Source of the DNA: Gemmobacter aquatilis
GTDB taxonomy: Bacteria > Pseudomonadota > Alphaproteobacteria > Rhodobacterales > Rhodobacteraceae
Direction: 5' to 3'
Assembly: GCF_900110025.1 (NCBI RefSeq)
Contig: NZ_FOCE01000001.1
Coordinates: 124,001-188,000 of the forward strand
Length of the DNA: 64,000 nucleotides
The position numbers and the translations under genes were made by a program. The notes below the pieces were generated by a model. It was not told where the DNA came from and did not search any database. It saw nothing but the letters and a program-made list of their open reading frames with translations. Shown in pieces: positions 1 through 64,000 of the stretch; within the stretch, counting starts at the first letter, position 1, and every line of letters begins with the position of its first letter.

Positions 1-379
1 ACGCCACCCGGCTGGTGCCCGGCAGCAACTTGCGCCCGCCCAGATGGTCATAGATGAACAGCCCCAGCCGCAGCAGCCAGGCGGGCCGCATCCCCTTGCT
101 GTGCGGCAACACAAAGCGCAGCGGGCGCACGATCTGCGGCGCGATGCCCCACAGCACCTCGCGTTCGATCAGGGCCTCACGCACCAGACGGAACTCGTAA
201 TGCTCCAGATAACGCAGCCCGCCATGCAGCAGCTTGGTCGAGGCAGAGGAGGTCGCGCCCCCCAGATCGCCCTGCTCGCACAGGAACACCGAAAGCCCCC
301 GCCCCACCGCATCGCGCGCAATGCCGCAGCCGTTGATGCCACCGCCGATGATCGCCAGATCAAAGATCCGCTCTGCCAT
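1..379 (-). CDS. glpD: Glycerol-3-phosphate dehydrogenase (FAD), N-terminal part, cut by the window edge
   Basis: Only the first 126 codons are in the window; the rest lies beyond the left edge. The product starts MAERIFDLAIIGGGINGCG, with the FAD-binding GxGxxG-like loop (IGGGINGCG), followed by the GlpD signature around ATSSASTKLLHGGLRYLE. The family oxidises sn-glycerol-3-phosphate to dihydroxyacetone phosphate at the inner membrane and passes electrons to quinone. It lies 3 bases downstream of a HAD phosphatase and is co-oriented with a glycerol-1-phosphate dehydrogenase, so the three form a glycerol-phosphate operon. The family call is secure; the exact polyol substrate is inferred. Confidence 0.9.
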   Translation of the reverse strand, partial: MAERIFDLAIIGGGINGCGIARDAVGRGLSVFLCEQGDLGGATSSASTKLLHGGLRYLEHYEFRLVREALIEREVLWGIAPQIVRPLRFVLPHSKGMRPAWLLRLGLFIYDHLGGRKLLPGTSRVA

Positions 380-382
380 GGC

Positions 383-1204
383 CTAGCCCTCCGCCCCGGC
401 GGGCTGGCGCTGCGCCGCCAGAATGCACTCGGCCACTTCCACGAACCCGGCGCCGCCCTTGCTGTCGGCAACAAAGGCGGGCAGCGCGAACGTCACCCCC
501 TCGAACTCCCGCACATTCGCCACGCCGCAGGAATGGGGGAAGAAAGCAAACATCGGCCCGTCATTCGGGCTGTCACCCACGAACACCACGCGGTGGCGCG
601 CGGCATCGATGTCCAGCCCCAGAATGTCCTGCGCAAAGATCCGCGTCATCGACAGCTTGTCGTAATCGCCGAACCAGCCGTTCACATGGATGGATGACAG
701 CTTCGCCACCGCGCCGACCTCGGCGAACATGTCCAGAATGCGCTGCACCTCGGCCTCGGGCAGCGGGTCCACATCCTCGCAAAAGTCGATGGCCAGATCC
801 GCCTCGCGATACAACTGGTCCGAGGCGATCCCCGCCCCCGGCACCGCCGCCAGAATCCGGGCGCGCAGCGTCTCCAGCTTGGCGCGATTGACCTTGCGTT
901 CCGCATCGCTGGCAAAGAAGCGCTGCCGCATCTTCCGCGCCTCCCGGTCATACGAGAAATAGAAGGCGCCGTTTTCGCCCACCACCCCCGCCACCGGCCA
1001 CAGCCGGGCGATCATGTCGCACCACCCGGCAGGCCGCCCGGTGATCGGCACCACCTGCAACCCCGCCTGCGCCAGCCGTTCCAGCGCCGCATAGGCCTCG
1101 GCGGGCAACTGGCCGTCGGTGGTCAGCGTATCGTCAATATCGGTCAGCACGGCCACACATCCGGCCAGCGCCTTGGGATCGAGTTCTGAAATCGGGCGCA
1201 TCAT
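383..1204 (-). CDS. HAD-superfamily phosphatase (Cof/MPGP-like)
   Basis: A 273-residue HAD hydrolase. Motif I is DIDDTLTTDG near residue 20, a TGRP motif follows near residue 50, and the terminal acidic motif is GDSPNDGPMFAF near residue 215. The large cap between them fits the HAD-IIB (Cof or mannosyl-3-phosphoglycerate phosphatase-like) group, which dephosphorylates sugar or polyol phosphates in the cytoplasm. I place the start at the ATGATG whose ATGA overlaps the stop of the upstream gene; an open frame continues further but runs inside that gene. Together with the G1P dehydrogenase and glpD it suggests a polyol-phosphate pathway. The substrate is unknown. Confidence 0.85.
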   Translation of the reverse strand: MMRPISELDPKALAGCVAVLTDIDDTLTTDGQLPAEAYAALERLAQAGLQVVPITGRPAGWCDMIARLWPVAGVVGENGAFYFSYDREARKMRQRFFASDAERKVNRAKLETLRARILAAVPGAGIASDQLYREADLAIDFCEDVDPLPEAEVQRILDMFAEVGAVAKLSSIHVNGWFGDYDKLSMTRIFAQDILGLDIDAARHRVVFVGDSPNDGPMFAFFPHSCGVANVREFEGVTFALPAFVADSKGGAGFVEVAECILAAQRQPAGAEG

Positions 1205-2541
1205 GCCTGCTCTTCGATGAAATCTTCCAAAATCCCCATGTCCGCCGCAAGGTCGAGCATGGAGTAGCGGTCGCGCATCTCGCGCGAATAGCGCAGGGCA
1301 TCGGCATAAAGCGCCGGGTCCAGCCCGATCTCTGCCGGGGTCGCCCCGCCGCCAGCGGCCCGCAGATGCGCCGCCATCTGATCCGCCGGGATCATCATCG
1401 CCTTCAGCACCCCCCGCAGTTCGGGCCAAAGTGCTGCCAGTTTCGCGTTGAACCGCGCCGCCGCCTCCGCATCCAGCACCTTGGCGCGGGTCGCCTTCAG
1501 GCAATCCTCCACCGCCGCCGCCGGATAGCGCGCCCGGATCGCCGCCTCGTCAAATCGCGTGGGCTTCACCTGCGGCGCTTCTTCCAGCGCCAGCAGCTTT
1601 TCCTGCAACCGCGCCATGGTGACCGAGGCCACCCCCACCTGTTGCCCATGCACCGTGCCCGGATGCAGCACCCCGGCAAAACTGTCGATCCAGTGCGAGA
1701 TCTGATGCTCGCCCATCGAGCCCGGATGGCTCAGCCCCACCACCGCGATGCCCAGCCCGCCCAGCGTCAGGATGCGCTGCAGATAACCGATGGCGTCATG
1801 GTCGCGCCGCCCCATGCCCGCACTGCGCGCCAGCGCCGCAGCCTCGTCGGCCTCTTGCAGCACATAGGGCGCGGTTGCATAGCGCGTGCCCAGCATGACA
1901 TGCGAAAAATACCAGTCCACCTGCGCCGTGGGCCGGCACAGGCTGTCGCCCAACCCCGCCCCGATCAGGTATTGGGGTGCCCCGGCCGAAACACCGATGT
2001 CGATGAACACGCCCTTGCCCGCATGGGCCTTCTGCGTGGTCTTCAACCCCGAATGCAGCGTGATCGACGCGGTGGAAGAGGTATAGCCGTTCATCGACGG
2101 CGCGGTGCCGAACACGCTATAGGGCCGCCCGTCCAGATAGGTCGCATATTTGCACAGATCGTTGATCGTGCCCGACCCGACGGCGACCAGCGCCTCCATC
2201 CCCCGCGTGGCCGATTGCAGCCCGGCCACCTCGGCCTCGTCGGCATGGGGATGGTCCAGCACGATCAGCGTCGCCCGGTCGCCCAGCCGCGCCGCGATCC
2301 GGCTGCCCATCACATCCGCCGTATTGGCATCGCAGACCACACCATAGCTTTGCGCGGGCATCACCTGCGCCAGCAGGTCGTCGGCGGCATCGGCAAAGCC
2401 GTCGCCAATGTCGATATGCCGAAACGGAACCTCTGCCGCACGCCCGCTATCCGGGTCGATCCAGCGCCCGCCGGTCACATCTTCGATCAGGGCGTTCCAG
2501 CCGCCCGATGCAGCGGTGTGCCTCGGTGAAACCACGTCCAT
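1201..2541 (-). CDS. sn-Glycerol-1-phosphate dehydrogenase family protein (AraM/EgsA-like)
   Basis: A 446-residue iron-type alcohol dehydrogenase fold protein. The nucleotide loop GSGTINDLCKY near residue 123 and the segment FGTAPSMNGYTSSTASIT are characteristic of the glycerol-1-phosphate dehydrogenase family; metal-binding histidines are expected in the GEHQISHWID and HGQQVG segments. The family interconverts dihydroxyacetone phosphate and sn-glycerol-1-phosphate using NAD(P)H (archaeal EgsA, Bacillus AraM). It is the first gene of the operon with the HAD phosphatase and glpD. The operon is divergent from a SorC regulator across a 163-base gap holding a palindrome. A catabolic role on a polyol phosphate is equally possible. 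Confidence 0.85.
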   Translation of the reverse strand: MDVVSPRHTAASGGWNALIEDVTGGRWIDPDSGRAAEVPFRHIDIGDGFADAADDLLAQVMPAQSYGVVCDANTADVMGSRIAARLGDRATLIVLDHPHADEAEVAGLQSATRGMEALVAVGSGTINDLCKYATYLDGRPYSVFGTAPSMNGYTSSTASITLHSGLKTTQKAHAGKGVFIDIGVSAGAPQYLIGAGLGDSLCRPTAQVDWYFSHVMLGTRYATAPYVLQEADEAAALARSAGMGRRDHDAIGYLQRILTLGGLGIAVVGLSHPGSMGEHQISHWIDSFAGVLHPGTVHGQQVGVASVTMARLQEKLLALEEAPQVKPTRFDEAAIRARYPAAAVEDCLKATRAKVLDAEAAARFNAKLAALWPELRGVLKAMMIPADQMAAHLRAAGGGATPAEIGLDPALYADALRYSREMRDRYSMLDLAADMGILEDFIEEQA

Positions 2542-2580
2542 CCGCTCCTCCCAAAGCCAAATGATCTGTTGATTGAAATA

Positions 2581-2598
2581 TGCCAGTCATCACTGGCA
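2581..2598. promoter_or_regulatory. Palindromic operator candidate for the SorC regulator
   Basis: TGCCAGT-CATC-ACTGGCA is a perfect 7-base inverted repeat with a 4-base spacer. It sits in the gap between the divergent glycerol-phosphate operon and the SorC-type regulator gene. That is the usual place for the operator of an adjacent sugar-responsive regulator. Binding itself is inferred. Confidence 0.6.
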
Positions 2599-2704
2599 CA
2601 TGTCAATGACGTTTGTTTGAGTCGGTGAAAATTGCCAACTCCACCGCACAGCCCGCGTTGTTCCGCTGGAAAAGACAGGCATTCTCTGCAATTGTGGGCG
2701 GCAA

Positions 2705-3742
2705 ATGGATCACGCGATGAAGCACCCAACCCCCAACGCAGCCCCTGACGCAGCCCCCGCACCGGATGCCAAATCCGCCGCCCGCCGCCCGATTCCGCCG
2801 CAATTCGGCATGGATCAGGCGCTTTGGGCGGCGTGGCTTTACTATGAAGACGGGCTGAAACAGGATCACATCGCCGAACAGATGGGCATCTCGCGCGCCT
2901 CGGTGTTCAACCTGCTGCAAAAGGCGCGCGACGAAGGCATCGTCACCATCGCCATTGATCCGACGCGCATCGCCCGCGCCGATCTGGCGCTGCGGCTCAG
3001 CGCGGCAACCGGGCTGTCGGAATGTTTCGTGCTGCCCGCAGGCAATTCCACCGCCTCGCTGCACGAACAGATCGGCCATCTGGGCGCGCGCGTGCTGGAA
3101 AACCGGCTGGGCGAAACCGAGGTGATCGGCGTCGCCTGGGGCCGCACCGTGATGCGGCTGTCCCAATTGCTGACCCCGATGCAGCGGCCCAATGTCACCG
3201 TGGCGCAGATCACCGGCAGTTCCGCCGCGACCTTCGATTTCTCGCCCGTGCTCTGCACCTCGAACATTGCCGAACGGCTGAACGCGCGTTGCGTCAACCT
3301 GCACGCGCCGGGCGTCGTCTCCACCCCGGCGGTGAAAGACATCCTGATGGCCGAACCGTCGATCCACCAGCATTTCGACCTGCTGCGCCAATGCACCATG
3401 ACGGTGTTCGGCGTCACCCATCTGATCGGCCCCACCCTGCTGGTGCAGGGCGGGTTCATGTCGCAGGCGGAAATGCAGGTCTATATCGACAAGGGCGCCA
3501 TCGGCTTTGCCTCGGGCCATTTCTTCGACATCGCGGGCAACCCGGTGCGCAGCGAATTTGACGACCGCCACATCACCATGTCGCATGACGAATTGCTGAA
3601 CGTGCCGCGCCGGATCTGCGTCGGCGGCGGCTTGCCCAAGGTCGGCGCGATCTGTGGCATGTTGCGCAACCGGCTGGCCAATGTGCTGGTGACGGACGAG
3701 GCCACCGCCCATGCCGTGCTGGCCGAATACGCCAAAGGCTGA
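2705..3742 (+). CDS. SorC/DeoR-type sugar-binding transcriptional regulator
   Basis: A 345-residue regulator. An N-terminal helix-turn-helix (KQDHIAEQMGISRASVFNLL, about residues 55-80) is followed by the SorC sugar-phosphate-binding domain: GVAWGRTV near residue 143, and near the C-terminus RRICVGGGLPKVGAI. SorC proteins bind phosphorylated sugars or polyols and control the adjacent catabolic operon. The gene is divergent from the G1P dehydrogenase operon and shares an intergenic palindrome with it, so it probably senses a product of that pathway. The first ATG is used; a second in-frame ATG follows four codons later. The terminal signal is a hairpin shared with convergent aspA. Confidence 0.87.
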   Translation: MDHAMKHPTPNAAPDAAPAPDAKSAARRPIPPQFGMDQALWAAWLYYEDGLKQDHIAEQMGISRASVFNLLQKARDEGIVTIAIDPTRIARADLALRLSAATGLSECFVLPAGNSTASLHEQIGHLGARVLENRLGETEVIGVAWGRTVMRLSQLLTPMQRPNVTVAQITGSSAATFDFSPVLCTSNIAERLNARCVNLHAPGVVSTPAVKDILMAEPSIHQHFDLLRQCTMTVFGVTHLIGPTLLVQGGFMSQAEMQVYIDKGAIGFASGHFFDIAGNPVRSEFDDRHITMSHDELLNVPRRICVGGGLPKVGAICGMLRNRLANVLVTDEATAHAVLAEYAKG

Positions 3743-3775
3743 CAGCCGCCTGCCCCGCAGGACAGACGGCTGTCA
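3740..3775. terminator. Hairpin between convergent regulator and aspA genes
   Basis: TGACAGCCG (3740-3748) pairs perfectly with CGGCTGTCA (3767-3775). A smaller CTGC/GCAG hairpin lies inside the loop. There is no T-run, so this is a probable bidirectional terminator or mRNA end-stabiliser rather than a classic intrinsic terminator. Confidence 0.5.
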
Positions 3776-3781
3776 CAGGTC

Positions 3782-5188
3782 TCAGGCCACGAAGGCCTGC
3801 GGTCGGGTCAGCATGTCGGGCCGCAGCACCGCATCCAACCGCTCTTTCGACATCAAGCCCTTTTCCAGCACCAGCTCATAGACACCGCGCCCGCTGCGAT
3901 GCGCCTCCAGCGCCACTTCGGTCGCTGCCGCATAGCCGATATAGGGGTTCAGCGCCGTCACGATGCCGATGGATTTCTCCACCGTTTCCCGCAGCTTGTC
4001 GCGGTTCGCGGTGATGCCGCGCACGCAGTTTTCCTCCAGCGTCTTGCACGCCGCCGTCAGATGGCTGACAGACCGGAACAGGCTGTAGGCGATGATCGGC
4101 TCGAAGGCATTCAGCTGCAACTGCCCGCCCTCGGCGGCAAAGCTGATCGTCACATCATTGCCGATCACCTCGAACGCCACCTGATTGACCACCTCGGGGA
4201 TCACCGGGTTCACCTTGCCCGGCATGATCGAACTGCCCGCCTGTTTCGCCGGAAGATTGATCTCGTTGAACCCGGCGCGCGGGCCAGAGGACAGCAGGCG
4301 CAGATCGTTGCAGGTCTTCGACAGCTTCACCGCCACCCGCTTCAACACACCCGACACCTGCACGAAAGCCCCGCAATCCTGCGTCGCCTCCACCAGATCG
4401 GCGGCGGTGATGACCGGAATCCCCGTCACCTCCGCCAGCCGCGCCCGCACCCGCTCCGCATAGTCGGGATGCGTCGTGATGCCGGTGCCGATCGCCGTGG
4501 CGCCCAGATTGATTTCCAGAATCAACTGCGCCGCCTCGGCCAGCCGCAATTCGTCTTCGCCCAGCATGATGGCAAAGGTGTTGAACTCCTGCCCCAGCGT
4601 CATCGGCACGGCTTCCTGCAACTGGGTGCGGCCCATCTTCAGGATGTCGGAAAACGCGCCCGCCTTTTCGGCAAAGGCGCCACGCAGGCTGCCCATCGCC
4701 GCGATCAGCCGGTGAATCCCCGCCCAGGCCGCCAGCCGCAAGGCGGTCGGATACACGTCATTGGTGCTCTGGCTCAGGTTCACATGCTCGTTCGGGTGCA
4801 GAAAGCGGTAAGCGCCCTTCTCATGCCCCAGGATTTCCAGCGCGCGGTTGGCGATCACCTCATTGGCATTCATGTTGGTCGAGGTGCCGGCCCCGCCCTG
4901 AATCTGGTCCACCACGAACTGGTCATGCAGCTTGCCCGCGCGGATTTCTTCGCAGGCCGCCACGATGGCATCGCGCCGCGCACCGTCCAGCAACCCCAGA
5001 TCGGCATTGGCCAGCGCCGCCGCCTGCTTGATCGCCGCCAGCGCCGCAATCAGATCCGTCGCCTGCCCGATCGGCTGGCCCGAGATCGGGAAATTTTCCA
5101 CCGCGCGCAGCGTATGCACGCCCCAATAGGCGTGGGCCGGCACCGCGCGGTCGCCAAGCAGGTCGTGTTCGATACGGGTCTGGATCAT
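3782..5188 (-). CDS. aspA: Aspartate ammonia-lyase
   Basis: A 468-residue cytoplasmic enzyme of the fumarase/aspartase superfamily that converts L-aspartate to fumarate and ammonia. Visible signatures are the substrate-binding GTSTNMNANEVIANRA (about residue 100), HPNEHVNLSQSTNDVYPTA, and the superfamily signature loop GSSIMPGKVNPVIPE near residue 320. Length matches AspA (about 470). The aspartase GTSTNMN and QSTND spacing distinguishes it from class II fumarase, though the two are close. The start has a GAGGA ribosome-binding site. A LysR regulator gene lies 157 bases upstream on the same strand and may control it. Confidence 0.92.
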   Translation of the reverse strand: MIQTRIEHDLLGDRAVPAHAYWGVHTLRAVENFPISGQPIGQATDLIAALAAIKQAAALANADLGLLDGARRDAIVAACEEIRAGKLHDQFVVDQIQGGAGTSTNMNANEVIANRALEILGHEKGAYRFLHPNEHVNLSQSTNDVYPTALRLAAWAGIHRLIAAMGSLRGAFAEKAGAFSDILKMGRTQLQEAVPMTLGQEFNTFAIMLGEDELRLAEAAQLILEINLGATAIGTGITTHPDYAERVRARLAEVTGIPVITAADLVEATQDCGAFVQVSGVLKRVAVKLSKTCNDLRLLSSGPRAGFNEINLPAKQAGSSIMPGKVNPVIPEVVNQVAFEVIGNDVTISFAAEGGQLQLNAFEPIIAYSLFRSVSHLTAACKTLEENCVRGITANRDKLRETVEKSIGIVTALNPYIGYAAATEVALEAHRSGRGVYELVLEKGLMSKERLDAVLRPDMLTRPQAFVA

Positions 5189-5345
5189 GTTATCCTCGCG
5201 CAGCCGCCAACGGCCCGCACCTGCGGGACCGGGGGGTCATGCAAATCTGTATGGGGTTCGTTGGTCGATCAGCCAGGCTTGCCGCCCGCCTTTTCAGGGA
5301 TTTACGCCCAGTCGCCCCGCAAGGCCAATGCCAATATCGCCATGG

Positions 5346-6242
5346 TTATTCCGTTTTTGCATAATCATCGGCCAACCGCTCCGCCGCCGCCCAGACCCGC
5401 GCCGTCAGCCCCCGCGCCCGCGCCGCATTGCGGTACAGCCGGATCTGCATCGGCAGTTCCGGCGCCACCACCTCCAGCCGCCCCGCCACGATCTCCGCCT
5501 CCACCAACCGGCGCGGCAGCCACACCACGCCGTGTCCCTCCACCGCCATGCTCTTCATCGCCTCGGCCATCGAGGCTTCATCGGTATGCGCCACATAGAC
5601 CTTCGGCGCCCCCGGCTGCCCCTGCGCGGTGCGCGCCAATTGCCCCAGAAACGACCCGCGCGAATATTGCAGCAAGGGCATCCCGTCGCGCGCCCAATCC
5701 TCCGGCTGGCCCGGCCTTGCCACCGCCACCAGACTGTCGGCGCCGATCACCAGATGCGGATAGGCGGGCGCCTCCAGCGGGATGGCGACGCTGGGATGGT
5801 GATAGGTCAGAAAGAAATCATAACCGCCTTCCGTCAAAGCCTCGACGCAGCGGTCGAAATTCTCGGGCTTCACCCGGCTGGCCACCTGCCCCACCGCGCC
5901 CTTCAGCCGCATCAGCCAGACCGGCAGAAACGTCACCGTCAGGCTGTGCAGCGCGATGAACGAAATCTCGGGCGCGCCCCCCTTGGCATGGTCGCGGAAC
6001 TCGGCCCGCCGCGCATGGATCATCCGCACCGCCTCTTCCGCCGTTTCGCGAAACAGCTTGCCCTCGGGCGTCAGCGTCACCGGAAAGCTGTCGCGGTTCA
6101 ACAGCTCCGCCCCCAGCCAATCCTCCAGCGCGCGAATGCGGCGGCTGAACGCGCTTTGCGTCACCCCCCGCAGCGCGGCCGAGCGGGAAAAGCTGTGCGT
6201 CTCGGCCAAGCTCAGAAAATCTTCCAGCCATTTGAAATCCAT
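5346..6242 (-). CDS. LysR-family transcriptional regulator (YjiE/HypT-like N-terminus)
   Basis: A 298-residue LysR protein. The winged-helix domain starts MDFKWLEDFLSLAETHSFSRSA and has the helix-turn-helix VTQSAFSRRIRALEDWLGAEL (residues 28-48). The effector-binding domain occupies residues 92-295. The N-terminus resembles the YjiE/HypT branch of LysR proteins. It sits between aspA (same strand, downstream) and the pxpA operon (divergent, upstream, 106-base gap), so it could control aspartate breakdown, 5-oxoproline use, or both. The effector is not deducible from sequence. Confidence 0.88.
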   Translation of the reverse strand: MDFKWLEDFLSLAETHSFSRSAALRGVTQSAFSRRIRALEDWLGAELLNRDSFPVTLTPEGKLFRETAEEAVRMIHARRAEFRDHAKGGAPEISFIALHSLTVTFLPVWLMRLKGAVGQVASRVKPENFDRCVEALTEGGYDFFLTYHHPSVAIPLEAPAYPHLVIGADSLVAVARPGQPEDWARDGMPLLQYSRGSFLGQLARTAQGQPGAPKVYVAHTDEASMAEAMKSMAVEGHGVVWLPRRLVEAEIVAGRLEVVAPELPMQIRLYRNAARARGLTARVWAAAERLADDYAKTE

Positions 6243-6348
6243 CGCGCCCCCCTGCGCCTCACCCTATCCTCCCCCATGCCGCGCGCCAATGCCGCTTCCA
6301 CCCGGCCCGCGCCCCTGCTAGCCATAGGCACAACAGCCGGAGGATCAG

Positions 6349-7113
6349 ATGCCCGCACAGATCGACCTCAACAGCGACCTCGGCGAAGGCTTCGGCGCCT
6401 GGAAGATGGGCGACGATGCGGCGATGCTGGGCATCGTCAGCTCTGCCAATATCGCCTGCGGCTTTCATGCCGGTGATCCGCGCGGCATCCTGACCACGCT
6501 GCGCGAAGCGGCGTCGCGCGGCGTCGCGGTCGGCGCGCATGTCTCCTACCCCGATCTGGCGGGCTTTGGCCGCCGCCCGATGGATGTGGCGCCCGAGGAT
6601 CTGACCGCCGATGTGATCTATCAGATCGGCGCGCTGCAAGGCCTTGCCCGCGCCGCAGGCACGCGGGTCACTTACGTCAAACCCCATGGCGCGCTTTATA
6701 ACACCATCGCGCAGGATGCCGGTCAGGCCGATGCCGTCATCGCCGCCCTGCTTGCCCTCGACCCCGGCCTTGCCCTGATGGGTCTTGCCGGGGCGCCGAT
6801 CCTTGCCCGCGCCCGCGCCGCCGGTCTGCGCGTGGTGGCCGAGGCGTTTGCCGACCGCGCCTATACCGCCACCGGCGCGCTGGTGTCGCGCCGCGATCCC
6901 GGCGCCGTGCTGCACGACCCGGCACAGGTCGCCGCCCGCATGTTGCGCCTCGCCACCGATGGGGTGATTGACGCGGCAGACGGCACCCCCCTGCGGCTTC
7001 AGGCTGACAGCATCTGCATCCATGGCGACAGCCCCGATGCCGTCGCCATGGCCCGCCAGATCCGCGCCACCCTGCTGGCCCATGGCGTGACCATTGCGCC
7101 CTTCGCACCATGA
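6349..7113 (+). CDS. pxpA: 5-oxoprolinase subunit A (LamB/YcsF family)
   Basis: A 254-residue LamB/YcsF protein. It begins with the family signature [14 protein letters not shown], then [12 protein letters not shown] near residue 38, [15 protein letters not shown] near 65 and [10 protein letters not shown] near 110. PxpA works with PxpB and PxpC in ATP-dependent opening of 5-oxo-L-proline (pyroglutamate) to glutamate in the cytoplasm. CCGGAGGA precedes the ATG. It is the first gene of a tight operon: its stop overlaps the pxpBC start (ATGA), followed by a biotin carboxylase. Confidence 0.93.
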
Positions 7114-8681
7114 CCCTGCGCTTCCTGCCGCTCACCCCCAACAGCCTGCTGGTCGAACTGTCCGACCTTGACGCGACCCTTGCCCTGTTCGACGCGCTGA
7201 CCCACGCCGCCCTCCCCGGTATCGCCGAACTGGTGCCCGCCGCCCGCACGCTGCTGGTGCGCACCCATCCCGGCACCCCGGCCAATGGCACGCTCGCCGC
7301 CGCTATCGCAGCACAAATGCCGCAGGTTTCGCTGCGCAGCGAAACCGCAGCCGAGGTGCTGGAACTGCCCGTCACCTATGACGGCGCAGACCTGTCCGAA
7401 GTCGCCGCCCTGATGTCGCTGACCACAGCCGAGGTGATCGCCGCCCATCAAGCCGCGCTCTGGACCGTGGCCTTTTGCGGCTTCGCCCCGGGTTTCGCCT
7501 ATATGACCGGATCGGACCCGCGCTTCGACCTGCCGCGCCGCGCCAGCCCCCGCCCGCGCATCCCCGCCGGTTCGGTGGCGCTGGCCGGGCGGTTCTGCGG
7601 CATCTATCCGCAGGCCAGCCCCGGCGGCTGGCAGCTCATCGGCACCACACCCGAACCGATGTGGGATCTGTCGCGCAATCCCCCCGCCCTGCTGCGCCCC
7701 GGCCAGCGCGTCCGCTTCGTCGCCCGCACCCCCACGCCGCGCAAACCGCCGCCCCAGCCCAGCGCCGCCCCCACCGGCCCCAGCCTGCACATCCGCGCCA
7801 CCGCCTTCCCGGTGCTGGTGCAGGACGCGGGCCGCCCGCATCAGGCCGCACTCGGCCTCACCGCCTCTGGCGCGCTGGACCTGCCGGCCCTGCGCCGCGC
7901 CAACCGCGCGCTGGGCAACCCGCCCGACAGCCCGGCGTTGGAGCTTACCCTCGGCCCCACAAGGATCAGCGTCGATCAACCCGCCACCCTCGCGCTCGAC
8001 GGCGCCGCGACCCAAGCCGCCATCCTCACCCCCACCGCCCGCATCGCCATAGACCCGGCCCGCCCCTTCGCGCTGGACCCCGGCGAGGTGCTGGAAATCC
8101 TGCCCCCCACGCGCGGGATGCGCAGCTACCTCGCCCTGCGCGGTGGCTTTGCCGTGGCGCCCACCCTCGGCTCTGCCTCCACCGACACGCTCGCCCATCT
8201 CGGCCCGCCGCCGCTGACCACCGGCAGCGCCCTTCCCCTCGGCCATGCGAAAGCGCTGGCCGTTGACCCCACACCCCGCCCCGCGCCGCACCTGCCCGCC
8301 CCCGGCGAAACCGTCACCCTGCCCGTCACCCTCGGCCCCCGCGCCGACTGGTTCCCGCCCGAGATGCTCGCCCTGTTCCTGTCGCAAGAGTGGGAGGTCA
8401 CCCCCCACTGCTCGCGCACCGGCCTACGCCTGTCGGGCGCAGCCCCCCTGACCCGCGACGCGCGCGAACTGCCGTCCGAAGGCACCGAGCGTGGCGCCAT
8501 CCAGATCCCCCATTCCGGCCAGCCGGTGCTGTTCCTTGCCGATCACCCGCTGACCGGCGGCTATCCCGTCATCGCCACGCTGCTACCCGAAGCCCTGCCG
8601 CTGGCCGCCCAGCTTCCCCCCGGCGCGCGCATCCGCTTTGCCGCCGCCACCCCCTTTGCCCCGATCGAGCCCACGCCATGA
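7110..8681 (+). CDS. pxpB-pxpC: 5-oxoprolinase subunits B and C fused (KipI-KipA / allophanate hydrolase-like)
   Basis: A 523-residue single-chain fusion. Residues 1-210 form the PxpB/KipI domain ([34 protein letters not shown]). A proline-rich linker at about 210-225 leads to the PxpC/KipA domain ([23 protein letters not shown], about 233-255, and [22 protein letters not shown] near the end). In many bacteria these are two genes, so the fusion is notable but known in the family. With PxpA it should hydrolyse 5-oxoproline. The same fold forms the C-terminal part of urea carboxylase, which matters because a biotin carboxylase follows with an ATGA overlap. Confidence 0.9.
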
Positions 8682-10426
8682 CCCTGTTCGCCCCCGGCCC
8701 CGACCCGCGCCCGATCCGCCGCCTGTTCATCGCCAATCGCGGCGAAATCGCCGTCCGCATCCTGCGCGCCTGCCGCGATCTGGGCATCACCGCGATTGCC
8801 GCCTATGCCGATCCCGACCGCGACGCGCCCTTCGCCCGCATGGCGGACGAGGCCCACGCCCTGCCCGGCACCACCCCGGCGCAAACCTATCTGAACGCCG
8901 AGGCGCTGATCGCGCTGGCGCTGAAAACCCGCGCCGATGCCCTGCATCCCGGCTATGGCTTCCTGTCCGAACGCGCCGATTTCGCCCGCGCGGTGATCGC
9001 CGCCGGCCTGATCTGGATCGGCCCCGACCCCGAGGTGATCGAGGCCTTGGGCGACAAGATCGCCGCCCGCCGCATCGCACAATCCGTCGGCGCGCCCTTG
9101 GTCGCAGGCAGCCCCGGCCCCGTCGCCACCCCGGTCGAAGCCCGCGCCTTCGCGCAAACCCATGGCCTGCCCATCGCCATCAAGGCGGCCTTCGGCGGTG
9201 GCGGTCGCGGCCTGAAAGTCGCCCGGCAGATCGAGGAGGTCGAAGACCTCTTCGCCTCCGCCACGCGCGAGGCGGAAACCGCCTTTGGCCGGGGCGAATG
9301 CTTCATCGAACAATTCCTTGATCGCCCCCGCCATATCGAGGCGCAGGTGCTGGCCGACCGGCACGGCACCGTCAAGGTGCTGGGCACCCGCGACTGCTCA
9401 TTGCAACGCCGCAACCAGAAACTGGTCGAAGAGGCCCCCGCCCCCTTCCTCACCCCCGCGCAGCACGACGCCATCCTCACCGCCGCCCGCGCCATCTGCG
9501 CCCATGCCAGCTACAGCGGTGCGGGCACGGTGGAGTTTCTGCTCTCTGCCACCGGCACCCTGTCGTTTCTGGAGGTGAACACCCGCCTTCAGGTGGAACA
9601 TCCCGTCACAGAAGAAACCACCGGCATCGACATCGTGGCGGCGATGATCCGCATCGCCCAGGGCGCCCGGCTGGCCGACGCCACGCCCCCCACCCCGCGC
9701 GGCCACAGCATCGAATTCCGCATCAACGCCGAAGACCCGGCGCGCGGCTTCCTGCCCACCCCCGGCCCGATCACCCTCTGGCAACCACCCTCCGGCCCCG
9801 GCATCCGCGTCGATTCCGGCGTGGCCGAGGGCGGGCAGGTGCCCGGCAGCTTCGACTCGCTCATGGCCAAGCTGATCGTCACCGGCGCAACCCGGGCCGA
9901 GGCGCTGGCCCGCGCCGCCCGCGCGCTGGCCGAGTTTCGCATCGAAGGCGTGGCCTCGGTGCTGCCCTTCCACCGCGCCGTGGTGCAAGACCCGGCCTTC
10001 CGCGCCGACACCACCCCCTTCGCCGTGCATACCGGCTGGATCGAGGCCGATTGCACCGCCCGCTTCGCCCCCCATCCCCGCGTCACCGCCCCTGACGCCA
10101 CGCCCTTGCTGCGCATGGCCATCGAAATCGACGGCAAGCGCCACGAACTCGCCCTGCCCCCCGGCCTGCTGACCACCCAACCCCCGTCCCCCACCGCGCC
10201 CCCGCCCGAAGCCGACCCCGCGCTGCTGTGCGCCCCCGTCGCAGGCACCCTCACACTCTGGCAGGTCGCCGACGGCGCCACCGTTACAGCGGGCGAGGTC
10301 GTCGCGGTGATCGAGGCGATGAAGATGGAAACCCGGATCGAGGCACCCCATGCCGGGCGCCTGACCCGGCTGGCCGAGGCGGGCGACATGCTGGCCCACG
10401 GGGCGCCCCTGGCGCGGATCACATGA
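8678..10426 (+). CDS. Biotin carboxylase with C-terminal BCCP domain (acyl-CoA carboxylase alpha-like)
   Basis: A 582-residue protein starting [27 protein letters not shown]. The biotin carboxylase domain covers about residues 12-460, with the ATP-grasp glycine loop AAFGGGGRGLKV near 165 and FLEVNTRLQVEHPVTEE near 285. A proline-rich linker precedes a biotinyl domain with the biotinylation motif VIEAMKMETRIE near 545; the lysine is present. The ATGA overlap with pxpBC decides the start, although the frame stays open upstream. No carboxyltransferase beta subunit is nearby. Either PxpBC supplies the transferase function, as in urea carboxylase, or the partner lies elsewhere. Confidence 0.9.
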   Translation: MTLFAPGPDPRPIRRLFIANRGEIAVRILRACRDLGITAIAAYADPDRDAPFARMADEAHALPGTTPAQTYLNAEALIALALKTRADALHPGYGFLSERADFARAVIAAGLIWIGPDPEVIEALGDKIAARRIAQSVGAPLVAGSPGPVATPVEARAFAQTHGLPIAIKAAFGGGGRGLKVARQIEEVEDLFASATREAETAFGRGECFIEQFLDRPRHIEAQVLADRHGTVKVLGTRDCSLQRRNQKLVEEAPAPFLTPAQHDAILTAARAICAHASYSGAGTVEFLLSATGTLSFLEVNTRLQVEHPVTEETTGIDIVAAMIRIAQGARLADATPPTPRGHSIEFRINAEDPARGFLPTPGPITLWQPPSGPGIRVDSGVAEGGQVPGSFDSLMAKLIVTGATRAEALARAARALAEFRIEGVASVLPFHRAVVQDPAFRADTTPFAVHTGWIEADCTARFAPHPRVTAPDATPLLRMAIEIDGKRHELALPPGLLTTQPPSPTAPPPEADPALLCAPVAGTLTLWQVADGATVTAGEVVAVIEAMKMETRIEAPHAGRLTRLAEAGDMLAHGAPLARIT

Positions 10427-10445
10427 ACGCCGCAGGGGGGGCCCG

Positions 10446-12008
10446 GTGATGCTCTGGGCCGCACTCGGGCTTCTGGCGCTGCTGCTGGCCGCCGTCTGGT
10501 GGGTGCGCCGCGGCATCGCCCGGCTGGCAGCGGCGGCTTTGCCAGACGCGCCCGCCCCGCACCAGCACGACAGCCCGCTGCGCCGCGCGGTGGCGGCGCT
10601 GGCCCTGCCACCGGGGCAAAGCGGGCTGGTGACGCTGCGCGACGGGCTGGATGCCTATGCCGCCCGCGTGCAACTGATCCGCGCCGCCACCTGCACGCTC
10701 GATCTGCAATATTACATCTGGCAGGGCGATACGGCCGGACGCCTGATGCTCGATGAACTGCGGCAGGCCGCCGCGCGCGGTGTGCGCATCCGCCTGCTGC
10801 TGGATGATCTGGGCGTCCCCGATCTGGACCCGCTGCTGCAGGCACTGGACAGCCTGCCCGGCGTCGAGGTGCGGCTGTTCAACCCTTTCCTGCTGCGCCG
10901 CCTGCGCCTGCTGAACCTGCTGCTGGATTTCGGGCGGTTGAACCGGCGGATGCACAACAAATCCTTCACCGCCGATGGCGTGGCCTCGGTGCTGGGCGGG
11001 CGCAATATCGGCGACGAGTATTTCGAAAGCGGCGCGCGGGTGCATTATATCGATTTCGATCTGCTGGCGCTTGGCCCCGCCCCCGCCGCCGTCACCGCCG
11101 ATTTTGATCGCTACTGGGCCTCGGGCCATGCCCTGCCCGCCGCCGCCCTGCTGCGCCCGCGCCCCGGCGCGCTGGGCCGCCTGCAAGCCAAGGCCGCCGC
11201 CCTGCGCACCGGTCCCGAAGGGGCGCCCTATGCCGAAGCGCTGACCGAAGGCTCGGCTCTGGGCGACTTGCTAGCCGGGCGGCTGGTGCCGCATGTGGCG
11301 CCGGTGCAACTGCTCAGCGACGATCCCGAAAAGGCGCGCGGGCGGGCCTCGCAGCACCAGCTCATCATCGCCCGGCTGGCGCTGCGCGTGGCCCGCGCCC
11401 GCCAGAAGGTCGATCTGGTGTCCGCCTATTTCATCCCCGGCGGGCGCGGCCTGCGCACCCTGTCGGCGCTGACAAGGCGCGGCGTGCAGCTGCGCATCCT
11501 GACCAATGGCCAGCAATCCACCGATGTCCGGCTGGTCCATGTGTTCTACGCCCGCTACCGCCGCAAACTGCTGCGCGCCGGGGTCGCGGTCTATGAGGTG
11601 AAGGCCGGGCTGGGCCTGCGCCTGCCCCGGCGGCGCAAGCGGCGGGTGCTGACCGGCGCCTCCACCGGCACCAGCCTGCACGCCAAGACCTTCGTGATCG
11701 ACGGGCGCAGCCTGTTCGTCGGCTCGTTCAACCTCGATCAGCGCTCGGTGTTCCTGAACACCGAAATGGGCTTTCTGATCGAAAGCCCGGCGCTGGCCGC
11801 CGAAGTTTCTGCCGGGATCGAAGAGGATATGGCCGAGATCGCCTATCGCCTGCGCCTACGCAAAGGCGGCCAGAAGGGCGCGCTGGACTGGATCGAGACC
11901 GATGCGACCGGCGCCTTGATCATCCACCGCACCGAACCGGGCACCACCCTGTTCAGCCGGACGGTGCTGCGCCTTGCCGGGCGTCTGCCGATCGAGTGGT
12001 TACTTTAA
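10446..12008 (+). CDS. Phospholipase D-family protein (ClsC-like cardiolipin synthase)
   Basis: A 520-residue protein with one N-terminal membrane helix (WAALGLLALLLAAVWWV, residues 3-20) and two PLD catalytic motifs. The first is HNKSFTADG (about residue 175) and the second HAKTFVIDG (about 412); both carry the H-x-K-x4-D signature. LDLQYYIW and GGRNIGDEYF are typical of the bacterial cardiolipin synthase C group, which joins phosphatidyl groups at the inner membrane. The start is GTG followed directly by ATG; a G-rich ribosome-binding site (AGGGGGG) serves either. The 3' end overlaps the convergent EEP gene by 56 bases. Confidence 0.87.
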   Translation: MMLWAALGLLALLLAAVWWVRRGIARLAAAALPDAPAPHQHDSPLRRAVAALALPPGQSGLVTLRDGLDAYAARVQLIRAATCTLDLQYYIWQGDTAGRLMLDELRQAAARGVRIRLLLDDLGVPDLDPLLQALDSLPGVEVRLFNPFLLRRLRLLNLLLDFGRLNRRMHNKSFTADGVASVLGGRNIGDEYFESGARVHYIDFDLLALGPAPAAVTADFDRYWASGHALPAAALLRPRPGALGRLQAKAAALRTGPEGAPYAEALTEGSALGDLLAGRLVPHVAPVQLLSDDPEKARGRASQHQLIIARLALRVARARQKVDLVSAYFIPGGRGLRTLSALTRRGVQLRILTNGQQSTDVRLVHVFYARYRRKLLRAGVAVYEVKAGLGLRLPRRRKRRVLTGASTGTSLHAKTFVIDGRSLFVGSFNLDQRSVFLNTEMGFLIESPALAAEVSAGIEEDMAEIAYRLRLRKGGQKGALDWIETDATGALIIHRTEPGTTLFSRTVLRLAGRLPIEWLL

Positions 12009-12705
12009 GCCGCGCCACCACCGGCAGGTGATCCGAGGCGCGCCGCGCCAGCGGTGTGTCATGCGCCTGCGCCGACATCATCTCCAGCCCGCCCCCCACA
12101 TAGATCCGGTCCAGCGACAGGCGCGGGAAGGGCGAGGGGAAACTGGCCGCCATGCCGGGTTGGCCAAAGGCGGCATCCAGCGGCGACAGCGTGGTGCTGG
12201 GCCAGCGCCGCCATTCGTTCATGTCACCCATCACGATGGTCGGGCGCGGGCTGCCCGCCACCAGATCGGCCAGCACCCGCGCCTGTTCGCGCCGCGCCTG
12301 CGCCATCAGCGCCAGATGCACCGCGATCACCCGCAGCGGCCCGGCATGGGCCAGATGCAGATCGACGATCAACGCCCCGCGCGGTTCCGCCCCCGGCAGA
12401 TGCAGCCCTTCCACCGCCAGCACCTCGGCCTCGCGCACCAGCAGCAGGTTGCCATGCCAGCCATGCGCCAGCCCGCCCAGCCGCGCCGGAACCGGCACCG
12501 GCACCAGCCCCGCCGCAGCGCGCAACTCGCCCAGATCAAAGACCCCCGCCCGCTCGCCAAAGCGGCGGTCGCCCTCCTGCACCGCCACCAGATCGGCCTG
12601 CAGGGACGCGATCACCTGCGCCGTGCGCTGCGGGTTGCGGCGCAGGTCCATGCCAAAGCCCTTCTGGACGTTGTAGGTGGCGACGGTGAACTGTGGTTGG
12701 GTCAT
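11953..12705 (-). CDS. Endonuclease/exonuclease/phosphatase (EEP) family protein
   Basis: A 250-residue EEP-fold protein. Motifs appear in order: ATYNVQKGFG near residue 8, VQEGDRRFG near 45 (metal-binding Glu), VMGDMNEWRR near 165 and the C-terminal SDHLPVVARL near 230. The family cleaves phosphodiester or phosphate esters of nucleic acids, sphingomyelin or inositol lipids; the substrate here is not evident. I start at MTQPQFTV, since upstream codons of the open frame read as low-complexity sequence. It is convergent with and overlaps the PLD-family gene by 56 bases, so both could be parts of one phospholipid-related pair. Confidence 0.83.
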   Translation of the reverse strand: MTQPQFTVATYNVQKGFGMDLRRNPQRTAQVIASLQADLVAVQEGDRRFGERAGVFDLGELRAAAGLVPVPVPARLGGLAHGWHGNLLLVREAEVLAVEGLHLPGAEPRGALIVDLHLAHAGPLRVIAVHLALMAQARREQARVLADLVAGSPRPTIVMGDMNEWRRWPSTTLSPLDAAFGQPGMAASFPSPFPRLSLDRIYVGGGLEMMSAQAHDTPLARRASDHLPVVARLKVTTRSADARQGAAPSG

Positions 12706-12785
12706 CCGCCATGCTTGGCCGATGCCGCGACGCGGCGCAAGGCACCTGCAGACGGGCGCGAAAAAGGCACGACGCCGGGCCGACA

Positions 12786-12826
12786 GGGGGTGCACGGGGG
12801 GTGTACCGATGTCACCCCCCCTTTTT
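12786..12826. repeat. Copy A of a dispersed GT/C-rich repeat
   Basis: On the minus strand this reads GAAAAAGGGGGGGTGACAT followed by a GTACACCCCCC-like stretch. A closely matching copy on the plus strand starts at 52391. Both lie outside genes. Copy A is in the gap between the divergent EEP and ThDP-enzyme genes. The two-copy similarity is direct; membership of a larger family is inferred. Confidence 0.6.
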
Positions 12827-12927
12827 CATGCCGCTGCCAGACCATTCGCCCCCGCCGGATGCCGTTTCCAGAGGCGCAGCCGCCCGGCCCGCCATGGCAG
12901 GATCGCCCGGCAGGCAGGGGGGCGACC

Positions 12928-14538
12928 ATGGGCAACAGCGGCATTTCGACAGGGGTCTATCTGACCCATCTTCTGCGCGCCTACGGGGTGGAGGTGGTCT
13001 TCGGCATCCCCGGCGTGCATACGGTGGAGCTCTATCGCGGGCTGGCGGGCAGCGGCATCCGCCATGTCACCCCGCGCCACGAACAGGGCGCAGGCTTCAT
13101 GGCCGACGGCTATGCCCGCGCCAGCCGTAAACCCGGCGTCTGCTTCATTATTTCCGGCCCTGGCATGACCAATATCCTGACCGCGATGGGGCAGGCCCAT
13201 GCCGATTCCGTGCCGATGCTGGTGATTTCCACCGTCAACGCCCATGGCCGCATGGGTTCGGGGCAGGGCTGGCTGCACGAGATGCCGGACCAGAGCGCGA
13301 CCGTCGCCGGCGTTGCCGCCTTCAGCCGCACCATCCACCGCCCCGAAGATCTGGCCCCCGCCGTGGCACAGGCCTTCGCATTGTTCGCCAGCGCCCGCCC
13401 CCGGCCCGTGCATCTGGAATTGCCGATCAACGTCATGCTGGCCGAGGCCGGGCATCTGCCGGTGCCCGCCCCCCTGCGCCTGTCGCGCCCCGCCCCCGAT
13501 CCGGCAATGGTGGCTGAGGCGGCATCCCTGCTAAACAACGCAAGAAAAACAGTAATTCTGGCAGGCGGCGGGGCGGCCCATGCCACCCTCGCCCCCTTGG
13601 CCGAGGCGCTGGATGCCCCCGTGGTGATGACCACCAACGCCCGCGGCCTGCTGCCGCCGGGGCATCCGCTGGCGGTCTCCCTCTCGCCCTCGCTGCCCGC
13701 AACCCGCGCCTTGATCGCGGCGGCGGATGTGGTTCTGGCGCTGGGAACCGAGATGGGATCGACCGATTACGACATGTATGAGGATGGCGGATTCCCGCCG
13801 CCCGCCCGTCTGATCCGAGTGGATCTGGACCCGCTGCAAATCGCCCGTGGCCTGCCCGCCACGCTGGGCATCGTGGCAGATGCCGCGCTGACCGTGGCCG
13901 CGCTGACCGCCGCCCTGCCGCCCCGCCCCCCGGGCGACGGCGCCGCGCGGGCCGCCGCCGCACAGGCGGGTCGCGCGGGGTTGAGCGTGGATATGCAGGG
14001 CGATCTGCGGATCCTCGATCTGGTGCGCGACACGCTGCCAGCGGCGCGGCTGGTCGGGGATTCCACGCAACTGACCTATGCGGGCAACCTCGGCTTCGCC
14101 GCCGCCACGGCGGGCAGCTGGTTCAATTCGGCCACCGGCTTTGGCACGCTGGGCTATGGCCTGCCCGCCGCCATCGGCGCGAAACTGGCCGATGCCCGGC
14201 CGGTTGTGGCGATTTCCGGCGATGGCGGGCTGCAATTCGTGCTGGGCGAACTGGCCAGCGCCGCCGAAGCGCAGGTGCCGGTCATTCTGCTGCTGCACGA
14301 CAACAACGGCTATGGCGAGATCAAGAGCTATATGATTTCAAAGAATATTCCGCCACTTGGCGTGGATATCCTGACCCCCGATCTGGCCGCGATTGCCGCC
14401 GCCTGCGGCTGGCAAGTGGCGCGGGTCACCGATCTGGATGCGCTGCCGGGCCTGTTGCGCCAAGGCGCTGCGGCAGGGGGGCCGACGCTGCTGATCTTCG
14501 GCGACGATCTGCGCGCGCAGGCCGCCGCCCGCGCCTGA
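12928..14538 (+). CDS. Thiamine diphosphate enzyme, acetolactate synthase-like (probable 5-guanidino-2-oxopentanoate decarboxylase)
   Basis: A 536-residue ThDP enzyme with the three standard domains. The N-terminal PYR domain has YGVEVVFGIPGVHTVEL and the catalytic Glu in TPRHEQGAGFMADGYARAS (about residue 50). A central domain follows, then the C-terminal PP domain with ISGDGGLQFVLGELASAAE (Mg/ThDP-binding GDG, about 430) and NNGYGEIK. Homologues in Alphaproteobacteria are usually annotated as 5-guanidino-2-oxopentanoate decarboxylase, an arginine transamination pathway enzyme. Acetolactate synthase large subunit is less likely because no small subunit is present. GGGGGG precedes the ATG; the long upstream frame is open by composition only. 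Confidence 0.8.
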   Translation: MGNSGISTGVYLTHLLRAYGVEVVFGIPGVHTVELYRGLAGSGIRHVTPRHEQGAGFMADGYARASRKPGVCFIISGPGMTNILTAMGQAHADSVPMLVISTVNAHGRMGSGQGWLHEMPDQSATVAGVAAFSRTIHRPEDLAPAVAQAFALFASARPRPVHLELPINVMLAEAGHLPVPAPLRLSRPAPDPAMVAEAASLLNNARKTVILAGGGAAHATLAPLAEALDAPVVMTTNARGLLPPGHPLAVSLSPSLPATRALIAAADVVLALGTEMGSTDYDMYEDGGFPPPARLIRVDLDPLQIARGLPATLGIVADAALTVAALTAALPPRPPGDGAARAAAAQAGRAGLSVDMQGDLRILDLVRDTLPAARLVGDSTQLTYAGNLGFAAATAGSWFNSATGFGTLGYGLPAAIGAKLADARPVVAISGDGGLQFVLGELASAAEAQVPVILLLHDNNGYGEIKSYMISKNIPPLGVDILTPDLAAIAAACGWQVARVTDLDALPGLLRQGAAAGGPTLLIFGDDLRAQAAARA

Positions 14539-14574
14539 GCTTGCCGCAGCCGCCCGGATCGGCGATGCTGCGGC

Positions 14575-14805
14575 ATGGACACCCCGCCCCTGCTGCTGAC
14601 CCAGATCGACCCGGAGCAGAACCGCGCGCGCTTTTATACGGTGACGCTGACCCAAACCCTGTTCGGCGAGGTTGCCCTGCTGCGCAACTGGGGTCGGCTG
14701 GGCACGCGTGGCCAGACGCTGCTGGAAACCCATGCCACTGCTGCCGAGGCCGCCGCCGCCGCCGAAAAACTCGCCGCCCGCAAACGCCGCCGCGGCTATC
14801 GCTGA
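14575..14805 (+). CDS. Stand-alone WGR domain protein
   Basis: A 76-residue protein that is nearly all one WGR domain, with the diagnostic NWGRLGTRGQTLLETHAT at residues 38-55. WGR domains occur in poly(ADP-ribose) polymerases, the MolR regulator and some toxin/immunity and DNA-repair proteins, where they bind nucleic acid or protein partners. Small single-domain forms are common in Alphaproteobacteria, with no firm role. It lies 36 bases after the ThDP enzyme on the same strand and converges with a LysR gene 7 bases away. Confidence 0.8.
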   Translation: MDTPPLLLTQIDPEQNRARFYTVTLTQTLFGEVALLRNWGRLGTRGQTLLETHATAAEAAAAAEKLAARKRRRGYR

Positions 14806-14812
14806 ACGTCGC

Positions 14813-15745
14813 TCACAGCGCCAGACCACTTTGCGCCAGCACCAGATCGCGCAGTTTGGCGGCGATCGGCAGCATCTGCCGCCGCCGCAGGCTGAGCATG
14901 AAATAGGGCGAGACACGGATGTCGCGCGGCACGGCCAGAACGCTGAACGCGGCGCCGACCGGCGTCTGGATCAGCAGTTGCGCCACCTCTTCCGACATCG
15001 GCGCGATGGCATCGCTTTTCGACAGATACGCGATCATCAGCAGCAGCGAGGAACTGTTCACCGTATTGCGCGGCTCGGCCAGACCCAACGCGCCAAAGGC
15101 CTCCAGCGTGGCTTCGCGGATCGGGGCGCCGCGTTCCTGCATGATCCACTCGTAATCCGAAAGCTCGGTCAGCGTCACAGCACTGGCCCGGGCCAGCGGA
15201 TGGCCCTGCCGCACGAGAAGCGCCACCTTTTCATCGCGCATCGGCAGGATATCGAACTCGCGGCTGTCGAATTCCGGCAGCACCCGGGCCAGCGCGAAAT
15301 CCAGATCGCCCGCCGCCAGATGGCGCAGCAGATCGCGCGAGGGCGCCACGTCGACCGTGATTTCCACCGCCGGTGCTTCGCGTTTGATCTGGCGGATGGC
15401 GGGCACCAGATAGCCCACCGCAGGCCCAGTCACCGCCCCCACCCGCACGGTGCCGCCAAAGCCGTCTTGCAGCGCCCGCACTTCGGCCGCCATGGCACGC
15501 ATTTCGCGCAGCATGGCTTGCGCGCGGCGGATCACCACATGGCCGATCTCGGTCGGCTCCATCCCCTTGGGCTGGCGCAGGAACAGCGGCGCGCCCATTG
15601 CCCGTTCAATCTCTGACAGCATCCGCGAGGCGGCGGGCTGGGTCATCGACACCGCCACCGCCGCCAACTGCAACTGCCGGGTTTCGGCGATTTCATGGAT
15701 CAGCCGTAGTTGCGCAGGCTTCAGGGTGGCGGTGGGATTTTGCAT
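14813..15745 (-). CDS. gbpR: LysR-family regulator of the chvE/ggu sugar operon (GbpR-like)
   Basis: A 310-residue LysR protein. The DNA-binding helix is MTQPAASRMLSEIERAMGAPLF (about residues 34-55), followed by a LysR effector domain. It is divergent from chvE-gguABC exactly as gbpR is from chvE in Agrobacterium, where GbpR activates the sugar-binding protein gene in response to arabinose or galactose. I start at MQNPTATLKPAQLRL; an earlier in-frame ATG at 15775 would put ten poorly conserved residues in front and overlap the presumed operator. The identity of the inducer is inferred from the operon. Confidence 0.87.
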   Translation of the reverse strand: MQNPTATLKPAQLRLIHEIAETRQLQLAAVAVSMTQPAASRMLSEIERAMGAPLFLRQPKGMEPTEIGHVVIRRAQAMLREMRAMAAEVRALQDGFGGTVRVGAVTGPAVGYLVPAIRQIKREAPAVEITVDVAPSRDLLRHLAAGDLDFALARVLPEFDSREFDILPMRDEKVALLVRQGHPLARASAVTLTELSDYEWIMQERGAPIREATLEAFGALGLAEPRNTVNSSSLLLMIAYLSKSDAIAPMSEEVAQLLIQTPVGAAFSVLAVPRDIRVSPYFMLSLRRRQMLPIAAKLRDLVLAQSGLAL

Positions 15746-15746
15746 G

Positions 15747-15783
15747 ATATGCCATTTTTGGTATGACGAATACATTTAATGTA
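15747..15783. promoter_or_regulatory. LysR-type operator and promoter region between gbpR and chvE
   Basis: ATATGCCATTTTTGGTATGA (from 15747) is an imperfect palindrome with arms ATGCCA and TGGTAT. TACATTTAATGTA (15771-15783) is a perfect 5-base-arm palindrome that also fits the LysR T-N11-A pattern. This AT-rich pocket stands out in a GC-rich window and lies between the divergent regulator and sugar-binding protein genes. Binding is inferred. Confidence 0.55.
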
Positions 15784-15899
15784 ATTTTACGGATATACCG
15801 CCGTCAACTAGAACAACCGCAGGTCTCTCGATTCGAGCGGCCGGAGGAGGAGACGGGCGGAGGCCGGAGGACGGGCCCGCCCATGTCAGGGAGAGAACA

Positions 15900-16955
15900 A
15901 TGAAACTCAAATCCGTCGCCGCAGCGCTGGCGATGTGCGCCTCGTTCATCGCAATGCAGGCCGCCGCCGAAACTGTGGGCATCTCTATGCCGACGAAATC
16001 TTCCGCCCGCTGGATCTCGGACGGCGATTCCATGGTGAAGCAGTTCACCGAAGCCGGCTATGAAACCGACCTGCAATATGCAGAAGACGATATTCCCAAC
16101 CAGTTGGCCCAGATCGAGAACATGATCACCAAGGGCGTGGATGTGCTGGTGATCGCCGCGATTGACGGCACCACCCTGTCGAACGCACTGGAAAACGCCG
16201 CCGCCGCCGACATCAAGGTGATCGCCTATGACCGCCTGATCCGCGACAGCGGTGATGTCAGCTATTACGCCACCTTCGACAATTTCAAGGTCGGCGTGCA
16301 ACAGGCCACCAGCGTGGTGAACGGGCTGAAGGAACGCTTTCCCGACGTGAAACCGTGGAATGTCGAACTGTTCGGCGGCAGCCCCGACGACAACAACGCC
16401 TATTTCTTCTATGATGGCGCCATGTCGGTGTTGCAGCCGCTGATCGATTCCGGCGAGATCGTCATCGGTTCCGGCCAGACCGGGATGGACAAGGTGGGCA
16501 CCCTGCGTTGGGATGGCGCCGTGGCGCAATCGCGGATGGATAACCTGCTGTCGGCCAATTACACCGACAAACAGGTGCATGGCGTGCTGTCGCCCTATGA
16601 CGGGCTGTCGATCGGCATCCTGTCCTCGCTGAAAGGCGTGGGCTACGGGTCGGGCGACATGAAGATGCCGATTGTTTCGGGCCAAGATGCCGAGGTGCAA
16701 TCGGTGAAATCCATCCTCGCGGGCGAGCAGTATTCGACCGTGTTCAAGGACACCCGCGAACTGGCCAAGGTCACCGTCGGCATGGTGGATGCCATGCTGA
16801 AAGGCACCGAGCCGCAGATCAACGACACCACCACCTATGACAACGGCGTGAAAGTCGTGCCGTCCTATCTGCTGGAACCCGTTTCGGTCGATGCGACCAA
16901 CTGGGAATCCGTGCTGATCGGGTCAGGCTACTACACCAAGGACCAGATCCAGTAA
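15900..16955 (+). CDS. chvE: Multiple-sugar-binding periplasmic protein ChvE
   Basis: A 351-residue periplasmic-binding protein. The signal peptide is residues 1-23 ([20 protein letters not shown], cleavage after AAAE-type sequence). The mature part starts [18 protein letters not shown], as in ChvE, with [10 protein letters not shown] and [18 protein letters not shown]. ChvE binds arabinose, galactose, glucose and related aldoses and feeds the GguAB transporter. GGGAGAG precedes the ATG. It is the first gene of a ten-gene operon ending with dgoA. Confidence 0.93.
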
Positions 16956-17055
16956 CGCGTCCTCCTCCCGGACCGCCGGGTCGTCCGCTGCCACAGCGGC
17001 GGGCGACCCACCCTTTATTGTGCCCCCGTTCAGGGCACCATGTCGGAGGCCGACC

Positions 17056-18576
17056 ATGACCGCATTGCTGGAAATGCGCGCGATCACCAAAACCTTTCCG
17101 GGCGTCAAGGCGCTGGATCAGGTGAACCTCATTGTCCGGCAGGGCGAGATTCACGCCATTTGCGGCGAGAACGGTGCCGGGAAATCCACCCTGATGAAGG
17201 TGCTTTCGGGCGTCTATCCGGCAGGCAGCTATGAGGGTGAAATCCATTACGAGGGCAAGATCGCCCAGTTCCGCGACATCCGCGACAGCGAGGATCGCGG
17301 CATCATCATCATCCATCAGGAACTGGCGCTGGTGCCGCTGCTGTCCATTGCCGAAAACCTGTTCATCGGCAATGAACGCGCCAAAGGTGGCGTGATCAAC
17401 TGGCAGGATACTTTCCGCCAGACCGAGGCCCTGCTGAAGAAGGTCGGCCTGAAAGAGCCGCCCGCCACGCAGGTGGACAAGCTGGGCGTCGGCAAGCAGC
17501 AACTGGTGGAAATCGCCAAGGCCCTGTCGAAAGACGTGCGGCTGCTGATCCTTGATGAACCCACCGCCGCCCTGTCGGAAAGCGACAGTCAGGCGCTGCT
17601 GGATCTGTTGCTGGAGCTGAAGGCGCAGGGCGTGACCTCGATCATCATCAGCCACAAGCTGAACGAGGTGAAACGCGTGGCCGACAGCGTGACGGTGATC
17701 CGCGACGGCACCACGGTCTCGACGCTGGATGCCCGCAGCGAGTCCATCACCGAAGATCGCATCGTGCGCGACATGGTGGGGCGCGACATGGCGCATCGCT
17801 ATCCCGACCGGCCCCGCCGCGCGGGCGAGATGGTGATGGAGGTGGCAGACTGGCGCGTCTGGCACCCCGATCATGCCGAGCGGCAGGTGATCAAGGGCGT
17901 CAAGCTGAACGTCCGCGCGGGTGAAGTGGTGGGGATCGCGGGGCTGATGGGATCGGGCCGCACCGAATTCGCCATGAGCCTGTTCGGCCACAGCTATGGG
18001 CGGCGCATTTCCGGCACGGTGCAGATTCACGGCAAGCCGGTCGATACTTCGACCGTCAGCCGCGCCATCGAAGCCGGTCTGGCCTATGTGACCGAAGACC
18101 GCAAATCGCTGGGCCTGATTTTGGACGAGACGATCCAGCGCAACACCACGCTGGCAAACCTTGGCGCCGTGTCGAAGGCCGGGGTCATCAACGAGGCGCG
18201 CGAAACCGAGGTGGCCGAGTCCTATCGCGCCGCCATGCGCATCCGCACGCCCTCGGTGTTCCAGAAGGTGATGAACCTGTCGGGCGGCAACCAGCAGAAG
18301 GTGGTGCTGTCGAAATGGCTGTTCACCGAACCCGAGGTGCTGATCCTCGATGAACCGACCCGGGGCATCGACGTGGGCGCGAAATACGAAATCTACAGCA
18401 TCATCAATGACCTGAGTGCGCAGGGCAAAGCCGTTCTGATGATCTCGTCGGAAATGCCGGAACTGCTGGGCATGTGCGACCGGATCTATGTGATGAACGA
18501 AGGCGCCTTCGTGGGCGAACTGCCCGCCGCCGAGGCCACACAAGAGCGCATCATGTCGCTCATCGTCACGGAATAG
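17056..18576 (+). CDS. gguA: Sugar ABC transporter ATP-binding protein GguA
   Basis: A 506-residue protein with two fused ATPase domains, typical of CUT2 sugar importers. Domain 1 has Walker [13 protein letters not shown] (about residue 37), signature [15 protein letters not shown] and Walker [12 protein letters not shown]. Domain 2 has the degenerate loop [10 protein letters not shown] and signature [15 protein letters not shown] with [12 protein letters not shown]. It powers uptake of sugars delivered by ChvE through GguB. The start is the ATG after a CGGAGG site; a longer frame upstream (from 17020) has no ribosome-binding site. Confidence 0.94.
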
Positions 18577-18589
18577 GGGAGGGGGGAAA

Positions 18590-19777
18590 ATGAACCAACC
18601 CAATGCACGGGCTGCCGGCGGGATCGGGGCCTATCTGCTGAAACACATGCGCGAATACGGGCTTCTGTTCGCGCTGATCGCCATCATGCTGTTCTTCCAG
18701 ATCGTGACCGAGGGCACGCTGCTGAAGCCGGTGAACATCACCAACCTGTTCCTGCAGAACAGCTATATCATCATCATGGCGCTGGGGATGCTGATGGTGA
18801 TCGTGGCCGGGCATATCGACCTGTCGGTCGGCTCGGTCATGGGGTTCGTGGGCGCGCTGGCGGCGGTGCTGATCGTCGAATGGCACCTGCCCATCGCCGT
18901 GGTCATCCCGGTCAGCCTGCTGGTCGGTGCCTTGATCGGGGCGGCACAGGGCTATTTCGTGGCTTTCTGGCGCATCCCCTCCTTCATCGTGACGCTGGCC
19001 GGGATGCTGGTGTTCCGCGGCCTGTCGCTGTGGCTGCTGGAGGGGCAATCTGTCGGCCCCTTCCCCAAGAGCTTTCAGTCCCTGTCCAACGGGTTCATCC
19101 CTGATCTGTTCGGCGTCGGAAAACCCAATGTCACGGCGCTGGCGGCCGGGATCATCGCAGTGGCCGTGCTGGTCTGGATGGGGGTGAAAACCCGCGCCCG
19201 CAACACCCGCTACGGCATCGAGGACGAACCGACGAGCTTTTTCGTGGCGCGCAACGTGATCGTCTCGGCCGCGCTGATGTTCGTGATCTGGAAGCTGGCA
19301 GGCTTTCGCGGCCTGCCCAATGTGCTGATCTCGATGGCCGTTCTGACCGCCCTTTATGCCTTTGTGACCGAACGCACCACGCTGGGCCGCCGTGTCTATG
19401 CCATTGGCGGCAATGAAAAGGCGGCCAAGCTTTCGGGGATCAAGACCGAACGGCTGACCTTTCTGACCTTCGTGAACATGGGGGCGCTGGCGGCACTGGG
19501 CGGGCTGGTCTTCGCCGCGCGCCTGAACACCGCCACGCCGAAAGCCGGTTTCGGGGTGGAGCTGGACGTGATCGCCGCCGTGTTCATCGGCGGGGCCTCG
19601 ATGTCGGGCGGGGCGGGCAAGATCGTGGGGGCGGTGGTTGGCGCCTTCATCATGGGCGTGATGAACAACGGTATGTCGATCATGGGGATCGGCATCGACT
19701 ATCAGCAGGTCATCAAGGGCCTCGTGCTGCTGGCCGCCGTGTTCTTCGATGTCTACAACAAACAGAAGCAGGGCTGA
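18590..19777 (+). CDS. gguB: Sugar ABC transporter permease GguB
   Basis: A 395-residue integral membrane protein of the branched CUT2 permease family. Hydrophobic helices begin at LLFALIAIMLFFQIV (about residue 20) and continue throughout. Conserved segments include VAGHIDLSVGSVMGFVGALAA (about 80-100) and AVFIGGASMSGGAGKIVGAVVGA near residue 330. It forms the membrane channel for the ChvE/GguA importer. The ATG follows GGGGAGGGGGG 13 bases after the gguA stop, within the operon. Confidence 0.93.
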   Translation: MNQPNARAAGGIGAYLLKHMREYGLLFALIAIMLFFQIVTEGTLLKPVNITNLFLQNSYIIIMALGMLMVIVAGHIDLSVGSVMGFVGALAAVLIVEWHLPIAVVIPVSLLVGALIGAAQGYFVAFWRIPSFIVTLAGMLVFRGLSLWLLEGQSVGPFPKSFQSLSNGFIPDLFGVGKPNVTALAAGIIAVAVLVWMGVKTRARNTRYGIEDEPTSFFVARNVIVSAALMFVIWKLAGFRGLPNVLISMAVLTALYAFVTERTTLGRRVYAIGGNEKAAKLSGIKTERLTFLTFVNMGALAALGGLVFAARLNTATPKAGFGVELDVIAAVFIGGASMSGGAGKIVGAVVGAFIMGVMNNGMSIMGIGIDYQQVIKGLVLLAAVFFDVYNKQKQG

Positions 19778-19780
19778 ACC

Positions 19781-20770
19781 ATGTTCCTTTCGCAAATCCG
19801 CACAGAAACCGGGGCGCGCGCCGTTGTGGCGCGGCAGGGTGAGGCGGCCCATCTGGTGCCCGGCGTAACCTCGGTGATCGACCTCGCTCAGGCGGCCATC
19901 GCGGCAGGCCACAGCCTCGCCGCCGAGGTGGCCGCGCGCGGCCCGGGCGCACCGGTCGATCTGGCTGCCGCCCTGGCCGAGGGGCGGGTGCTGCTGCCGG
20001 TCGATCACGCCGACCCGGCGCATCTGCATCTGACCGGCACGGGGCTGACCCATCTGGGCAGCGCCGCCACCCGCGACGCGATGCACGCCAAGGCCGACCC
20101 GGACCAGATGACCGACAGCATGAAGATGTTCCGCATGGGGCTTGAAGGCGGCAAACCCGCTGCGGGCCATGTCGGCGCCCAGCCTGAATGGTTCTACAAG
20201 GGCAACGGCCATGCCGCCATCGCCCCCGGCGCCCCGCTCGTCTCGCCCGGTTTTGCCCGCGACGCGGGCGAAGAGCCGGAAATTGCCGGAATTTACCTGA
20301 TCGGCCCTGATGGCACCCCCTTCCGGCTTGGCTTTGCGCTGGGGAACGAGTTTTCCGATCATGTGACGGAACGCGGCAATTACCTCTGGCTCGCCCACTC
20401 CAAACTGCGCCCGGCGTCTTATGGCCCTGAACTGCTGCTGGGCGATCTGCCCACCCATGTGGAGGGCCGCAGCCGCATCTGGCGCGGTGGCGCGGTGATC
20501 TGGGAAAAGCCCTTCCTGTCGGGCGAGGCGAACATGAGCCACACGCTGTCCAATCTGGAACATCACCATTTCAAATATGACCTGTTCCGCCAGCCCGGGG
20601 ATGTGCATGTGCATTTCTTCGGCACCGCCACGCTGTCCTTCGCGGATGGCGTCACCACCGCCCCCGGCGATGAGTTCGAGATCGAGGCCCCCGGCTTCGG
20701 CCTGCCCCTGCGCAACCCCCTTGTCCTGGCGCCCGGCGAAACCGCGGCGCTTGCGGTCAAAGCTCTCTGA
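19781..20770 (+). CDS. gguC: GguC family protein (AraD1-type, probable 2-keto-3-deoxy-L-arabinonate dehydratase)
   Basis: A 329-residue protein of the GguC family with a fumarylacetoacetate-hydrolase-like core. Conserved segments are HLTGTGLTHLGSA, PEWFYKGNG, and FALGNEFSDHVTERGNYLWLA. Homologues in sugar regulons are annotated as AraD1, a dehydratase making alpha-ketoglutaric semialdehyde from 2-keto-3-deoxy-L-arabinonate. That assignment fits well here: the next genes encode the aldonate dehydratase before this step and the semialdehyde dehydrogenase after it. It starts 4 bases after gguB. The catalytic role is taken from the family and context, not from visible active-site chemistry. Confidence 0.82.
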   Translation: MFLSQIRTETGARAVVARQGEAAHLVPGVTSVIDLAQAAIAAGHSLAAEVAARGPGAPVDLAAALAEGRVLLPVDHADPAHLHLTGTGLTHLGSAATRDAMHAKADPDQMTDSMKMFRMGLEGGKPAAGHVGAQPEWFYKGNGHAAIAPGAPLVSPGFARDAGEEPEIAGIYLIGPDGTPFRLGFALGNEFSDHVTERGNYLWLAHSKLRPASYGPELLLGDLPTHVEGRSRIWRGGAVIWEKPFLSGEANMSHTLSNLEHHHFKYDLFRQPGDVHVHFFGTATLSFADGVTTAPGDEFEIEAPGFGLPLRNPLVLAPGETAALAVKAL

Positions 20771-20778
20771 GGTCTGCC

Positions 20779-22521
20779 ATGACATTCAAACCCGCCCCCT
20801 GGCCCCGCAAACTGCGTTCGCAACACTGGTATGGCGGCACCTCGCGCGACACGATCTATCACCGGGGCTGGATGAAAAATCAGGGCTATCCGCATGATCT
20901 GTTCGACGGGCGCCCGATCATCGGCATCCTGAACACCTGGTCGGACCTGACGCCCTGCAACGGGCACCTGCGCGAACTGGCCGAAAAGGTGAAGGCTGGG
21001 GTCTGGGAGGCGGGCGGGTTTCCGGTGGAGGTGCCGGTCTTCTCTGCCAGCGAAAACACCTTCCGCCCCACCGCGATGATGTATCGCAACCTCGCTGCCC
21101 TGGCGACCGAAGAGGCGATGCGCGGTCAGCCGATGGATGGTGCGGTGCTGCTGGTCGGCTGCGACAAGACGACCCCCAGCCTGCTGATGGCCGCCGCCTC
21201 GACCGACATCCCGTCGATCGTGGTGACCGGCGGGCCGATGCTGAACGGCTATTTCCGGGGCGAGCGGGTCGGGTCCGGCACGCATCTGTGGAAATTCTCC
21301 GAAGCGGTGAAAGCGGGCGAGATGACGCAAGAGGAGTTTCTGGAGGCCGAAGCCTCGATGTCCCGCTCGTCGGGCACCTGCAATACGATGGGCACCGCCT
21401 CCACAATGGCGAGCATGGCCGAGGCGCTGGGGATGGCGCTGTCGGGCAATGCCGCGATCCCGGCGGTGGACAGCCGCCGCCGGGTCATGGCGCAGATGAC
21501 CGGGCGGCGCATCGTTCAGATGGTGAAGGACGATCTGAAACCCTCGGACGTGATGACGAAAGCGGCCTTTGAAAACGCCATCCGCACCAATGCGGCCATC
21601 GGCGGGTCTACCAACGCCGTGATCCACCTGCTGGCCATCGCGGGCCGGGTGGGCGTGGATCTGACGCTGGATGACTGGGACCGCTGCGGGCGCGACGTGC
21701 CGACGGTGGTGAACCTGATGCCTTCGGGCAAGTATCTGATGGAAGAGTTCTTTTATGCCGGTGGCCTGCCCGTGGTGCTGAAACGGCTGGGCGAGGCAGG
21801 GCTGCTGCACCGCGACGCTCTGACCGTTTCCGGCGCGACCATATGGGACGAGGTGAAGGATGTCGCCAACCACAATGACGACGTGATCCTGCCCGCCGAA
21901 AAGGCGCTGGCGCAATCGGGCGGCATCGTGGTGGTGAAGGGCAACCTTGCGCCGAAAGGGGCGGTGCTGAAACCCTCGGCGGCCAGTGCGCATCTGATGG
22001 CGCATCGCGGCCGCGCCGTGGTGTTCGAGGATATCGACGACTACAAGGCAAAGATCGACGACGAGGCGCTGGATATTGATGAATCCTGCGTCATGGTGCT
22101 GAAGAATTGTGGCCCGAAGGGCTATCCCGGCATGGCCGAGGTGGGCAATATGGGCCTGCCGCCCAAGGTGCTGCGCAAGGGCATCACCGATATGGTGCGC
22201 ATTTCCGACGCGCGCATGTCGGGCACCGCTTACGGCACCGTGGTGCTGCACACCTCGCCCGAGGCGGCGGCGGGCGGGCCGCTGGCGGTGGTGCGAAGCG
22301 GCGATTTCATCGAACTCGACGTGCCGAACCGGCGGCTGCATCTGGACATTTCGGAAGCGGAGCTCGCCGCGCGCCTGGCCACCTGGCAACCCGCGCATGA
22401 GCAGGCGGCCTCCGGCTATGCCTGGCTGCATCAGGCGCATGTGGAAGGGGCCGATACCGGCGCGGATCTGGATTTCCTGAAAGGATGTCGCGGATCGCCG
22501 GTCGGGAAGGATTCGCACTAG
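20779..22521 (+). CDS. L-arabinonate dehydratase (IlvD/EDD family)
   Basis: A 580-residue IlvD/EDD dehydratase. Iron-sulfur cysteines are in DLTPCNGHLRE (about residue 56), LLVGCDKTTPSLLM (about 125) and SGTCNTMGTASTM (about 198). ISDARMSGTAYGTVVLH near residue 475 is the conserved C-terminal substrate segment. Length and motif spacing match rhizobial L-arabinonate dehydratase, which also accepts D-fuconate and D-galactonate, rather than IlvD (about 560-610 with different termini). It dehydrates sugar acids to 2-keto-3-deoxy acids. It stops exactly where the dehydrogenase gene starts. Confidence 0.88.
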   Translation: MTFKPAPWPRKLRSQHWYGGTSRDTIYHRGWMKNQGYPHDLFDGRPIIGILNTWSDLTPCNGHLRELAEKVKAGVWEAGGFPVEVPVFSASENTFRPTAMMYRNLAALATEEAMRGQPMDGAVLLVGCDKTTPSLLMAAASTDIPSIVVTGGPMLNGYFRGERVGSGTHLWKFSEAVKAGEMTQEEFLEAEASMSRSSGTCNTMGTASTMASMAEALGMALSGNAAIPAVDSRRRVMAQMTGRRIVQMVKDDLKPSDVMTKAAFENAIRTNAAIGGSTNAVIHLLAIAGRVGVDLTLDDWDRCGRDVPTVVNLMPSGKYLMEEFFYAGGLPVVLKRLGEAGLLHRDALTVSGATIWDEVKDVANHNDDVILPAEKALAQSGGIVVVKGNLAPKGAVLKPSAASAHLMAHRGRAVVFEDIDDYKAKIDDEALDIDESCVMVLKNCGPKGYPGMAEVGNMGLPPKVLRKGITDMVRISDARMSGTAYGTVVLHTSPEAAAGGPLAVVRSGDFIELDVPNRRLHLDISEAELAARLATWQPAHEQAASGYAWLHQAHVEGADTGADLDFLKGCRGSPVGKDSH

Positions 22522-23445
22522 ATGCCCGCAACTTTGAAAATCGCGCTGGTCGGCATCGGCAAGATCGCCCGTGACCAGCATATCCCGGCCCTCGCCGCCT
22601 CGCCCGATTGGCAGTTGGCGGCGGCGGTGTCGCGTCAGGGCCATGTTGCGGGGGTGGAGACGTTTTCTGACACCGCTGCCATGCTGGCCGCCTGCCCGGA
22701 TGTCAGCGTGGTCTCTCTCTGCCTGCCGCCCGTGCCGCGCTATGAGGTGGCCGCAGCCTGCCTCGCCGCCGGGCGCCATGTGATGCTGGAAAAACCACCC
22801 GGCGCCACTCTGGCCGAGGTTCATGCGCTGCAAGCCATGGCCGCCGCACGCGGGCTGACGCTGTTTGCCACCTGGCATTCGCGCATGGCGATGGGGGTTG
22901 CCGGGGCAAAGGCCTGGCTGGCGGGCAAGACCGTCACCCGCGCCCATATCACCTGGCGCGAGGATGTGCGGCACTGGCATCCGGGGCAGGACTGGGTGTT
23001 TGAACCGGGCGGCATGGGCGTCTTCGATCCCGGCATCAACGCCCTGTCGATCCTGACGGAAATCCTGCCTGGGCCGGTGCATCTGACGTCGGCCACGCTG
23101 GAATTTCCCACCAACCGCGCCACGCCGATTGCGGCGCAGCTTCAGTTCTCTGGCCATGTCAGCGCCGATTTCGACTGGCGTCAGACCGGCAAGCAGACTT
23201 GGGATATCGCCGTGGAAACCCCGGATGGCGCGCTTCGGCTGGAGCAGGGCGGCAACAAGCTGCACATCAACGGCGCCGAAATTGCCGGCGAAGACAGCAT
23301 CATGGGCGAATATCCGGCGCTTTATGCCCGGATGGCGGCGCTGGTCCGCACCGGGCAAAGCGATGTCGATCTCGCGCCCATGGTGCATGTCGCCGATGCG
23401 ATGACGCTCGGTCGCCGCGTGACGGTGGCCGATTTCGATTTCTGA
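22522..23445 (+). CDS. Gfo/Idh/MocA-family D-galactose/L-arabinose 1-dehydrogenase
   Basis: A 307-residue oxidoreductase. The N-terminal Rossmann loop is ALVGIGKIARDQHIPAL (residues 8-24), and the family EKP motif is HVMLEKPPGATLAEV near residue 90. The C-terminal domain has the GGMGVFDPGINALSIL segment near 165. It resembles Pseudomonas galactose dehydrogenase and Azospirillum L-arabinose 1-dehydrogenase, both of which oxidise the C1 position of L-arabinose or D-galactose to the lactone. It begins immediately after the dehydratase stop codon and catalyses the first cytoplasmic step of the operon pathway. Confidence 0.87.
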   Translation: MPATLKIALVGIGKIARDQHIPALAASPDWQLAAAVSRQGHVAGVETFSDTAAMLAACPDVSVVSLCLPPVPRYEVAAACLAAGRHVMLEKPPGATLAEVHALQAMAAARGLTLFATWHSRMAMGVAGAKAWLAGKTVTRAHITWREDVRHWHPGQDWVFEPGGMGVFDPGINALSILTEILPGPVHLTSATLEFPTNRATPIAAQLQFSGHVSADFDWRQTGKQTWDIAVETPDGALRLEQGGNKLHINGAEIAGEDSIMGEYPALYARMAALVRTGQSDVDLAPMVHVADAMTLGRRVTVADFDF

Positions 23446-23460
23446 ACAAAGGACAAGGCG

Positions 23461-24972
23461 ATGACCTTCACCCCCCATGGCAAGCATCTGATCGCCGGGC
23501 AGTGGCTTGGCGGCGCCGAGACCTTTGCCAGCGAACCGGCGCATGGCCCGTCGCACGAGTTCGCGATGGGCAGCGCGCAGCAGGTCAACGAGGCCTGCGC
23601 CGCGGCGGAAGCGGCGTTCTGGTCCTACGGCTACAGTTCGCGCGACACCCGTGCCACGTTCCTGGACACCATCGCCGACGAGATCGAGGCCCGCGCCGAG
23701 GCGATCACCGAGATCGGCACGCAGGAAACCGGCCTGCCCGCCGCCCGCCTGCAGGGCGAACGCGGGCGCACCACGGGCCAGTTGCGCCTGTTCGCCAGCC
23801 ATATCCGCAAGGGCGATTACCTTGATCGCCGTATTGATCCGGCCCTGCCCGACCGCCAACCGCTGCCCCGCCCGGAAATCCGGCTGATGCAGCGGCCCAT
23901 CGGCCCTGTCGCGGTGTTCGGCGCCTCCAACTTCCCGCTCGCCTTCTCCACCGCCGGGGGCGACACGGCGTCGGCGCTGGCAGCGGGCTGCCCCGTCGTG
24001 GTCAAAGGCCATTCGGCCCATCCCGGCACGGGCGAGATCGTGGCCGAAGCCATTCATGCGGCGATTCTGTCATGCAATCTTCCTCCCGGTGTGTTCAGCC
24101 TGATTCAGGGCGGCAAGCGGGATGTTGGCACGGCACTCGTTACCAATCCGTTTATAAAAGCCGTGGGTTTCACGGGATCGCTGGCCGGCGGGCGGGCGCT
24201 GTTCGATCTGTGCGCGCAGCGGCCCGAGCCGATCCCGTTTTTCGGAGAATTGGGTTCCGTTAACCCCATGTTCATTCTTCCGACCGCAATGTCGGCCCGG
24301 GGCGAGGGAATCGCCAAGGGATGGGCCGGATCGCTGACCATGGGCGCGGGTCAGTTCTGCACCAACCCCGGTATCGCCGTCGTGCTGGCCGATCAGGCCG
24401 GGGCGCTGGCCGAGGCAACGCTTTCTGCCCTGCGCGCGGTCGGTGCGCAGGTGATGCTGACAGACGGAATCGCAACGGCCTATGTGCAGGGCCGCGACCG
24501 GATCGAGGCTGCCCCCGGCGTGCGCGCGCTGCTGACGCAGGTATGCGACCGACGGCAGGCCACACCGCAGCTTTTCCTCGTGAAGGGCCGCGACTGGCTG
24601 GGCAATCATACGCTGAGCGCAGAGGTCTTCGGGCCTCTGGGCCTGATCGTCACGGCGGACACACCCGAAGAGATGGCACAGATCGCCCGCAGCTTTGAAG
24701 GGCAACTGACGGCGACCCTGCACATGGATGCGGAAGATGCCGCCCTCGCCCGCACCTTGCTGCCCATTCTGGAACGCAAGGCGGGCCGGGTGCTGGCCAA
24801 CGGCTTCCCCACCGGGGTCGAGGTCTGCGACGCCATGGTCCATGGCGGCCCCTACCCCGCCTCGACCAATTTCGGCGCAACATCCGTCGGAACAATGGCA
24901 ATCCGCAGGTTCCTGCGGCCAGTTTCGTATCAGAACCTGCCCGCCGAAATCCTGCCGGAGGATCTGCGGTGA
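23461..24972 (+). CDS. Alpha-ketoglutaric semialdehyde (2,5-dioxovalerate) dehydrogenase
   Basis: A 503-residue NAD(P)-dependent aldehyde dehydrogenase. Visible features are VFGASNFPLAFSTAGGDTASAL (about 155-175), the catalytic Glu region FFGELGSVNPMF near 260, and the catalytic cysteine in GAGQFCTNPG near 300. The FGELGSVNP form, instead of the usual FELGGK, marks the ketoglutaric-semialdehyde dehydrogenase subgroup. It yields 2-oxoglutarate as the end of the L-arabinose branch. Its stop overlaps the dgoK GTG start (GTGA). Confidence 0.88.
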   Translation: MTFTPHGKHLIAGQWLGGAETFASEPAHGPSHEFAMGSAQQVNEACAAAEAAFWSYGYSSRDTRATFLDTIADEIEARAEAITEIGTQETGLPAARLQGERGRTTGQLRLFASHIRKGDYLDRRIDPALPDRQPLPRPEIRLMQRPIGPVAVFGASNFPLAFSTAGGDTASALAAGCPVVVKGHSAHPGTGEIVAEAIHAAILSCNLPPGVFSLIQGGKRDVGTALVTNPFIKAVGFTGSLAGGRALFDLCAQRPEPIPFFGELGSVNPMFILPTAMSARGEGIAKGWAGSLTMGAGQFCTNPGIAVVLADQAGALAEATLSALRAVGAQVMLTDGIATAYVQGRDRIEAAPGVRALLTQVCDRRQATPQLFLVKGRDWLGNHTLSAEVFGPLGLIVTADTPEEMAQIARSFEGQLTATLHMDAEDAALARTLLPILERKAGRVLANGFPTGVEVCDAMVHGGPYPASTNFGATSVGTMAIRRFLRPVSYQNLPAEILPEDLR

Positions 24973-25865
24973 CACCTGACTGGATCGCGGCGGATTGGGG
25001 CACCTCGGCCTTGCGGGTCTGGGCCATGCGGGGCGACAGTGTTTTGGCCGAAGCGCAGTCCGCCGATGGCATGGGGCGGCTGGGCCAAGACGGGTTCGAG
25101 CCCGCGCTACTGCGGCTGATCGGCGGCTGGCTGACCGGCGCGCCCCTGCCGGTCATCGCCTGCGGCATGGTCGGCGCGCGGCAAGGCTGGTCAGAGGCGG
25201 CCTATCGCGCCGTACCCTGCCCCCCACTTGGCCTGCCATTTCACAGGGTAGAACCCGCCGATCCGCGTTTCACCCTGCATATCTTGCCGGGCCTGTCGCA
25301 AACCACGCCGCCCGACGTGATGCGCGGCGAAGAAACCCAGATCGCCGGGTTCCTGCAAGGCAGGCCCGTGTTTGAAGGCACGCTCTGCCTACCGGGCACC
25401 CATACGAAATGGGTGCATGTCCGTGCGGGCAAGGTGGCGCGGTTCCAGACCTGCATGACGGGCGAGTTGTTCGCGCTGCTGTCGGGGCAATCCGTCTTGC
25501 GGCACGGGCTGGATGAAGGATGGGATGATACGGCCTTCACGACCGCCGTTGCCGAGGCTGCCGCCAACCCGGCCCGACTGGGCACGGATCTGTTTGCAAT
25601 ACGCGCGCGCGGGCTGTTGGGCAGCTTTGCCCCCGGAGCAGCGCGGGCGCGGCTGTCTGGCCTGCTGATCGGTCTGGAACTGGCTGCGACCTGCGCCATC
25701 TGGCAAGGGGGCCCGGTCGTGCTGATCGGAGCAGGGGGACTGTCGCGCCATTATGCAATCGCCCTGTCCACCTTGAACTGCACCGCCGAAGTAACCGATG
25801 GCACAGAAATCACGCTGGCTGGCCTGTGCGCCGCCCATCGCCTGTTGAAGGAAGCCGCAACATGA
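24969..25865 (+). CDS. dgoK: 2-dehydro-3-deoxygalactonokinase
   Basis: A 298-residue sugar kinase of the DgoK family, starting with the phosphate-binding [17 protein letters not shown]. Other family segments are [12 protein letters not shown] near residue 60, [12 protein letters not shown] near 118 and [12 protein letters not shown] near 140. It phosphorylates 2-keto-3-deoxy-D-galactonate in the De Ley-Doudoroff pathway. The start codon is GTG, set by a GTGA overlap with the aldehyde dehydrogenase; the stop makes an ATGA overlap with dgoA, so translation is probably coupled. Confidence 0.93.
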
Positions 25866-26476
25866 CCTCGCGCCCCTTGATTGCCATTCTGCGCGGCCTG
25901 ACACCACCCGAGGCGGCGCCTGTTGCCGCCGCGCTGATTGCAGCCGGAATTGACCGGATCGAGGTGCCGTTGAATTCGCCCGATCCGCTGACCAGCATCG
26001 CCACCATGGCACAGGCTTTTGGCGATCACGCCCTGATTGGCGCGGGTACAGTGCTGACGCCGGATCAGGTGGGCGCGGTCCGGGCGGCGGGCGGACGACT
26101 GATCGTCTCGCCGGATTGCAACGCGGCGGTCATCGCGGCGACCAAAGCTGCCGGGATGGCATCATTCCCCGGGGTTTTCACCCCGACGGAGTGTTTTGCC
26201 GCCCTGCGCGCCGGGGCAGACGGGCTGAAGATCTTTCCCGCCGCCGTGATGGGGCCGGAAGGGATCAAGGCGATCCGCGCCGTCTTGCCGCGCGAAACGG
26301 CGGTTTTTGCCGTGGGTGGCGCCGGGGCGGAAACCCTTGGCCAATGGCTGAAGGCCGGGGTGACGGGGTTCGGCATCGGCACCGCGCTGTATACTCCGGG
26401 GCTTGCCGTTGCAGAGATCGCGGCCCGGGCGCGCAAGCTGGTCGCCGCCTATGATGCGGCCTGCGCGCCCACATAG
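25862..26476 (+). CDS. dgoA: 2-dehydro-3-deoxy-6-phosphogalactonate aldolase
   Basis: A 204-residue class I aldolase of the KDPG/KDPGal family. It starts [18 protein letters not shown], with the catalytic Glu region [11 protein letters not shown] near residue 40, the GAGTVL segment near 65, and the Schiff-base lysine in [19 protein letters not shown] (about residue 125). It splits 2-keto-3-deoxy-6-phosphogalactonate to pyruvate and glyceraldehyde-3-phosphate. The ATGA overlap with dgoK sets the start; a longer frame has no ribosome-binding site. It is the last gene of the operon. Confidence 0.93.
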
Positions 26477-26504
26477 GCGCCCGGCCACATCATGGGTCGG
26501 CGCC

Positions 26505-26678
26505 TTACAGCGGCGGCCGGCCGCGCAGCGCCCGGGCGATCATCGCCACGACAAACAGCACGATGAAGATCACGAACAGGATCTGCGCGATGCCTGCAGA
26601 GGTGCCCGCGATGCCGCCGAAGCCAAGGGCTGCCGCGATGAGGGCGACGACGAGAAAGGTAAGAGCCCAACCGAGCAT
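26505..26678 (-). CDS. DUF1328 small membrane protein (YtjA-like)
   Basis: A 57-residue protein of two hydrophobic helices: [24 protein letters not shown], then [18 protein letters not shown], ending in a basic tail. This matches DUF1328/YtjA proteins, which are small inner-membrane proteins often induced by stress. AAGGAG sits 6 bases before the ATG. An EcfG-type promoter (GGAAC-N16-CGTT) reads toward it from 26758. Function is unknown; general stress membership is inferred from that promoter. Confidence 0.85.
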
Positions 26679-26733
26679 GGATATCTCCTTTATGCAATGA
26701 AGGGGCGTCGTTTCCGACGCACTGTGCCGGGTC

Positions 26734-26758
26734 AACGCGGGGTGTCCATTCCGGTTCC
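26734..26758 (-). promoter_or_regulatory. EcfG promoter for the DUF1328 gene
   Basis: On the minus strand GGAAC (26754-26758) is followed after 16 bases by CGTT (26734-26737). This is the general stress sigma factor consensus of Alphaproteobacteria. It lies 56 bases upstream of the DUF1328 start. The match is direct; activity is inferred. Confidence 0.75.
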
Positions 26759-26836
26759 GTCGGCTGTCTCATTTTCGGCGCGGCGCAGGTTACATTCGGT
26801 CTTAAGTCCAATCTTGATCTGCGTTAGCTTTTTGCC

Positions 26837-26861
26837 GGAACCACCGGGCCGAATATGCGTT
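26837..26861 (+). promoter_or_regulatory. EcfG promoter for the hypothetical gene at 26914
   Basis: GGAAC (26837-26841), 16 bases, CGTT (26858-26861). It reads toward the 122-residue hypothetical gene, about 50 bases ahead of its ATG, and is divergent from the DUF1328 promoter. Confidence 0.75.
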
Positions 26862-26913
26862 TGCAATGCTGAGGCATCGGTGATGCGCCGGGCAGGGACA
26901 ATGGAAGACGGGA

Positions 26914-27282
26914 ATGCCGATCAGACGCGCAATAGCCATGGTTCTGACGACGCTGGAGGACAGCCTCGACTTGCTGGAACAGGCCCAAAGCGCTACGCCC
27001 TCGACCGGGCTGAAGGGTATTCTGGTACGCCGCCGCCGCGCGACAGTCGTGTTGCGCCACCGGCTGAGCCGGAAGGAACGCCCGGTCCATCGCATCCGCA
27101 TCGCCCCGGTCGCCCCCGGCCCGACAGAGTTGATCGGGATGGAAGCAAGGTTGCAAGAGCGCCTTGACGCCGCGCTGCAAGTGCCCGGTCTGGACCCCGA
27201 TCTGGCCGCCGTGCTGCACAATCTGCGACTGGAGGCCGAACAGGCGCGCTTTGCCCTTGCGGCGCTGGCGCAGCGCAACTGA
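26914..27282 (+). CDS. Hypothetical protein, probable general stress regulon member
   Basis: A 122-residue protein I do not recognise. It has no membrane segment or signal peptide. The first 60 residues are basic (LVRRRRATVVLRHRLSRKERPVHR). The second half is helical and acidic (LQERLDAALQVPGLDPDLAAVLH, then LRLEAEQARFALAALAQ), a possible coiled segment. A GGAAG-type ribosome-binding site precedes the ATG, an EcfG promoter lies upstream, and a strong terminator follows within 15 bases of the stop. The defined transcription unit supports a real gene despite the lack of a known family. Confidence 0.65.
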   Translation: MPIRRAIAMVLTTLEDSLDLLEQAQSATPSTGLKGILVRRRRATVVLRHRLSRKERPVHRIRIAPVAPGPTELIGMEARLQERLDAALQVPGLDPDLAAVLHNLRLEAEQARFALAALAQRN

Positions 27283-27296
27283 GCCTCCTGAGAAAA

Positions 27297-27325
27297 GGCC
27301 CGCCCCTTTCGGGGCGGGTCTTGTT
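27297..27325. terminator. Bidirectional intrinsic terminator
   Basis: A 10-base stem (GGCCCGCCCC / GGGGCGGGTC, one wobble pair) closes a TTTC loop. It is followed by TTGTT on the plus strand, and by TTTTC on the minus strand. It ends both the hypothetical gene and the convergent csbD gene. Confidence 0.85.
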
Positions 27326-27339
27326 CCGTGCGTGTCAGA

Positions 27340-27537
27340 TCAGAGCTTGCTGCCCCATTCCTCCACTTCACGTTCGGCCTCTTCCTTGGCGCGACCATAG
27401 CGGCTTTGCACCAGCCCGATCAGTTGATCGCGCTTGCCTGCCGCCTGATCCAGTTCGTCGCCGGTCACGTCGCCCCATTTTTCGCGGGCTTTGCCTTTGA
27501 CCTGTTTCCACTGACCTTCGATCTGATCCCAGTTCAT
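27340..27537 (-). CDS. CsbD-family stress protein
   Basis: A 65-residue CsbD protein, MNWDQIEGQWKQVKGKAREK then WGDVTGDELDQAAGKRDQLIGLVQ. This is the typical hydrophilic helical repeat of a family induced by general stress in many bacteria. I take the start at MNWDQIEG, which has GGAGA upstream; an earlier in-frame ATG would add 13 unlikely residues and reach the promoter. An EcfG promoter lies 38 bases upstream. The cellular role of CsbD is unknown. Confidence 0.9.
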   Translation of the reverse strand: MNWDQIEGQWKQVKGKAREKWGDVTGDELDQAAGKRDQLIGLVQSRYGRAKEEAEREVEEWGSKL

Positions 27538-27574
27538 GGCGTGATCTCCTCTCACATGGTTGTTACGCAAGAAC

Positions 27575-27599
27575 AACGCCAGAGCGGTGATCGGGTTCC
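27575..27599 (-). promoter_or_regulatory. EcfG promoter for csbD
   Basis: On the minus strand GGAAC (27595-27599), 16 bases, CGTT (27575-27578). It lies 38 bases upstream of the csbD ATG and fits the alphaproteobacterial general stress consensus exactly. Confidence 0.78.
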
Positions 27600-27637
27600 C
27601 GGCAGCCGGAAAACCGCATTCGTCAGGCCGGTATGTG

Positions 27638-29446
27638 TCAGGTTATATCCGTATTTTCCGGCTCATCTGCCGCCAGCCGCGCTTCGGCATTTGCCAGGGC
27701 GCTGGGGCGGAAATCAAAGCGCAGGATGAATTCGCCATCGTGCTCCTCGCGGGTCACGGCTGTGCCAAGCTGCGCAGCAAAGGCCCGGACCAGCGCCTCG
27801 CCCAACCCGGATCCGCTGGCGTCGCCCTCCATCAGCGCCGGATGCGGGCCGCGGCTTCCGGTGATGCTGTTGGCAATCTCGACGCCCGCCCGGCAATCCG
27901 GCAGGCGCCGCAGGCAGACACGCAGCCGGGGCCGCTGCCCCGCAGGCGCCGAGGCATATTTCAGCGCGTTGGTCAGAGCCTCGGTCACCAGAAGCGACAG
28001 GGGCACCGCCTGATCGGGGGTCAGGTGGATGTCGTCCAGCGTGGTTTCCACAAGGAAAGGAGCGCCCGGTTTGCCGCCCATCCGCAGGATCTGTTCCAGA
28101 ATCCGCTGCAACAGTTCGTCGGCACGGATATCGGTCAGGCCGGTGGTCTGGTAAAGTTCGCGGTGAATGGTGGCCAGACTCATCACCCGGTCCTGCAACC
28201 CCTTCAGCGTGGTCTTGCTTTCGGGGCTGCGTGCCTTGCGGATCTGCATGTTGATGATCGAGGCAATGAGCTGCAAGTTGTTCTTCACCCGGTGATGCAC
28301 CTCGCGCAGCAGCACCTCTTTCTGGTGGACCATATCTTCCAGCTCCGCCTCGTCATGCAGCACGCTTTCCATCATCCGCTCGAAGGCGAGGCCGACGCTT
28401 TGCAGTTCCAGCGGCGCATGATCCAGATCCAGGTCCGGCAGGCGGCGGTTGCCCGCCGCAAAGGAGGTGATCGAGGCGCGCAGCGTGCGCATATGGCGCA
28501 AGACCTGATGCTCGGCGGCCAGATGTGCCACAAGCAGGCTCGCCAGCCACATCAGAACGGGGTAGGCAATGATCGGGATCGGCGTACGAAAAATCGTGAC
28601 ATCGGTCGCGGTCATCGGCCAGTTGCCCAACAGAAACACCGACCCCGACGCCAAGGGCACCACGGCAAAGACCCGCTCCACCCCTCCGACGGAATAGCCT
28701 GTGAAACTTGTCGCCCCGTCGCCGGTCAGCGCCTTCAGGCTGCGGTCACGGGGCAGGCGCTGCGGCGCGGCATCCAGGCCGACGCTGGTGGTCAGCAGGG
28801 TGCCTTCCTGGTCGAAGGTGATCAGCGCGACGGGATCGGTGCCGGGCTTCGCCGTGGCATCGGCGACGGCTGGCAGCGTCAGCGCGGCATGGGGCAGCGA
28901 CAACGACACCAGACCGATTACCACGCCCCGGACATCCCGCACCGGATGCGAGAAGATCAGCACGCTTTGATGCGATACCGGACCATTGCGGTTCACCCGC
29001 ACCTTCGGGGCGCCTGCATCCATCAGGTCGCGCAGATAGCCCATCGCCGTCAGATCCCGCGCGCCCTGCGGCGAACAGTCCATCTGCAGATTGCGCGGGA
29101 CATAGCCCACAAAGGTGTATTGCGCATTGCCCGGCTCGGCCAGAAACCGTGCCAGAAGTGCCGTACAGGCCACGGGATCGCCCACCACACCGGGCAAGGC
29201 CGCGGCCAATGCGTTCACAGCCCCCTGCCCCCGCAGGATTTCTTCCACCAGCGGGGCGGCGGCGCGCATCGTGGCGCCCAGCACTGCCGCCTCGGCCCGG
29301 GCGGCGGCTTCGGTCTGGTATTGACGGGTCTGCACATAGCTCAACACCGCAAGCGGCATCATAACGATGCCGAACATGATCATCAGCCGAAACCCCAGCC
29401 CCGAAACAAAGGGATGCAACCGCGCGCGCAGCTCTGCGAGCGTCAT
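27638..29446 (-). CDS. HisKA_2/HWE-type sensor histidine kinase of the general stress response
   Basis: A 602-residue membrane kinase. Helix 1 is at about 19-38 and helix 2 at about 288-310, with an extracytoplasmic sensor domain between them. A HAMP-like linker is followed by the HisKA_2 dimerisation segment with the phospho-acceptor in REVHHRVKNNLQLIASI (residues 381-396), then an ATPase domain (VTEALTNALKYA). Kinases of this group phosphorylate PhyR. The start makes an ATGA overlap with the ecfG stop, so it is the third gene of nepR-ecfG-kinase. The open frame extends upstream but inside ecfG. The stimulus is unknown. Confidence 0.88.
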   Translation of the reverse strand: MTLAELRARLHPFVSGLGFRLMIMFGIVMMPLAVLSYVQTRQYQTEAAARAEAAVLGATMRAAAPLVEEILRGQGAVNALAAALPGVVGDPVACTALLARFLAEPGNAQYTFVGYVPRNLQMDCSPQGARDLTAMGYLRDLMDAGAPKVRVNRNGPVSHQSVLIFSHPVRDVRGVVIGLVSLSLPHAALTLPAVADATAKPGTDPVALITFDQEGTLLTTSVGLDAAPQRLPRDRSLKALTGDGATSFTGYSVGGVERVFAVVPLASGSVFLLGNWPMTATDVTIFRTPIPIIAYPVLMWLASLLVAHLAAEHQVLRHMRTLRASITSFAAGNRRLPDLDLDHAPLELQSVGLAFERMMESVLHDEAELEDMVHQKEVLLREVHHRVKNNLQLIASIINMQIRKARSPESKTTLKGLQDRVMSLATIHRELYQTTGLTDIRADELLQRILEQILRMGGKPGAPFLVETTLDDIHLTPDQAVPLSLLVTEALTNALKYASAPAGQRPRLRVCLRRLPDCRAGVEIANSITGSRGPHPALMEGDASGSGLGEALVRAFAAQLGTAVTREEHDGEFILRFDFRPSALANAEARLAADEPENTDIT

Positions 29447-30018
29447 GCCGCCTGCGCCCCCGATCGGCTCATCACCGCAAGCGTCTCGCCCGAGTCGGGC
29501 GCCAGAATCGCCTCCCCCGCCTCCATGCCCAGCAGCGCCGCCAGCTTGGCCCGGGCGCGGTTGGTGCGGCTTTTCACCGTACCTACCGCCACCCCGATCA
29601 TTGCTGAGGCCTCCTCGCAAGAATAGCCATTGGCGCCGACCAGAATCAGCACCTCGCGGTGTTCCGGCGAAAGCTGGTCGAAGGCACGCAGAAACTCGCC
29701 GAAGGCCAGCCGCCCGTCATGTTCCGGCTTGTCGTAAAGCCCCTGCGCGTGGATGCCATCAGGGTCGGCGACCTCGCGCTTGTGCTTGCGCTTGTCGGAA
29801 AAGAAGGTGTTGCGCAGGATGGTGAACAGCCAGGCCCGCAGATCGGTGCCCGGCGTGAACTTGTCGATGTTCGACCAAGCCTTGACGATGGTATCCTGCA
29901 CCAGATCATCGGCCGCAGAGAGGTTGCGCGTCAGCGAGATGCCAAAGGCCCGCAGCGCCGGAAGATGCAGGGCAATTTCGTCCCTCGGATCGGGAAGAAC
30001 GTGTGCGGGCACGGTCAT
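29443..30018 (-). CDS. ecfG: General stress response sigma factor EcfG
   Basis: A 191-residue ECF sigma factor. Region 2 is DDLVQDTIVKAWSNIDKFTPGTDLRAWLFTILRNTFFSD (about residues 37-75, shown here in two overlapping parts of the same stretch: DDLVQDTIVKAW and LRAWLFTILRNTF). Region 4 is LSPEHREVLILVGANGYSCEEA and VGTVKSRTNRARAKL (about 116-160). Its neighbours NepR (anti-sigma) and PhyR (anti-anti-sigma) identify it as EcfG, which directs RNA polymerase to GGAAC-N16-CGTT promoters. Its start overlaps the nepR stop (ATGA). Confidence 0.95.
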   Translation of the reverse strand: MTVPAHVLPDPRDEIALHLPALRAFGISLTRNLSAADDLVQDTIVKAWSNIDKFTPGTDLRAWLFTILRNTFFSDKRKHKREVADPDGIHAQGLYDKPEHDGRLAFGEFLRAFDQLSPEHREVLILVGANGYSCEEASAMIGVAVGTVKSRTNRARAKLAALLGMEAGEAILAPDSGETLAVMSRSGAQAA

Positions 30019-30173
30019 TTGCCCGCCTCCTTCGCCTTCAGCTGCGCCAGCAGGTCTTTGAACCGATCCGGGATTTCTTCCTTCAGCGCCTCTTCGTAGA
30101 CCTTCTTGAGGTTTTCGTCGATCTGCTGCTGCAGGCTGGACTTTGCTGGTTTTGAGGTCATCTCGTGCATCAT
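30015..30173 (-). CDS. nepR: Anti-sigma factor NepR
   Basis: A 52-residue protein, too short to be noticed without context. Its core LQQQIDENLKKVYEEALKEE plus IPDRFKDLLAQL is the NepR signature that wraps EcfG and is sequestered by phosphorylated PhyR. I start at the first ATG of MMHEMTSKPAK, preceded by GGAAAAAA; MTSKPAK (30161) is possible. It is the first gene of nepR-ecfG-kinase, with an ATGA overlap to ecfG, and has its own EcfG promoter upstream. Confidence 0.93.
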   Translation of the reverse strand: MMHEMTSKPAKSSLQQQIDENLKKVYEEALKEEIPDRFKDLLAQLKAKEAGK

Positions 30174-30201
30174 GGTTTTTTCCGGTCCTGCAACTTTACA
30201 T

Positions 30202-30226
30202 GGAACCAAACGCAAGTCAGCGCGTT
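30202..30226 (+). promoter_or_regulatory. EcfG promoter for phyR (plus-strand half of a symmetric promoter)
   Basis: GGAAC (30202-30206), 16 bases, CGTT (30223-30226), 45 bases before the phyR ATG. It shares nearly all its bases with the opposite-strand nepR promoter because the 32-base segment 30202-30233 is palindromic. Confidence 0.82.
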
Positions 30227-30233
30227 TGGTTCC
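30209..30233 (-). promoter_or_regulatory. EcfG promoter for nepR-ecfG-kinase (minus-strand half of a symmetric promoter)
   Basis: On the minus strand GGAAC (30229-30233), 16 bases, CGTT (30209-30212), 36 bases before the nepR start. The arms of the shared palindrome are GGAACCAAACGC and GCGTTTGGTTCC with an 8-base centre. It would give positive autoregulation of the sigma factor. Confidence 0.82.
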
Positions 30234-30270
30234 CAGAAAAAGCGATCCGAATCCACGACGGGGAGATCAC

Positions 30271-31068
30271 ATGCCTGCCGACCTCACTTCCGCCATCGGG
30301 GCCAACCTGCCCTACCTGCGTCGCTATGCGCGCGCGCTGACCGGCAGCCAGACCAGCGGCGACAGTTTCGCCGCCGCCACGCTGGAGGCGTTGCTGGAAG
30401 ACATGTCGGTGCTGTCTGCAGCCACCAGCCCGAAAGTGGCGCTGTTCCGCGCCTTCCATCTTGTCTGGGCCAGCGCCGGGGCGCCGGTGGGCGACGCGGA
30501 TTCGGCACTGGCCGCCAAGGCGCAGCGCCATATGGCCGCGCTGACCCCCAATTCGCGCGAGGCGCTGTTACTTTCAGTGATCGAAGGGTTTCCGCATGAT
30601 CAGATCGCCGAAATCCTGCAAATCGGCGATGCCGAGGCGGCAGAGTTGATCACCATCGCGAGAACCGAGATGGAAAACTCGATCGCCGGTCGGGTGATGA
30701 TCATCGAGGATGAGGCGATCATCGCCATGGACATCGAGGATATCGTGACCGAGATCGGCCATTCCGTTACCGGCATCGCCCGTACCCGCGACGAGGCGGT
30801 GGCGCTGGCAACCCGCATCCGCCCCGACCTGATCCTGGCCGACATCCAGCTGGCCGACAATTCCTCGGGGATCGACGCCGTGAACGACATTCTGGGGCAG
30901 TTCGACGCGCTGCCGGTGATCTTCATCACCGCCTTCCCTGAACGTCTGCTGACCGGAACGCGCCCCGAACCGGCCTTTCTGATCACCAAGCCCTTCTCGG
31001 AAGAACAACTCCGCTCGGCGGTCAGTCAGGCGATGTTCTTTGCCTCAACCGAAACGCTGGCCGCCTGA
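30271..31068 (+). CDS. phyR: General stress response regulator PhyR
   Basis: A 265-residue protein with an EcfG-like N-terminal half (residues 1-130; GANLPYLRRYARALTGSQ and LTPNSREALLLSVIEGF) and a receiver domain (141-260). The phospho-acceptor is Asp191 in LILADIQLAD and the conserved lysine is in FLITKPFSEEQL. On phosphorylation the sigma-like part captures NepR and frees EcfG. It is divergent from nepR. GGGGAG precedes the ATG; the upstream open frame runs through the promoter and is not coding. A strong terminator follows. Confidence 0.96.
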   Translation: MPADLTSAIGANLPYLRRYARALTGSQTSGDSFAAATLEALLEDMSVLSAATSPKVALFRAFHLVWASAGAPVGDADSALAAKAQRHMAALTPNSREALLLSVIEGFPHDQIAEILQIGDAEAAELITIARTEMENSIAGRVMIIEDEAIIAMDIEDIVTEIGHSVTGIARTRDEAVALATRIRPDLILADIQLADNSSGIDAVNDILGQFDALPVIFITAFPERLLTGTRPEPAFLITKPFSEEQLRSAVSQAMFFASTETLAA

Positions 31069-31088
31069 CAGGTGCGGCCGGACCGAAG

Positions 31089-31115
31089 AAAAAAGGGGGC
31101 TGCGGCTCCCTTTTT
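31089..31115 (+). terminator. Intrinsic terminator of phyR
   Basis: A stem of AAAAAGGGGGC with GCTCCCTTTTT, one wobble pair, closes a TGCG loop and ends in a T-run. It begins about 20 bases after the phyR stop codon. Confidence 0.88.
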
Positions 31116-31137
31116 GCTGCGTCTTCACAGGGTGCGG

Positions 31138-31162
31138 GGAACCGGATGCAGGCTTGCGCGTT
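31138..31162 (+). promoter_or_regulatory. EcfG promoter for the secreted protein gene at 31228
   Basis: GGAAC (31138-31142), 16 bases, CGTT (31159-31162). It lies between the phyR terminator and the secreted protein gene, 66 bases before its ATG. Confidence 0.75.
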
Positions 31163-31227
31163 GGTTGTGCAGGAGGGGAACACAGCAGTTCTCCCCACAT
31201 CACTCCCCAACAACATACGAGGTTTCC

Positions 31228-31713
31228 ATGCGTATTCTTCCCGCCATGACCCTGCTTGCCACCTTGGCCCTGCCGCTGACCGCCCATGCCAAAGATCTGA
31301 CGCCGGTCGAAAGCGTCAAGGTTGAAACCGATGTGACGGCGATTTCCAACCCCGCCGCCGCGCGGTTCTGGGGCCGTTTGTCAGATGACCTGACTGCCGC
31401 AATCCTGTCGCGCGTGCAGCCGCGCATCGCCGACAAGGGCCTGCGCATCTATGTTGACATCAACGAGGTGTCGCTGGCCAACAGCTTCCAGACCGCGATG
31501 GGCACGCAGGATTCGATCCTCGTCGGGCAGGTAAACGTCTCCAGCGACGACAACGCCAAGTTCGACGCCTATGAACTCACCGTGTCGATGGAGATGGCGA
31601 ACCGCTATCTGCCCGAAGGCACCGTGGCGATGACCAGCCTGACCGACACGCCCGAACACTATCGCGCGCTAGTCAGCGCCTTTGCCGAAAACGTGGTCGA
31701 ACGCCTGAAGTAA
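31228..31713 (+). CDS. Secreted hypothetical protein, probable general stress regulon member
   Basis: A 161-residue protein with a signal peptide (MRILPAMTLLATLALPLTAHA, cleavage after AHA). The mature part contains VKVETDVTAISNPAAARFWG, SRVQPRIADKGLRIYVDINE and ILVGQVNVSSDDN. The pattern suggests a small periplasmic alpha/beta protein, but I recognise no family. The ATG follows CGAGG. It is separated from phyR by a terminator and has its own EcfG-type promoter, so it is an independent stress-regulated unit. It converges with the glycosyltransferase gene 32 bases away. Confidence 0.78.
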   Translation: MRILPAMTLLATLALPLTAHAKDLTPVESVKVETDVTAISNPAAARFWGRLSDDLTAAILSRVQPRIADKGLRIYVDINEVSLANSFQTAMGTQDSILVGQVNVSSDDNAKFDAYELTVSMEMANRYLPEGTVAMTSLTDTPEHYRALVSAFAENVVERLK

Positions 31714-31745
31714 GCGCTGCGCGGGCCCCTGCCATGGGGCCTGCG

Positions 31746-32420
31746 CTACACCCGCCGCCGCCGCAGGGTGACAATCTGCGACAGTGCCGCCGTGGGGCGG
31801 ATGGTGCGGAACATGTCGGCCAGCATCGCGGCATCGGCTGCAAGCCCCGGCCAAAGCCCGCGCTTGGCGGCCTTGGCCGGGCTGGCGACCCCCGGCCAAT
31901 CCACCACCGCGACACGCAGGCCCTGCGCGATCCACAGGGTGTTCAAAAATACCTCGAAGCCGAATTTCGGCAGGCGCAGCAGATCGCCCTCGCGCCCGTT
32001 CAGCAATGCGCGTGAAAACACCCGCTCGCCCGAGATGTAATCCAGCCCGATCCAGCGCCACAGCCTTGGCGCATTGCCGCGCAGGCTCAGCGTGGCCTGC
32101 GCCCGCCCCTGCCGCAGCGGCATCACCAGCGCGGTGATGTCGGCGGCGGACAGGCCGGTAAGATCGCTGTCGATCAGCATCACCAGATCATGGCGCGCGG
32201 CGCGCAGCCCCTCGGCCAGGGCGGCGGTCTTGCCGCGATTGGGGCTCAGGCGCAGCAGCGTCACCGGAAAGGCGGCGGCCACCTCGGCCGTGCCGTCGCG
32301 CGATCCGTCATCCACCACGATCACCTCGGCGATCAGCGGATGGCGGGTCAGCACCTGCAACACGGCGGCGATGCGTGGCGCCTCGTTATGGGCGGGCACG
32401 ATGCAGGTGATGAGGGTCAT
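31746..32420 (-). CDS. Family 2 glycosyltransferase
   Basis: A 224-residue GT-A glycosyltransferase starting MTLITCIVPAHNEAPRIAAVL. It has the nucleotide-sugar motifs VIVVDDGSRDGTAEVA near residue 35 and LVMLIDSDLTGL near 85, the latter supplying the metal-binding DxD. There is no obvious membrane segment. Last gene of a four-gene minus-strand operon; the start makes an ATGA overlap with the DedA gene. It probably adds a sugar to a lipid-linked acceptor made by this operon. Donor and acceptor are unknown. Confidence 0.82.
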   Translation of the reverse strand: MTLITCIVPAHNEAPRIAAVLQVLTRHPLIAEVIVVDDGSRDGTAEVAAAFPVTLLRLSPNRGKTAALAEGLRAARHDLVMLIDSDLTGLSAADITALVMPLRQGRAQATLSLRGNAPRLWRWIGLDYISGERVFSRALLNGREGDLLRLPKFGFEVFLNTLWIAQGLRVAVVDWPGVASPAKAAKRGLWPGLAADAAMLADMFRTIRPTAALSQIVTLRRRRV

Positions 32421-33001
32421 GGCGCCACCCGATGCCGACGCAGCAGGCACAACCCGATCCAGCCGATGGGCAGCAGCAGCGCCAGTGACACCGCCGCGAT
32501 CCAGTCACCGATCAGCGCATGGGCATCGCCCAGCAGCCAGCCCAAAGCCGCGAAGACGGCGGTCTTGGGCAGGGTGGCCAGCAGGTTCCAGAACAGGAAG
32601 GGCAGCAGCGGCATCCGTGCCACGCCCGCCGCCACCAAGACCATCGCCCCGGCGGAATGGGTCAGCTTGCCCAGCATCAGCGTGCGCGCACCTGCGCTGC
32701 GGAAATGGCTGGCCAACGCCGCCACCCGCGCCGGGCGCAACCCCAGCAGCTTGCGCAGGCCGCGCGGCAATGTCGGCAACAGCCCGCGCCCCAGCGCATA
32801 CAGCACCAGATCCCCCGCCAGATCGGCCAACACCAGCACCAGCAGCAAGGGCTGCAAGCCCAGCAGCCCGGCCCGCGCCATCCAGACCGAAATCACCGTG
32901 ACAATCGGCCCTTCCAGCACCGCGACCGGCGCGATGACCCACAGGCCGTATTGGTTGATCAGTGTGGCAAAGCCTTCGGGCGTCAGCATCGGGTCAGGCA
33001 C
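32417..33001 (-). CDS. DedA-like membrane protein
   Basis: A 194-residue integral membrane protein with four to five helices. GLWVIAPVAVLEGPIVTVISVWMA near the N-terminus carries the DedA-type E-G-P segment. RSAGARTLMLGKLTHSAG (about 100-118) resembles the conserved F/L-x-R-x-x-P/K region of the DedA/VTT fold. DedA proteins are lipid flippases or proton-coupled membrane proteins. It overlaps both neighbours by a few bases. MLTPEGF, four codons later, is an alternative start. In this operon a role in moving the glycolipid product is plausible. Confidence 0.75.
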   Translation of the reverse strand: MPDPMLTPEGFATLINQYGLWVIAPVAVLEGPIVTVISVWMARAGLLGLQPLLLVLVLADLAGDLVLYALGRGLLPTLPRGLRKLLGLRPARVAALASHFRSAGARTLMLGKLTHSAGAMVLVAAGVARMPLLPFLFWNLLATLPKTAVFAALGWLLGDAHALIGDWIAAVSLALLLPIGWIGLCLLRRHRVAP

Positions 33002-34106
33002 GCTCCGGCTGCGGGGCCAGCGCGGTGCCGCGCCACACGAAGCTGCGGCTGCGGAAGGTGGCCAGCCACAGCGCAGGCATCAGCACATCGCGCAGCGGCA
33101 GCGCCAGCAGATCGCGCCCCCGCATCGGCCAGCCGTGCGCGCGCGCCAGCGCTGCCTCGGCGCCATACCAGATCGCCAGATACAGCGGCAACGCGGTGAC
33201 CTGCAGGGAGGACAGCGCAACCGCCCCCGCCATGGCAAGGCCGGGCAGCAGCGCACCATTCAGCGGCTCCATCAGGAACACCGCCGGAAACCCGTCACGC
33301 CGCACCTTCGACCAGCGCAATTGCCGCGCCCAGACATCCGCCGCGCGGCGCTTGCCGATCGGCTGCGCAAAGGGCCGCGCGGTCAGCCGCACATGCCGCC
33401 CCTGCCCGCGCACCACCTTGGTTGCCGCCACATCCTCGGCCAGATTGCCGCCCAAGGCGCGCAAGCCCCCGGCCTGATTGAGCAGATCGCGCTGCCAGCA
33501 CAGCGTCTTGCCCTGCGCAAAGCCAAAACCCAGCCGGTCGGCGGCCAGTTGCAGCCGTGCCTGATTGGTATTGAGGAAGGCACATTCCACCGCCCCCCAC
33601 AGCCCTTCGGGCCGCGTGCCCACGGCGGGCGAGGTGACCAGCCCGCAGCCCGGATCCCATGTCCCCGCCAGTTCGCGCAGGTAATCGGGTGGCAGCAGCA
33701 GGTTGCTGTCAGCCATGGCGACAAACGGGGTCTCGGCCTCTGCCCAGCCCTTTTGCAGATTGTTCAGCTTGGGGTTGCCGCTGATCCGGTCTTCGCCAAT
33801 CAGCAGCGTCGCGGGCACGGCGGGATGGGCGGCGATCAGGCGGCGCAGCAGCCCCACCGCCGGGTCATCCGCCCGCGCGGCGCAAAAGATCAGCCGGAAA
33901 TCCGGGTGATCCTGCGTGAAGCTCGATTCCAGCGTTTCCGCATCGAACCGATCCAGCCCGCAGACCGGGCGCAGCAGGGTAACGGCGGGCAGCGGGCCGG
34001 TGGCAACCTTGCGACGCAGCGGCACGGCCAACAGCACGCTGGCCAGATGCAGGGCCAGCATCAGCCCGGCCACTGCGGCGCAGATCCAGAACAATGCGGG
34101 CATCAT
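32994..34106 (-). CDS. Ceramide glucosyltransferase-type glycosyltransferase (GT21/HpnI-like)
   Basis: A 370-residue membrane-anchored glycosyltransferase. Helix at residues 3-29. GT21 motifs follow: LLRPVCGLDRFDAETLES (near 45), MADSNLLLPPDYLRELAG (the D-x-D-like ADSN, near 130), GGNLAEDVAATK (near 225) and the product-site QLRWSKVRR (Q-x-x-R-W). C-terminal hydrophobic helices complete it. The family transfers glucose or related sugars to ceramide or hopanoid lipids. The start is ATGATG with an ATGA overlap to the metallophosphatase. Ceramide versus hopanoid cannot be told from sequence alone. Confidence 0.83.
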   Translation of the reverse strand: MMPALFWICAAVAGLMLALHLASVLLAVPLRRKVATGPLPAVTLLRPVCGLDRFDAETLESSFTQDHPDFRLIFCAARADDPAVGLLRRLIAAHPAVPATLLIGEDRISGNPKLNNLQKGWAEAETPFVAMADSNLLLPPDYLRELAGTWDPGCGLVTSPAVGTRPEGLWGAVECAFLNTNQARLQLAADRLGFGFAQGKTLCWQRDLLNQAGGLRALGGNLAEDVAATKVVRGQGRHVRLTARPFAQPIGKRRAADVWARQLRWSKVRRDGFPAVFLMEPLNGALLPGLAMAGAVALSSLQVTALPLYLAIWYGAEAALARAHGWPMRGRDLLALPLRDVLMPALWLATFRSRSFVWRGTALAPQPERA

Positions 34107-34912
34107 GCCACCTCTCCGGCCAGAACCCCGGCTTCGGGCTGCGCGGCGCGCAACACCTGCCGCCCGCCCAGCATCTGCAACCGCCCATCGGCGTCCTCGG
34201 CAATCGCGGTGAAACTGTCCACCCAATCGCCGCAATTGGCGTAAACCAGCCCGTGGCGGTTGTGCAGCGCCGCCACATGGAAATGGCCGCAGATCACCCC
34301 GTCATGCGCCTTTTGCCGGGCATGGGCGATCAGCTTGCGCTCGTGCTTGGTGCCAAGATAAAGCACCTCGTTCAGCTTGGCGATCACCCATTCGATCGGG
34401 CTGCGATCCTCGGGGCGCAGGCTGCCGCGCAGATGGCGCAGCGCCCCGTCAAACCGCCGCAGCAAACCGTCGATCCGGCTGCCGATCCGCGTCCAGATAT
34501 GCCAGCGCAGCACCCGGGCATCGCAAACATCACCATGCAGCACCAGATAGCGCCGCCCGTCTGCCGCCAGATGGCTGATCTCGCGGCACAGCCGCGCCGG
34601 GAAATGGCCGCAATCCTCGGCGCCATCCAGCGCGTGATCGTGGTTGCCGACCAGATAGATCAGCTCAGCCCCCTCGGCGGCACGCTGGCGCAACAGCGCA
34701 ACAATACGGTCCTGCACCGGCCCCCAATGCAGTGTCAGCGGGTGCCAGATGTCGAGGATATCGCCCACCAGATAGATGCGATCCGCCGTGTTCCGTTCCA
34801 GAAAATCGCGGATCAGGTCGGCCCGGCAACCCAGCGCACCAAGATGCAGATCCGACAGAAACAGGCTGCGGTGATGCCGGGGCGGCGCGGGCGGGGTGCC
34901 GTAACTGCTCAT
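34103..34912 (-). CDS. LpxH-like metallophosphoesterase (UDP-2,3-diacylglucosamine diphosphatase-like)
   Basis: A 269-residue calcineurin-fold phosphoesterase. The five metal motifs appear in order: LFLSDLHLGALG (near residue 17), YLVGDILDIW (near 48), IYLVGNHDHAL (near 85), VLHGDVCD (near 125) and VICGHFHVAAL (near 205). LpxH and its relatives cut UDP-sugar lipid pyrophosphates. In this operon with a lipid glucosyltransferase it may act on an acyl or sphingoid phosphate. I start at MSSYGTPPAPP, with AGAGGTAAGGG just before; an earlier ATG has no site. An EcfG promoter match lies 149 bases upstream. Confidence 0.82.
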   Translation of the reverse strand: MSSYGTPPAPPRHHRSLFLSDLHLGALGCRADLIRDFLERNTADRIYLVGDILDIWHPLTLHWGPVQDRIVALLRQRAAEGAELIYLVGNHDHALDGAEDCGHFPARLCREISHLAADGRRYLVLHGDVCDARVLRWHIWTRIGSRIDGLLRRFDGALRHLRGSLRPEDRSPIEWVIAKLNEVLYLGTKHERKLIAHARQKAHDGVICGHFHVAALHNRHGLVYANCGDWVDSFTAIAEDADGRLQMLGGRQVLRAAQPEAGVLAGEVA

Positions 34913-35496
34913 TCCCTTACCTCTCTCGGCCCGGCGCACCGGAGCCTCACAAGCCTTCGATCCCGCATCCTACGGCATCAGGGCCGGCGGCGCGTATTCC
35001 TTGAACGCAGATCCGCGCGTTTCCGACGCCATTACGCTGCGCAAGCTTCGCTACACAGGCAACGGTATCGGCCCGGCGCGGTTCCCGGTCCTCCCTTGCC
35101 TGCCATGATCAGGCAAAGCTTTTGTGATGAAATTGCTGCACTGCCGCGACAGGCCCGACCCACGCCGCGTGCTGTCCGGTTTTGACTGCCACAATGTCGC
35201 AATCCTTACATGGCACAGGTCGCATTCAGGCTATTCTTTGTTTGCAAGCCGACTCCAGCGCCACGACTGGAAGCGAAACCCGCACTGCAATGCAGCGGGC
35301 GGCGGCAAGGGGGGCCAATTCCCTGCCGCCGGGGGCACAAGCCCCGCTTTCTGTCGCGGCGCCGGTCGGCGCGATATGTCAACCGCGAAGGCAAGAGGCT
35401 TCGCCGGTCTGTGGAGGCAGTCCGGTAAAGCGTCGCCCCTTCGTGCCCAGAATAGCCCGGACCTGCGCAGGGAGGCGTGGGCCAAGCGAGGATCAG
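34913..35496. other. 584-base gap between the lipid operon and the Rieske operon
   Basis: I see no coding sequence I would support here. It contains an EcfG promoter match on the minus strand (35061-35085) toward the metallophosphatase. It also has a weak sigma70-like TTGACT at 35182-35187 with TTACAT 18 bases on, pointing toward the oxygenase gene. GTCGCA occurs twice nearby (35196-35201 and 35219-35224), a possible regulator half-site. Open frames crossing it lack ribosome-binding sites. Confidence 0.5.
35061..35085 (-). promoter_or_regulatory. EcfG promoter match upstream of the lipid operon
   Basis: On the minus strand GGAAC (35081-35085), 16 bases, CGTT (35061-35064). It points toward the metallophosphatase-ceramide glucosyltransferase operon, 149 bases upstream of its first ATG. 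The long leader makes it less certain than the other copies. Confidence 0.6.
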
Positions 35497-36735
35497 ATGC
35501 TGAGCCAGACCGACACCCTTTCCCTCCTTGCCAACCGCCGCCCGAATTACGCGCTGGAGCAGGATCTTTACTGTGATCCGGGCGTCTTTGCGCTGGATCT
35601 GGAACATGTGTTCTACAAGGAATGGCTGTTCGCCATTCCGGCCTGCGAACTGCCGAAGGCCGGTGCCTTCGCCACGCTGCAGGTGGGCGCCTATCCCGTG
35701 GTCATCACCCGGGGCAACGATGGCATGGTGCGCGCCTTCCACAACGTCTGCCGCCACCGCGGCCAGCGGCTGTGTGCCAAGGAAACCGGCTCCACCCCGA
35801 AACTGGTCTGCCCGTATCACCAGTGGACCTACGATCTGGACGGCAAGCTGCTTTATGCCCGCGACATGCAGGACGGGTTCGACCCGGCGGCGCATGGCCT
35901 GAAAAAGGTGCATTGCGTCGATCTGGGCGGCATGGTGTTCATCTGCCTCGCCGAAGTGCCGCCGCCGATTTCCGACCTCGCACCCAAGCTGATGAGCTAT
36001 CTCGCCCCCTCGGGGCTGAAGGATGCCAAGGTCGCCTTCTCCTCCACCATCGTGGAAAAGGGCAACTGGAAGCTGGTGATCGAGAACAACCGCGAATGCT
36101 ATCACTGCGGCGGCTCGCATCCCTCGTTGTGCCGGACCTATTCCGACAATCCGCGCATGACGGCGATGGAAGGCCCGGATTCGGCCAGCCCCGACATTCT
36201 GGATCACTGGAAACGCTGCGAGGCGGCAGGCCTGCCCTCGCGCTTTACCAACCACCCGCAGATGCAATGGCGTCTGGCGCGCATCCCTCTGCTGAACAAC
36301 GCCGAAAGCTATACGATGTCCACCAAGGCGGCGGTCGCAAAGCGCATGGGCACCATGCCGTTCAACGACGCGGGCAGCCTGCTGTTCTTCCACTATCCGA
36401 ATACCTGGAACCACTTCCTCGGCGATCATGCCATCGTCTTCCGCATCCTGCCGATCTCGCCCACCGAGACCGAGGTGACGACCAAGTGGCTGGTGCACAA
36501 GGATGCGGTGGAAGGCGTGGATTACGACATCCCGAACCTGACCGAGGTCTGGCTGAACACCAATGACGAAGACCGTCAGGTGGTGGAAGAAAACCAGAAG
36601 GGCATCCTGTCACCCGCCTATGAACCCGGCCCCTATTCCACCATTCAGGAGGAAGGCGTGATCCAGTTCGTCGATTGGTATGCGGGTCTGATGCAGGGCC
36701 GTCTGGCCCCCAAGCCTGCCATGGCGGCGGAGTGA
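35497..36735 (+). CDS. gbcA: Rieske non-heme iron oxygenase, GbcA-like (quaternary amine demethylase)
   Basis: A 412-residue oxygenase alpha subunit. The Rieske centre is C-x-H-x16-C-x2-H: NVCRHRGQRLC (near residue 85) and KLVCPYHQWTYD (near 107). The mononuclear iron segment is ENNRECYHCGGSHPSLC (near 202). It resembles glycine betaine demethylase GbcA and related stachydrine or carnitine enzymes, which oxidatively remove an N-methyl group using electrons from a partner reductase. I start at MLSQTDTL, preceded by GCGAGGA. The reductase follows 3 bases after the stop. Substrate within the quaternary amine group is not certain. Confidence 0.83.
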   Translation: MLSQTDTLSLLANRRPNYALEQDLYCDPGVFALDLEHVFYKEWLFAIPACELPKAGAFATLQVGAYPVVITRGNDGMVRAFHNVCRHRGQRLCAKETGSTPKLVCPYHQWTYDLDGKLLYARDMQDGFDPAAHGLKKVHCVDLGGMVFICLAEVPPPISDLAPKLMSYLAPSGLKDAKVAFSSTIVEKGNWKLVIENNRECYHCGGSHPSLCRTYSDNPRMTAMEGPDSASPDILDHWKRCEAAGLPSRFTNHPQMQWRLARIPLLNNAESYTMSTKAAVAKRMGTMPFNDAGSLLFFHYPNTWNHFLGDHAIVFRILPISPTETEVTTKWLVHKDAVEGVDYDIPNLTEVWLNTNDEDRQVVEENQKGILSPAYEPGPYSTIQEEGVIQFVDWYAGLMQGRLAPKPAMAAE

Positions 36736-36738
36736 CAG

Positions 36739-37815
36739 ATGGGCAAGACACGCGCGAATTGGTCGGCGGAACCGTGGAAAGACAGCGAGTTGCTGGAATG
36801 TGCCATGGTGGTGCCGGAAAATGACGACACCGCCAGCTTTACCTTCCGCGCGCCTTCGGGCGCGTGGTTCGACTATCAGCCGGGGCAGTTCATCACGCTG
36901 GACCTGCCGGTCCCCGGTGGCAATGTGCAGCGCACCTATACCATCTCCTCCAGCCCCTCGCGCCCGCTTTCGATCACCGTCACGGTGAAGGCGCAGGCGG
37001 GCAGCATCGGCACGCGCTGGATGCTGGACCATCTGAAACCCGGTGTGAAGATCAAGGCCTATGGGCCGAATGGCATCTTCACCTCACACAAGCACCCGGC
37101 CAAGAAATACCTGTTCATCTCGGCCGGGTCGGGCATCACGCCGATGATGTCGATGACCACCTGGGCCTGGGATTCCGGCCAGATGCCCGACATCGTCTTC
37201 GTCCACGCTGCCAAGCGCCCCTCGGAAATCATCTTCCGCGAACGGCTGGAACAGTTCGCCAACCGGGTGCCCGGCCTGCAACTGCGCTTCACGGTGGAAG
37301 AGGCCGATCCGTTCCGCGTCTGGCCCGGCTACAAGGGCCGTCTGTCCCAGATCATGCTGGGCCTGATGGCCCCCGATTATCTGGACCGCGAGGTGTTCTG
37401 CTGCGGGCCCGAACCCTTCATGCAGGCCGTGCGCGAAATGCTGCAAAGCCTCGGCTATGACATGAGCCACTATCATCAGGAAAGCTTCGGCATGGCCGTC
37501 GCCACCGAGGCCGATGCCCCGGTGCTGGATGACGTGTCCCCCGTTGAAGGCGCCAAGGCGGAAATCACCTTCACCGCATCTGGCGTCACCACCGCCTGCG
37601 GCGAAACCGATACCGTGCTGGCGGTGGCAAAACGCTCTGGCCTCAACATCCCTTCGGGCTGCACCTTCGGCCTCTGCGGCACCTGCAAGGTGAAGAAAAC
37701 CGCGGGCGAGGTGCATATGGTGCATAACGGCGGCATCTCGGATGACGACATCGCCGAAGGCTATATCCTCGCCTGCTGCTCGCACCCGATGGGCGCGATC
37801 TCGGTCGAGGTCTGA
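36739..37815 (+). CDS. gbcB: FAD/NAD(P)H reductase with C-terminal 2Fe-2S ferredoxin domain, GbcB-like
   Basis: A 358-residue electron-transfer protein. The FAD domain has RTYTISSSPS near residue 66. The NAD(P)-binding domain has LFISAGSGITPMMSM near 125 and FCCGPEPFMQAV near 219. The C-terminal plant-type ferredoxin has cysteines in PSGCTFGLCGTCKVKK and a last Cys in YILACCSHP. This order is shared by GbcB, CntB and Hcr. It passes electrons to the Rieske oxygenase just upstream; the 3-base gap implies co-translation. Confidence 0.87.
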   Translation: MGKTRANWSAEPWKDSELLECAMVVPENDDTASFTFRAPSGAWFDYQPGQFITLDLPVPGGNVQRTYTISSSPSRPLSITVTVKAQAGSIGTRWMLDHLKPGVKIKAYGPNGIFTSHKHPAKKYLFISAGSGITPMMSMTTWAWDSGQMPDIVFVHAAKRPSEIIFRERLEQFANRVPGLQLRFTVEEADPFRVWPGYKGRLSQIMLGLMAPDYLDREVFCCGPEPFMQAVREMLQSLGYDMSHYHQESFGMAVATEADAPVLDDVSPVEGAKAEITFTASGVTTACGETDTVLAVAKRSGLNIPSGCTFGLCGTCKVKKTAGEVHMVHNGGISDDDIAEGYILACCSHPMGAISVEV

Positions 37816-37839
37816 TCCTTTTCATCCTGGTCAAAATAC

Positions 37840-37902
37840 TCCGGGGGTCGCCGGTCGGGCGCCATCGGTTCAAGCCCGATCGGCGACGGCAGAGCCCCCG
37901 GA
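37840..37902. terminator. Compound hairpin, likely terminator and dispersed repeat
   Basis: An inner 14-base stem pairs GTCGCCGGTCGGGC (847-860 of this kilobase block, i.e. 37847-37860) with GCCCGATCGGCGAC (37874-37887), with one wobble pair. An outer TCCGGGG/CCCCGGA pair (37840-37846 and 37896-37902) encloses it. The flanking TTTTCATCCTGGTCAAAAT and AGAGCCCCC are a style of repeat I associate with Rhodobacteraceae. It ends the gbcAB operon. Confidence 0.6.
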
Positions 37903-37979
37903 CCTCTCCCCCAAAGCCCCGATCTGGACAGTGACCCCGAACCGTGCCCCTATGGCGGCACGGTTCTTATCGGCAGATC

Positions 37980-38882
37980 ATGGCCTTCACCCTCCGCCAG
38001 CTTCAGTTTTTCGTGGCCGCCGCCGAGGCGGGCAGCGTGTCCGGCGCGGCGCGGGCGCTGTCGATCTCGCAATCCTCGGTGACCGAGGCGATCCGCGCGC
38101 TGGAGGATGATCTGGGCGTCACCCTGTTCGACCGGCAGGCGCGCGGCTTGCTCATCACCCACAAGGGCAGCGCCTTCCTGCGCCATGCCCGCCAGATCCT
38201 GGCCGATGTCGCCGCCGCCCGCACCGCCTTTCGGGACGAGGCCGAACAGGCCACCGGGCGGCTGTCGCTGGGCGTCACCTCGCTGGTGGCGGGCTATGTA
38301 CTGTCCGACATGCTGCAACGCTTTCGCCGCGCCTATCCTCTGGTGGAACTGCATGTGATCGAAGACAGCGGCGATTACCTGCAACACCTGCTGATCGGGG
38401 GCGAGCTGGATGTGGCCGTCCTGCTCACCTCCTCGGTGAAAGACCGCATGGCGCTGCATGTCGAAACCCTGCTCGTCTCGCCCTATCGGCTGTGGCTTCC
38501 CCTCGGCCATCCGCTGGCGTTGCAAGAGGCCATCGCGCTTGAGGAACTGGCAGGCCGCCCGATGATCCAGTTGATGGTGGACGAGATCGAGGAAAGCACC
38601 CGCCGCCTGACCGCCGCCTTGCCGGTAAAGCCGGAAATCGCTTTCCGCACCCGCAGTGTGGAGGCCGTGCGCAGCCTCGTCGCCACCGGCGCCGGGTTGG
38701 CGATCCTGCCCAGCCTCGTCTACCGCCCGTGGTCACTGGAAGGCGACCGGATCGAGATCCGCGATGTGTCGGGCGATCTTCCTTCCGTGCAGGTGGGTCT
38801 GGCCTGGCGGCGGGGCGCACCGCTGGCCGCCCCGGCGCTGAACTTCATCCGGTCGGCCCAAGCGGCGATCCCGACGCGCTGA
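37980..38882 (+). CDS. LysR-family transcriptional regulator
   Basis: A 300-residue LysR protein, MAFTLRQLQFFVAAAEAGSV, with helix-turn-helix ISQSSVTEAIRALEDDLGVTLF (about residues 28-50). The effector domain contains LSLGVTSLVAGYVLSDMLQ and SRSVEAVRSLVATGAGLAILP-like sequence (the actual start is TRSVEAV). It lies between gbcAB and the ydc operon, all on the plus strand, so it could control either. A palindrome just before ydcS favours that operon. Inducer not known. Confidence 0.87.
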   Translation: MAFTLRQLQFFVAAAEAGSVSGAARALSISQSSVTEAIRALEDDLGVTLFDRQARGLLITHKGSAFLRHARQILADVAAARTAFRDEAEQATGRLSLGVTSLVAGYVLSDMLQRFRRAYPLVELHVIEDSGDYLQHLLIGGELDVAVLLTSSVKDRMALHVETLLVSPYRLWLPLGHPLALQEAIALEELAGRPMIQLMVDEIEESTRRLTAALPVKPEIAFRTRSVEAVRSLVATGAGLAILPSLVYRPWSLEGDRIEIRDVSGDLPSVQVGLAWRRGAPLAAPALNFIRSAQAAIPTR

Positions 38883-38885
38883 TCC

Positions 38886-38900
38886 ATCGGTTTTACCGAT
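38886..38900. promoter_or_regulatory. LysR-type palindrome upstream of ydcS
   Basis: ATCGGT-TTT-ACCGAT, a perfect 6-base inverted repeat with a 3-base centre. It begins 4 bases after the LysR stop and 112 bases before ydcS. It is a good operator candidate for that regulator; binding is inferred. Confidence 0.5.
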
Positions 38901-39011
38901 ACGACCCCCCGATCTTTTGCGTTTGCGAAAGCTGACGCCCCGCAGCAGCATGGCGCCATGACCGGAAAACCGGCTGCGCCATGATGCGCAACCAAACAGG
39001 GAGTTTTCAGA

Positions 39012-40178
39012 ATGACCACACTTCACACATTCAAACTTGCCAGCACCACCGCCCTTGCCCTTTGCACCGGCCTCTCGCCCGCCTTCGCGCAGATGACCGA
39101 AATCGGGGCGGGCGAAGGCGCTTTGTCCATCGTCGCCTGGGCTGGCTATGTCGAACGGGGCGAAACCGACAAGGCGTTCGACTGGGTGACCAAGTTCGAG
39201 GCGTCCTCGGGCTGCAAGGTCAGCGTCAAGACCGCCAATACCAGCGACGAGATGGTGGCGCTGATGAACGAAGGCGGCTTCGATCTGGTCACCGCCTCGG
39301 GCGATGCCTCGCTGCGGCTGGTCGCGGGCGGCAAGGTGCAGGAAATCAACAAGGATCTGATCCCGTCCTGGTCCACCATCGACCCGCGCCTGCAGGATGC
39401 GCCGTGGCATACCGTGGGCGGCAAACATTACGGCGTGCCCTATATGTGGGGGCCGAACGTGCTGATGTACAACACCGAGGTGTTCAAGGAGGCACCGACC
39501 TCGTGGAACGTGGTGTTTGAGAAGATGGACCTGCCGGATGGCAAATCCAACGAAGGCCGGGTGCAGGCCTATGACGGCCCGATCCATATCGCCGATGCCG
39601 CACAATACCTGATGTTCCACAAGCCCGAACTGGGCATCACCTCGCCCTACGAGCTGAACGAGGATCAATACAAGGCCGCGCTGGATCTGCTGCGCACGCA
39701 GCGCACGCTGGTCAGCCGCTACTGGCACGACGCCTTCATCCAGATCGACGATTTCAAGAATGAAGGCGTGGTCGCCTCGGGGTCATGGCCGTTTCAGGTG
39801 AACCTGCTGAAGGCCGATAATGTGCCGGTCGCCAGCACCATCCCGCAAGAGGGGGCGACGGGCTGGGCCGATACCACCATGCTGCATGTCGATGCCGCCC
39901 ACCCGAACTGCGCCTATATGTGGTTCGAACATCAACTGTCCTCGAACCTGCAATCCGACCTGTCGGTCTGGTTCGGCGCCGTGCCCTCGGTGCCTGCCGC
40001 CTGCACCGACAAGCGCGGGATGCAGACCGCCGAAGGCTGCGATGCCAACGGGTTGAAGGATTTCGACCGCATCCGCTTCTGGACGACTCCGGTGTCGAAC
40101 TGCGCGCAGGGCGATGGCGCCTGCGTGCCCTATTACCGCTGGGTCAGCGACTATATCGGCGTGATCGGCGGGCGCTGA
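39012..40178 (+). CDS. ydcS: Putrescine/polyamine ABC transporter substrate-binding protein YdcS
   Basis: A 388-residue periplasmic protein with a signal peptide ([20 protein letters not shown], then LSPAFA). The mature part is strikingly similar to E. coli Ydc[48 protein letters not shown] and [15 protein letters not shown]. YdcS binds putrescine for the YdcTUV importer, and the E. coli protein has also been linked to polyhydroxybutyrate synthesis. GGGAG precedes the ATG. A long inverted repeat separates it from ydcT. Confidence 0.9.
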
Positions 40179-40194
40179 GCGCCTTGCGCTGACC

Positions 40195-40340
40195 ACCCCC
40201 ACCCCGGCCCTCCCCCCTGAAGGGGGAGGGGGCGCAAAGACCCGCCGCTCACCGCCTTCATCCCTGCGAAGGGGCGCCGGGACCACCCGTTACCGCTCGC
40301 TCCTCCCTCCCCCTTCAGGGGGGAGGGATGGGGTGGGGGT
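40195..40340. repeat. Pair of inverted GC-rich hairpin repeats
   Basis: A 36-base arm (40195-40230) is repeated in inverse orientation at 40305-40340 with two mismatches and 74 bases between. Each arm itself holds the hairpin CCCTCCCCCCTGAAGGGGG. The whole lies in the gap between ydcS and ydcT. Such an element can protect the upstream mRNA end and lower downstream expression. Confidence 0.8.
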
Positions 40341-40362
40341 TACCCTCCCTACGGATACCCAC

Positions 40363-41367
40363 ATGACCGCCGCCGTTGAATTCCGCGCCGTCTCTCGCCA
40401 TTTCGGCCCGCCTTCCGCCCCCGTCCGCGCTGTGGACGGGGTAGAGCTGACCATTGCCGAAGGCAGCTTCTTCGCCATGCTCGGGCCCTCCGGTTCCGGC
40501 AAGACCACCTGTTTGCGGCTGATATCGGGTTTCGAGAAACCCACCTCCGGCACGATCCGCATCTTCGGGCAGGATGTCAGCGACGTGCCGCCCAACCGGC
40601 GCAATGTGAACACCGTGTTTCAGGACTACGCGCTGTTCCCGCATATGAACGTGCGCGACAACGTGGCTTACGGGTTGATGGTCAAGGGGGTGGATCGCCG
40701 CCTGCGCCATGACAAGGCCGAAGAGATGCTGGCGCTGGTCAAGCTGGGTGGCTACGGCGACCGCAAGCCGGGGCAATTGTCGGGTGGCCAGCGGCAGCGC
40801 GTGGCGCTGGCCCGCGCGCTGGTCAACGAACCCCGCGTGCTGCTGCTGGACGAACCGCTGGGCGCGCTGGACCTGAAGCTGCGCGAGGCGATGCAGGATG
40901 AACTCAAGGCGCTGCAACAGCGGCTGGGCATCACCTTCGTCTTCGTCACTCATGATCAGGGCGAGGCGCTGAGCATGGCCGACAGCCTTGCCGTGTTCAA
41001 CGAGGGCAAAATCGCCCAGATCGGCACCCCGGAAGAAATCTATGCCCGCCCCCGCACCCGTTTCGTGGCCGATTTCGTCGGCTCCTCCAACGTCCTGCCG
41101 CCCGAGGTGACCCGCGCTTTCGGTGGCCCCGCCGCCTGGGCCTCGCTGCGCCCCGAGGCGCTGCATCTGGTTGCCGCCGACGGGGTGGCCCTGTCGGGCA
41201 CCGTCACCGGCAGCCGCTATCTGGGTGCGGGCTCGCGCGTCACTGTCGCAGTGCCGGGCGCCGAAATCGCCGTGATCGTGCCTGCCGGGGCGCCCCTGCC
41301 CGCGCCGGGCAGCGCCATCGGTCTGGCCTTCGCCCCCGACGCCCTGCATGTGATGGAGGGCGCATGA
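40363..41367 (+). CDS. ydcT: Polyamine ABC transporter ATP-binding protein YdcT
   Basis: A 334-residue PotA-type ATPase. Walker A is [12 protein letters not shown] near residue 43, the Q-loop [11 protein letters not shown] near 88, the signature [15 protein letters not shown] near 140 and Walker [15 protein letters not shown] near 160. A C-terminal TOBE domain follows from about residue 240. It energises the YdcUV permease. I start at [10 protein letters not shown]; ten upstream codons of the frame fall in the GC-rich repeat. The stop overlaps ydcU. Confidence 0.91.
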
Positions 41368-42305
41368 CCGCCTCCCCCGCCATCCTGCCCGAACGCGGCC
41401 CGGGTGACCGGCTGACCGCGCTGTTCTGGCGCCGCCCGCGCCTCTTGCTGGCACTGCTGCTTGGCCCGCCGCTGATCTGGCTGGGCGTTGTCTATCTCGG
41501 CTCATTGCTGGCGCTGCTGCTGCAAAGCTTCTACTCGATCGACGAGTTTTCCGGCGTGGTGAAGGAAGAATTCACCCTGAAAACCTATGCCGAACTGTTC
41601 CGCGCCCAGAACCTCGACATCATCCTGCGCACGCTGCTGATGTCTGCCGCCGTCACGCTGGGCTGCGCGATCATCGCCTTTCCCATCGCCTATTACGCGG
41701 CGCGCTTTGCCAAGGGGCGCTGGAAGGCGGTGTTCTATCTGGGGGTCATGCTGCCGCTCTGGTCCTCCTATCTCGTCAAGGTCTATGCGTGGAAGCTGAT
41801 CCTCGCCAAGGAAGGCATCGTGACCTGGGTTGCCGAACATATCGGCGCGGGCGTGATCCTGAATGCCGTGCTGGCGCTGCCGGGCATCGGCGGCAATTCG
41901 CTGTCCACCGCGCCGCTGGGCACATTCCTCGTCTTCGTCTATGTCTGGCTGCCCTACATGATCCTGCCGATGCAGGCCGCGCTGGAACGGGTGCCCACCA
42001 CCATGCTGGAGGCCAGCGCCGACCTTGGCGCCAGCCGCAGCCAGACCTTCCGCACGGTGATCCTGCCGCTGGCGCTGCCCGGCGTGGTGGCCGGGTCGAT
42101 CTTCACCTTTTCGCTGACCATGGGCGATTACATCATCCCCCAGATCATCGGCACCTCGGCCCGCTTCATCGGCCTTGCCGTCTACCAGTTTCAGGGCACC
42201 GCCGGAAACCTGCCGCTGGCCGCCGCCTTTGCCGTCGTGCCCATCGTCATCATGCTGGTCTATCTGGCCATCGCCAAACGCATGGGGGCCTTCGATGCAC
42301 TCTGA
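41364..42305 (+). CDS. ydcU: Polyamine ABC transporter permease YdcU (PotB-type)
   Basis: A 313-residue inner-membrane permease with six or more helices. The EAA loop for ATPase contact is [22 protein letters not shown] near residue 215, split here as [10 protein letters not shown] and [22 protein letters not shown] follows it, as in PotB. The ATG overlaps the ydcT stop. It pairs with YdcV to form the transport channel. Confidence 0.9.
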
Positions 42306-43101
42306 TCGCGCCTCGCTCGGCCTGCGGATAGCCGCCCTTGCGGGCCTGCTGTTCCTGCATCTGCCGATCCTGCTGATCTTCCTTTACGCCTTCACGACCG
42401 AAGAAAAGAGCTATCAGTTCCCGCCGCCCGGCCTGACGCTGGAATGGTTTGCCGTGGCCTGGCACCGCGCCGACATCTGGCCACCGCTCTGGCTGTCGGT
42501 GCAGGTGGCCACCATCGCCACCGTGCTGGCGCTGATCCTTGGCACGCTGGTCTCTGCCGCCATGGCGCAAAGCCGGTTCTTCGGGCGCGAACAGATTTCG
42601 CTGCTGATCCTGCTGCCCATCGCCCTGCCCGGTGTGATCACCGGCATGGCGCTGCGCTCGGCCTTTTCGGTGATGGACATCCCCTATTCGGTCTGGACCA
42701 TCATCCTCGGCCACGCCACCTTCTGCATCGTCATCGTCTACAACAACGCCGTCGCCCGGTTTCGCCGCCTGTCGGGCGGCATCCTCGAAGCCTCGGCTGA
42801 CCTTGGCGCCAATGCCTTTCAGACCTTCCGCCATGTGTTGCTGCCCAACCTTGGCTCGGCGCTGCTGGCGGGCGGGATGCTGGCCTTCGCCCTGTCGTTC
42901 GACGAGGTGATCGTGACCACCTTCACCGCGGGCCAGCAAAGCACCCTGCCGATCTGGATGCTGCAAGAGCTTGTCCGTCCCCGGCAGCGGCCCGTCACCA
43001 ATGTCGTAGCCATCGTGGTGTTTGCCGCCACCTTCCTGCCGATCCTGATCGCCTATTACCTGACCCGCAGCGGCTCCGAAACCGCCGGCGCGGGCAAATG
43101 A
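42295..43101 (+). CDS. ydcV: Polyamine ABC transporter permease YdcV (PotC-type)
   Basis: A 268-residue permease beginning [20 protein letters not shown]. Helices run through the protein; the EAA loop is [20 protein letters not shown] (near residue 165), and [16 protein letters not shown] is the PotC-type segment. The start overlaps the ydcU stop by 11 bases. The frame is open upstream but inside ydcU. Confidence 0.9.
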
Positions 43102-43115
43102 GGGAGAGAGAACCC

Positions 43116-44549
43116 ATGTCCACCATCGACACCGCGCTGCTGATCGGCGCCGATTTCCAGCAGGGGCAAGAAACCCCCGAACAGATCCTGAACCCGCGCA
43201 CCGGCGGGCTGATCCTGAACGTGGCCGAAGCCTCCACCGCGCAGGTCGATGCCGCCGTCGCCGCCGCCCGCAAGGCGTTTGACAGCTGGAGCCGCACCAC
43301 CCCCGGCGAACGCTCCGCCGCCTTGCTGCGCATCGCCGACCGGATCGCCGCCGAGGCCGAAGGCTTCGCCGCATTGGAGGCGCTGAATTGCGGCAAGCCG
43401 ATCAATGCCGCGCTGAACGATGAAATCCCGGCGATTGTCGATTGCTTCCGCTTCTTTGCTGGCGCCGTGCGCACCCAGCATGGGCAGGTGGCCGGGGAAT
43501 ATCTGGCAGGCCATACCTCGATGATCCGCCGCGATGCGGTGGGGGTCATCGCCTCCATCGCGCCATGGAACTACCCGCTGATGATGATGGCGTGGAAGCT
43601 TTGCCCGGCGATTGGCGGCGGCAATACCGTGGTGTTCAAACCCAGCGAGCAAACCCCGCTGACCGCGCTGAAACTGGCGCGCATTCTGGCCGAAGAACTG
43701 CCCGAAGGCGTGGTGAACGTCATCACCGGGCGCGGCCAGACCGTGGGCAGCTATCTGATCAACCACCCCGGCGTCGATATGATCAGCCTGACCGGCGATG
43801 TGGCCACCGGACGCAAGATGCTGGATGCCGCCGCCAGGACGGTGAAGCGCACCCATCTGGAACTGGGCGGCAAGGCCCCGGTCGTGGTGTTCGACGATGC
43901 CGATGTGGGCGAGGTTGTCGAAGGTCTGCGCGCCTTCGGCTATTACAACGCCGGGCAGGATTGCACTGCCGCCTGCCGCATCTATGCCGGGAAAAAGGTC
44001 TATGACCGGCTGGTGGCCGATCTCTCCTCTGCCGTGTCCACCATCGCCCTAGGCAACGAGGATGACAGCACCAACGAAATCGGCCCGCTGATCAGCCTGC
44101 GCCAGCGCGACCGCGTGGCCAGTTTCGTCAACCGCGCCCGCGAATTGAGCCATATCGAGGTGACGACCGGCGGCGAGGTGATGGGTCAGGGCTTCTACTA
44201 CCGCCCCACCGTGATCGCCGGGGCACGGCAGGATGATGAAATCGTGCGGCGCGAGGTGTTCGGCCCGGTTGTGTCGATCACGCCCTTCTCGGATGTCGAT
44301 CAGGCAATCGGCTGGGCCAATGACAGCGATTACGGCCTCGCCTCCTCGGTCTGGACCAAGGATGTCGGTCGCGCCATGGCCTCGGCGGCGCGGCTGCGCT
44401 ATGGCTGCACCTGGGTCAACACGCATTTCATGCTGGTCAATGAAATGCCGCATGGCGGGCTGAAACAGTCGGGCTATGGCAAGGACATGTCATCCTATGC
44501 GCTGGAAGATTACACCGTGATCCGCCATGTGATGATCAAGCACGGCTAA
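43116..44549 (+). CDS. patD: Gamma-aminobutyraldehyde dehydrogenase (YdcW/PatD-type)
   Basis: A 477-residue aldehyde dehydrogenase. It carries [18 protein letters not shown] near residue 145, [16 protein letters not shown] near 170, [17 protein letters not shown] (catalytic Glu) near 250 and [13 protein letters not shown] (catalytic Cys) near 285. It is the last gene of the operon, as ydcW is in E. coli ydcSTUVW, and oxidises 4-aminobutanal from putrescine to GABA. I start at MSTIDTALL, preceded by AGGGAGAGAG. A trimethylated aminobutyraldehyde is an alternative substrate given the neighbouring gbcAB. Confidence 0.86.
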
Positions 44550-44555
44550 GCGCCC

Positions 44556-47500
44556 TCAGGACCCGAGGATGCGGCGCAGCAGCGCGGCCACATCCTCGGT
44601 GCCAAAGGGTTTTTCCAGCGTCTCCACCCGCTCCAACCCGGTGGCCGCCATATGCGCCGGGCCTGCCACCGTATCGCCGGTGACCAGCACGAACGGCCCG
44701 GCAAATCCCGGCACACGCTCGCGGATCAGCCGGATCAGCGCCACGCCGTCGATGCCCGGCATCCGCAGATCGGTGAACAGCAGGTCAAACCCGCCCGCGG
44801 CCAGCCGCTCCGGCGCGCTGGCCGCATCGGTGGTCACCTCGGCCTCCACCCCGTGCAGGCCAAGGATTTCCGCCAGACTTTCCGCCACATCGGCCTCGTC
44901 ATCCACGATCAGCGCCCGGTGGCCTGATGGCCCGCGCGCAACCCCGCTGGCCCCTGCTGCCGCCGGCACCGCGTCGGGCAAGGCTGGCAGCCGCAACTCG
45001 AACCCTGCCCCGCCCAGCGCACTGTCCACCAGCGACAGCGCGCCGCCATGCGCCTCGATCACCGAACGCGAGATCGACAGGCCGATCCCCGTGCCCACCC
45101 CCACCGCCTTGGTGGTGAAATAGGGGTCGAAGATGCGCTTGCGCAGCGCCTCGGGCACGCCGGGGCCGTTGTCTTCGAACCGCAGCCGCAGCCAACCGCC
45201 CGCCGCACTGGCCGACAGCCGGATGCGGCGCGGCGCGGGCGCGCCGGTCATCGCCTGTTGCGCATTGATCAGGATGTTGGAAAACACCTGCCCCAGCAGA
45301 TCGCGGTCGCCCTCAATGGCGGGCAGGCCCTCGGGCAGCGCCAGGTCCACCTCTACCCCCGCCGAGCGCAGGCCGTAGCCCACCACCTCCAGCGCGCCCT
45401 GCAGCACCGCCTCCACCTGCAGCCGTTCGCGCTGCGGCGGCTTTTGCCGCGCCATGGCGAGGAAGCTTTTCACGATCCGCCCGCATCGATCCGCCGCCGC
45501 GCGGATCTTTTCGGCGCGCTGGTTGGTCGCCGCATCCGGCGCCTTGTCAGCCAGCAGCGTCGATTGCGCCACCACCACCGCCAGCGGGTTGTTCAGCTCA
45601 TGCGCCACCCCGGCAAGTAGTGACCCCATGGCCGACAGTTTCTCCACCTGATGCAGGCGGTTGCGGCTGTCTTCCATCTCGCGCGCCAGCCTGCGCGCCT
45701 CGGTCAGGTCGCGCAGATGCGAGGTGAAGATGCGCGGCCCGCCGGTCGGCACCTCGGTCACCGTCAATTCCACCGGGAAGGTGGACCCGTCGCGCCGCAT
45801 CCCCTCCACCTCGACCCGCCGCCCGATCACATGCGGCACACCGGTTTCGATGAACCGCGCCATACCGCGCCGATGCGCCTCGCGCATGGTGGGCGGCACG
45901 ATCAGATCGGCCACCGGCTGACCGATCGCCTCGGCGGCGGTATAGCCGAAGGTCTGCTCGGCCGCCGGGTTGAACTCCAGCACCCGCCCGTCCTCGTCCA
46001 TCACCACGATGGCATCCAGCGCCGCCAGCACCACCGCGCGATAGCGCTCCTCCCGTTCACGAAGCGCGAAATGCGAGCGTTCGGCCTCGGTCTCCGCCTC
46101 CTTCAACTCGGTCAGATCGCGGGTGAAGGTCAGAAACCCGGCGCGCGTCTCGCCCTCGCGCAGAAAGGGCAGGACCGAGACCTGCAGGAAGCGGCGGCCC
46201 TTGCTGGCAAACTCGATCCAGCCCTCAAAGCGCGCCACCTCGCCGCGCAGGATCTGCGGCTCCAGCCCCGCATATTCGGCGGCGACCTTCGGCCCCAGCA
46301 CCTCGGCCACGCTGCGCCCGATCAACTGCTCGCGCTCCAGCCCCACGAAATCAAGAAACTCGCGGTTGGCATCGCGATAGACGAAATCCGCATCGACATA
46401 GACGGCACGCAGCGGAATCCCGTCGATCATCGCGCGCATCTGGCGGATATTGGCCAGTTCCGCCCGCGCGGCGCCCTGAATCCGGTCGGCCAGCGCCTGC
46501 CACGGGCGCGGCAGATCGGGCGCCACCGCCGCCTCTGCCGGGGCAAGTGCAGCATAGCGGGCCAGCGTCACGGCAGGCAGCACGAATTGCCGCCTCACCA
46601 GAAAGACCAGCAGCAACACCCCCGCCAACACACAGCCCAGCAACAGAAGCAGCGGCATGACACGCTGCACAATGGCGGCCTGCGTGACGGCATCAGGCAC
46701 GGTGACCACCAGATGCCATGGCGTACCCGCAATGCTGCGGCGCGCCATCCAGCGGTCCGCAACGTGGCGGAACCCCGGCCCCAGTTGATCCAGCCGCGCC
46801 CCGTGCAACACGGTTTCGGCAGGCGGCGCTTCGACCTGAGCCACCAGTGGCTGGCCGGTTGCCGCGATGACATTTCCTTTCTGGTCCAGCACCGCCACAT
46901 CGCCTTGTGGCTCTGGTGCGGCAGCAATCCGCTTTGCCACATCGGAAATCAGCAGATCCGCCGCAACGATGCCGCGAAACTGGCCATTCGCCCAGACCGG
47001 CGTGCCATGGGTGACCATCAGCCCCGCCCCGCCCGCATCCAGATAGACCGGCGTCCAATAGGCGGTGTGGTCGGGGTTGTTCTGTGGCGCGCCAAAGGTG
47101 AACAGATCATAGTCGAAAAAGCTGCGAAACACCCCCGAAGGATCCTCGCCCGCCAGCATCGCGGCAGCGGGCACGCGGGGATAGATGGCAACAAACCGCT
47201 TGGTCCCGCTGAAGAAATAGCTCCACTTCAATCCCGGCGCCGCCGCGTGCATCGCCTGCGAAATGTCGAACAGCGGCAGAACCGCCGCGATTTCCTGCCG
47301 GTCGTTCGGCAAAAGCGTTGCCGGGTCGGCCATCACCAGCCCCAGCCTGACCTGATCGGCAGGCAGCGGGGTCAGCCATTCCACCGGCCCCAGATAGGTT
47401 TCGGTCACGCCACGGCGTGCCAGCCGCCCCTCGGTAAAGGCGCGCAGGATCGAAACATGGGTGCGCACATCGCCCGCAAGTTCCGCCAGTTCGGCGCCCA

Positions 47501-47681
47501 GCCTGCGCTGTGCCTCGGCGTGGCGATCCAGTACTTCGGTCTGTGCGGCGTCATAGCCGCGCCAGATCAGCACGCACAACACCAGCACCACCGGCACCAC
47601 CGCCCACAGGATCAGCGCCAGAAAGCGCCGCTGCAACTGCGCGGCGCTCGGGTCATGGTTCTGGGTGTCGGGGGGCGTCAT
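44556..47681 (-). CDS. Hybrid sensor histidine kinase (dCache, two PAS, HisKA, ATPase, receiver)
   Basis: A 1041-residue inner-membrane sensor. Helix 1 at 21-41, a periplasmic dCache-like domain at about 50-335, helix 2 at 342-362. Two PAS domains lie at about 415-530 and 545-660. HisKA has the phospho-accepting His694 in GVAHELNNPLAVV, the ATPase has EDNGPGVPEA and GTGIGLSIS, and the C-terminal receiver has Asp971 in LLFTDLRMPG. The periplasmic domain suggests sensing of a small external molecule. It follows a response regulator (overlapping by 4 bases), which is its likely partner. Confidence 0.9.
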   Translation of the reverse strand: MTPPDTQNHDPSAAQLQRRFLALILWAVVPVVLVLCVLIWRGYDAAQTEVLDRHAEAQRRLGAELAELAGDVRTHVSILRAFTEGRLARRGVTETYLGPVEWLTPLPADQVRLGLVMADPATLLPNDRQEIAAVLPLFDISQAMHAAAPGLKWSYFFSGTKRFVAIYPRVPAAAMLAGEDPSGVFRSFFDYDLFTFGAPQNNPDHTAYWTPVYLDAGGAGLMVTHGTPVWANGQFRGIVAADLLISDVAKRIAAAPEPQGDVAVLDQKGNVIAATGQPLVAQVEAPPAETVLHGARLDQLGPGFRHVADRWMARRSIAGTPWHLVVTVPDAVTQAAIVQRVMPLLLLLGCVLAGVLLLVFLVRRQFVLPAVTLARYAALAPAEAAVAPDLPRPWQALADRIQGAARAELANIRQMRAMIDGIPLRAVYVDADFVYRDANREFLDFVGLEREQLIGRSVAEVLGPKVAAEYAGLEPQILRGEVARFEGWIEFASKGRRFLQVSVLPFLREGETRAGFLTFTRDLTELKEAETEAERSHFALREREERYRAVVLAALDAIVVMDEDGRVLEFNPAAEQTFGYTAAEAIGQPVADLIVPPTMREAHRRGMARFIETGVPHVIGRRVEVEGMRRDGSTFPVELTVTEVPTGGPRIFTSHLRDLTEARRLAREMEDSRNRLHQVEKLSAMGSLLAGVAHELNNPLAVVVAQSTLLADKAPDAATNQRAEKIRAAADRCGRIVKSFLAMARQKPPQRERLQVEAVLQGALEVVGYGLRSAGVEVDLALPEGLPAIEGDRDLLGQVFSNILINAQQAMTGAPAPRRIRLSASAAGGWLRLRFEDNGPGVPEALRKRIFDPYFTTKAVGVGTGIGLSISRSVIEAHGGALSLVDSALGGAGFELRLPALPDAVPAAAGASGVARGPSGHRALIVDDEADVAESLAEILGLHGVEAEVTTDAASAPERLAAGGFDLLFTDLRMPGIDGVALIRLIRERVPGFAGPFVLVTGDTVAGPAHMAATGLERVETLEKPFGTEDVAALLRRILGS

Positions 47682-48400
47682 GGGGTGGCAGGCTCGAACA
47701 CATAGCCTTCGCCGCGGATGGTGCGGATGAAGCGGGGGCTGGCCGGATCAGCCTCGATCTTGCGGCGCAGCCGGGCGATGCGCACGTCGATGCGCCGCTC
47801 GCCGTCGCTGTCGCTTTCCTCGGCGCCACACAGATCGGCCAGTTGACTGCGGCTGAGGATGCGGTTGGGGCGGCTGACCAGCACCTCCAGCAGATCGAAC
47901 TCGGCGGCGGTCAGCGGCACGGCGGCGCCCTCCGGCCCGGTCAACCGCCGCAGCGCCGGGTCGAAGGTGAAGGGGCCAAAGCTGTGCGCCCGCGCCACCT
48001 GCTCCACCGGCGCGGCAGGTTCGGCTGCGGGGCCACGATCCAGCCGCCGCACCAGGCTGCGGATACGCGCCAGCAATTCGCGCAGGTCATAGGGTTTGGT
48101 CAGGTAATCATCCGCGCCGATCTCCAGCCCCACGATCCGGTCCATCGCCGTGCCCGAGGCCGTGGCGAAGATGATCCCGGTCGGCCCGCGCCGCCGCAAC
48201 CAGCGTGCCAGCGACAGCCCATCCTCGCCCGGCATCGCAATATCCAGCAGCGCGATGTCAATCTGCTCGCACTCGGCCAGCGCCCGAAATTCGGCGGCAT
48301 TGCAAGCGGTCAGCACACGGAAGGCGTGGCCCGACAGATATTCTGCGACCGCCTCGCGCAGGTGGTCTTCATCGTCCACGATGGCGATGGTGGTCGGCAT
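47678..48400 (-). CDS. OmpR-family response regulator
   Basis: A 240-residue regulator. The receiver domain has acidic residues IVDDEDHLRE, phospho-acceptor Asp in ALLDIAMPGEDG (about residue 52) and the conserved DDYLTKPYDLRELLARI. A winged-helix output domain follows a linker (LTAAEFDLLEVLVSRPNRILSR and RIDVRIARLRRKIE). It is the first gene of the operon with the hybrid kinase and is divergent from a second OmpR-type regulator 92 bases away. Targets unknown. Confidence 0.91.
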   Translation of the reverse strand: MPTTIAIVDDEDHLREAVAEYLSGHAFRVLTACNAAEFRALAECEQIDIALLDIAMPGEDGLSLARWLRRRGPTGIIFATASGTAMDRIVGLEIGADDYLTKPYDLRELLARIRSLVRRLDRGPAAEPAAPVEQVARAHSFGPFTFDPALRRLTGPEGAAVPLTAAEFDLLEVLVSRPNRILSRSQLADLCGAEESDSDGERRIDVRIARLRRKIEADPASPRFIRTIRGEGYVFEPATP

Positions 48401-48492
48401 GAAATAACTTGTCCTTGCTTGACGCAGGCGGCAACGCTTCGGGTATAGTCCAATGCGTGGGGATCATGTCAAGCGCGAGGCGGACGGGGGCC
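48401..48492. promoter_or_regulatory. Shared promoter region of two divergent response regulators
   Basis: The 92-base gap contains TTGACG (48419-48424) and TATAGT (48444-48449) on the plus strand. The spacer is 19 bases, longer than optimal. The minus-strand gene has AAGGACAAG as its ribosome-binding site. No clear operator palindrome is visible. Confidence 0.35.
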
Positions 48493-49173
48493 ATGTCGTT
48501 GCGCCATTGCATTGTCTTTCTGGATGACGAAGCCGATCTGGCCGCGGCTCTGGCCGAATATTTCACCGATCTGGGGCATGAGGCGCTGGTCGCCGCCGAT
48601 GGCATCGCGCTGGAGGCACTGCTGCGCAGCCGGGCCGTCGATCTGGTGGTGATGGATCTGAACCTGCCGGGCCGGTCTGGCTTCGATCTGCTGGCCGAAA
48701 TGGAGGCGCTGCGCGAGGTGGCGGTAATCTTCCTGTCGGGCCGGGCCGAAACGGTGGATCGGGTGATCGGGCTGGAACTGGGCGCCGACGATTTCCTGTC
48801 CAAACCCGTGGACCCGCGCGAACTGGCCGCCCGCGCCGCCTCGGTTCTGGCGCGGCGGGGGCGGGGCATGCGGGCGCTGCTGACGTTCGAGACGACCTCC
48901 GCCGATCTGGCGCTGGCCCGCGTGCTGCGCGCCGATGGCACGACCGAAACGCTGTCCGGTGGCGAGGTGGCGCTGCTGCGCACCTTTGCCGCCCATCCCC
49001 ACCGGGTGCTGACGCGCGAGGATCTGATCGCGCAGGCCCCCGCCGAAGATGCTGCAGCGCTGGATCGGGCGGTTGATGCGCGCGTGGCCCGCCTGCGCCG
49101 CAAGCTGGATACCGGCTGGATCGAAACGGTGCGCGGGCATGGCTATTGCTTCCGCCCGCCGTGGCGCGATTAG
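48493..49173 (+). CDS. Second OmpR-family response regulator, divergent
   Basis: A 226-residue regulator. Its receiver carries FLDDEADLAAALAEYFTDLG, phospho-acceptor in VVMDLNLPGRSG (near residue 50) and DDFLSKPVDPRELAARA. The winged-helix part is shorter than usual (LSGGEVALLRTFAAHPHRVLTR and DARVARLRRKLD). Start MSLRHCIVFL has GACGGGGG upstream; MSSARRTGAM (48466) is an alternative. No kinase of its own is adjacent, so it may share the hybrid kinase across the gap. Its stop overlaps the tspO stop by four bases. Confidence 0.87.
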   Translation: MSLRHCIVFLDDEADLAAALAEYFTDLGHEALVAADGIALEALLRSRAVDLVVMDLNLPGRSGFDLLAEMEALREVAVIFLSGRAETVDRVIGLELGADDFLSKPVDPRELAARAASVLARRGRGMRALLTFETTSADLALARVLRADGTTETLSGGEVALLRTFAAHPHRVLTREDLIAQAPAEDAAALDRAVDARVARLRRKLDTGWIETVRGHGYCFRPPWRD

Positions 49174-49667
49174 GCGGCTGTGCCGCCAGCGCCCGGATTG
49201 TCGCGCCAGACCCGCCAGTTCAGCGGTGCCGCCAGCGATAGCCACAGCGCATAGGGCAGCAACATCACGCTGGCCCAGAAATCGAGCGTCCAGAAGGTGA
49301 CGATCATCCCCAGCACCGCCGCGCACAAAAGCCCCATCACCAGCACCGACAGCCCCATGCGGCGCGCGCCGAAAAATACCGGCGTCCACAGCGTGTTCAG
49401 CGCGATCTGCATCGCCCAGAACCCCATGGCAAAGGCATTGCCCGGCAGCACCGCCACCCGCGTCGCCGCCAGCGCGGACAGGATGTAGATCGTGGTCCAG
49501 GCCACCGGGAACATCCAGTTCCTTGGCCGCCAGTCGGGTTTCACCAGACTTTCATACCAGGCGCCGGGCTTGAACAGCACGCCCGTCAGACCGGCCGCCA
49601 CGCTGGCAATCAGGAACAGGGCGGCAAGCTGCCAGTCGAACCCTGCGGCAAGGGCGGTGGTTTCCAT
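49170..49667 (-). CDS. tspO: TspO/MBR family tryptophan-rich sensory protein
   Basis: A 165-residue, five-helix membrane protein. TspO hallmarks are WYESLVKPDWRPRNWMFPVAWTTIYI (split here as LVKPDWRPRNWMF and WTTIYILSA), and FWAMQIALNTLWTPVFF near residue 85. In Rhodobacter TspO is an outer-membrane porphyrin-binding protein that represses photopigment genes under oxygen; here no photosynthesis genes are seen. It lies 3 bases downstream of the proline iminopeptidase gene on the same strand. Confidence 0.9.
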   Translation of the reverse strand: METTALAAGFDWQLAALFLIASVAAGLTGVLFKPGAWYESLVKPDWRPRNWMFPVAWTTIYILSALAATRVAVLPGNAFAMGFWAMQIALNTLWTPVFFGARRMGLSVLVMGLLCAAVLGMIVTFWTLDFWASVMLLPYALWLSLAAPLNWRVWRDNPGAGGTAA

Positions 49668-49670
49668 GCG

Positions 49671-50654
49671 TCAATCATCCTTCATCAGCGGGCGCAGGCC
49701 ATCCATCACATGAACAAGCTCTGCCGAAATTCCCGGCTCTGACAGGGCATGACCTGCCAGCGTCACCATACGCAAATCACAACGTCGCCAGCCCTTGGCC
49801 AGCGTATAGGCCCCCAGCGGCGGGCAGATCATGTCATAGCGGCCCTGCACGATGGTTGCCCCCAGATGCTCGATCCGGGCGCGTTCGCGCAGGATCCAGC
49901 CGTCACAGTCCAGAAAGATCTTGTTCTGGAAATAGTGGTTCTCCAGCCGAGAGAACGCGCGGGCATATTCTGACGGGCTTTCATAATGCGCCCCGTCCGA
50001 TGCGATGGCAGCCAAGGCATTTTCCCATTGCGCCCAAAGCCTTGCAAAGCGCATCTCCTCGACCATGTTGCCCGAGAACAGGCGACGGTGATAGGCGGCG
50101 ACCAGATCGTCCTGCTCTGCCACGGGGATCGGGTCGATGAAGCGTTGCCACAACTCGGGAAAGAAGGCCCCCGCGCCGCCGCCATAGAACCAGTCCAGCT
50201 CGGCCTGCTGGCCTAGAAACACCCCGCGCAGCACCAGATGGCGCACCCGCTCGGGATGGCTCAGCGCATAAATCAGCGCCAGCGTGGCCCCCCAACTGCC
50301 ACCAAACAGGATGAAACGGTCGATGCCGAGGCTTTCGCGGATCGTCTCGATATCACCAATCAGATGCCATGTGGTATTGCCGATCACGCTGGCGGTGGGG
50401 CGCGACCGGCCACAGCCACGCTGATCGAACAGCACCACGCGATAGGTGGCCGGATCGAAATAGCGCCGCATCGCCGGGCTGCAGCCGCCCCCCGGCCCGC
50501 CATGCAGCACCAGAACCGGAATGCCGGTGGGGTTGCCGCATTGCTCCATATACACGCGGTGGCCATCGCCCATGTCGATCACGCGCTGGTCGAAGGGCTC
50601 GACCGGCGGGTAAAGATATTCGACTGCGCGCTTTTGGCCTGATCTGTGATCCAT
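49671..50654 (-). CDS. pip: Proline iminopeptidase
   Basis: A 327-residue alpha/beta hydrolase that releases N-terminal proline from peptides. The oxyanion motif HGGPGGGCSPAMRRYFDP is near residue 45, DQRGCGRSRP near 67, and the nucleophile serine is in FGGSWGATLALIYA near 115. The C-terminal histidine is in LAGHALSEPG near 302. I start at MDHRSGQKR; the frame remains open upstream into the ubiG locus but lacks a site. It is divergent from ubiG. Confidence 0.93.
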   Translation of the reverse strand: MDHRSGQKRAVEYLYPPVEPFDQRVIDMGDGHRVYMEQCGNPTGIPVLVLHGGPGGGCSPAMRRYFDPATYRVVLFDQRGCGRSRPTASVIGNTTWHLIGDIETIRESLGIDRFILFGGSWGATLALIYALSHPERVRHLVLRGVFLGQQAELDWFYGGGAGAFFPELWQRFIDPIPVAEQDDLVAAYHRRLFSGNMVEEMRFARLWAQWENALAAIASDGAHYESPSEYARAFSRLENHYFQNKIFLDCDGWILRERARIEHLGATIVQGRYDMICPPLGAYTLAKGWRRCDLRMVTLAGHALSEPGISAELVHVMDGLRPLMKDD

Positions 50655-50711
50655 ATCCGCACTATATAACGCCCAAAGCCGAAGCTGCCACAGAAACCGG
50701 AAGGAGACGCC

Positions 50712-51446
50712 ATGACCACCACGATCGACCCCGCAGAGGTGGCGAAGTTCGAGGCAATGGCGGCCGAATGGTGGGATCCGGCGGGCAAGTTCAAGCCGCT
50801 GCACGAGATGAACCCCTGCCGGCTGGACTATATCACCAGCCAGATTGCCGCCGAATTTGACCGCGACCTGCGCGAAGAGCGGCCTTTTGCCGGGCTGCGC
50901 CTGCTCGATATCGGTTGCGGTGGCGGGCTGTTGTCGGAACCGATGGCGCGGCTGGGGGCAGATGTTGTGGGGGCGGATGCCGCCCCCCGCAATATCCCGG
51001 TGGCGCAGCTTCATGCCGAACAATCGGGCCTGATGATCGACTATCGCAACTGCACCGCCGAGTCGCTGGTCGAGGCGGGCGAGCAGTTCGACGTGGTGCT
51101 GAACATGGAGGTGGTGGAGCATGTGGCCGATCCGCTGGCCTATCTGACCGCCTGCCAGCACCTGCTGCGGCCTGGCGGGCTGATGATCTGCTCCACCCTG
51201 AATCGCAATGCCAAAAGCTTTGCCATGGCCATTGTGGGGGCGGAATATGTGATGCGCTGGCTGCCCAAGGGCACGCATGACTGGAAGAAATTCATAACGC
51301 CGACAGAGCTTTACGACCTGATCCGCCGTGCGGGGCTTGATCCGGTGGATCGCAAGGGGATGGTATTCAACCCCATCGGCTGGAGCTGGAGCCTGTCGGT
51401 GCGGGATCTGTCGGTGAACTATGTCACCGCCAGTGTGAAACGGTGA
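50712..51446 (+). CDS. ubiG: Ubiquinone biosynthesis O-methyltransferase
   Basis: A 244-residue SAM methyltransferase. It starts [21 protein letters not shown], with [17 protein letters not shown]-like sequence (actual [14 protein letters not shown]). The SAM loop is [20 protein letters not shown] near residue 63, [11 protein letters not shown] near 130 and [16 protein letters not shown] near 165. UbiG carries out both O-methylations in ubiquinone synthesis at the membrane. GGAAGGAG precedes the ATG; the stop overlaps the next gene (GTGA). Confidence 0.95.
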
Positions 51447-52393
51447 GATTCGTGCTGTTCTGGGTGGTGCTGGGGCTGGGCACCGTGTGGGGCAGCGTGG
51501 CGGTGTGGGTGCAGTTTCCGGCGGCGCGCTGGGTTGTGCTGGCGTTTGGCGCGGCGATACTGGCGGTGATCTGGGCGCGAGTCGCTACGGATTGGGGCTG
51601 GGCGGCCTTGCTTACCCTATCTGTGGTGGTGGGCGGTTGGTATCTGAGCCTGCAGCCCCGGCTGGACCGGGACTGGGCGCCGGATGTGGCGCGAATCGTC
51701 ACGGCAGATGTGGGGGGGGATACGGTAACCCTACACAATATACGGGCGTTTCGCTGGACGGACCCCGATCATGCGGCAGAGCATTGGGTGGAACGGCAGG
51801 TGGACCTGCACAAGCTGGCCTCTGCGGACATGATCACCTCGGTCTGGGACAACCCCGAGATTGCGCATCTGTTGGTAAGCTTTGGGTTTGACGATGGTCA
51901 ACGTATTGTTTTTTCTGTTGAAATTCGAAAAGAGCGCGGCGAGAAATTCAGCTCGGTCGGCGGGTTTTTCCGGCAGTTCGAGCTGGCGCTGATCGCGGCG
52001 GATGAAGAGGATATTGTCAAGCTGCGCACACATTACCGGGGCGAGGATGTGCGGCTTTACCATCTGCGGCTGACGCCGGAACAGTTGCGCGTGATGTTCC
52101 TGCAATATCTGGAGCTGGGCAACGAGATCGCCGAAAACCCTAGGTTTTACAATACGGTAACGACCAATTGCACCACGGTCGTCTGGCAGTTGTCCAAGGC
52201 GCTGAAACCCGATCTGGGGCTGGATATGAGCCTGCTTCTGTCGGGCCGCCTGCCGGAGTATCTGCACCGGCTGGGCGTGCTGGAGGGGGCGGGGACGCTG
52301 GACGAGATTCGCGCGGCGGCGCGGATTTCGGAGCGGGCGCGGGCGGCGCCGGAGGGGGCGGATTTTTCGGCGGTGATCCGGGCGGGGCGGTAA
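51443..52393 (+). CDS. DUF4105 membrane protein (Lnb-type periplasmic domain)
   Basis: A 316-residue protein with two to three N-terminal membrane helices (residues 3-66). It continues with a soluble DUF4105 domain: [17 protein letters not shown] (near 100), [23 protein letters not shown] (about 142-164) and the conserved [14 protein letters not shown] (near 230), whose Cys and preceding His suggest a cysteine peptidase-like site. Related proteins include the lipoprotein transacylase Lnb. The start is GTG by a GTGA overlap with ubiG. A role in lipoprotein or peptide processing is inferred. Confidence 0.83.
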
Positions 52394-52440
52394 AAAGGGG
52401 GGGGTGACATTGCGGCACCCCCTGTACACCGGGTGTACCG
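52391..52440. repeat. Copy B of a dispersed GT/C-rich repeat
   Basis: Starts at the DUF4105 stop codon: TAAAAAGGGGGGGGTGACAT then CACCCCCTGTACACC. It matches the minus strand of 12786-12826 closely in sequence and length. Both copies lie in intergenic sequence. Confidence 0.6.
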
Positions 52441-52483
52441 CATCGGTGCTGCGTTTTTTTGGGGGGGGTTCCCCCCTCCCCAG

Positions 52484-52671
52484 CCCTCCCCCTGACAGGG
52501 GGAGGGGGCACGTTGCGCGGGGGTGGAGAGGGGGCGCTGTGGCCCCCCCCCTCACCCTGCCCTCTCCCCCAAGGGGAGAGGGTGGCGTTGTGTGCGTGGT
52601 AAGTGGCGGCCCTTCCCCTTGGCTGTGCGTTGCGCGGGGCGGGCGCCCCCTCTCCCCTGCGGGGGAGAGGG
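52484..52671. repeat. Cluster of three GC-rich hairpin repeats
   Basis: Three perfect hairpins: CCCTCCCCC/GGGGGAGGG (52484-52506), CCCTCTCCCC/GGGGAGAGGG (52560-52582) and the same sequence inverted (52648-52671). The latter two form a larger inverted pair including flanking CTCACCC/GGGTGAG. They fill the 295-base gap between the DUF4105 and aldo/keto reductase genes. They resemble the ydcS-ydcT gap repeats. Confidence 0.8.
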
Positions 52672-52688
52672 TTGGGGTGAGGGGGCGG

Positions 52689-53735
52689 TTACGCCGACTC
52701 GGACGACCGGGCCCAGAGGTTGATGTCTTCCTCGGCGGCGATGCGGTCGATGGCGGCCAGTTCCTCGGCGGTGAAATCGAGGTTGCCGATGGCACCCGCG
52801 CAATCCACCACCTGTTCGGGCTTGCTGGCGCCGATCAGCGCGGTGGTGATGCCGCCGTCGCGCAGCACCCAGGCGATGGCCATTTGTGCCAGCGTCTGAC
52901 CGCGTGCCTGTGCCAGATCGTCCAGCGCCTTGACGCTGGCAATCGCGCGCGGGGTGATGGTTTCCGGCGCCAGCGATTTGCCCTGCGCGGCGCGGCTGCC
53001 CTGCGGGATGCCGTTCAGATATTTCCGGGTCAGGATGCCCTGCGCCAGCGGGGTGAAGGCGATGGAGCCGACGCCCAGTTCGGCCAGCGTGTCTTTCAGC
53101 CCGTCATGTTCCACCCAGCGGTTCAGGATGTTGTAGCTGGGCTGGTGGATCAGCAGCGGCGTGCCAAGATCGCGCAGGATCGCCTCCGCCTCGCGCGTGC
53201 GGGCGCTGTTGTAGCTGGAAATGCCGATATAGAGCGCCCGACCCGAGCGCACGATATGATCCAGCGCACCCATGGTTTCTTCCAGCGGCGTTTCGGGATC
53301 GAAGCGGTGGGAATAGAAGATGTCCACATAATCGAGGCCCATCCGCTTCAGGCTCTGGTCGCAAGAGGCGATCAGGTATTTGCGGCTGCCCCATTCGCCG
53401 TAAGGGCCGGGCCACATGTCGTAGCCGGCCTTGGAGCTGATGATCAGCTCGTCGCGGTAGCCCTTGAAATCGGTGGCGAGGATCTGGCCGAACGCCGTTT
53501 CGGCGCTGCCGAAGGGCGGGCCGTAATTGTTGGCGAGATCGAAATGGGTGATGCCGAGGTCAAACGCCGTCTGGCAGATGGCGCGTTTGGTGGCGTGGGG
53601 GGTATCTTCACCGAAATTGTGCCAGAGGCCGAGGCTGATGGCGGGCAGTTTCAGGCCGGACTTGCCGCATTTGCGATAGACCATGCGGTCATAGCGGGTT
53701 TCGGCGGGTGTGTAGGGTTTGGGGAAATTGGGCAT
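52689..53735 (-). CDS. Aldo/keto reductase, YghZ-like (L-glyceraldehyde 3-phosphate reductase)
   Basis: A 348-residue AKR14-type enzyme. The catalytic tetrad segments are FDLANNYGPPFGSAE (Asp/Tyr, near residue 65), ISSKAGYDMWPGPYG (Lys, near 99) and FYSHRFDPETPLEE (His, near 141). The C-terminal NADP site includes IGASKPEQV (near 305). Length and motifs match E. coli YghZ, which reduces methylglyoxal-type aldehydes and L-glyceraldehyde 3-phosphate. It is divergent from the polyamine genes. The start is MPNFPKPYTP, preceded by GGAGGATCC. Confidence 0.87.
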   Translation of the reverse strand: MPNFPKPYTPAETRYDRMVYRKCGKSGLKLPAISLGLWHNFGEDTPHATKRAICQTAFDLGITHFDLANNYGPPFGSAETAFGQILATDFKGYRDELIISSKAGYDMWPGPYGEWGSRKYLIASCDQSLKRMGLDYVDIFYSHRFDPETPLEETMGALDHIVRSGRALYIGISSYNSARTREAEAILRDLGTPLLIHQPSYNILNRWVEHDGLKDTLAELGVGSIAFTPLAQGILTRKYLNGIPQGSRAAQGKSLAPETITPRAIASVKALDDLAQARGQTLAQMAIAWVLRDGGITTALIGASKPEQVVDCAGAIGNLDFTAEELAAIDRIAAEEDINLWARSSESA

Positions 53736-53929
53736 GGGATCCTCCTGCTGCGGGCAGGGTAGCGCTAACGGGCGGGGGTGGGAAGGGTGCGCGCGGAGGC
53801 ACGCGGCCCCGACGCGCCTGCAATGGACCCGGCGCCCGCCCTTGCGCTACTGTCACATCCCTTGCACTTCCGGGGGTTAGGGCCTATGTGGGGCCGCTCT
53901 TGTCCCTTTTGGCCCCGGGGGGGATTCTG

Positions 53930-55024
53930 ATGATCCAGACACCGTATTACCTGATCGACCGGGCGAAGCTTTCGCGCAACATGGCGATCATCGACCGGCT
54001 GCGCGCGCGCTCCGGTGCGAAGGCCTTGCTGGCGCTGAAATGTTTCGCCACATGGCCGGTCTTTGACCAGATGCGCGAGCATATGGACGGCACCACGTCG
54101 AGCAGCCTGTACGAGCTGCGGCTGGGGCGCGAGAAGTTCGGCAAGGAGACCCACGCCTATTCGGTCGGCTGGGCCGATCACGAGATCGCCGAGGCGGTGG
54201 GCTATGCTGACAAGATCATCTTCAACTCGATCGGGCAGCTGGAGCGGTTCGACAACCAGTCGGCGCAGATCGAGCGGGGGCTGCGGCTGAACCCGCGGTT
54301 TTCGACCAGCGGTTTCGATCTGGCCGATCCGGCGCGGCCGTTCTCGCGCCTTGGCGAATGGGATGCGGGCAAGATCGAGACGGTGATGGAGCGGATTTCC
54401 GGCTTCATGATCCATTACAATTGCGAGAATGCCGATTTCGATCTGTTCGACCGCCAGTTGGCACGGATCGAGGACGAATTTGGCGGGCTGCTGCGGCGGC
54501 TGAAATGGGTGAGCCTGGGCGGTGGCATCCATTTCACCGGCGAGGGCTATCCGGTGGACAAGCTGGCCGACCGGCTGCGCGCGTTTCAGGATCGCTTCGG
54601 GGTGCAGGTCTATCTGGAGCCGGGCGAGGCAGCGATCACCGGATCGGCGAGCCTTGAGGTGACGGTGATCGACATCCTGAACAACGGCAAAGATCTGGCC
54701 ATCGTCGATTCCAGCGTGGAGGCGCATATGCTGGATCTGCTGATCTATCGGCAATCCGCGCGGATGGAGACGGATGGCGATCACCCCTACATGATCTGCG
54801 GCAAAAGCTGCCTCGCCGGGGATATTTTCGGCGAGTTCAACTTCCCTGCGGCCCTGAACGTGGGCGACCGGCTGAGCATCGCGGATGCGGCGGGGTATAC
54901 CATGGTCAAGAAGAACTGGTTCAACGGCGTGAAGATGCCCAGCATCGTCGTGCGGGAACTGGACGGGTCTTTGACCCTGAAACGCGAATTCGGCTATGCC
55001 GACTATGAGAGCAGCCTCGGCTGA
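53930..55024 (+). CDS. nspC: Carboxynorspermidine decarboxylase
   Basis: A 364-residue PLP-dependent fold III decarboxylase. The PLP lysine is in ALLALKCFATW (near residue 28), the substrate segment in SSLYELRLG, the glycine-rich phosphate loop in WVSLGGGIHFTGEGYP (near 200), and the C-terminal Cys-box in CGKSCLAGDIFGE (near 288). It decarboxylates carboxynorspermidine or carboxyspermidine to (nor)spermidine. A G-run precedes the ATG. The partner synthase gene follows 40 bases downstream. The long upstream open frame has no ribosome-binding site. Confidence 0.9.
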   Translation: MIQTPYYLIDRAKLSRNMAIIDRLRARSGAKALLALKCFATWPVFDQMREHMDGTTSSSLYELRLGREKFGKETHAYSVGWADHEIAEAVGYADKIIFNSIGQLERFDNQSAQIERGLRLNPRFSTSGFDLADPARPFSRLGEWDAGKIETVMERISGFMIHYNCENADFDLFDRQLARIEDEFGGLLRRLKWVSLGGGIHFTGEGYPVDKLADRLRAFQDRFGVQVYLEPGEAAITGSASLEVTVIDILNNGKDLAIVDSSVEAHMLDLLIYRQSARMETDGDHPYMICGKSCLAGDIFGEFNFPAALNVGDRLSIADAAGYTMVKKNWFNGVKMPSIVVRELDGSLTLKREFGYADYESSLG

Positions 55025-55064
55025 GACTCTCCCTTCCCTCTGTCCTTAAAGGAGACGGTTCGAA

Positions 55065-56300
55065 GTGAAACGGAACGTTCTGATCATCGGCGCCGGTGGC
55101 GTGGCTCAGGTTGTGGCGCATAAATGCGCGCAGCATAACGATAAACTGGGCGAGCTGCATATCGCCAGCCGCACAAAGGCGAAATGCGAGGCGGTGATCG
55201 CCAGCGTTCATGCCAAGGGCGCGATGAAGGTGCCGGGCGTGTTCGCGGCCCATGCGGTGGATGCGACCGACAGCGCGGCGGTGGCGGCGCTGATCCGCGA
55301 GACCGGTTGCCAGATCGTGATCAACGTGGGGTCATCCTTCGTGAACATGACGGTGCTGGAAGCCTGTATCGAGACGGGCGCGGCCTATATGGACACCGCG
55401 ATCCATGAAGACCCGGCAAAGATCTGCGAGACGCCGCCGTGGTATGGCAATTACGAATGGCAGCGGCGGGATCGCTGCAAGGCGGCGGGGGTCACGGCGA
55501 TTCTGGGGATCGGGTTCGATCCCGGCGTGGTGAATGCCTGGGCGCGGGTGGCCGAAGGGATGATGGACTCCATCACCTCGATCGACATCGTGGACATCAA
55601 TGCCGGAAGCCATGGCAAGTGGTTCGCCACCAATTTCGACCCCGAGATCAACTTCCGCGAATTTACCGGCACGGTGTATAGCTGGCAGAATGGCGGCTGG
55701 CAGAGCAACACCATGTTCGAGGTCGGGCAGGTGTGGACCCTGCCGGTGGTGGGCGACCAGAAGGCCTATCTGACCGGGCATGACGAGGTGCATTCGCTGT
55801 CGGCGCGTTACAAGGACGCGGATGTGCGGTTCTGGATGGGCTTCGGCGATCACTATATCAACGTGTTCACCGTGCTGAAGAACCTTGGCCTGCTGTCGGA
55901 AAAGCCGGTGAAGACGGCGGAGGGGCTGGAGGTCGTGCCGCTGAAGGTGGTGAAGGCGGTGCTGCCCGATCCGGCCAGCCTTGCGCCGAATTACACTGGC
56001 AAGACCTGCATCGGCGATGTGGTGAAGGGCGTGAAGGACGGCAAGCCGGTCGAGGTGCTGATCTACAACGTGGCCGACCACAAGGAAGCCTATGAGGAAG
56101 TGGGCAGCCAGGGCATCAGCTATACCGCAGGCGTGCCGCCGGTGGTGGCGGCGCTGCTGATCGCGGACGGCACCTGGGATGTGGGGACGATGGTCAATGT
56201 CGAAGATCTGGACCCGAAGCCCTTCATCAACCTGCTGAACACGATGGGCCTGCCCAGCCGGATCAAGGATGCCGAGGGCGACCGCCTGCTGACGTTCTGA
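55065..56300 (+). CDS. Carboxynorspermidine/carboxyspermidine dehydrogenase (synthase)
   Basis: A 411-residue saccharopine dehydrogenase-family protein. The nucleotide loop is VLIIGAGGVAQVVAHKCAQ (residues 5-22), ETGCQIVINVGSSFVNMTVLEACIETG near 85 and FDPGVVNAWARV near 150. It condenses putrescine or diaminopropane with aspartate semialdehyde to make carboxy(nor)spermidine, which NspC then decarboxylates. The start codon is GTG, with AAAGGAGA 8 bases upstream. Family and neighbour together make this call firm; product length (spermidine or norspermidine) is not determined. Confidence 0.9.
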   Translation: MKRNVLIIGAGGVAQVVAHKCAQHNDKLGELHIASRTKAKCEAVIASVHAKGAMKVPGVFAAHAVDATDSAAVAALIRETGCQIVINVGSSFVNMTVLEACIETGAAYMDTAIHEDPAKICETPPWYGNYEWQRRDRCKAAGVTAILGIGFDPGVVNAWARVAEGMMDSITSIDIVDINAGSHGKWFATNFDPEINFREFTGTVYSWQNGGWQSNTMFEVGQVWTLPVVGDQKAYLTGHDEVHSLSARYKDADVRFWMGFGDHYINVFTVLKNLGLLSEKPVKTAEGLEVVPLKVVKAVLPDPASLAPNYTGKTCIGDVVKGVKDGKPVEVLIYNVADHKEAYEEVGSQGISYTAGVPPVVAALLIADGTWDVGTMVNVEDLDPKPFINLLNTMGLPSRIKDAEGDRLLTF

Positions 56301-56601
56301 CCCCGGATCGCGGAAAGACTGGCCCCCGTCGCAGATTGGCCCGTCGCAGATTGGCCCCGTTGCAGGATGCTGCGGCGGGGCTTTCCCTTGCCGGGACGAG
56401 ATATCGGGCCAGTTTCATGGGCATCAGACCCGGGCCGTTTCAGGCAGGCGGCGACGGCACTGTCGCAGGTTAGTGCCCGGTCGCATGTCAGCAGGCTAGA
56501 CTGCATCACGTGCGTCTTGCGCCCTGTGCTGCGGGGTGGGGCACTTCAGCGCCAGAACACCGGCCCTGCGCCAGTCCTCCTATCAAAGAAAGTGATGTCC
56601 G
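56301..56601. other. Gap with short tandem repeat
   Basis: No gene is supported here. It contains a 15-base unit (CCGTCGCAGATTGGC) repeated twice at 56326-56340 and 56341-56355 with a degenerate third start. No clear terminator hairpin is seen after the dehydrogenase gene. The region leads to a short DUF3309 gene. Confidence 0.5.
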
Positions 56602-56757
56602 ATGCTGACCAATATTCTGATCATTGTCCTTGTCCTGATGCTGATCGGCGCCTTGCCGCGCTGGCCGCACAGTGCATCCTGGGGATACATGCCCAGCGGT
56701 GCCTTGGGGATTCTGGTTGTGATCCTGATTATCCTGCTGCTGACCGGGCGGCTTTGA
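56602..56757 (+). CDS. DUF3309 family small membrane protein
   Basis: A 51-residue protein, below the usual open-frame cutoff. Two hydrophobic helices, LTNILIIVLVLMLIGALPRW and GALGILVVILIILLLTGRL, flank the conserved PHSASWGYMPSG loop typical of DUF3309. The ATG is 7 bases after an AGTGAT stretch, and the frame is closed at both sides. Small proteins of this family are often stress-linked in Alphaproteobacteria. I find no EcfG promoter within 150 bases. Confidence 0.8.
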   Translation: MLTNILIIVLVLMLIGALPRWPHSASWGYMPSGALGILVVILIILLLTGRL

Positions 56758-56759
56758 CC

Positions 56760-56996
56760 CTAGCGGCGGCGGACTGAATTTCCGCCGTCAATGATCTTGT
56801 TGATCAACATTGCCACGTCCTTGTGCATCGCCTCGGCGCCATCGCCGGGCGGGGCATGTTCATGCGCGGCAGCGGCGTCCTTCAGGATGCCGACGATTTC
56901 ACGCTCTGGCAGGATGTTGCGGTCGTTCAGCGCCAGCAACAGCGACTCGCAGATGGCAAGGGCTGCAATTCCGGCCGTATCGGGCGTGACGGTCAT
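56760..56996 (-). CDS. Hypothetical helical protein
   Basis: A 78-residue protein, MTVTPDTAGIAALAICESLLL, with ALNDRNILPEREIVGILKDA, then AEAMHKDVAMLINKIIDGGN. Helical throughout, no membrane segment. It resembles small uncharacterised proteins of Rhodobacteraceae but I cannot assign a family. It converges with the DUF3309 gene 2 bases away and is divergent from the Crp/Fnr gene. Confidence 0.6.
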   Translation of the reverse strand: MTVTPDTAGIAALAICESLLLALNDRNILPEREIVGILKDAAAAHEHAPPGDGAEAMHKDVAMLINKIIDGGNSVRRR

Positions 56997-57180
56997 CGGT
57001 TTCGACTTTCTGCAAGGGGTCTGCCACTCAGTCGGCGCTTGCCTGTATCTGCGACATGCGCATGATCGTTGCAGGAAAATCCGGCGGCGGGCTGATATGG
57101 ATCAGCATCCCCCCGCATCATTTGCGGAACATGAACAGGACGGGGACAGGCACGCCTTTGCCCCCCCGGAGAGGTAGCCC

Positions 57181-57933
57181 ATGACAGAGCCGAACGCCGG
57201 GCTGCCGATTCAGGACAGCCCGTTTGCCCGCAAGCTTTCTGCCTTCGTGCGGTTGTCGCAGACCGATCTTGCGGTGATGTCGGACCTGTATCGCCGCCGC
57301 CGCGTGTTTCCGGTCGGCGTTGACGTGATTCATCAGGGGCAGACCGATCAATGTGCCTATGTGCTGGCCTCGGGCTGGGCCTGTTCGTACAAGATCCTGC
57401 CCGAAGGCACCCGCCAGATCGTGGATTTCCAGATTCCGGGCGATTTTCTGGGGCTGCGCTCGGTGCTGTTCCGCACGGCGGACCATAATGTGGAACCGAT
57501 CACGCCGGTTCATGCCTCGGAGGTCACGCAGCGCGATCTGCTGGCGGCCTTTGCCGAAACGCCACGGCTGGCGACGGCGGTGCTGTGGGCCGCATCGCGC
57601 GATGAGGCGATGGTGGTGGAGCATCTGGTCGATCTGGGGCGGCGCAGCGCAACGGAACGGATGGCGCATTTCCTGCTGGAACTGGGCGCGCGCCTGCGTC
57701 TGGTGGGGATGGGCGACAGGACCGGCTATCTGTGCCCGCTGTCACAATACCTGCTGGCCGATGCGCTTGGGCTGAGCGCCGTACATGTCAACCGCGTGCT
57801 GCGGGAACTGCGCGAGGAAGGTCTGGTGACGTTCCAGAAGGGGCGCGTGACGTTCGAGGACTATGACGGGCTGGTTACATTCGCGGGGTTTGACCGATCC
57901 TATCTGGATCACGAGGGCCCGCTGCTGATGTGA
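57181..57933 (+). CDS. Crp/Fnr-family transcriptional regulator
   Basis: A 250-residue regulator. The cyclic-nucleotide-like barrel lies at about 20-150 (LASGWACSYKILPEGTRQIVDF and IPGDFLGLRSVLF). The DNA-binding domain has helix-turn-helix PLSQYLLADALGLSAVHVNRVLREL near residue 190, split here as LADALGLSAVHVNRVL. It lacks the cysteine cluster of oxygen-sensing FNR, so the signal is something else. The recognition helix HVNRVL differs from the FNR ExxSR pattern. An FNR-type box lies 540 bases downstream, but this protein's site need not match it. Confidence 0.86.
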   Translation: MTEPNAGLPIQDSPFARKLSAFVRLSQTDLAVMSDLYRRRRVFPVGVDVIHQGQTDQCAYVLASGWACSYKILPEGTRQIVDFQIPGDFLGLRSVLFRTADHNVEPITPVHASEVTQRDLLAAFAETPRLATAVLWAASRDEAMVVEHLVDLGRRSATERMAHFLLELGARLRLVGMGDRTGYLCPLSQYLLADALGLSAVHVNRVLRELREEGLVTFQKGRVTFEDYDGLVTFAGFDRSYLDHEGPLLM

Positions 57934-57942
57934 CGCACGGGT

Positions 57943-57975
57943 GCCCTTCCGGGGCAGGTCTGTCCCCGGAAGGGC
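57943..57975. terminator. Perfect 12-base hairpin between convergent genes
   Basis: GCCCTTCCGGGG (57943-57954) pairs perfectly with CCCCGGAAGGGC (57964-57975), with a 9-base loop. There is no T-run. It separates the Crp/Fnr gene from the convergent small gene at 57985. Confidence 0.7.
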
Positions 57976-57984
57976 GGGCGTGGC

Positions 57985-58176
57985 TTATGCCAGAGCGTGG
58001 GTCGCGGCCTCCAGCGATTTCAGGCAATCGGCATCATTCTTCGCGGTCTGGGCCTTTTCGGCCGCCTGATAGTGGATCAGCGCCGCGTCCTTCTTCGGGC
58101 CGGCCGGGGCTTTGTCCCAGGCTGCCTTGACGGATTTCATCTTGTCGGCGGTCGAGGTGGAATTGGTCATGGTCAT
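57985..58176 (-). CDS. Small helical hypothetical protein
   Basis: A 63-residue protein starting MTMTNSTSTADKMKSVKAAW and continuing DKAPAGPKKDAALIHYQAAEKAQ, rich in Ala and Lys. It looks like a single helical hairpin without signal peptide. AAAGGA lies before the ATG, and a terminator hairpin follows. A frame of more than double this length exists upstream but starts in a gap without a ribosome-binding site. I recognise no function. Confidence 0.65.
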   Translation of the reverse strand: MTMTNSTSTADKMKSVKAAWDKAPAGPKKDAALIHYQAAEKAQTAKNDADCLKSLEAATHALA

Positions 58177-58628
58177 GATCGTATCCTTTTTTTGCAGCCA
58201 GAGCCGGGCATGCCCCCCTATCCGCATCTTCCGTCGGAAGGTGTGGCGGACAGGCACAGGGGTTGAACGGGGATCCGCTGCAAGACTGGCCCGCGATGAT
58301 CGCGAACCATGGCCTATCTTCCTGCGATTCACACAGGCCCGGACTGATGCAGGTTTGCGTTGGGTGCGATCCTGCCCCGGCACCCGCAAGGGTGGCGGCC
58401 ATCCGCCGGGTGGCCCCCTGCTGCGGCCCCGGCTGGGCGGCGGGTCACAAGCCGCAGGCGGCACGGCGGGCCAGTGTTGATTCAAATCAAGGCGGGGTGC
58501 TGTGCAGGACGATAGGCATGAGAGGGCAATGGTCGGGTGATTATCCTTGCGTGTGGGGTATGCGCCAAGTGATACGTCTTAATGTACACGGCCTCGTGCA
58601 TCCGCAGTTGAGAGGGAGAGCAACTATC
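58177..58628. other. 452-base gap with an FNR box
   Basis: No gene is supported in this stretch, although a frame extends through it. It holds the perfect FNR-type site at 58477-58490 and, just ahead of the DUF2092 gene, a GAGAGGGAGAG ribosome-binding site. The rest has no clear promoter or hairpin. Confidence 0.55.
58477..58490. promoter_or_regulatory. FNR-type binding site
   Basis: TTGATTCAAATCAA matches the FNR/FnrL consensus TTGAT-N4-ATCAA exactly. It lies 139 bases before the DUF2092 gene. FnrL-type regulators act on low-oxygen genes in Rhodobacteraceae. Which FNR-family protein binds here is not known. Confidence 0.7.
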
Positions 58629-59423
58629 ATGCGCCGGAATGTCTTTGTGAATATGGGGCGATCAGGCCTGCGCCTGCTGGCGCCCGTGATCCTGCCAGTC
58701 TTTCTCGCGGCACCGGGCTGGGCGGCGGAGAGCGATATTGATCCGAAGGCGGATGCCGTGCTGCACGCGATGTCGGATTACATGAGCAGCCAGCGCATGT
58801 TCAGCCTGTCGGCCGAATCATCGACCGAAATCCTGATGAGCGATGGCCGCAAGATTCAGCTGACTGCGGCATCCGAGATGGTTGTCGATCGGGAAAAGGG
58901 TATCCGGGTCGATCGCAAGGGGCCGGTGGGCGGCACATATCTTGTGTTCGATGGCAGCAAGGTGTCGATCGCCAGCGAGCGCGAGGGGGTCTATCTGTCC
59001 TTGCCCGCCGAGGGTGGCATCGACGGGGCGCTGGATGAGGTGCGGACTGCGCTTGGAACCGAAGTGGCGGGCGGGGCGGACCTGCTTTATACCAAGCCCT
59101 ATGACGGCCTGATGCTGAACGTCCAGTCGGGCCATTATATGGGGAAAGCCTGGGTCGGTGGTGTGTTGACCGATCACCTGTCCTATCGCGCCGAAGATAT
59201 TGACTGGCAGCTCTGGGTGCGCAGCGGGGAAGAGCCGGTTCCGGTCAAGTATGTCATCACCAGCAAATGGGTGACTGCGGCGCCGCAATTTTCTGTCGAT
59301 ATTTCCGAGTTCACGCCCTTGACGGAAACGGCGGCAGAGACGTTCGTTTTCACCGCGCCGGCTGGCGCCCGGGAAATCACGCCGGACCAGCTTCCGGAGT
59401 TCGACCTTTTGGCTGAGGAGTGA
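58629..59423 (+). CDS. DUF2092 family periplasmic protein
   Basis: A 264-residue secreted protein. The signal peptide runs to about residue 34 (LLAPVILPVFLAAPGWA then AESDIDP). The mature part matches DUF2092: AVLHAMSDYMSSQRMFSLSAE near residue 45, GRKIQLTAASEMVVDREKG near 80 and SYRAEDIDWQLWVRSGEEP near 190. DUF2092 proteins have an LolA-like fold. I start at MRRNVFVNMG, preceded by GAGAGGGAGAG. An FNR box lies upstream, and a small secreted protein gene follows 5 bases after its stop. Confidence 0.85.
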   Translation: MRRNVFVNMGRSGLRLLAPVILPVFLAAPGWAAESDIDPKADAVLHAMSDYMSSQRMFSLSAESSTEILMSDGRKIQLTAASEMVVDREKGIRVDRKGPVGGTYLVFDGSKVSIASEREGVYLSLPAEGGIDGALDEVRTALGTEVAGGADLLYTKPYDGLMLNVQSGHYMGKAWVGGVLTDHLSYRAEDIDWQLWVRSGEEPVPVKYVITSKWVTAAPQFSVDISEFTPLTETAAETFVFTAPAGAREITPDQLPEFDLLAEE

Positions 59424-59428
59424 AAGCC

Positions 59429-59755
59429 ATGCAGAAACTGATGCGGTCGCGGATACTTCTGGGGGTCATGGCCGGTCTGATGGGACTGGTTGTCGAGACG
59501 GAGCCACTCCGCTGGATTGAGGGCAACCTGACCTCGCAGGTCGAGGCGCGGGTGGGCCGACCGGCAACGCCAGTCAGCGCAGCCGGGGTCGCGCGGCGTT
59601 CGACGCGGCGTGTGGTCCGCCGGACAACGGTTTATATCGCGACCTTGCCTGTCGGCTGTGTGACCGTCGTGATCGACAACATGTCGCTTTATTCCTGTGG
59701 CGGCGTTTATTACCAGCCCTACCAGAACCAGTATGTCGTCGTCGTGATTGATTAA
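59429..59755 (+). CDS. Small secreted/anchored hypothetical protein
   Basis: A 108-residue protein with an N-terminal hydrophobic segment (ILLGVMAGLMGLVVETEP). The middle is basic (GVARRSTRRVVRRTTVYIA), and the conserved-looking C-terminus is CVTVVIDNMSLYSCGGVYYQP followed by YQNQYVVVVID. I know this C-terminal style as a frequent neighbour of DUF2092 genes, but not its role. GAGGAG precedes the ATG 5 bases after the DUF2092 stop, implying an operon. The two cysteines could form a disulfide. Confidence 0.65.
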   Translation: MQKLMRSRILLGVMAGLMGLVVETEPLRWIEGNLTSQVEARVGRPATPVSAAGVARRSTRRVVRRTTVYIATLPVGCVTVVIDNMSLYSCGGVYYQPYQNQYVVVVID

Positions 59756-59874
59756 CATTCGATGCGTAGGACTGTGTGGCGATCCCCCCATGGGTCGCCA
59801 CGCGGTTTCATGCGCGGCACTTGCCTTCCGGGGGGGCGCCACGTAGGAATCGGATAAATCGAGAGGGATGCGCG

Positions 59875-61011
59875 ATGCGGGCACTTAAAAGGACAGTCTT
59901 CGGCGGCGCGGCGCGGCAGATGCTGCTGGGATGTTCTGTCATTCTGTTCGCAGGTTGCAGCGGACGCGGCCAGATCGGCCTGATGCCCCCCGATGCGCAA
60001 ACCACCGGCCCGGTGTCGCAAGTCATTGTCGCCACAACGCGCAAGCCTGCGCCCGCCCCTGATTTCTTTTCGACCCAGCGGTCCTATGGCGTGAACTATG
60101 CCAGCTTTGACGTTGCGATCCCGCCGGACAGGGCGCCCGGCGAGGTCAAGTTTCCCAAGGACACGCCGGACCCGAGCACCGATTTTCTTGTGACCTCGCA
60201 CAAGGCCCTTGCGGGCGAGAAGGCCTTCATTCAGGCGGTCAACGCCGCATCGCGGCAAGACCCGGCGCATACCGGGCTGGGCACGGTGTTTGTACATGGC
60301 TACAACACCAACTTCGCCGAAGGGCTCTACCGTGAGGTGCAGCTCAGCTATGACCTGCGCACGCCCGGGATGGATGTCTTGTTCTCCTGGCCATCCGAAG
60401 CCAAGCTGACGGCCTATCTGACGGACCGGGAAAGCGCCCTGTTCTCGCGCGATGCCATGGCCGATACGATTGCGGCAATGTCGAAATCGAACCTCAAGGG
60501 GTTCAATGTCGTCGGCCATTCCATGGGCACCTTTCTGGTGATGGAAGCGCTGCGCACCATGGCGCTGTCGCACCAGACGGCCGCCCTGAGCAAGGTCAAT
60601 GCCGTCCTGCTGATTTCGGCGGACATCGAAATTGATGTGTTCCTCAAGCAGGCCCCGCCGGTTCTGGCAGCGGGTATCCCGATTTACCTGATCGTTTCCT
60701 CTGACGACAAGGCGCTGGCATTTTCCGCACGCCTGCGGGGGCAGAAAGACCGTTTGGGGTCCATCCGGTCGGTTGACGAACTGGGCGGGCTGGATGTCAC
60801 CGTCGTGGACCTGAGCGCCGTCGAATCCGAGGATATGGCGGGGCACCTGAAGGTCGGCACCTCGCCGGAACTCATCCAGATGATTCAGGCGCTGCGCGCG
60901 CAGGGATTGAGCATCCTCAACAATGGCGAACAGCCGGGCCTGATCGGGGCGAGTGTGGGTCTGATCCGCATCGGAACGGATGAGTTGATCGGGCCTTTGG
61001 CCTCGCAATAA
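59875..61011 (+). CDS. Alpha/beta hydrolase lipoprotein (DUF900-like)
   Basis: A 378-residue secreted esterase-like protein. The lipoprotein signal peptide ends in the lipobox LFAGC (Cys near residue 28). The alpha/beta fold has GTVFVHGYNTNFAEGLYREVQ near 140 and the nucleophile motif FNVVGHSMGTFLVMEALR near 205. It matches the DUF900/esterase group. Start is the ATG after GAGAGGGA. It follows the small secreted protein by 119 bases on the same strand. Substrate unknown. Confidence 0.82.
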   Translation: MRALKRTVFGGAARQMLLGCSVILFAGCSGRGQIGLMPPDAQTTGPVSQVIVATTRKPAPAPDFFSTQRSYGVNYASFDVAIPPDRAPGEVKFPKDTPDPSTDFLVTSHKALAGEKAFIQAVNAASRQDPAHTGLGTVFVHGYNTNFAEGLYREVQLSYDLRTPGMDVLFSWPSEAKLTAYLTDRESALFSRDAMADTIAAMSKSNLKGFNVVGHSMGTFLVMEALRTMALSHQTAALSKVNAVLLISADIEIDVFLKQAPPVLAAGIPIYLIVSSDDKALAFSARLRGQKDRLGSIRSVDELGGLDVTVVDLSAVESEDMAGHLKVGTSPELIQMIQALRAQGLSILNNGEQPGLIGASVGLIRIGTDELIGPLASQ

Positions 61012-61076
61012 CCGGCAAGGCACGCGGAACGACTCTTGGCTTGATCGGCTCGATTCTGCGGGCAGAGAAGGGTGGC

Positions 61077-62543
61077 ATGTTCAAGATCGTAGCCTGGGTT
61101 TGCCTTGCCCTGTATCGCCGGGCCGGAGCCGCGCCCCTTCAGCGCGACTTCGCCTTGCACAAGCGGGCCTCGTTTCACGCAATCGTGGCGGTCATGGCGC
61201 TGACGGCCAGCCTGTTGGCCCCACAGCCCGCTGTCGCGCAGGAGAGCGGTTCGGTGGTGTCGCTGCTGAAAGGGCCTGACAGGTCTTCGCCGCAGGCGTG
61301 GATTGCCTCCTTCACCGCAGAAGCCGCGACGCTGGAGCTTCTGCTGCGGGCCTACGCATCCGACGCCACCAATGCAAACCTTCTGGCCTATTCCAGCCAG
61401 CAGGGGGTTCTTCGCCAGTTTTTCGATCTGAATACGGTTCCCGCCGCCTTCCAGACGACGGTCGGGAACGAGGCCGTGGCGCAGATGATCGACATTCTGA
61501 ACCGGCTGCCAGACACCCAGATCTCCGCCGAAACTGCGCCGCCCGGCGCTGCTGTGGATCCAAAGCCGCTATGGGCCATTCCCGCCACCGACATCGTGCT
61601 GATCCGCCGGATGGAAGGCGCTGACGCCGGCAACTATGTCATCCCGCGGGAGGTGATCGTAAAGCTGCCCGACTACCATCGCAGAGCCATGGACCTGCCG
61701 CTGCTGCACGAAACCGATTTCCCGAGGATGCGGCAGGTTCAGGCCAACCTCACCGGCCCGCTGGTGCCCCAGACCGCGGCCCGGGCGCTTTCGGAATGGC
61801 TTGACGCGCCCCTGCTCGGGGCACCGTCATGGAAGCTGCTTGTGGCATTCCTTGCGGCGCTGTTCACGATCGGGGGCAATATTGCCGTGCATCGTTTCGT
61901 GAAAGCGGCGACAGGTCGCCATTCGGCGGTTGTCGCTGCAAGCCTGAAGCTGTCGGGGCCCTTGCTGCTTGCGGGCAGCTTTGTCACGCTGGCGGCCTTT
62001 TGCCAGACACAGCTTATCATTCAGGGCTATGCGGCGCTTGTCGTGGCGGTGCTGCGCAACCTGTTCCTGATCGGGTCGGGGGCCTGGGCTGTGCTGGCGC
62101 TTGCGAACATTGGCACCGAGATCCACATCCGGTCCAAAACGGGCCCGGATCGGGGCATGGATACGCATCTGGCGCGGCTCATCGGCCAGACATTCGGGGT
62201 GGTCGGGGTGATCGCGGTCGTTGCCTATGGGCTGGGCACACTTGGTATTCCGACCGCCGGGATTATCACCAGCCTTGGCGTTGGCGGGGTCGGGATTGCC
62301 TTTGCAACCCGGGTGACGATGGAAAACCTGTTCGGCGGCTTCGTTCTGCTGATTGACCGGCCGTTCCGGATTGGCGATCGCATCAAGATCACCGCAGGCG
62401 AAGGTGTGGTCACCGATATCGGGGCGCGGTCCTGCCGCATCAAGACGCTGGATGGCCATACGCTGACCATCCCGAATGGCGCCCTGTCGGCATCCGCCAT
62501 CACCAATATCCGAACCCCGCCATCCGGCCAGCCGGATCAATGA
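61077..62543 (+). CDS. MscS-family mechanosensitive channel, C-terminally shortened
   Basis: A 488-residue protein. It has a signal-like N-terminus, a periplasmic region of about 190 residues and then three or four membrane helices. The pore helix and beta domain are LGIPTAGIITSLGVGGVGIAF, LLIDRPFRIGDRIKI and RSCRIKTLDGHTLTIPNGALS. It stops about 25 residues after the PNG segment, so the C-terminal alpha/beta cage of MscS is missing. I start at MFKIVAWV with GAGAAGGG before it; TTG at 61041 is possible. A 13-base tandem repeat follows the stop. Confidence 0.78.
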   Translation: MFKIVAWVCLALYRRAGAAPLQRDFALHKRASFHAIVAVMALTASLLAPQPAVAQESGSVVSLLKGPDRSSPQAWIASFTAEAATLELLLRAYASDATNANLLAYSSQQGVLRQFFDLNTVPAAFQTTVGNEAVAQMIDILNRLPDTQISAETAPPGAAVDPKPLWAIPATDIVLIRRMEGADAGNYVIPREVIVKLPDYHRRAMDLPLLHETDFPRMRQVQANLTGPLVPQTAARALSEWLDAPLLGAPSWKLLVAFLAALFTIGGNIAVHRFVKAATGRHSAVVAASLKLSGPLLLAGSFVTLAAFCQTQLIIQGYAALVVAVLRNLFLIGSGAWAVLALANIGTEIHIRSKTGPDRGMDTHLARLIGQTFGVVGVIAVVAYGLGTLGIPTAGIITSLGVGGVGIAFATRVTMENLFGGFVLLIDRPFRIGDRIKITAGEGVVTDIGARSCRIKTLDGHTLTIPNGALSASAITNIRTPPSGQPDQ

Positions 62544-62561
62544 TCCGGCGCCCTGACAAGG

Positions 62562-62600
62562 GTGAAACACGGCGGTGAAACACGGCGGTGAAACACGGCG
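62562..62600. repeat. Three perfect 13-base tandem repeats
   Basis: GTGAAACACGGCG occurs three times in a row, at 62562, 62575 and 62588, starting 19 bases after the shortened MscS gene. The unit is identical in all copies. Such arrays can expand or contract. Confidence 0.9.
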
Positions 62601-62652
62601 CCCGCAAGCTGACCGTGGGCAGACATATTGTGCGATGCAGGGCCAGAACGAC

Positions 62653-62682
62653 ATCGGCCCCGGGCAAGCGCCCGGGGCCGAT
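62653..62682. terminator. Perfect 13-base hairpin between convergent genes
   Basis: ATCGGCCCCGGGC (62653-62665) pairs perfectly with GCCCGGGGCCGAT (62670-62682) over a 4-base loop. It sits between the MscS gene and the convergent outer-membrane protein gene. No T-run follows on either strand. Confidence 0.7.
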
Positions 62683-62704
62683 CATCCGCAAGATCCGGTT
62701 CAGA

Positions 62705-63439
62705 TCAGAAGTTGTAAGTCGCCCCGACCAGCAGGCCGGACTGGTCCATGGAGAAATCGCGTCCGTCGATTTCACGATTGAACTCCATGTAGCGATAGCC
62801 GCCGCGCAGCGTCCAGCGATCGTTCAGGGCATAGCCCACGGTGACGACCCCTTGCCAGGTGGAGTTGCCGCCATCGAAGCCGCCGTAATCGGCAAAGAAG
62901 CTTGCGGAAACCTTGTCGGACAGTTTCCCGCTCAGACGGAGGCCGATGACCGGATCGACCCAGCTGTCGCCGTTGCTGAACGCCGTGCCATCCAGCGACC
63001 CACCGATGATGGTGACATCGGAAGTCAGGTCCGCCCAGCGCAGACCGCCCGCAACATCAACGGCAAAGTTGGATTCCTCATATACCCGGTAGGCCGCATA
63101 GGCGCTGATCACCGTCATCTGCGATTCCATCCGGATCTTGTCGGACAGGGGGCCGGGGGTATCGTTGGTCGGGGACAGCTTGAAATACATCGCGTCGGTG
63201 AACAGGCTCAGCTTGTCCTTGCGCGCCTCGAACGTCCCCATCAAGGCAAAATCAAGCTCTTTCAGCGCATCGCTGAAGCTCAGTTCAGCCTCGACCGTTT
63301 CGCCTGACGGCGTTTCGGCGGAAATGCCCGTGTCGGTTGCCCAGATATAGGTAGTAAGGCTGTATTGCCATTCACTGCTTTGCGCGACGGCGGGCGACGC
63401 CAGAGCGGCACATGCAATAGCTGCGAGAATGGTTTTCAT
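62705..63439 (-). CDS. Outer-membrane beta-barrel protein
   Basis: A 244-residue protein. Signal peptide residues 1-19 (MKTILAAIACAALASPAVA). The mature sequence alternates hydrophobic and polar residues in strands (WQYSLTTYIWATDTGIS, AYAAYRVYEE, ASFFADYGGF) and ends in the beta-barrel assembly signal ATYNF with terminal Phe. It resembles the OmpW/Omp25-like barrels of small-molecule porins. The ATG follows GGGGTAAGAA. No partner genes are adjacent; the pore specificity is unknown. Confidence 0.82.
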   Translation of the reverse strand: MKTILAAIACAALASPAVAQSSEWQYSLTTYIWATDTGISAETPSGETVEAELSFSDALKELDFALMGTFEARKDKLSLFTDAMYFKLSPTNDTPGPLSDKIRMESQMTVISAYAAYRVYEESNFAVDVAGGLRWADLTSDVTIIGGSLDGTAFSNGDSWVDPVIGLRLSGKLSDKVSASFFADYGGFDGGNSTWQGVVTVGYALNDRWTLRGGYRYMEFNREIDGRDFSMDQSGLLVGATYNF

Positions 63440-63858
63440 TTCTTACCCCATGAGGTGATATTTAAAGTGTTAATCAAGTTTGCGCCACCCGACTGGCGCA
63501 TGCAAGCGGCGATCCTGCCCTGCAATCAAAATGGCAGGGGGTGAGGTCTTCCGACAACATGGACGCCACCGGAATTCGGGGCTTCAAACACAGCGGCAAG
63601 CGACGTTATCGCTGCGCCTGTCAGGGAAACAAAGGAAAACGGCCTGAAAAGCCCCCGTCCAGAATATGTGTATTTCAAATATGTAATTAAGCCAAGCACA
63701 GCATCGCGGCGAATCTGGCACTATGTTACAAAGCCGGGCTGGACATGAGTCTGGCGCCACAGATAAAGTAGAAATAAAGATTTGGTGGCATATGCTTGCC
63801 GGGCGACGGCCTCCCTTCGCGTCGAGGCCGCCGGGTGACGACACAGGGGAGAGACAAG
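63440..63858. other. 419-base gap at the right of the outer-membrane gene
   Basis: No gene is supported here. It is unusually AT-rich between 63660 and 63780 compared with the rest of the window. It has a 7-base hairpin, CGGCCTC (63807-63813) with GAGGCCG (63824-63830), and a ribosome-binding site for the next gene near its end. A short open frame on the minus strand lacks support. Confidence 0.4.
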
Positions 63859-64000
63859 TTGGACAATCGGGACGGAAAGCCGCGTTCTCATCTGCCGATG
63901 CGCAACACGCAGCGGAGCGGGTTGATCACATATGATGCAAAAGACCCCGACAGCAAGTTCCCCCCGATCGAACAGCTGCGCCCGCCAGCGGGGGCGCCCA
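63859..64000 (+). CDS. Probable arylsulfatase, N-terminal fragment cut by the window edge
   Basis: The first 47 codons are present; the rest lies outside. The segment ITYDAKDPDSKFPPIEQLRP then PAGAP matches the N-terminus of bacterial arylsulfatases, which precedes the metal- and formylglycine-bearing catalytic domain. The start is most likely TTG at 63859, 5 bases after AGGGGAGAG; ATG at 63898 lacks a site. Without the catalytic CxPxR motif in view the call rests on the N-terminal segment only. Confidence 0.68.
   Translation, partial: MDNRDGKPRSHLPMRNTQRSGLITYDAKDPDSKFPPIEQLRPPAGAP

Follow-up and report, generated by a model that had tools for sequence, protein, structure and literature searches.

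A palindrome between nepR and phyR of Gemmobacter aquatilis as a predicted pair of interlocked EcfG promoters, and the distribution of this layout among related families

PhyR, NepR and EcfG constitute an established partner switch, and in Alphaproteobacteria nepR-ecfG and phyR are divergent genes with EcfG-dependent promoters on both sides (PMC4814048). According to the accessible parts of the literature, the EcfG promoter motif is GGAAC-N16/17-CGTT (PMC7083833, PMC3892343), and the -10 element has also been given as C/GGTT (PMC12148442). In S. meliloti 1021 the transcription starts of rsiA1 (nepR) and rsiB1 (phyR) have been mapped downstream of RpoE2-dependent promoters (PMC3616915). For another sigma factor, E. 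coli sigma70, five bidirectional promoters have been studied (Warman et al., NAR 2026, PMC12825309). Like the element described below, these lie between divergent genes; promoters of this type consist of pseudo-symmetric DNA with starts on opposite strands and accept polymerase in one orientation at a time. Their starts flank or fall within a shared -10 element and are commonly 10, 18 or 23 bp apart. At the five promoters the two directions competed little at basal activity; strong activation of one of them brought competition out.

We analysed a window of 64,000 nucleotides (the whole stretch of DNA under study) from Gemmobacter aquatilis. It contains a locus of the alphaproteobacterial general stress response type, in which nepR and ecfG adjoin in the same orientation and phyR is divergent (Table 1). 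The gene for a sensor kinase follows ecfG; its product scored 180 bits against the NCBIfam PhyK model NF051872, below the cut-off of 750. The genes, their divergent arrangement and their control by EcfG are those of the loci treated in PMC4814048, but an overlap of the two promoters is not described in the accessible part of that source.

The gap between nepR and phyR contains the sequence GGAACCAAACGCAAGTCAGCGCGTTTGGTTCC (30202-30233), a perfect palindrome with fully complementary 12-base arms and an 8-base centre, which is enclosed by a longer inverted repeat with 19-nt arms that are 84% complementary. When the window was searched for GGAAC-N15-18-CGTT, the palindrome matched at 30202-30226 on the plus strand and at 30209-30233 on the minus strand, with N16 in both, and the EcfG (ECF15) motif GGAAC-N16/17-CGTT is exact on either strand. 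An earlier note on this DNA had described the arms, the centre and the two motifs in the same terms, and the sequence confirms that description. The note also proposed that one element holds two EcfG-type promoters, facing phyR and nepR-ecfG-kinase; the motif, the identities of the genes and the symmetry kept in relatives support this. Its statement that the -35 and -10 elements of the two promoters share the same DNA holds for the 32 bp as a whole but not for the core boxes, which are interdigitated and have zero bases in common. Along the palindrome the order is plus-strand -35, minus-strand -10, plus-strand -10, minus-strand -35, and two bases separate each -10 from the opposite promoter's -35.

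Table 1. Coordinates of the predicted promoter elements, the flanking genes and further EcfG-like motifs in the window
Feature	Position	Strand	Basis
Interlocked bidirectional EcfG promoter (predicted)	30202..30233	.	Palindrome and motif on both strands
-35 box GGAAC, phyR-facing promoter	30202..30206	+	Motif match; family conservation
-10 box CGTT, phyR-facing promoter	30223..30226	+	Motif match
-35 box GGAAC, nepR-facing promoter	30229..30233	-	Motif match; family conservation
-10 box CGTT, nepR-facing promoter	30209..30212	-	Motif match
phyR, response regulator / anti-anti-sigma factor	30271..31068	+	Pfam PF22029, PF22233, PF00072; NCBIfam NF006623 over cut-off
nepR, anti-sigma factor (start = first ATG, assumed)	30015..30173	-	Pfam PF18557, E 6.2e-17; no NCBIfam match
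ecfG, ECF sigma factor; 4-base overlap with nepR	29443..30018	-	Pfam PF04542, PF08281; NCBIfam NF009198 over cut-off
HWE/HisKA_2 sensor kinase, PhyK-like; 4-base overlap with ecfG	27638..29446	-	Pfam PF07568, PF07536
EcfG-like motif before DUF1328 gene	26734	-	Exact match
EcfG-like motif before 122-aa ORF	26837	+	Exact match
EcfG-like motif before CsbD-like gene	27575	-	Exact match
EcfG-like motif before 161-aa protein	31138	+	Exact match
EcfG-like motif before phosphoesterase-like ORF (by eye)	35061	-	Exact match

EcfG promoters have their -10 element 6-8 bases from the transcription start. From this distance the phyR start would be expected at about 30232-30234 and the start on the nepR side at about 30201-30203; the palindrome lies 28 bases from the assumed nepR ATG and 37 from the phyR ATG. 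A terminator, or another hairpin in the RNA, was considered as the meaning of the palindrome and rejected because most of it lies upstream of both expected starts.

The loose motif GGAAC-N15-18-CGTT matches the window 8 times; 100 shuffled versions averaged 1.55 matches, and all stayed below 8. Perfect 12-base inverted repeats with loops of 0-20 gave 4 matches in the 64 kb, at 3 sites because two of the matches overlap, and repeats of the same size numbered 0 in three first-order resampled windows. In the 3.96-Mb genome the double element is present in a single copy (control, 0). A candidate for a second interlocked copy, at G000:C28:64656, was discarded: it shares bases with the end of a 312-aa ORF that by eye resembles LysR, and its second -35 is absent.

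To describe variation among relatives we call a pair of promoters "interlocked" when the outer -35 boxes span 30-33 bp, as in the palindrome, and "back-to-back" when the -35 boxes are 4-10 bp apart. A search with PhyR yielded 287 relatives, the best 80 of which were kept as named loci. In 76 of these best 80 there is a divergent pair in which neither promoter has more than one mismatch, and all 76 spans are 31-33 bp. Of the other four, L038 and L071 are truncated where their contigs end; in L015 and L077 both -35 boxes are kept, at 32 and 33 bp, and a -10 box has decayed (by eye). Among plasmid records with a PhyR match, 10 of 23 were examined. The interlocked pair occurs on records of Dinoroseobacter shibae, Ketogulonicigenium vulgare and Gemmobacter fulvus: on plasmid p2 of G. 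fulvus it spans 32 bp and the 32-mer is identical to that of the window, and on pDSHI02 of D. shibae it spans 33 bp, differing in its unequal spacers of 17 and 16. The nepR-phyR gap of the Roseobacter litoralis plasmid record contains no such pair. Back-to-back promoters were seen in S. meliloti Ak57 (gap 5 bp), Methylobacterium bullatum (gap 9 bp) and Shinella (gap of 5 between the -35 boxes, by eye), and no pair was found in a Sphingomonas plasmid or in a second S. meliloti record. The S. meliloti locus, whose nepR and phyR starts have been mapped in strain 1021, differs from the interlocked element in layout, as judged from strain Ak57. On the record of Rhodobacteraceae bacterium S2214 (L263), also one of the ten, a variant was noticed by eye: a symmetric 32-bp element upstream of phyR keeps both -35 boxes, but both -10 boxes have changed from CGTT in mirror-image fashion; a shifted -10 preference of that organism's own sigma factor would explain the change.

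We also compared families, identified here by code: f1 is the window's own family, which the named loci suggest is Rhodobacteraceae-like. Under half of the f1 genomes, sampled one per genus, had a NepR match (89/198). Matches were found in 30/190 genomes of the class and, by order, in 7/7 (that of f42), 66/96 (f5), 3/36 (f107) and 1/1 (f57). Divergent phyR was lacking at 9 of 97 f1 loci, which leaves 88, and at 9 of 23 in a mixed set of other families; two f1 matches, one near a contig start (G330) and a second, overlapping one in G322, were left out. Family f42 is represented by 7 genomes of two genera, and f5 by 31 loci, for the most part those with the highest scores among 69 NepR matches from 66 genomes.

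The interlocked pair is the norm in the window's family. Both GGAAC boxes are exact in an interlocked pair at 78 of the 88 divergent f1 loci; the remainder have the nepR-facing promoter only (2), the phyR-facing promoter only (1) or neither (7). When the -35 boxes alone are considered, 81/88 loci have a pair at 30-33 bp (48 at 32, 25 at 33, 7 at 31 and 1 at 30), as against 7 of 4400 resampled regions with a pair at that spacing, and back-to-back boxes occur in 0/88. The earlier note's view that such complete overlap is unusual is not supported among the divergent loci of this family. The note had also named conservation of the symmetry among close relatives as a test of its reading, and the symmetry is kept, both in the named loci and across f1. 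A strict form of the element is present in 32/198 f1 genomes, one copy each (control, 0), and all 32 copies lie in the nepR-phyR gap when matched by hand to the list of loci.

Other families have a different arrangement. Family f42 resembles f1 (interlocked 6/7, back-to-back 0), whereas back-to-back pairs predominate in f5 (29/31, gaps 7-10; a 31-33 bp pair in 3/31) and f107 (3/3, gap 8) and occur in 4/14 loci of other families, among which the interlocked pair was found in 0/14. Outside f1 and f42, back-to-back pairs are present at 36 of 48 loci and a 31-33 bp pair at 3 of 48, with 31 of the 48 loci contributed by f5. There are therefore two layouts, each with narrow spacing, divided by family, and the back-to-back side comes largely from f5. 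In the f5 loci (L094, L104, L267-L295) we also observed a GGAAC..GTTCC pair spanning exactly 27 bp in 17 of 31 gaps; in L094, for example, it accompanies the back-to-back pair, and an AGTT overlaps the GTTCC. In a sample of the class, the strict pattern was found in 2 of 289 genomes, the window's own and G536, a member of another family. The G536 copy (L298:1501-1532) stands beside an ORF that matches only the receiver domain of PhyR, at 31% identity, and is not phyR; on its other side is the 3' end of a gluconolactonase-like ORF (by eye), and one direction would apparently run antisense.

PhyR trees place f42 apart from f1. The main tree had 46 rows, with a random part of f1 and f5; long-branch rows and those under 200 aa were omitted, except for one long f1 row, which was retained. 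This tree requires 3 changes between the interlocked and back-to-back layouts, one of them at the f5 row L272, which holds both pairs or an extra pair, and a quick tree of 64 rows needs 2. When f1 and f42 were constrained to one clade the AU p was 0.124, a value at which a single origin is neither shown nor rejected. The occurrence of the layout in two families that the trees do not join hints at two origins.

We consider it very likely that the palindrome serves EcfG-RNA polymerase as a bidirectional promoter, which the enzyme would enter from one end at a time. Throughout the family the -35 boxes of both promoters, and for the most part their -10 boxes, are conserved at a constant spacing of 30-33 bp, and this speaks for use of both directions; the 7 of 88 f1 loci from which the -35 pair is absent count against this reading. 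Two alternatives can be set against 142 distinct elements, which were required to have both -35 boxes exact and neither -10 with more than one mismatch (the named loci and the family sample perhaps include some of the same organisms, and only identical elements were removed). The -10 boxes are intact on both sides in 89 elements, off on one side in 22, off on the other in 22 and off on both in 9. That one -10 departs from CGTT in 44/142 elements would suit a single functional promoter whose mirror copy is merely incidental or drives weak antisense transcription, as would the strict element of G536, which apparently has a gene start ahead of it in one direction but not in the other. However, neither side is favoured (22 vs 22), both -35 boxes are intact in 81/88 f1 loci, and an additional exact motif within 400 bases before phyR, a possible replacement, was found in just 4 of the best 80 named loci; we regard a single functional promoter as very unlikely. 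Improbable to at least the same degree is a site for a dimeric regulator lying over both promoters, with EcfG motifs that are partly coincidental or additional. The perfect symmetry speaks for such a site, and so do the S2214 arms, which by eye are still symmetric after both -10 boxes have changed. Mirror matching in the 106 elements with equal spacers, kinship being ignored, exceeded that of shuffled partners at arm positions 6, 7 and 11 (p 0.002, 0.034 and 0.007) and was also raised at positions 9 and 10 (p < 0.001), although a shifted register of span-31 elements can explain the latter excess; in the same elements the flanks and the centre showed no such excess. For comparison, we collected 111 lone EcfG-like promoters from the flanks of the best 80 loci (14 in reversed sequence). 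The base after CGTT, which is position 7 of the other arm, is T in 155/284 interlocked arms, but in lone promoters it is G in 53/110 and T in 27/110, a difference that two ordinary promoters do not fully account for and that speaks for the dimeric site. In contrast, lone promoters often have C directly after GGAAC (71/110) and G directly ahead of CGTT (76/110), as interlocked arms do (241/284 and 215/284). Against the dimeric site, too, the near-invariant positions are the EcfG boxes themselves, and the -10 boxes decay on the two sides without association (Fisher p 0.33, 142 elements).

A further explanation takes the element to be the same bidirectional promoter but gives another reason for its persistence, and the confidence placed in the two overlaps. 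It supposes that a chance event in an ancestor brought the two promoters into overlap and that the geometry has lasted through constraint on the spacers, the overlap having no regulatory role. Both spacers grow when bases are inserted in the centre, and one spacer grows when they are inserted beside a -35 box; because an indel alters at least one 16-17 bp spacer, the layout can persist without being useful. The observed spans of 30-33 are the range that 16-17 bp spacers permit, and the small basal competition at the five sigma70 promoters (in the accessible part of PMC12825309) points the same way. If the geometry can be held in place like this, its conservation argues that both promoters matter, not that their overlap does. 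The hint of two origins in f1 and f42 stands against it, since presence in f42, if independent, would argue for more than inherited constraint, but an AU p of 0.124 does not reject a single origin. We put the chances of this explanation at about even. The stronger proposal, that the interlock itself has been selected, keeping the ratio of sigma/anti-sigma to PhyR constant at any EcfG level, that it evolved on two or more occasions (f1 and f42), and that the tight arrangement of other families is a second one, in which 4-10 bp separate the -35 boxes, is one we hold only tentatively and think rather doubtful.

Under the bidirectional-promoter reading, stress would free EcfG, and the holoenzyme would enter the element from either end. 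Since one 32-bp stretch accommodates both promoters, with each start predicted at the outer margin of the opposite -35 box, polymerase should on steric grounds bind in either orientation and never in both together; the limit of one holoenzyme at a time, which the earlier note had proposed, is a well-founded expectation. Its further suggestion, that the regulator and the anti-sigma/sigma operon fire in mutual exclusion, is not supported in that form. Exclusion would apply per initiation event, the same sigma factor serves both sides, and the sides are about equally kept, so that co-expression from the shared site is to be expected; nepR-ecfG-kinase and phyR would probably be induced together once EcfG is freed. 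By simple occupancy reasoning, with equal arms each direction would keep no less than roughly half of the rate it would have alone, and arm strength, not the level of EcfG, would fix the proportion between the two outputs. We infer a shared, ratio-keeping start site with co-induction, and not an either/or switch or an alternation. How the NepR-EcfG-PhyR partner switch behaves depends on the proportions of its components, and a shared start site would be a simple way to keep these constant. Families with interlocked and back-to-back promoters at the same genes offer a natural comparison of how polymerase competition might shape a stress circuit.

Compared with the sigma70 type, the element would be read by an ECF sigma factor, has a full -35 and -10 for each direction, and has starts that would lie about 30 bp apart. 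Sequence symmetry is present, but there is no shared -10, the two boxes being separate (30209-30212 vs 30223-30226). The element may work like the promoters of Warman et al. with another anatomy. The divergent EcfG-controlled locus and the sigma70 bidirectional promoters were already known. No account of the interlocked ECF layout or of its division by family was found in the open-access literature covered, including the accessible parts of PMC5830050, PMC6599016, PMC8103513 and PMC3073932, and nothing relevant on overlapping or bidirectional ECF promoters or on the general stress response of Dinoroseobacter; nor was a mapped transcription start for the interlocked geometry.

Exact matches to GGAAC-N16/17-CGTT are not enriched genome-wide (39 matches vs 106 for a reversed-pattern control). 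Seven of the 39 fall within 8.4 kb of the window (26734-35085), two of them in the palindrome and the others before the genes listed in Table 1. The lack of genome-wide enrichment and the concentration near the locus suggest that the regulon may be small and clustered around its own regulator. Within this cluster, 26734-26861 is a second divergent EcfG-like pair, whose promoters do not overlap, the -35 boxes being 78 bases apart; it is a natural contrast to the interlocked pair at the palindrome.
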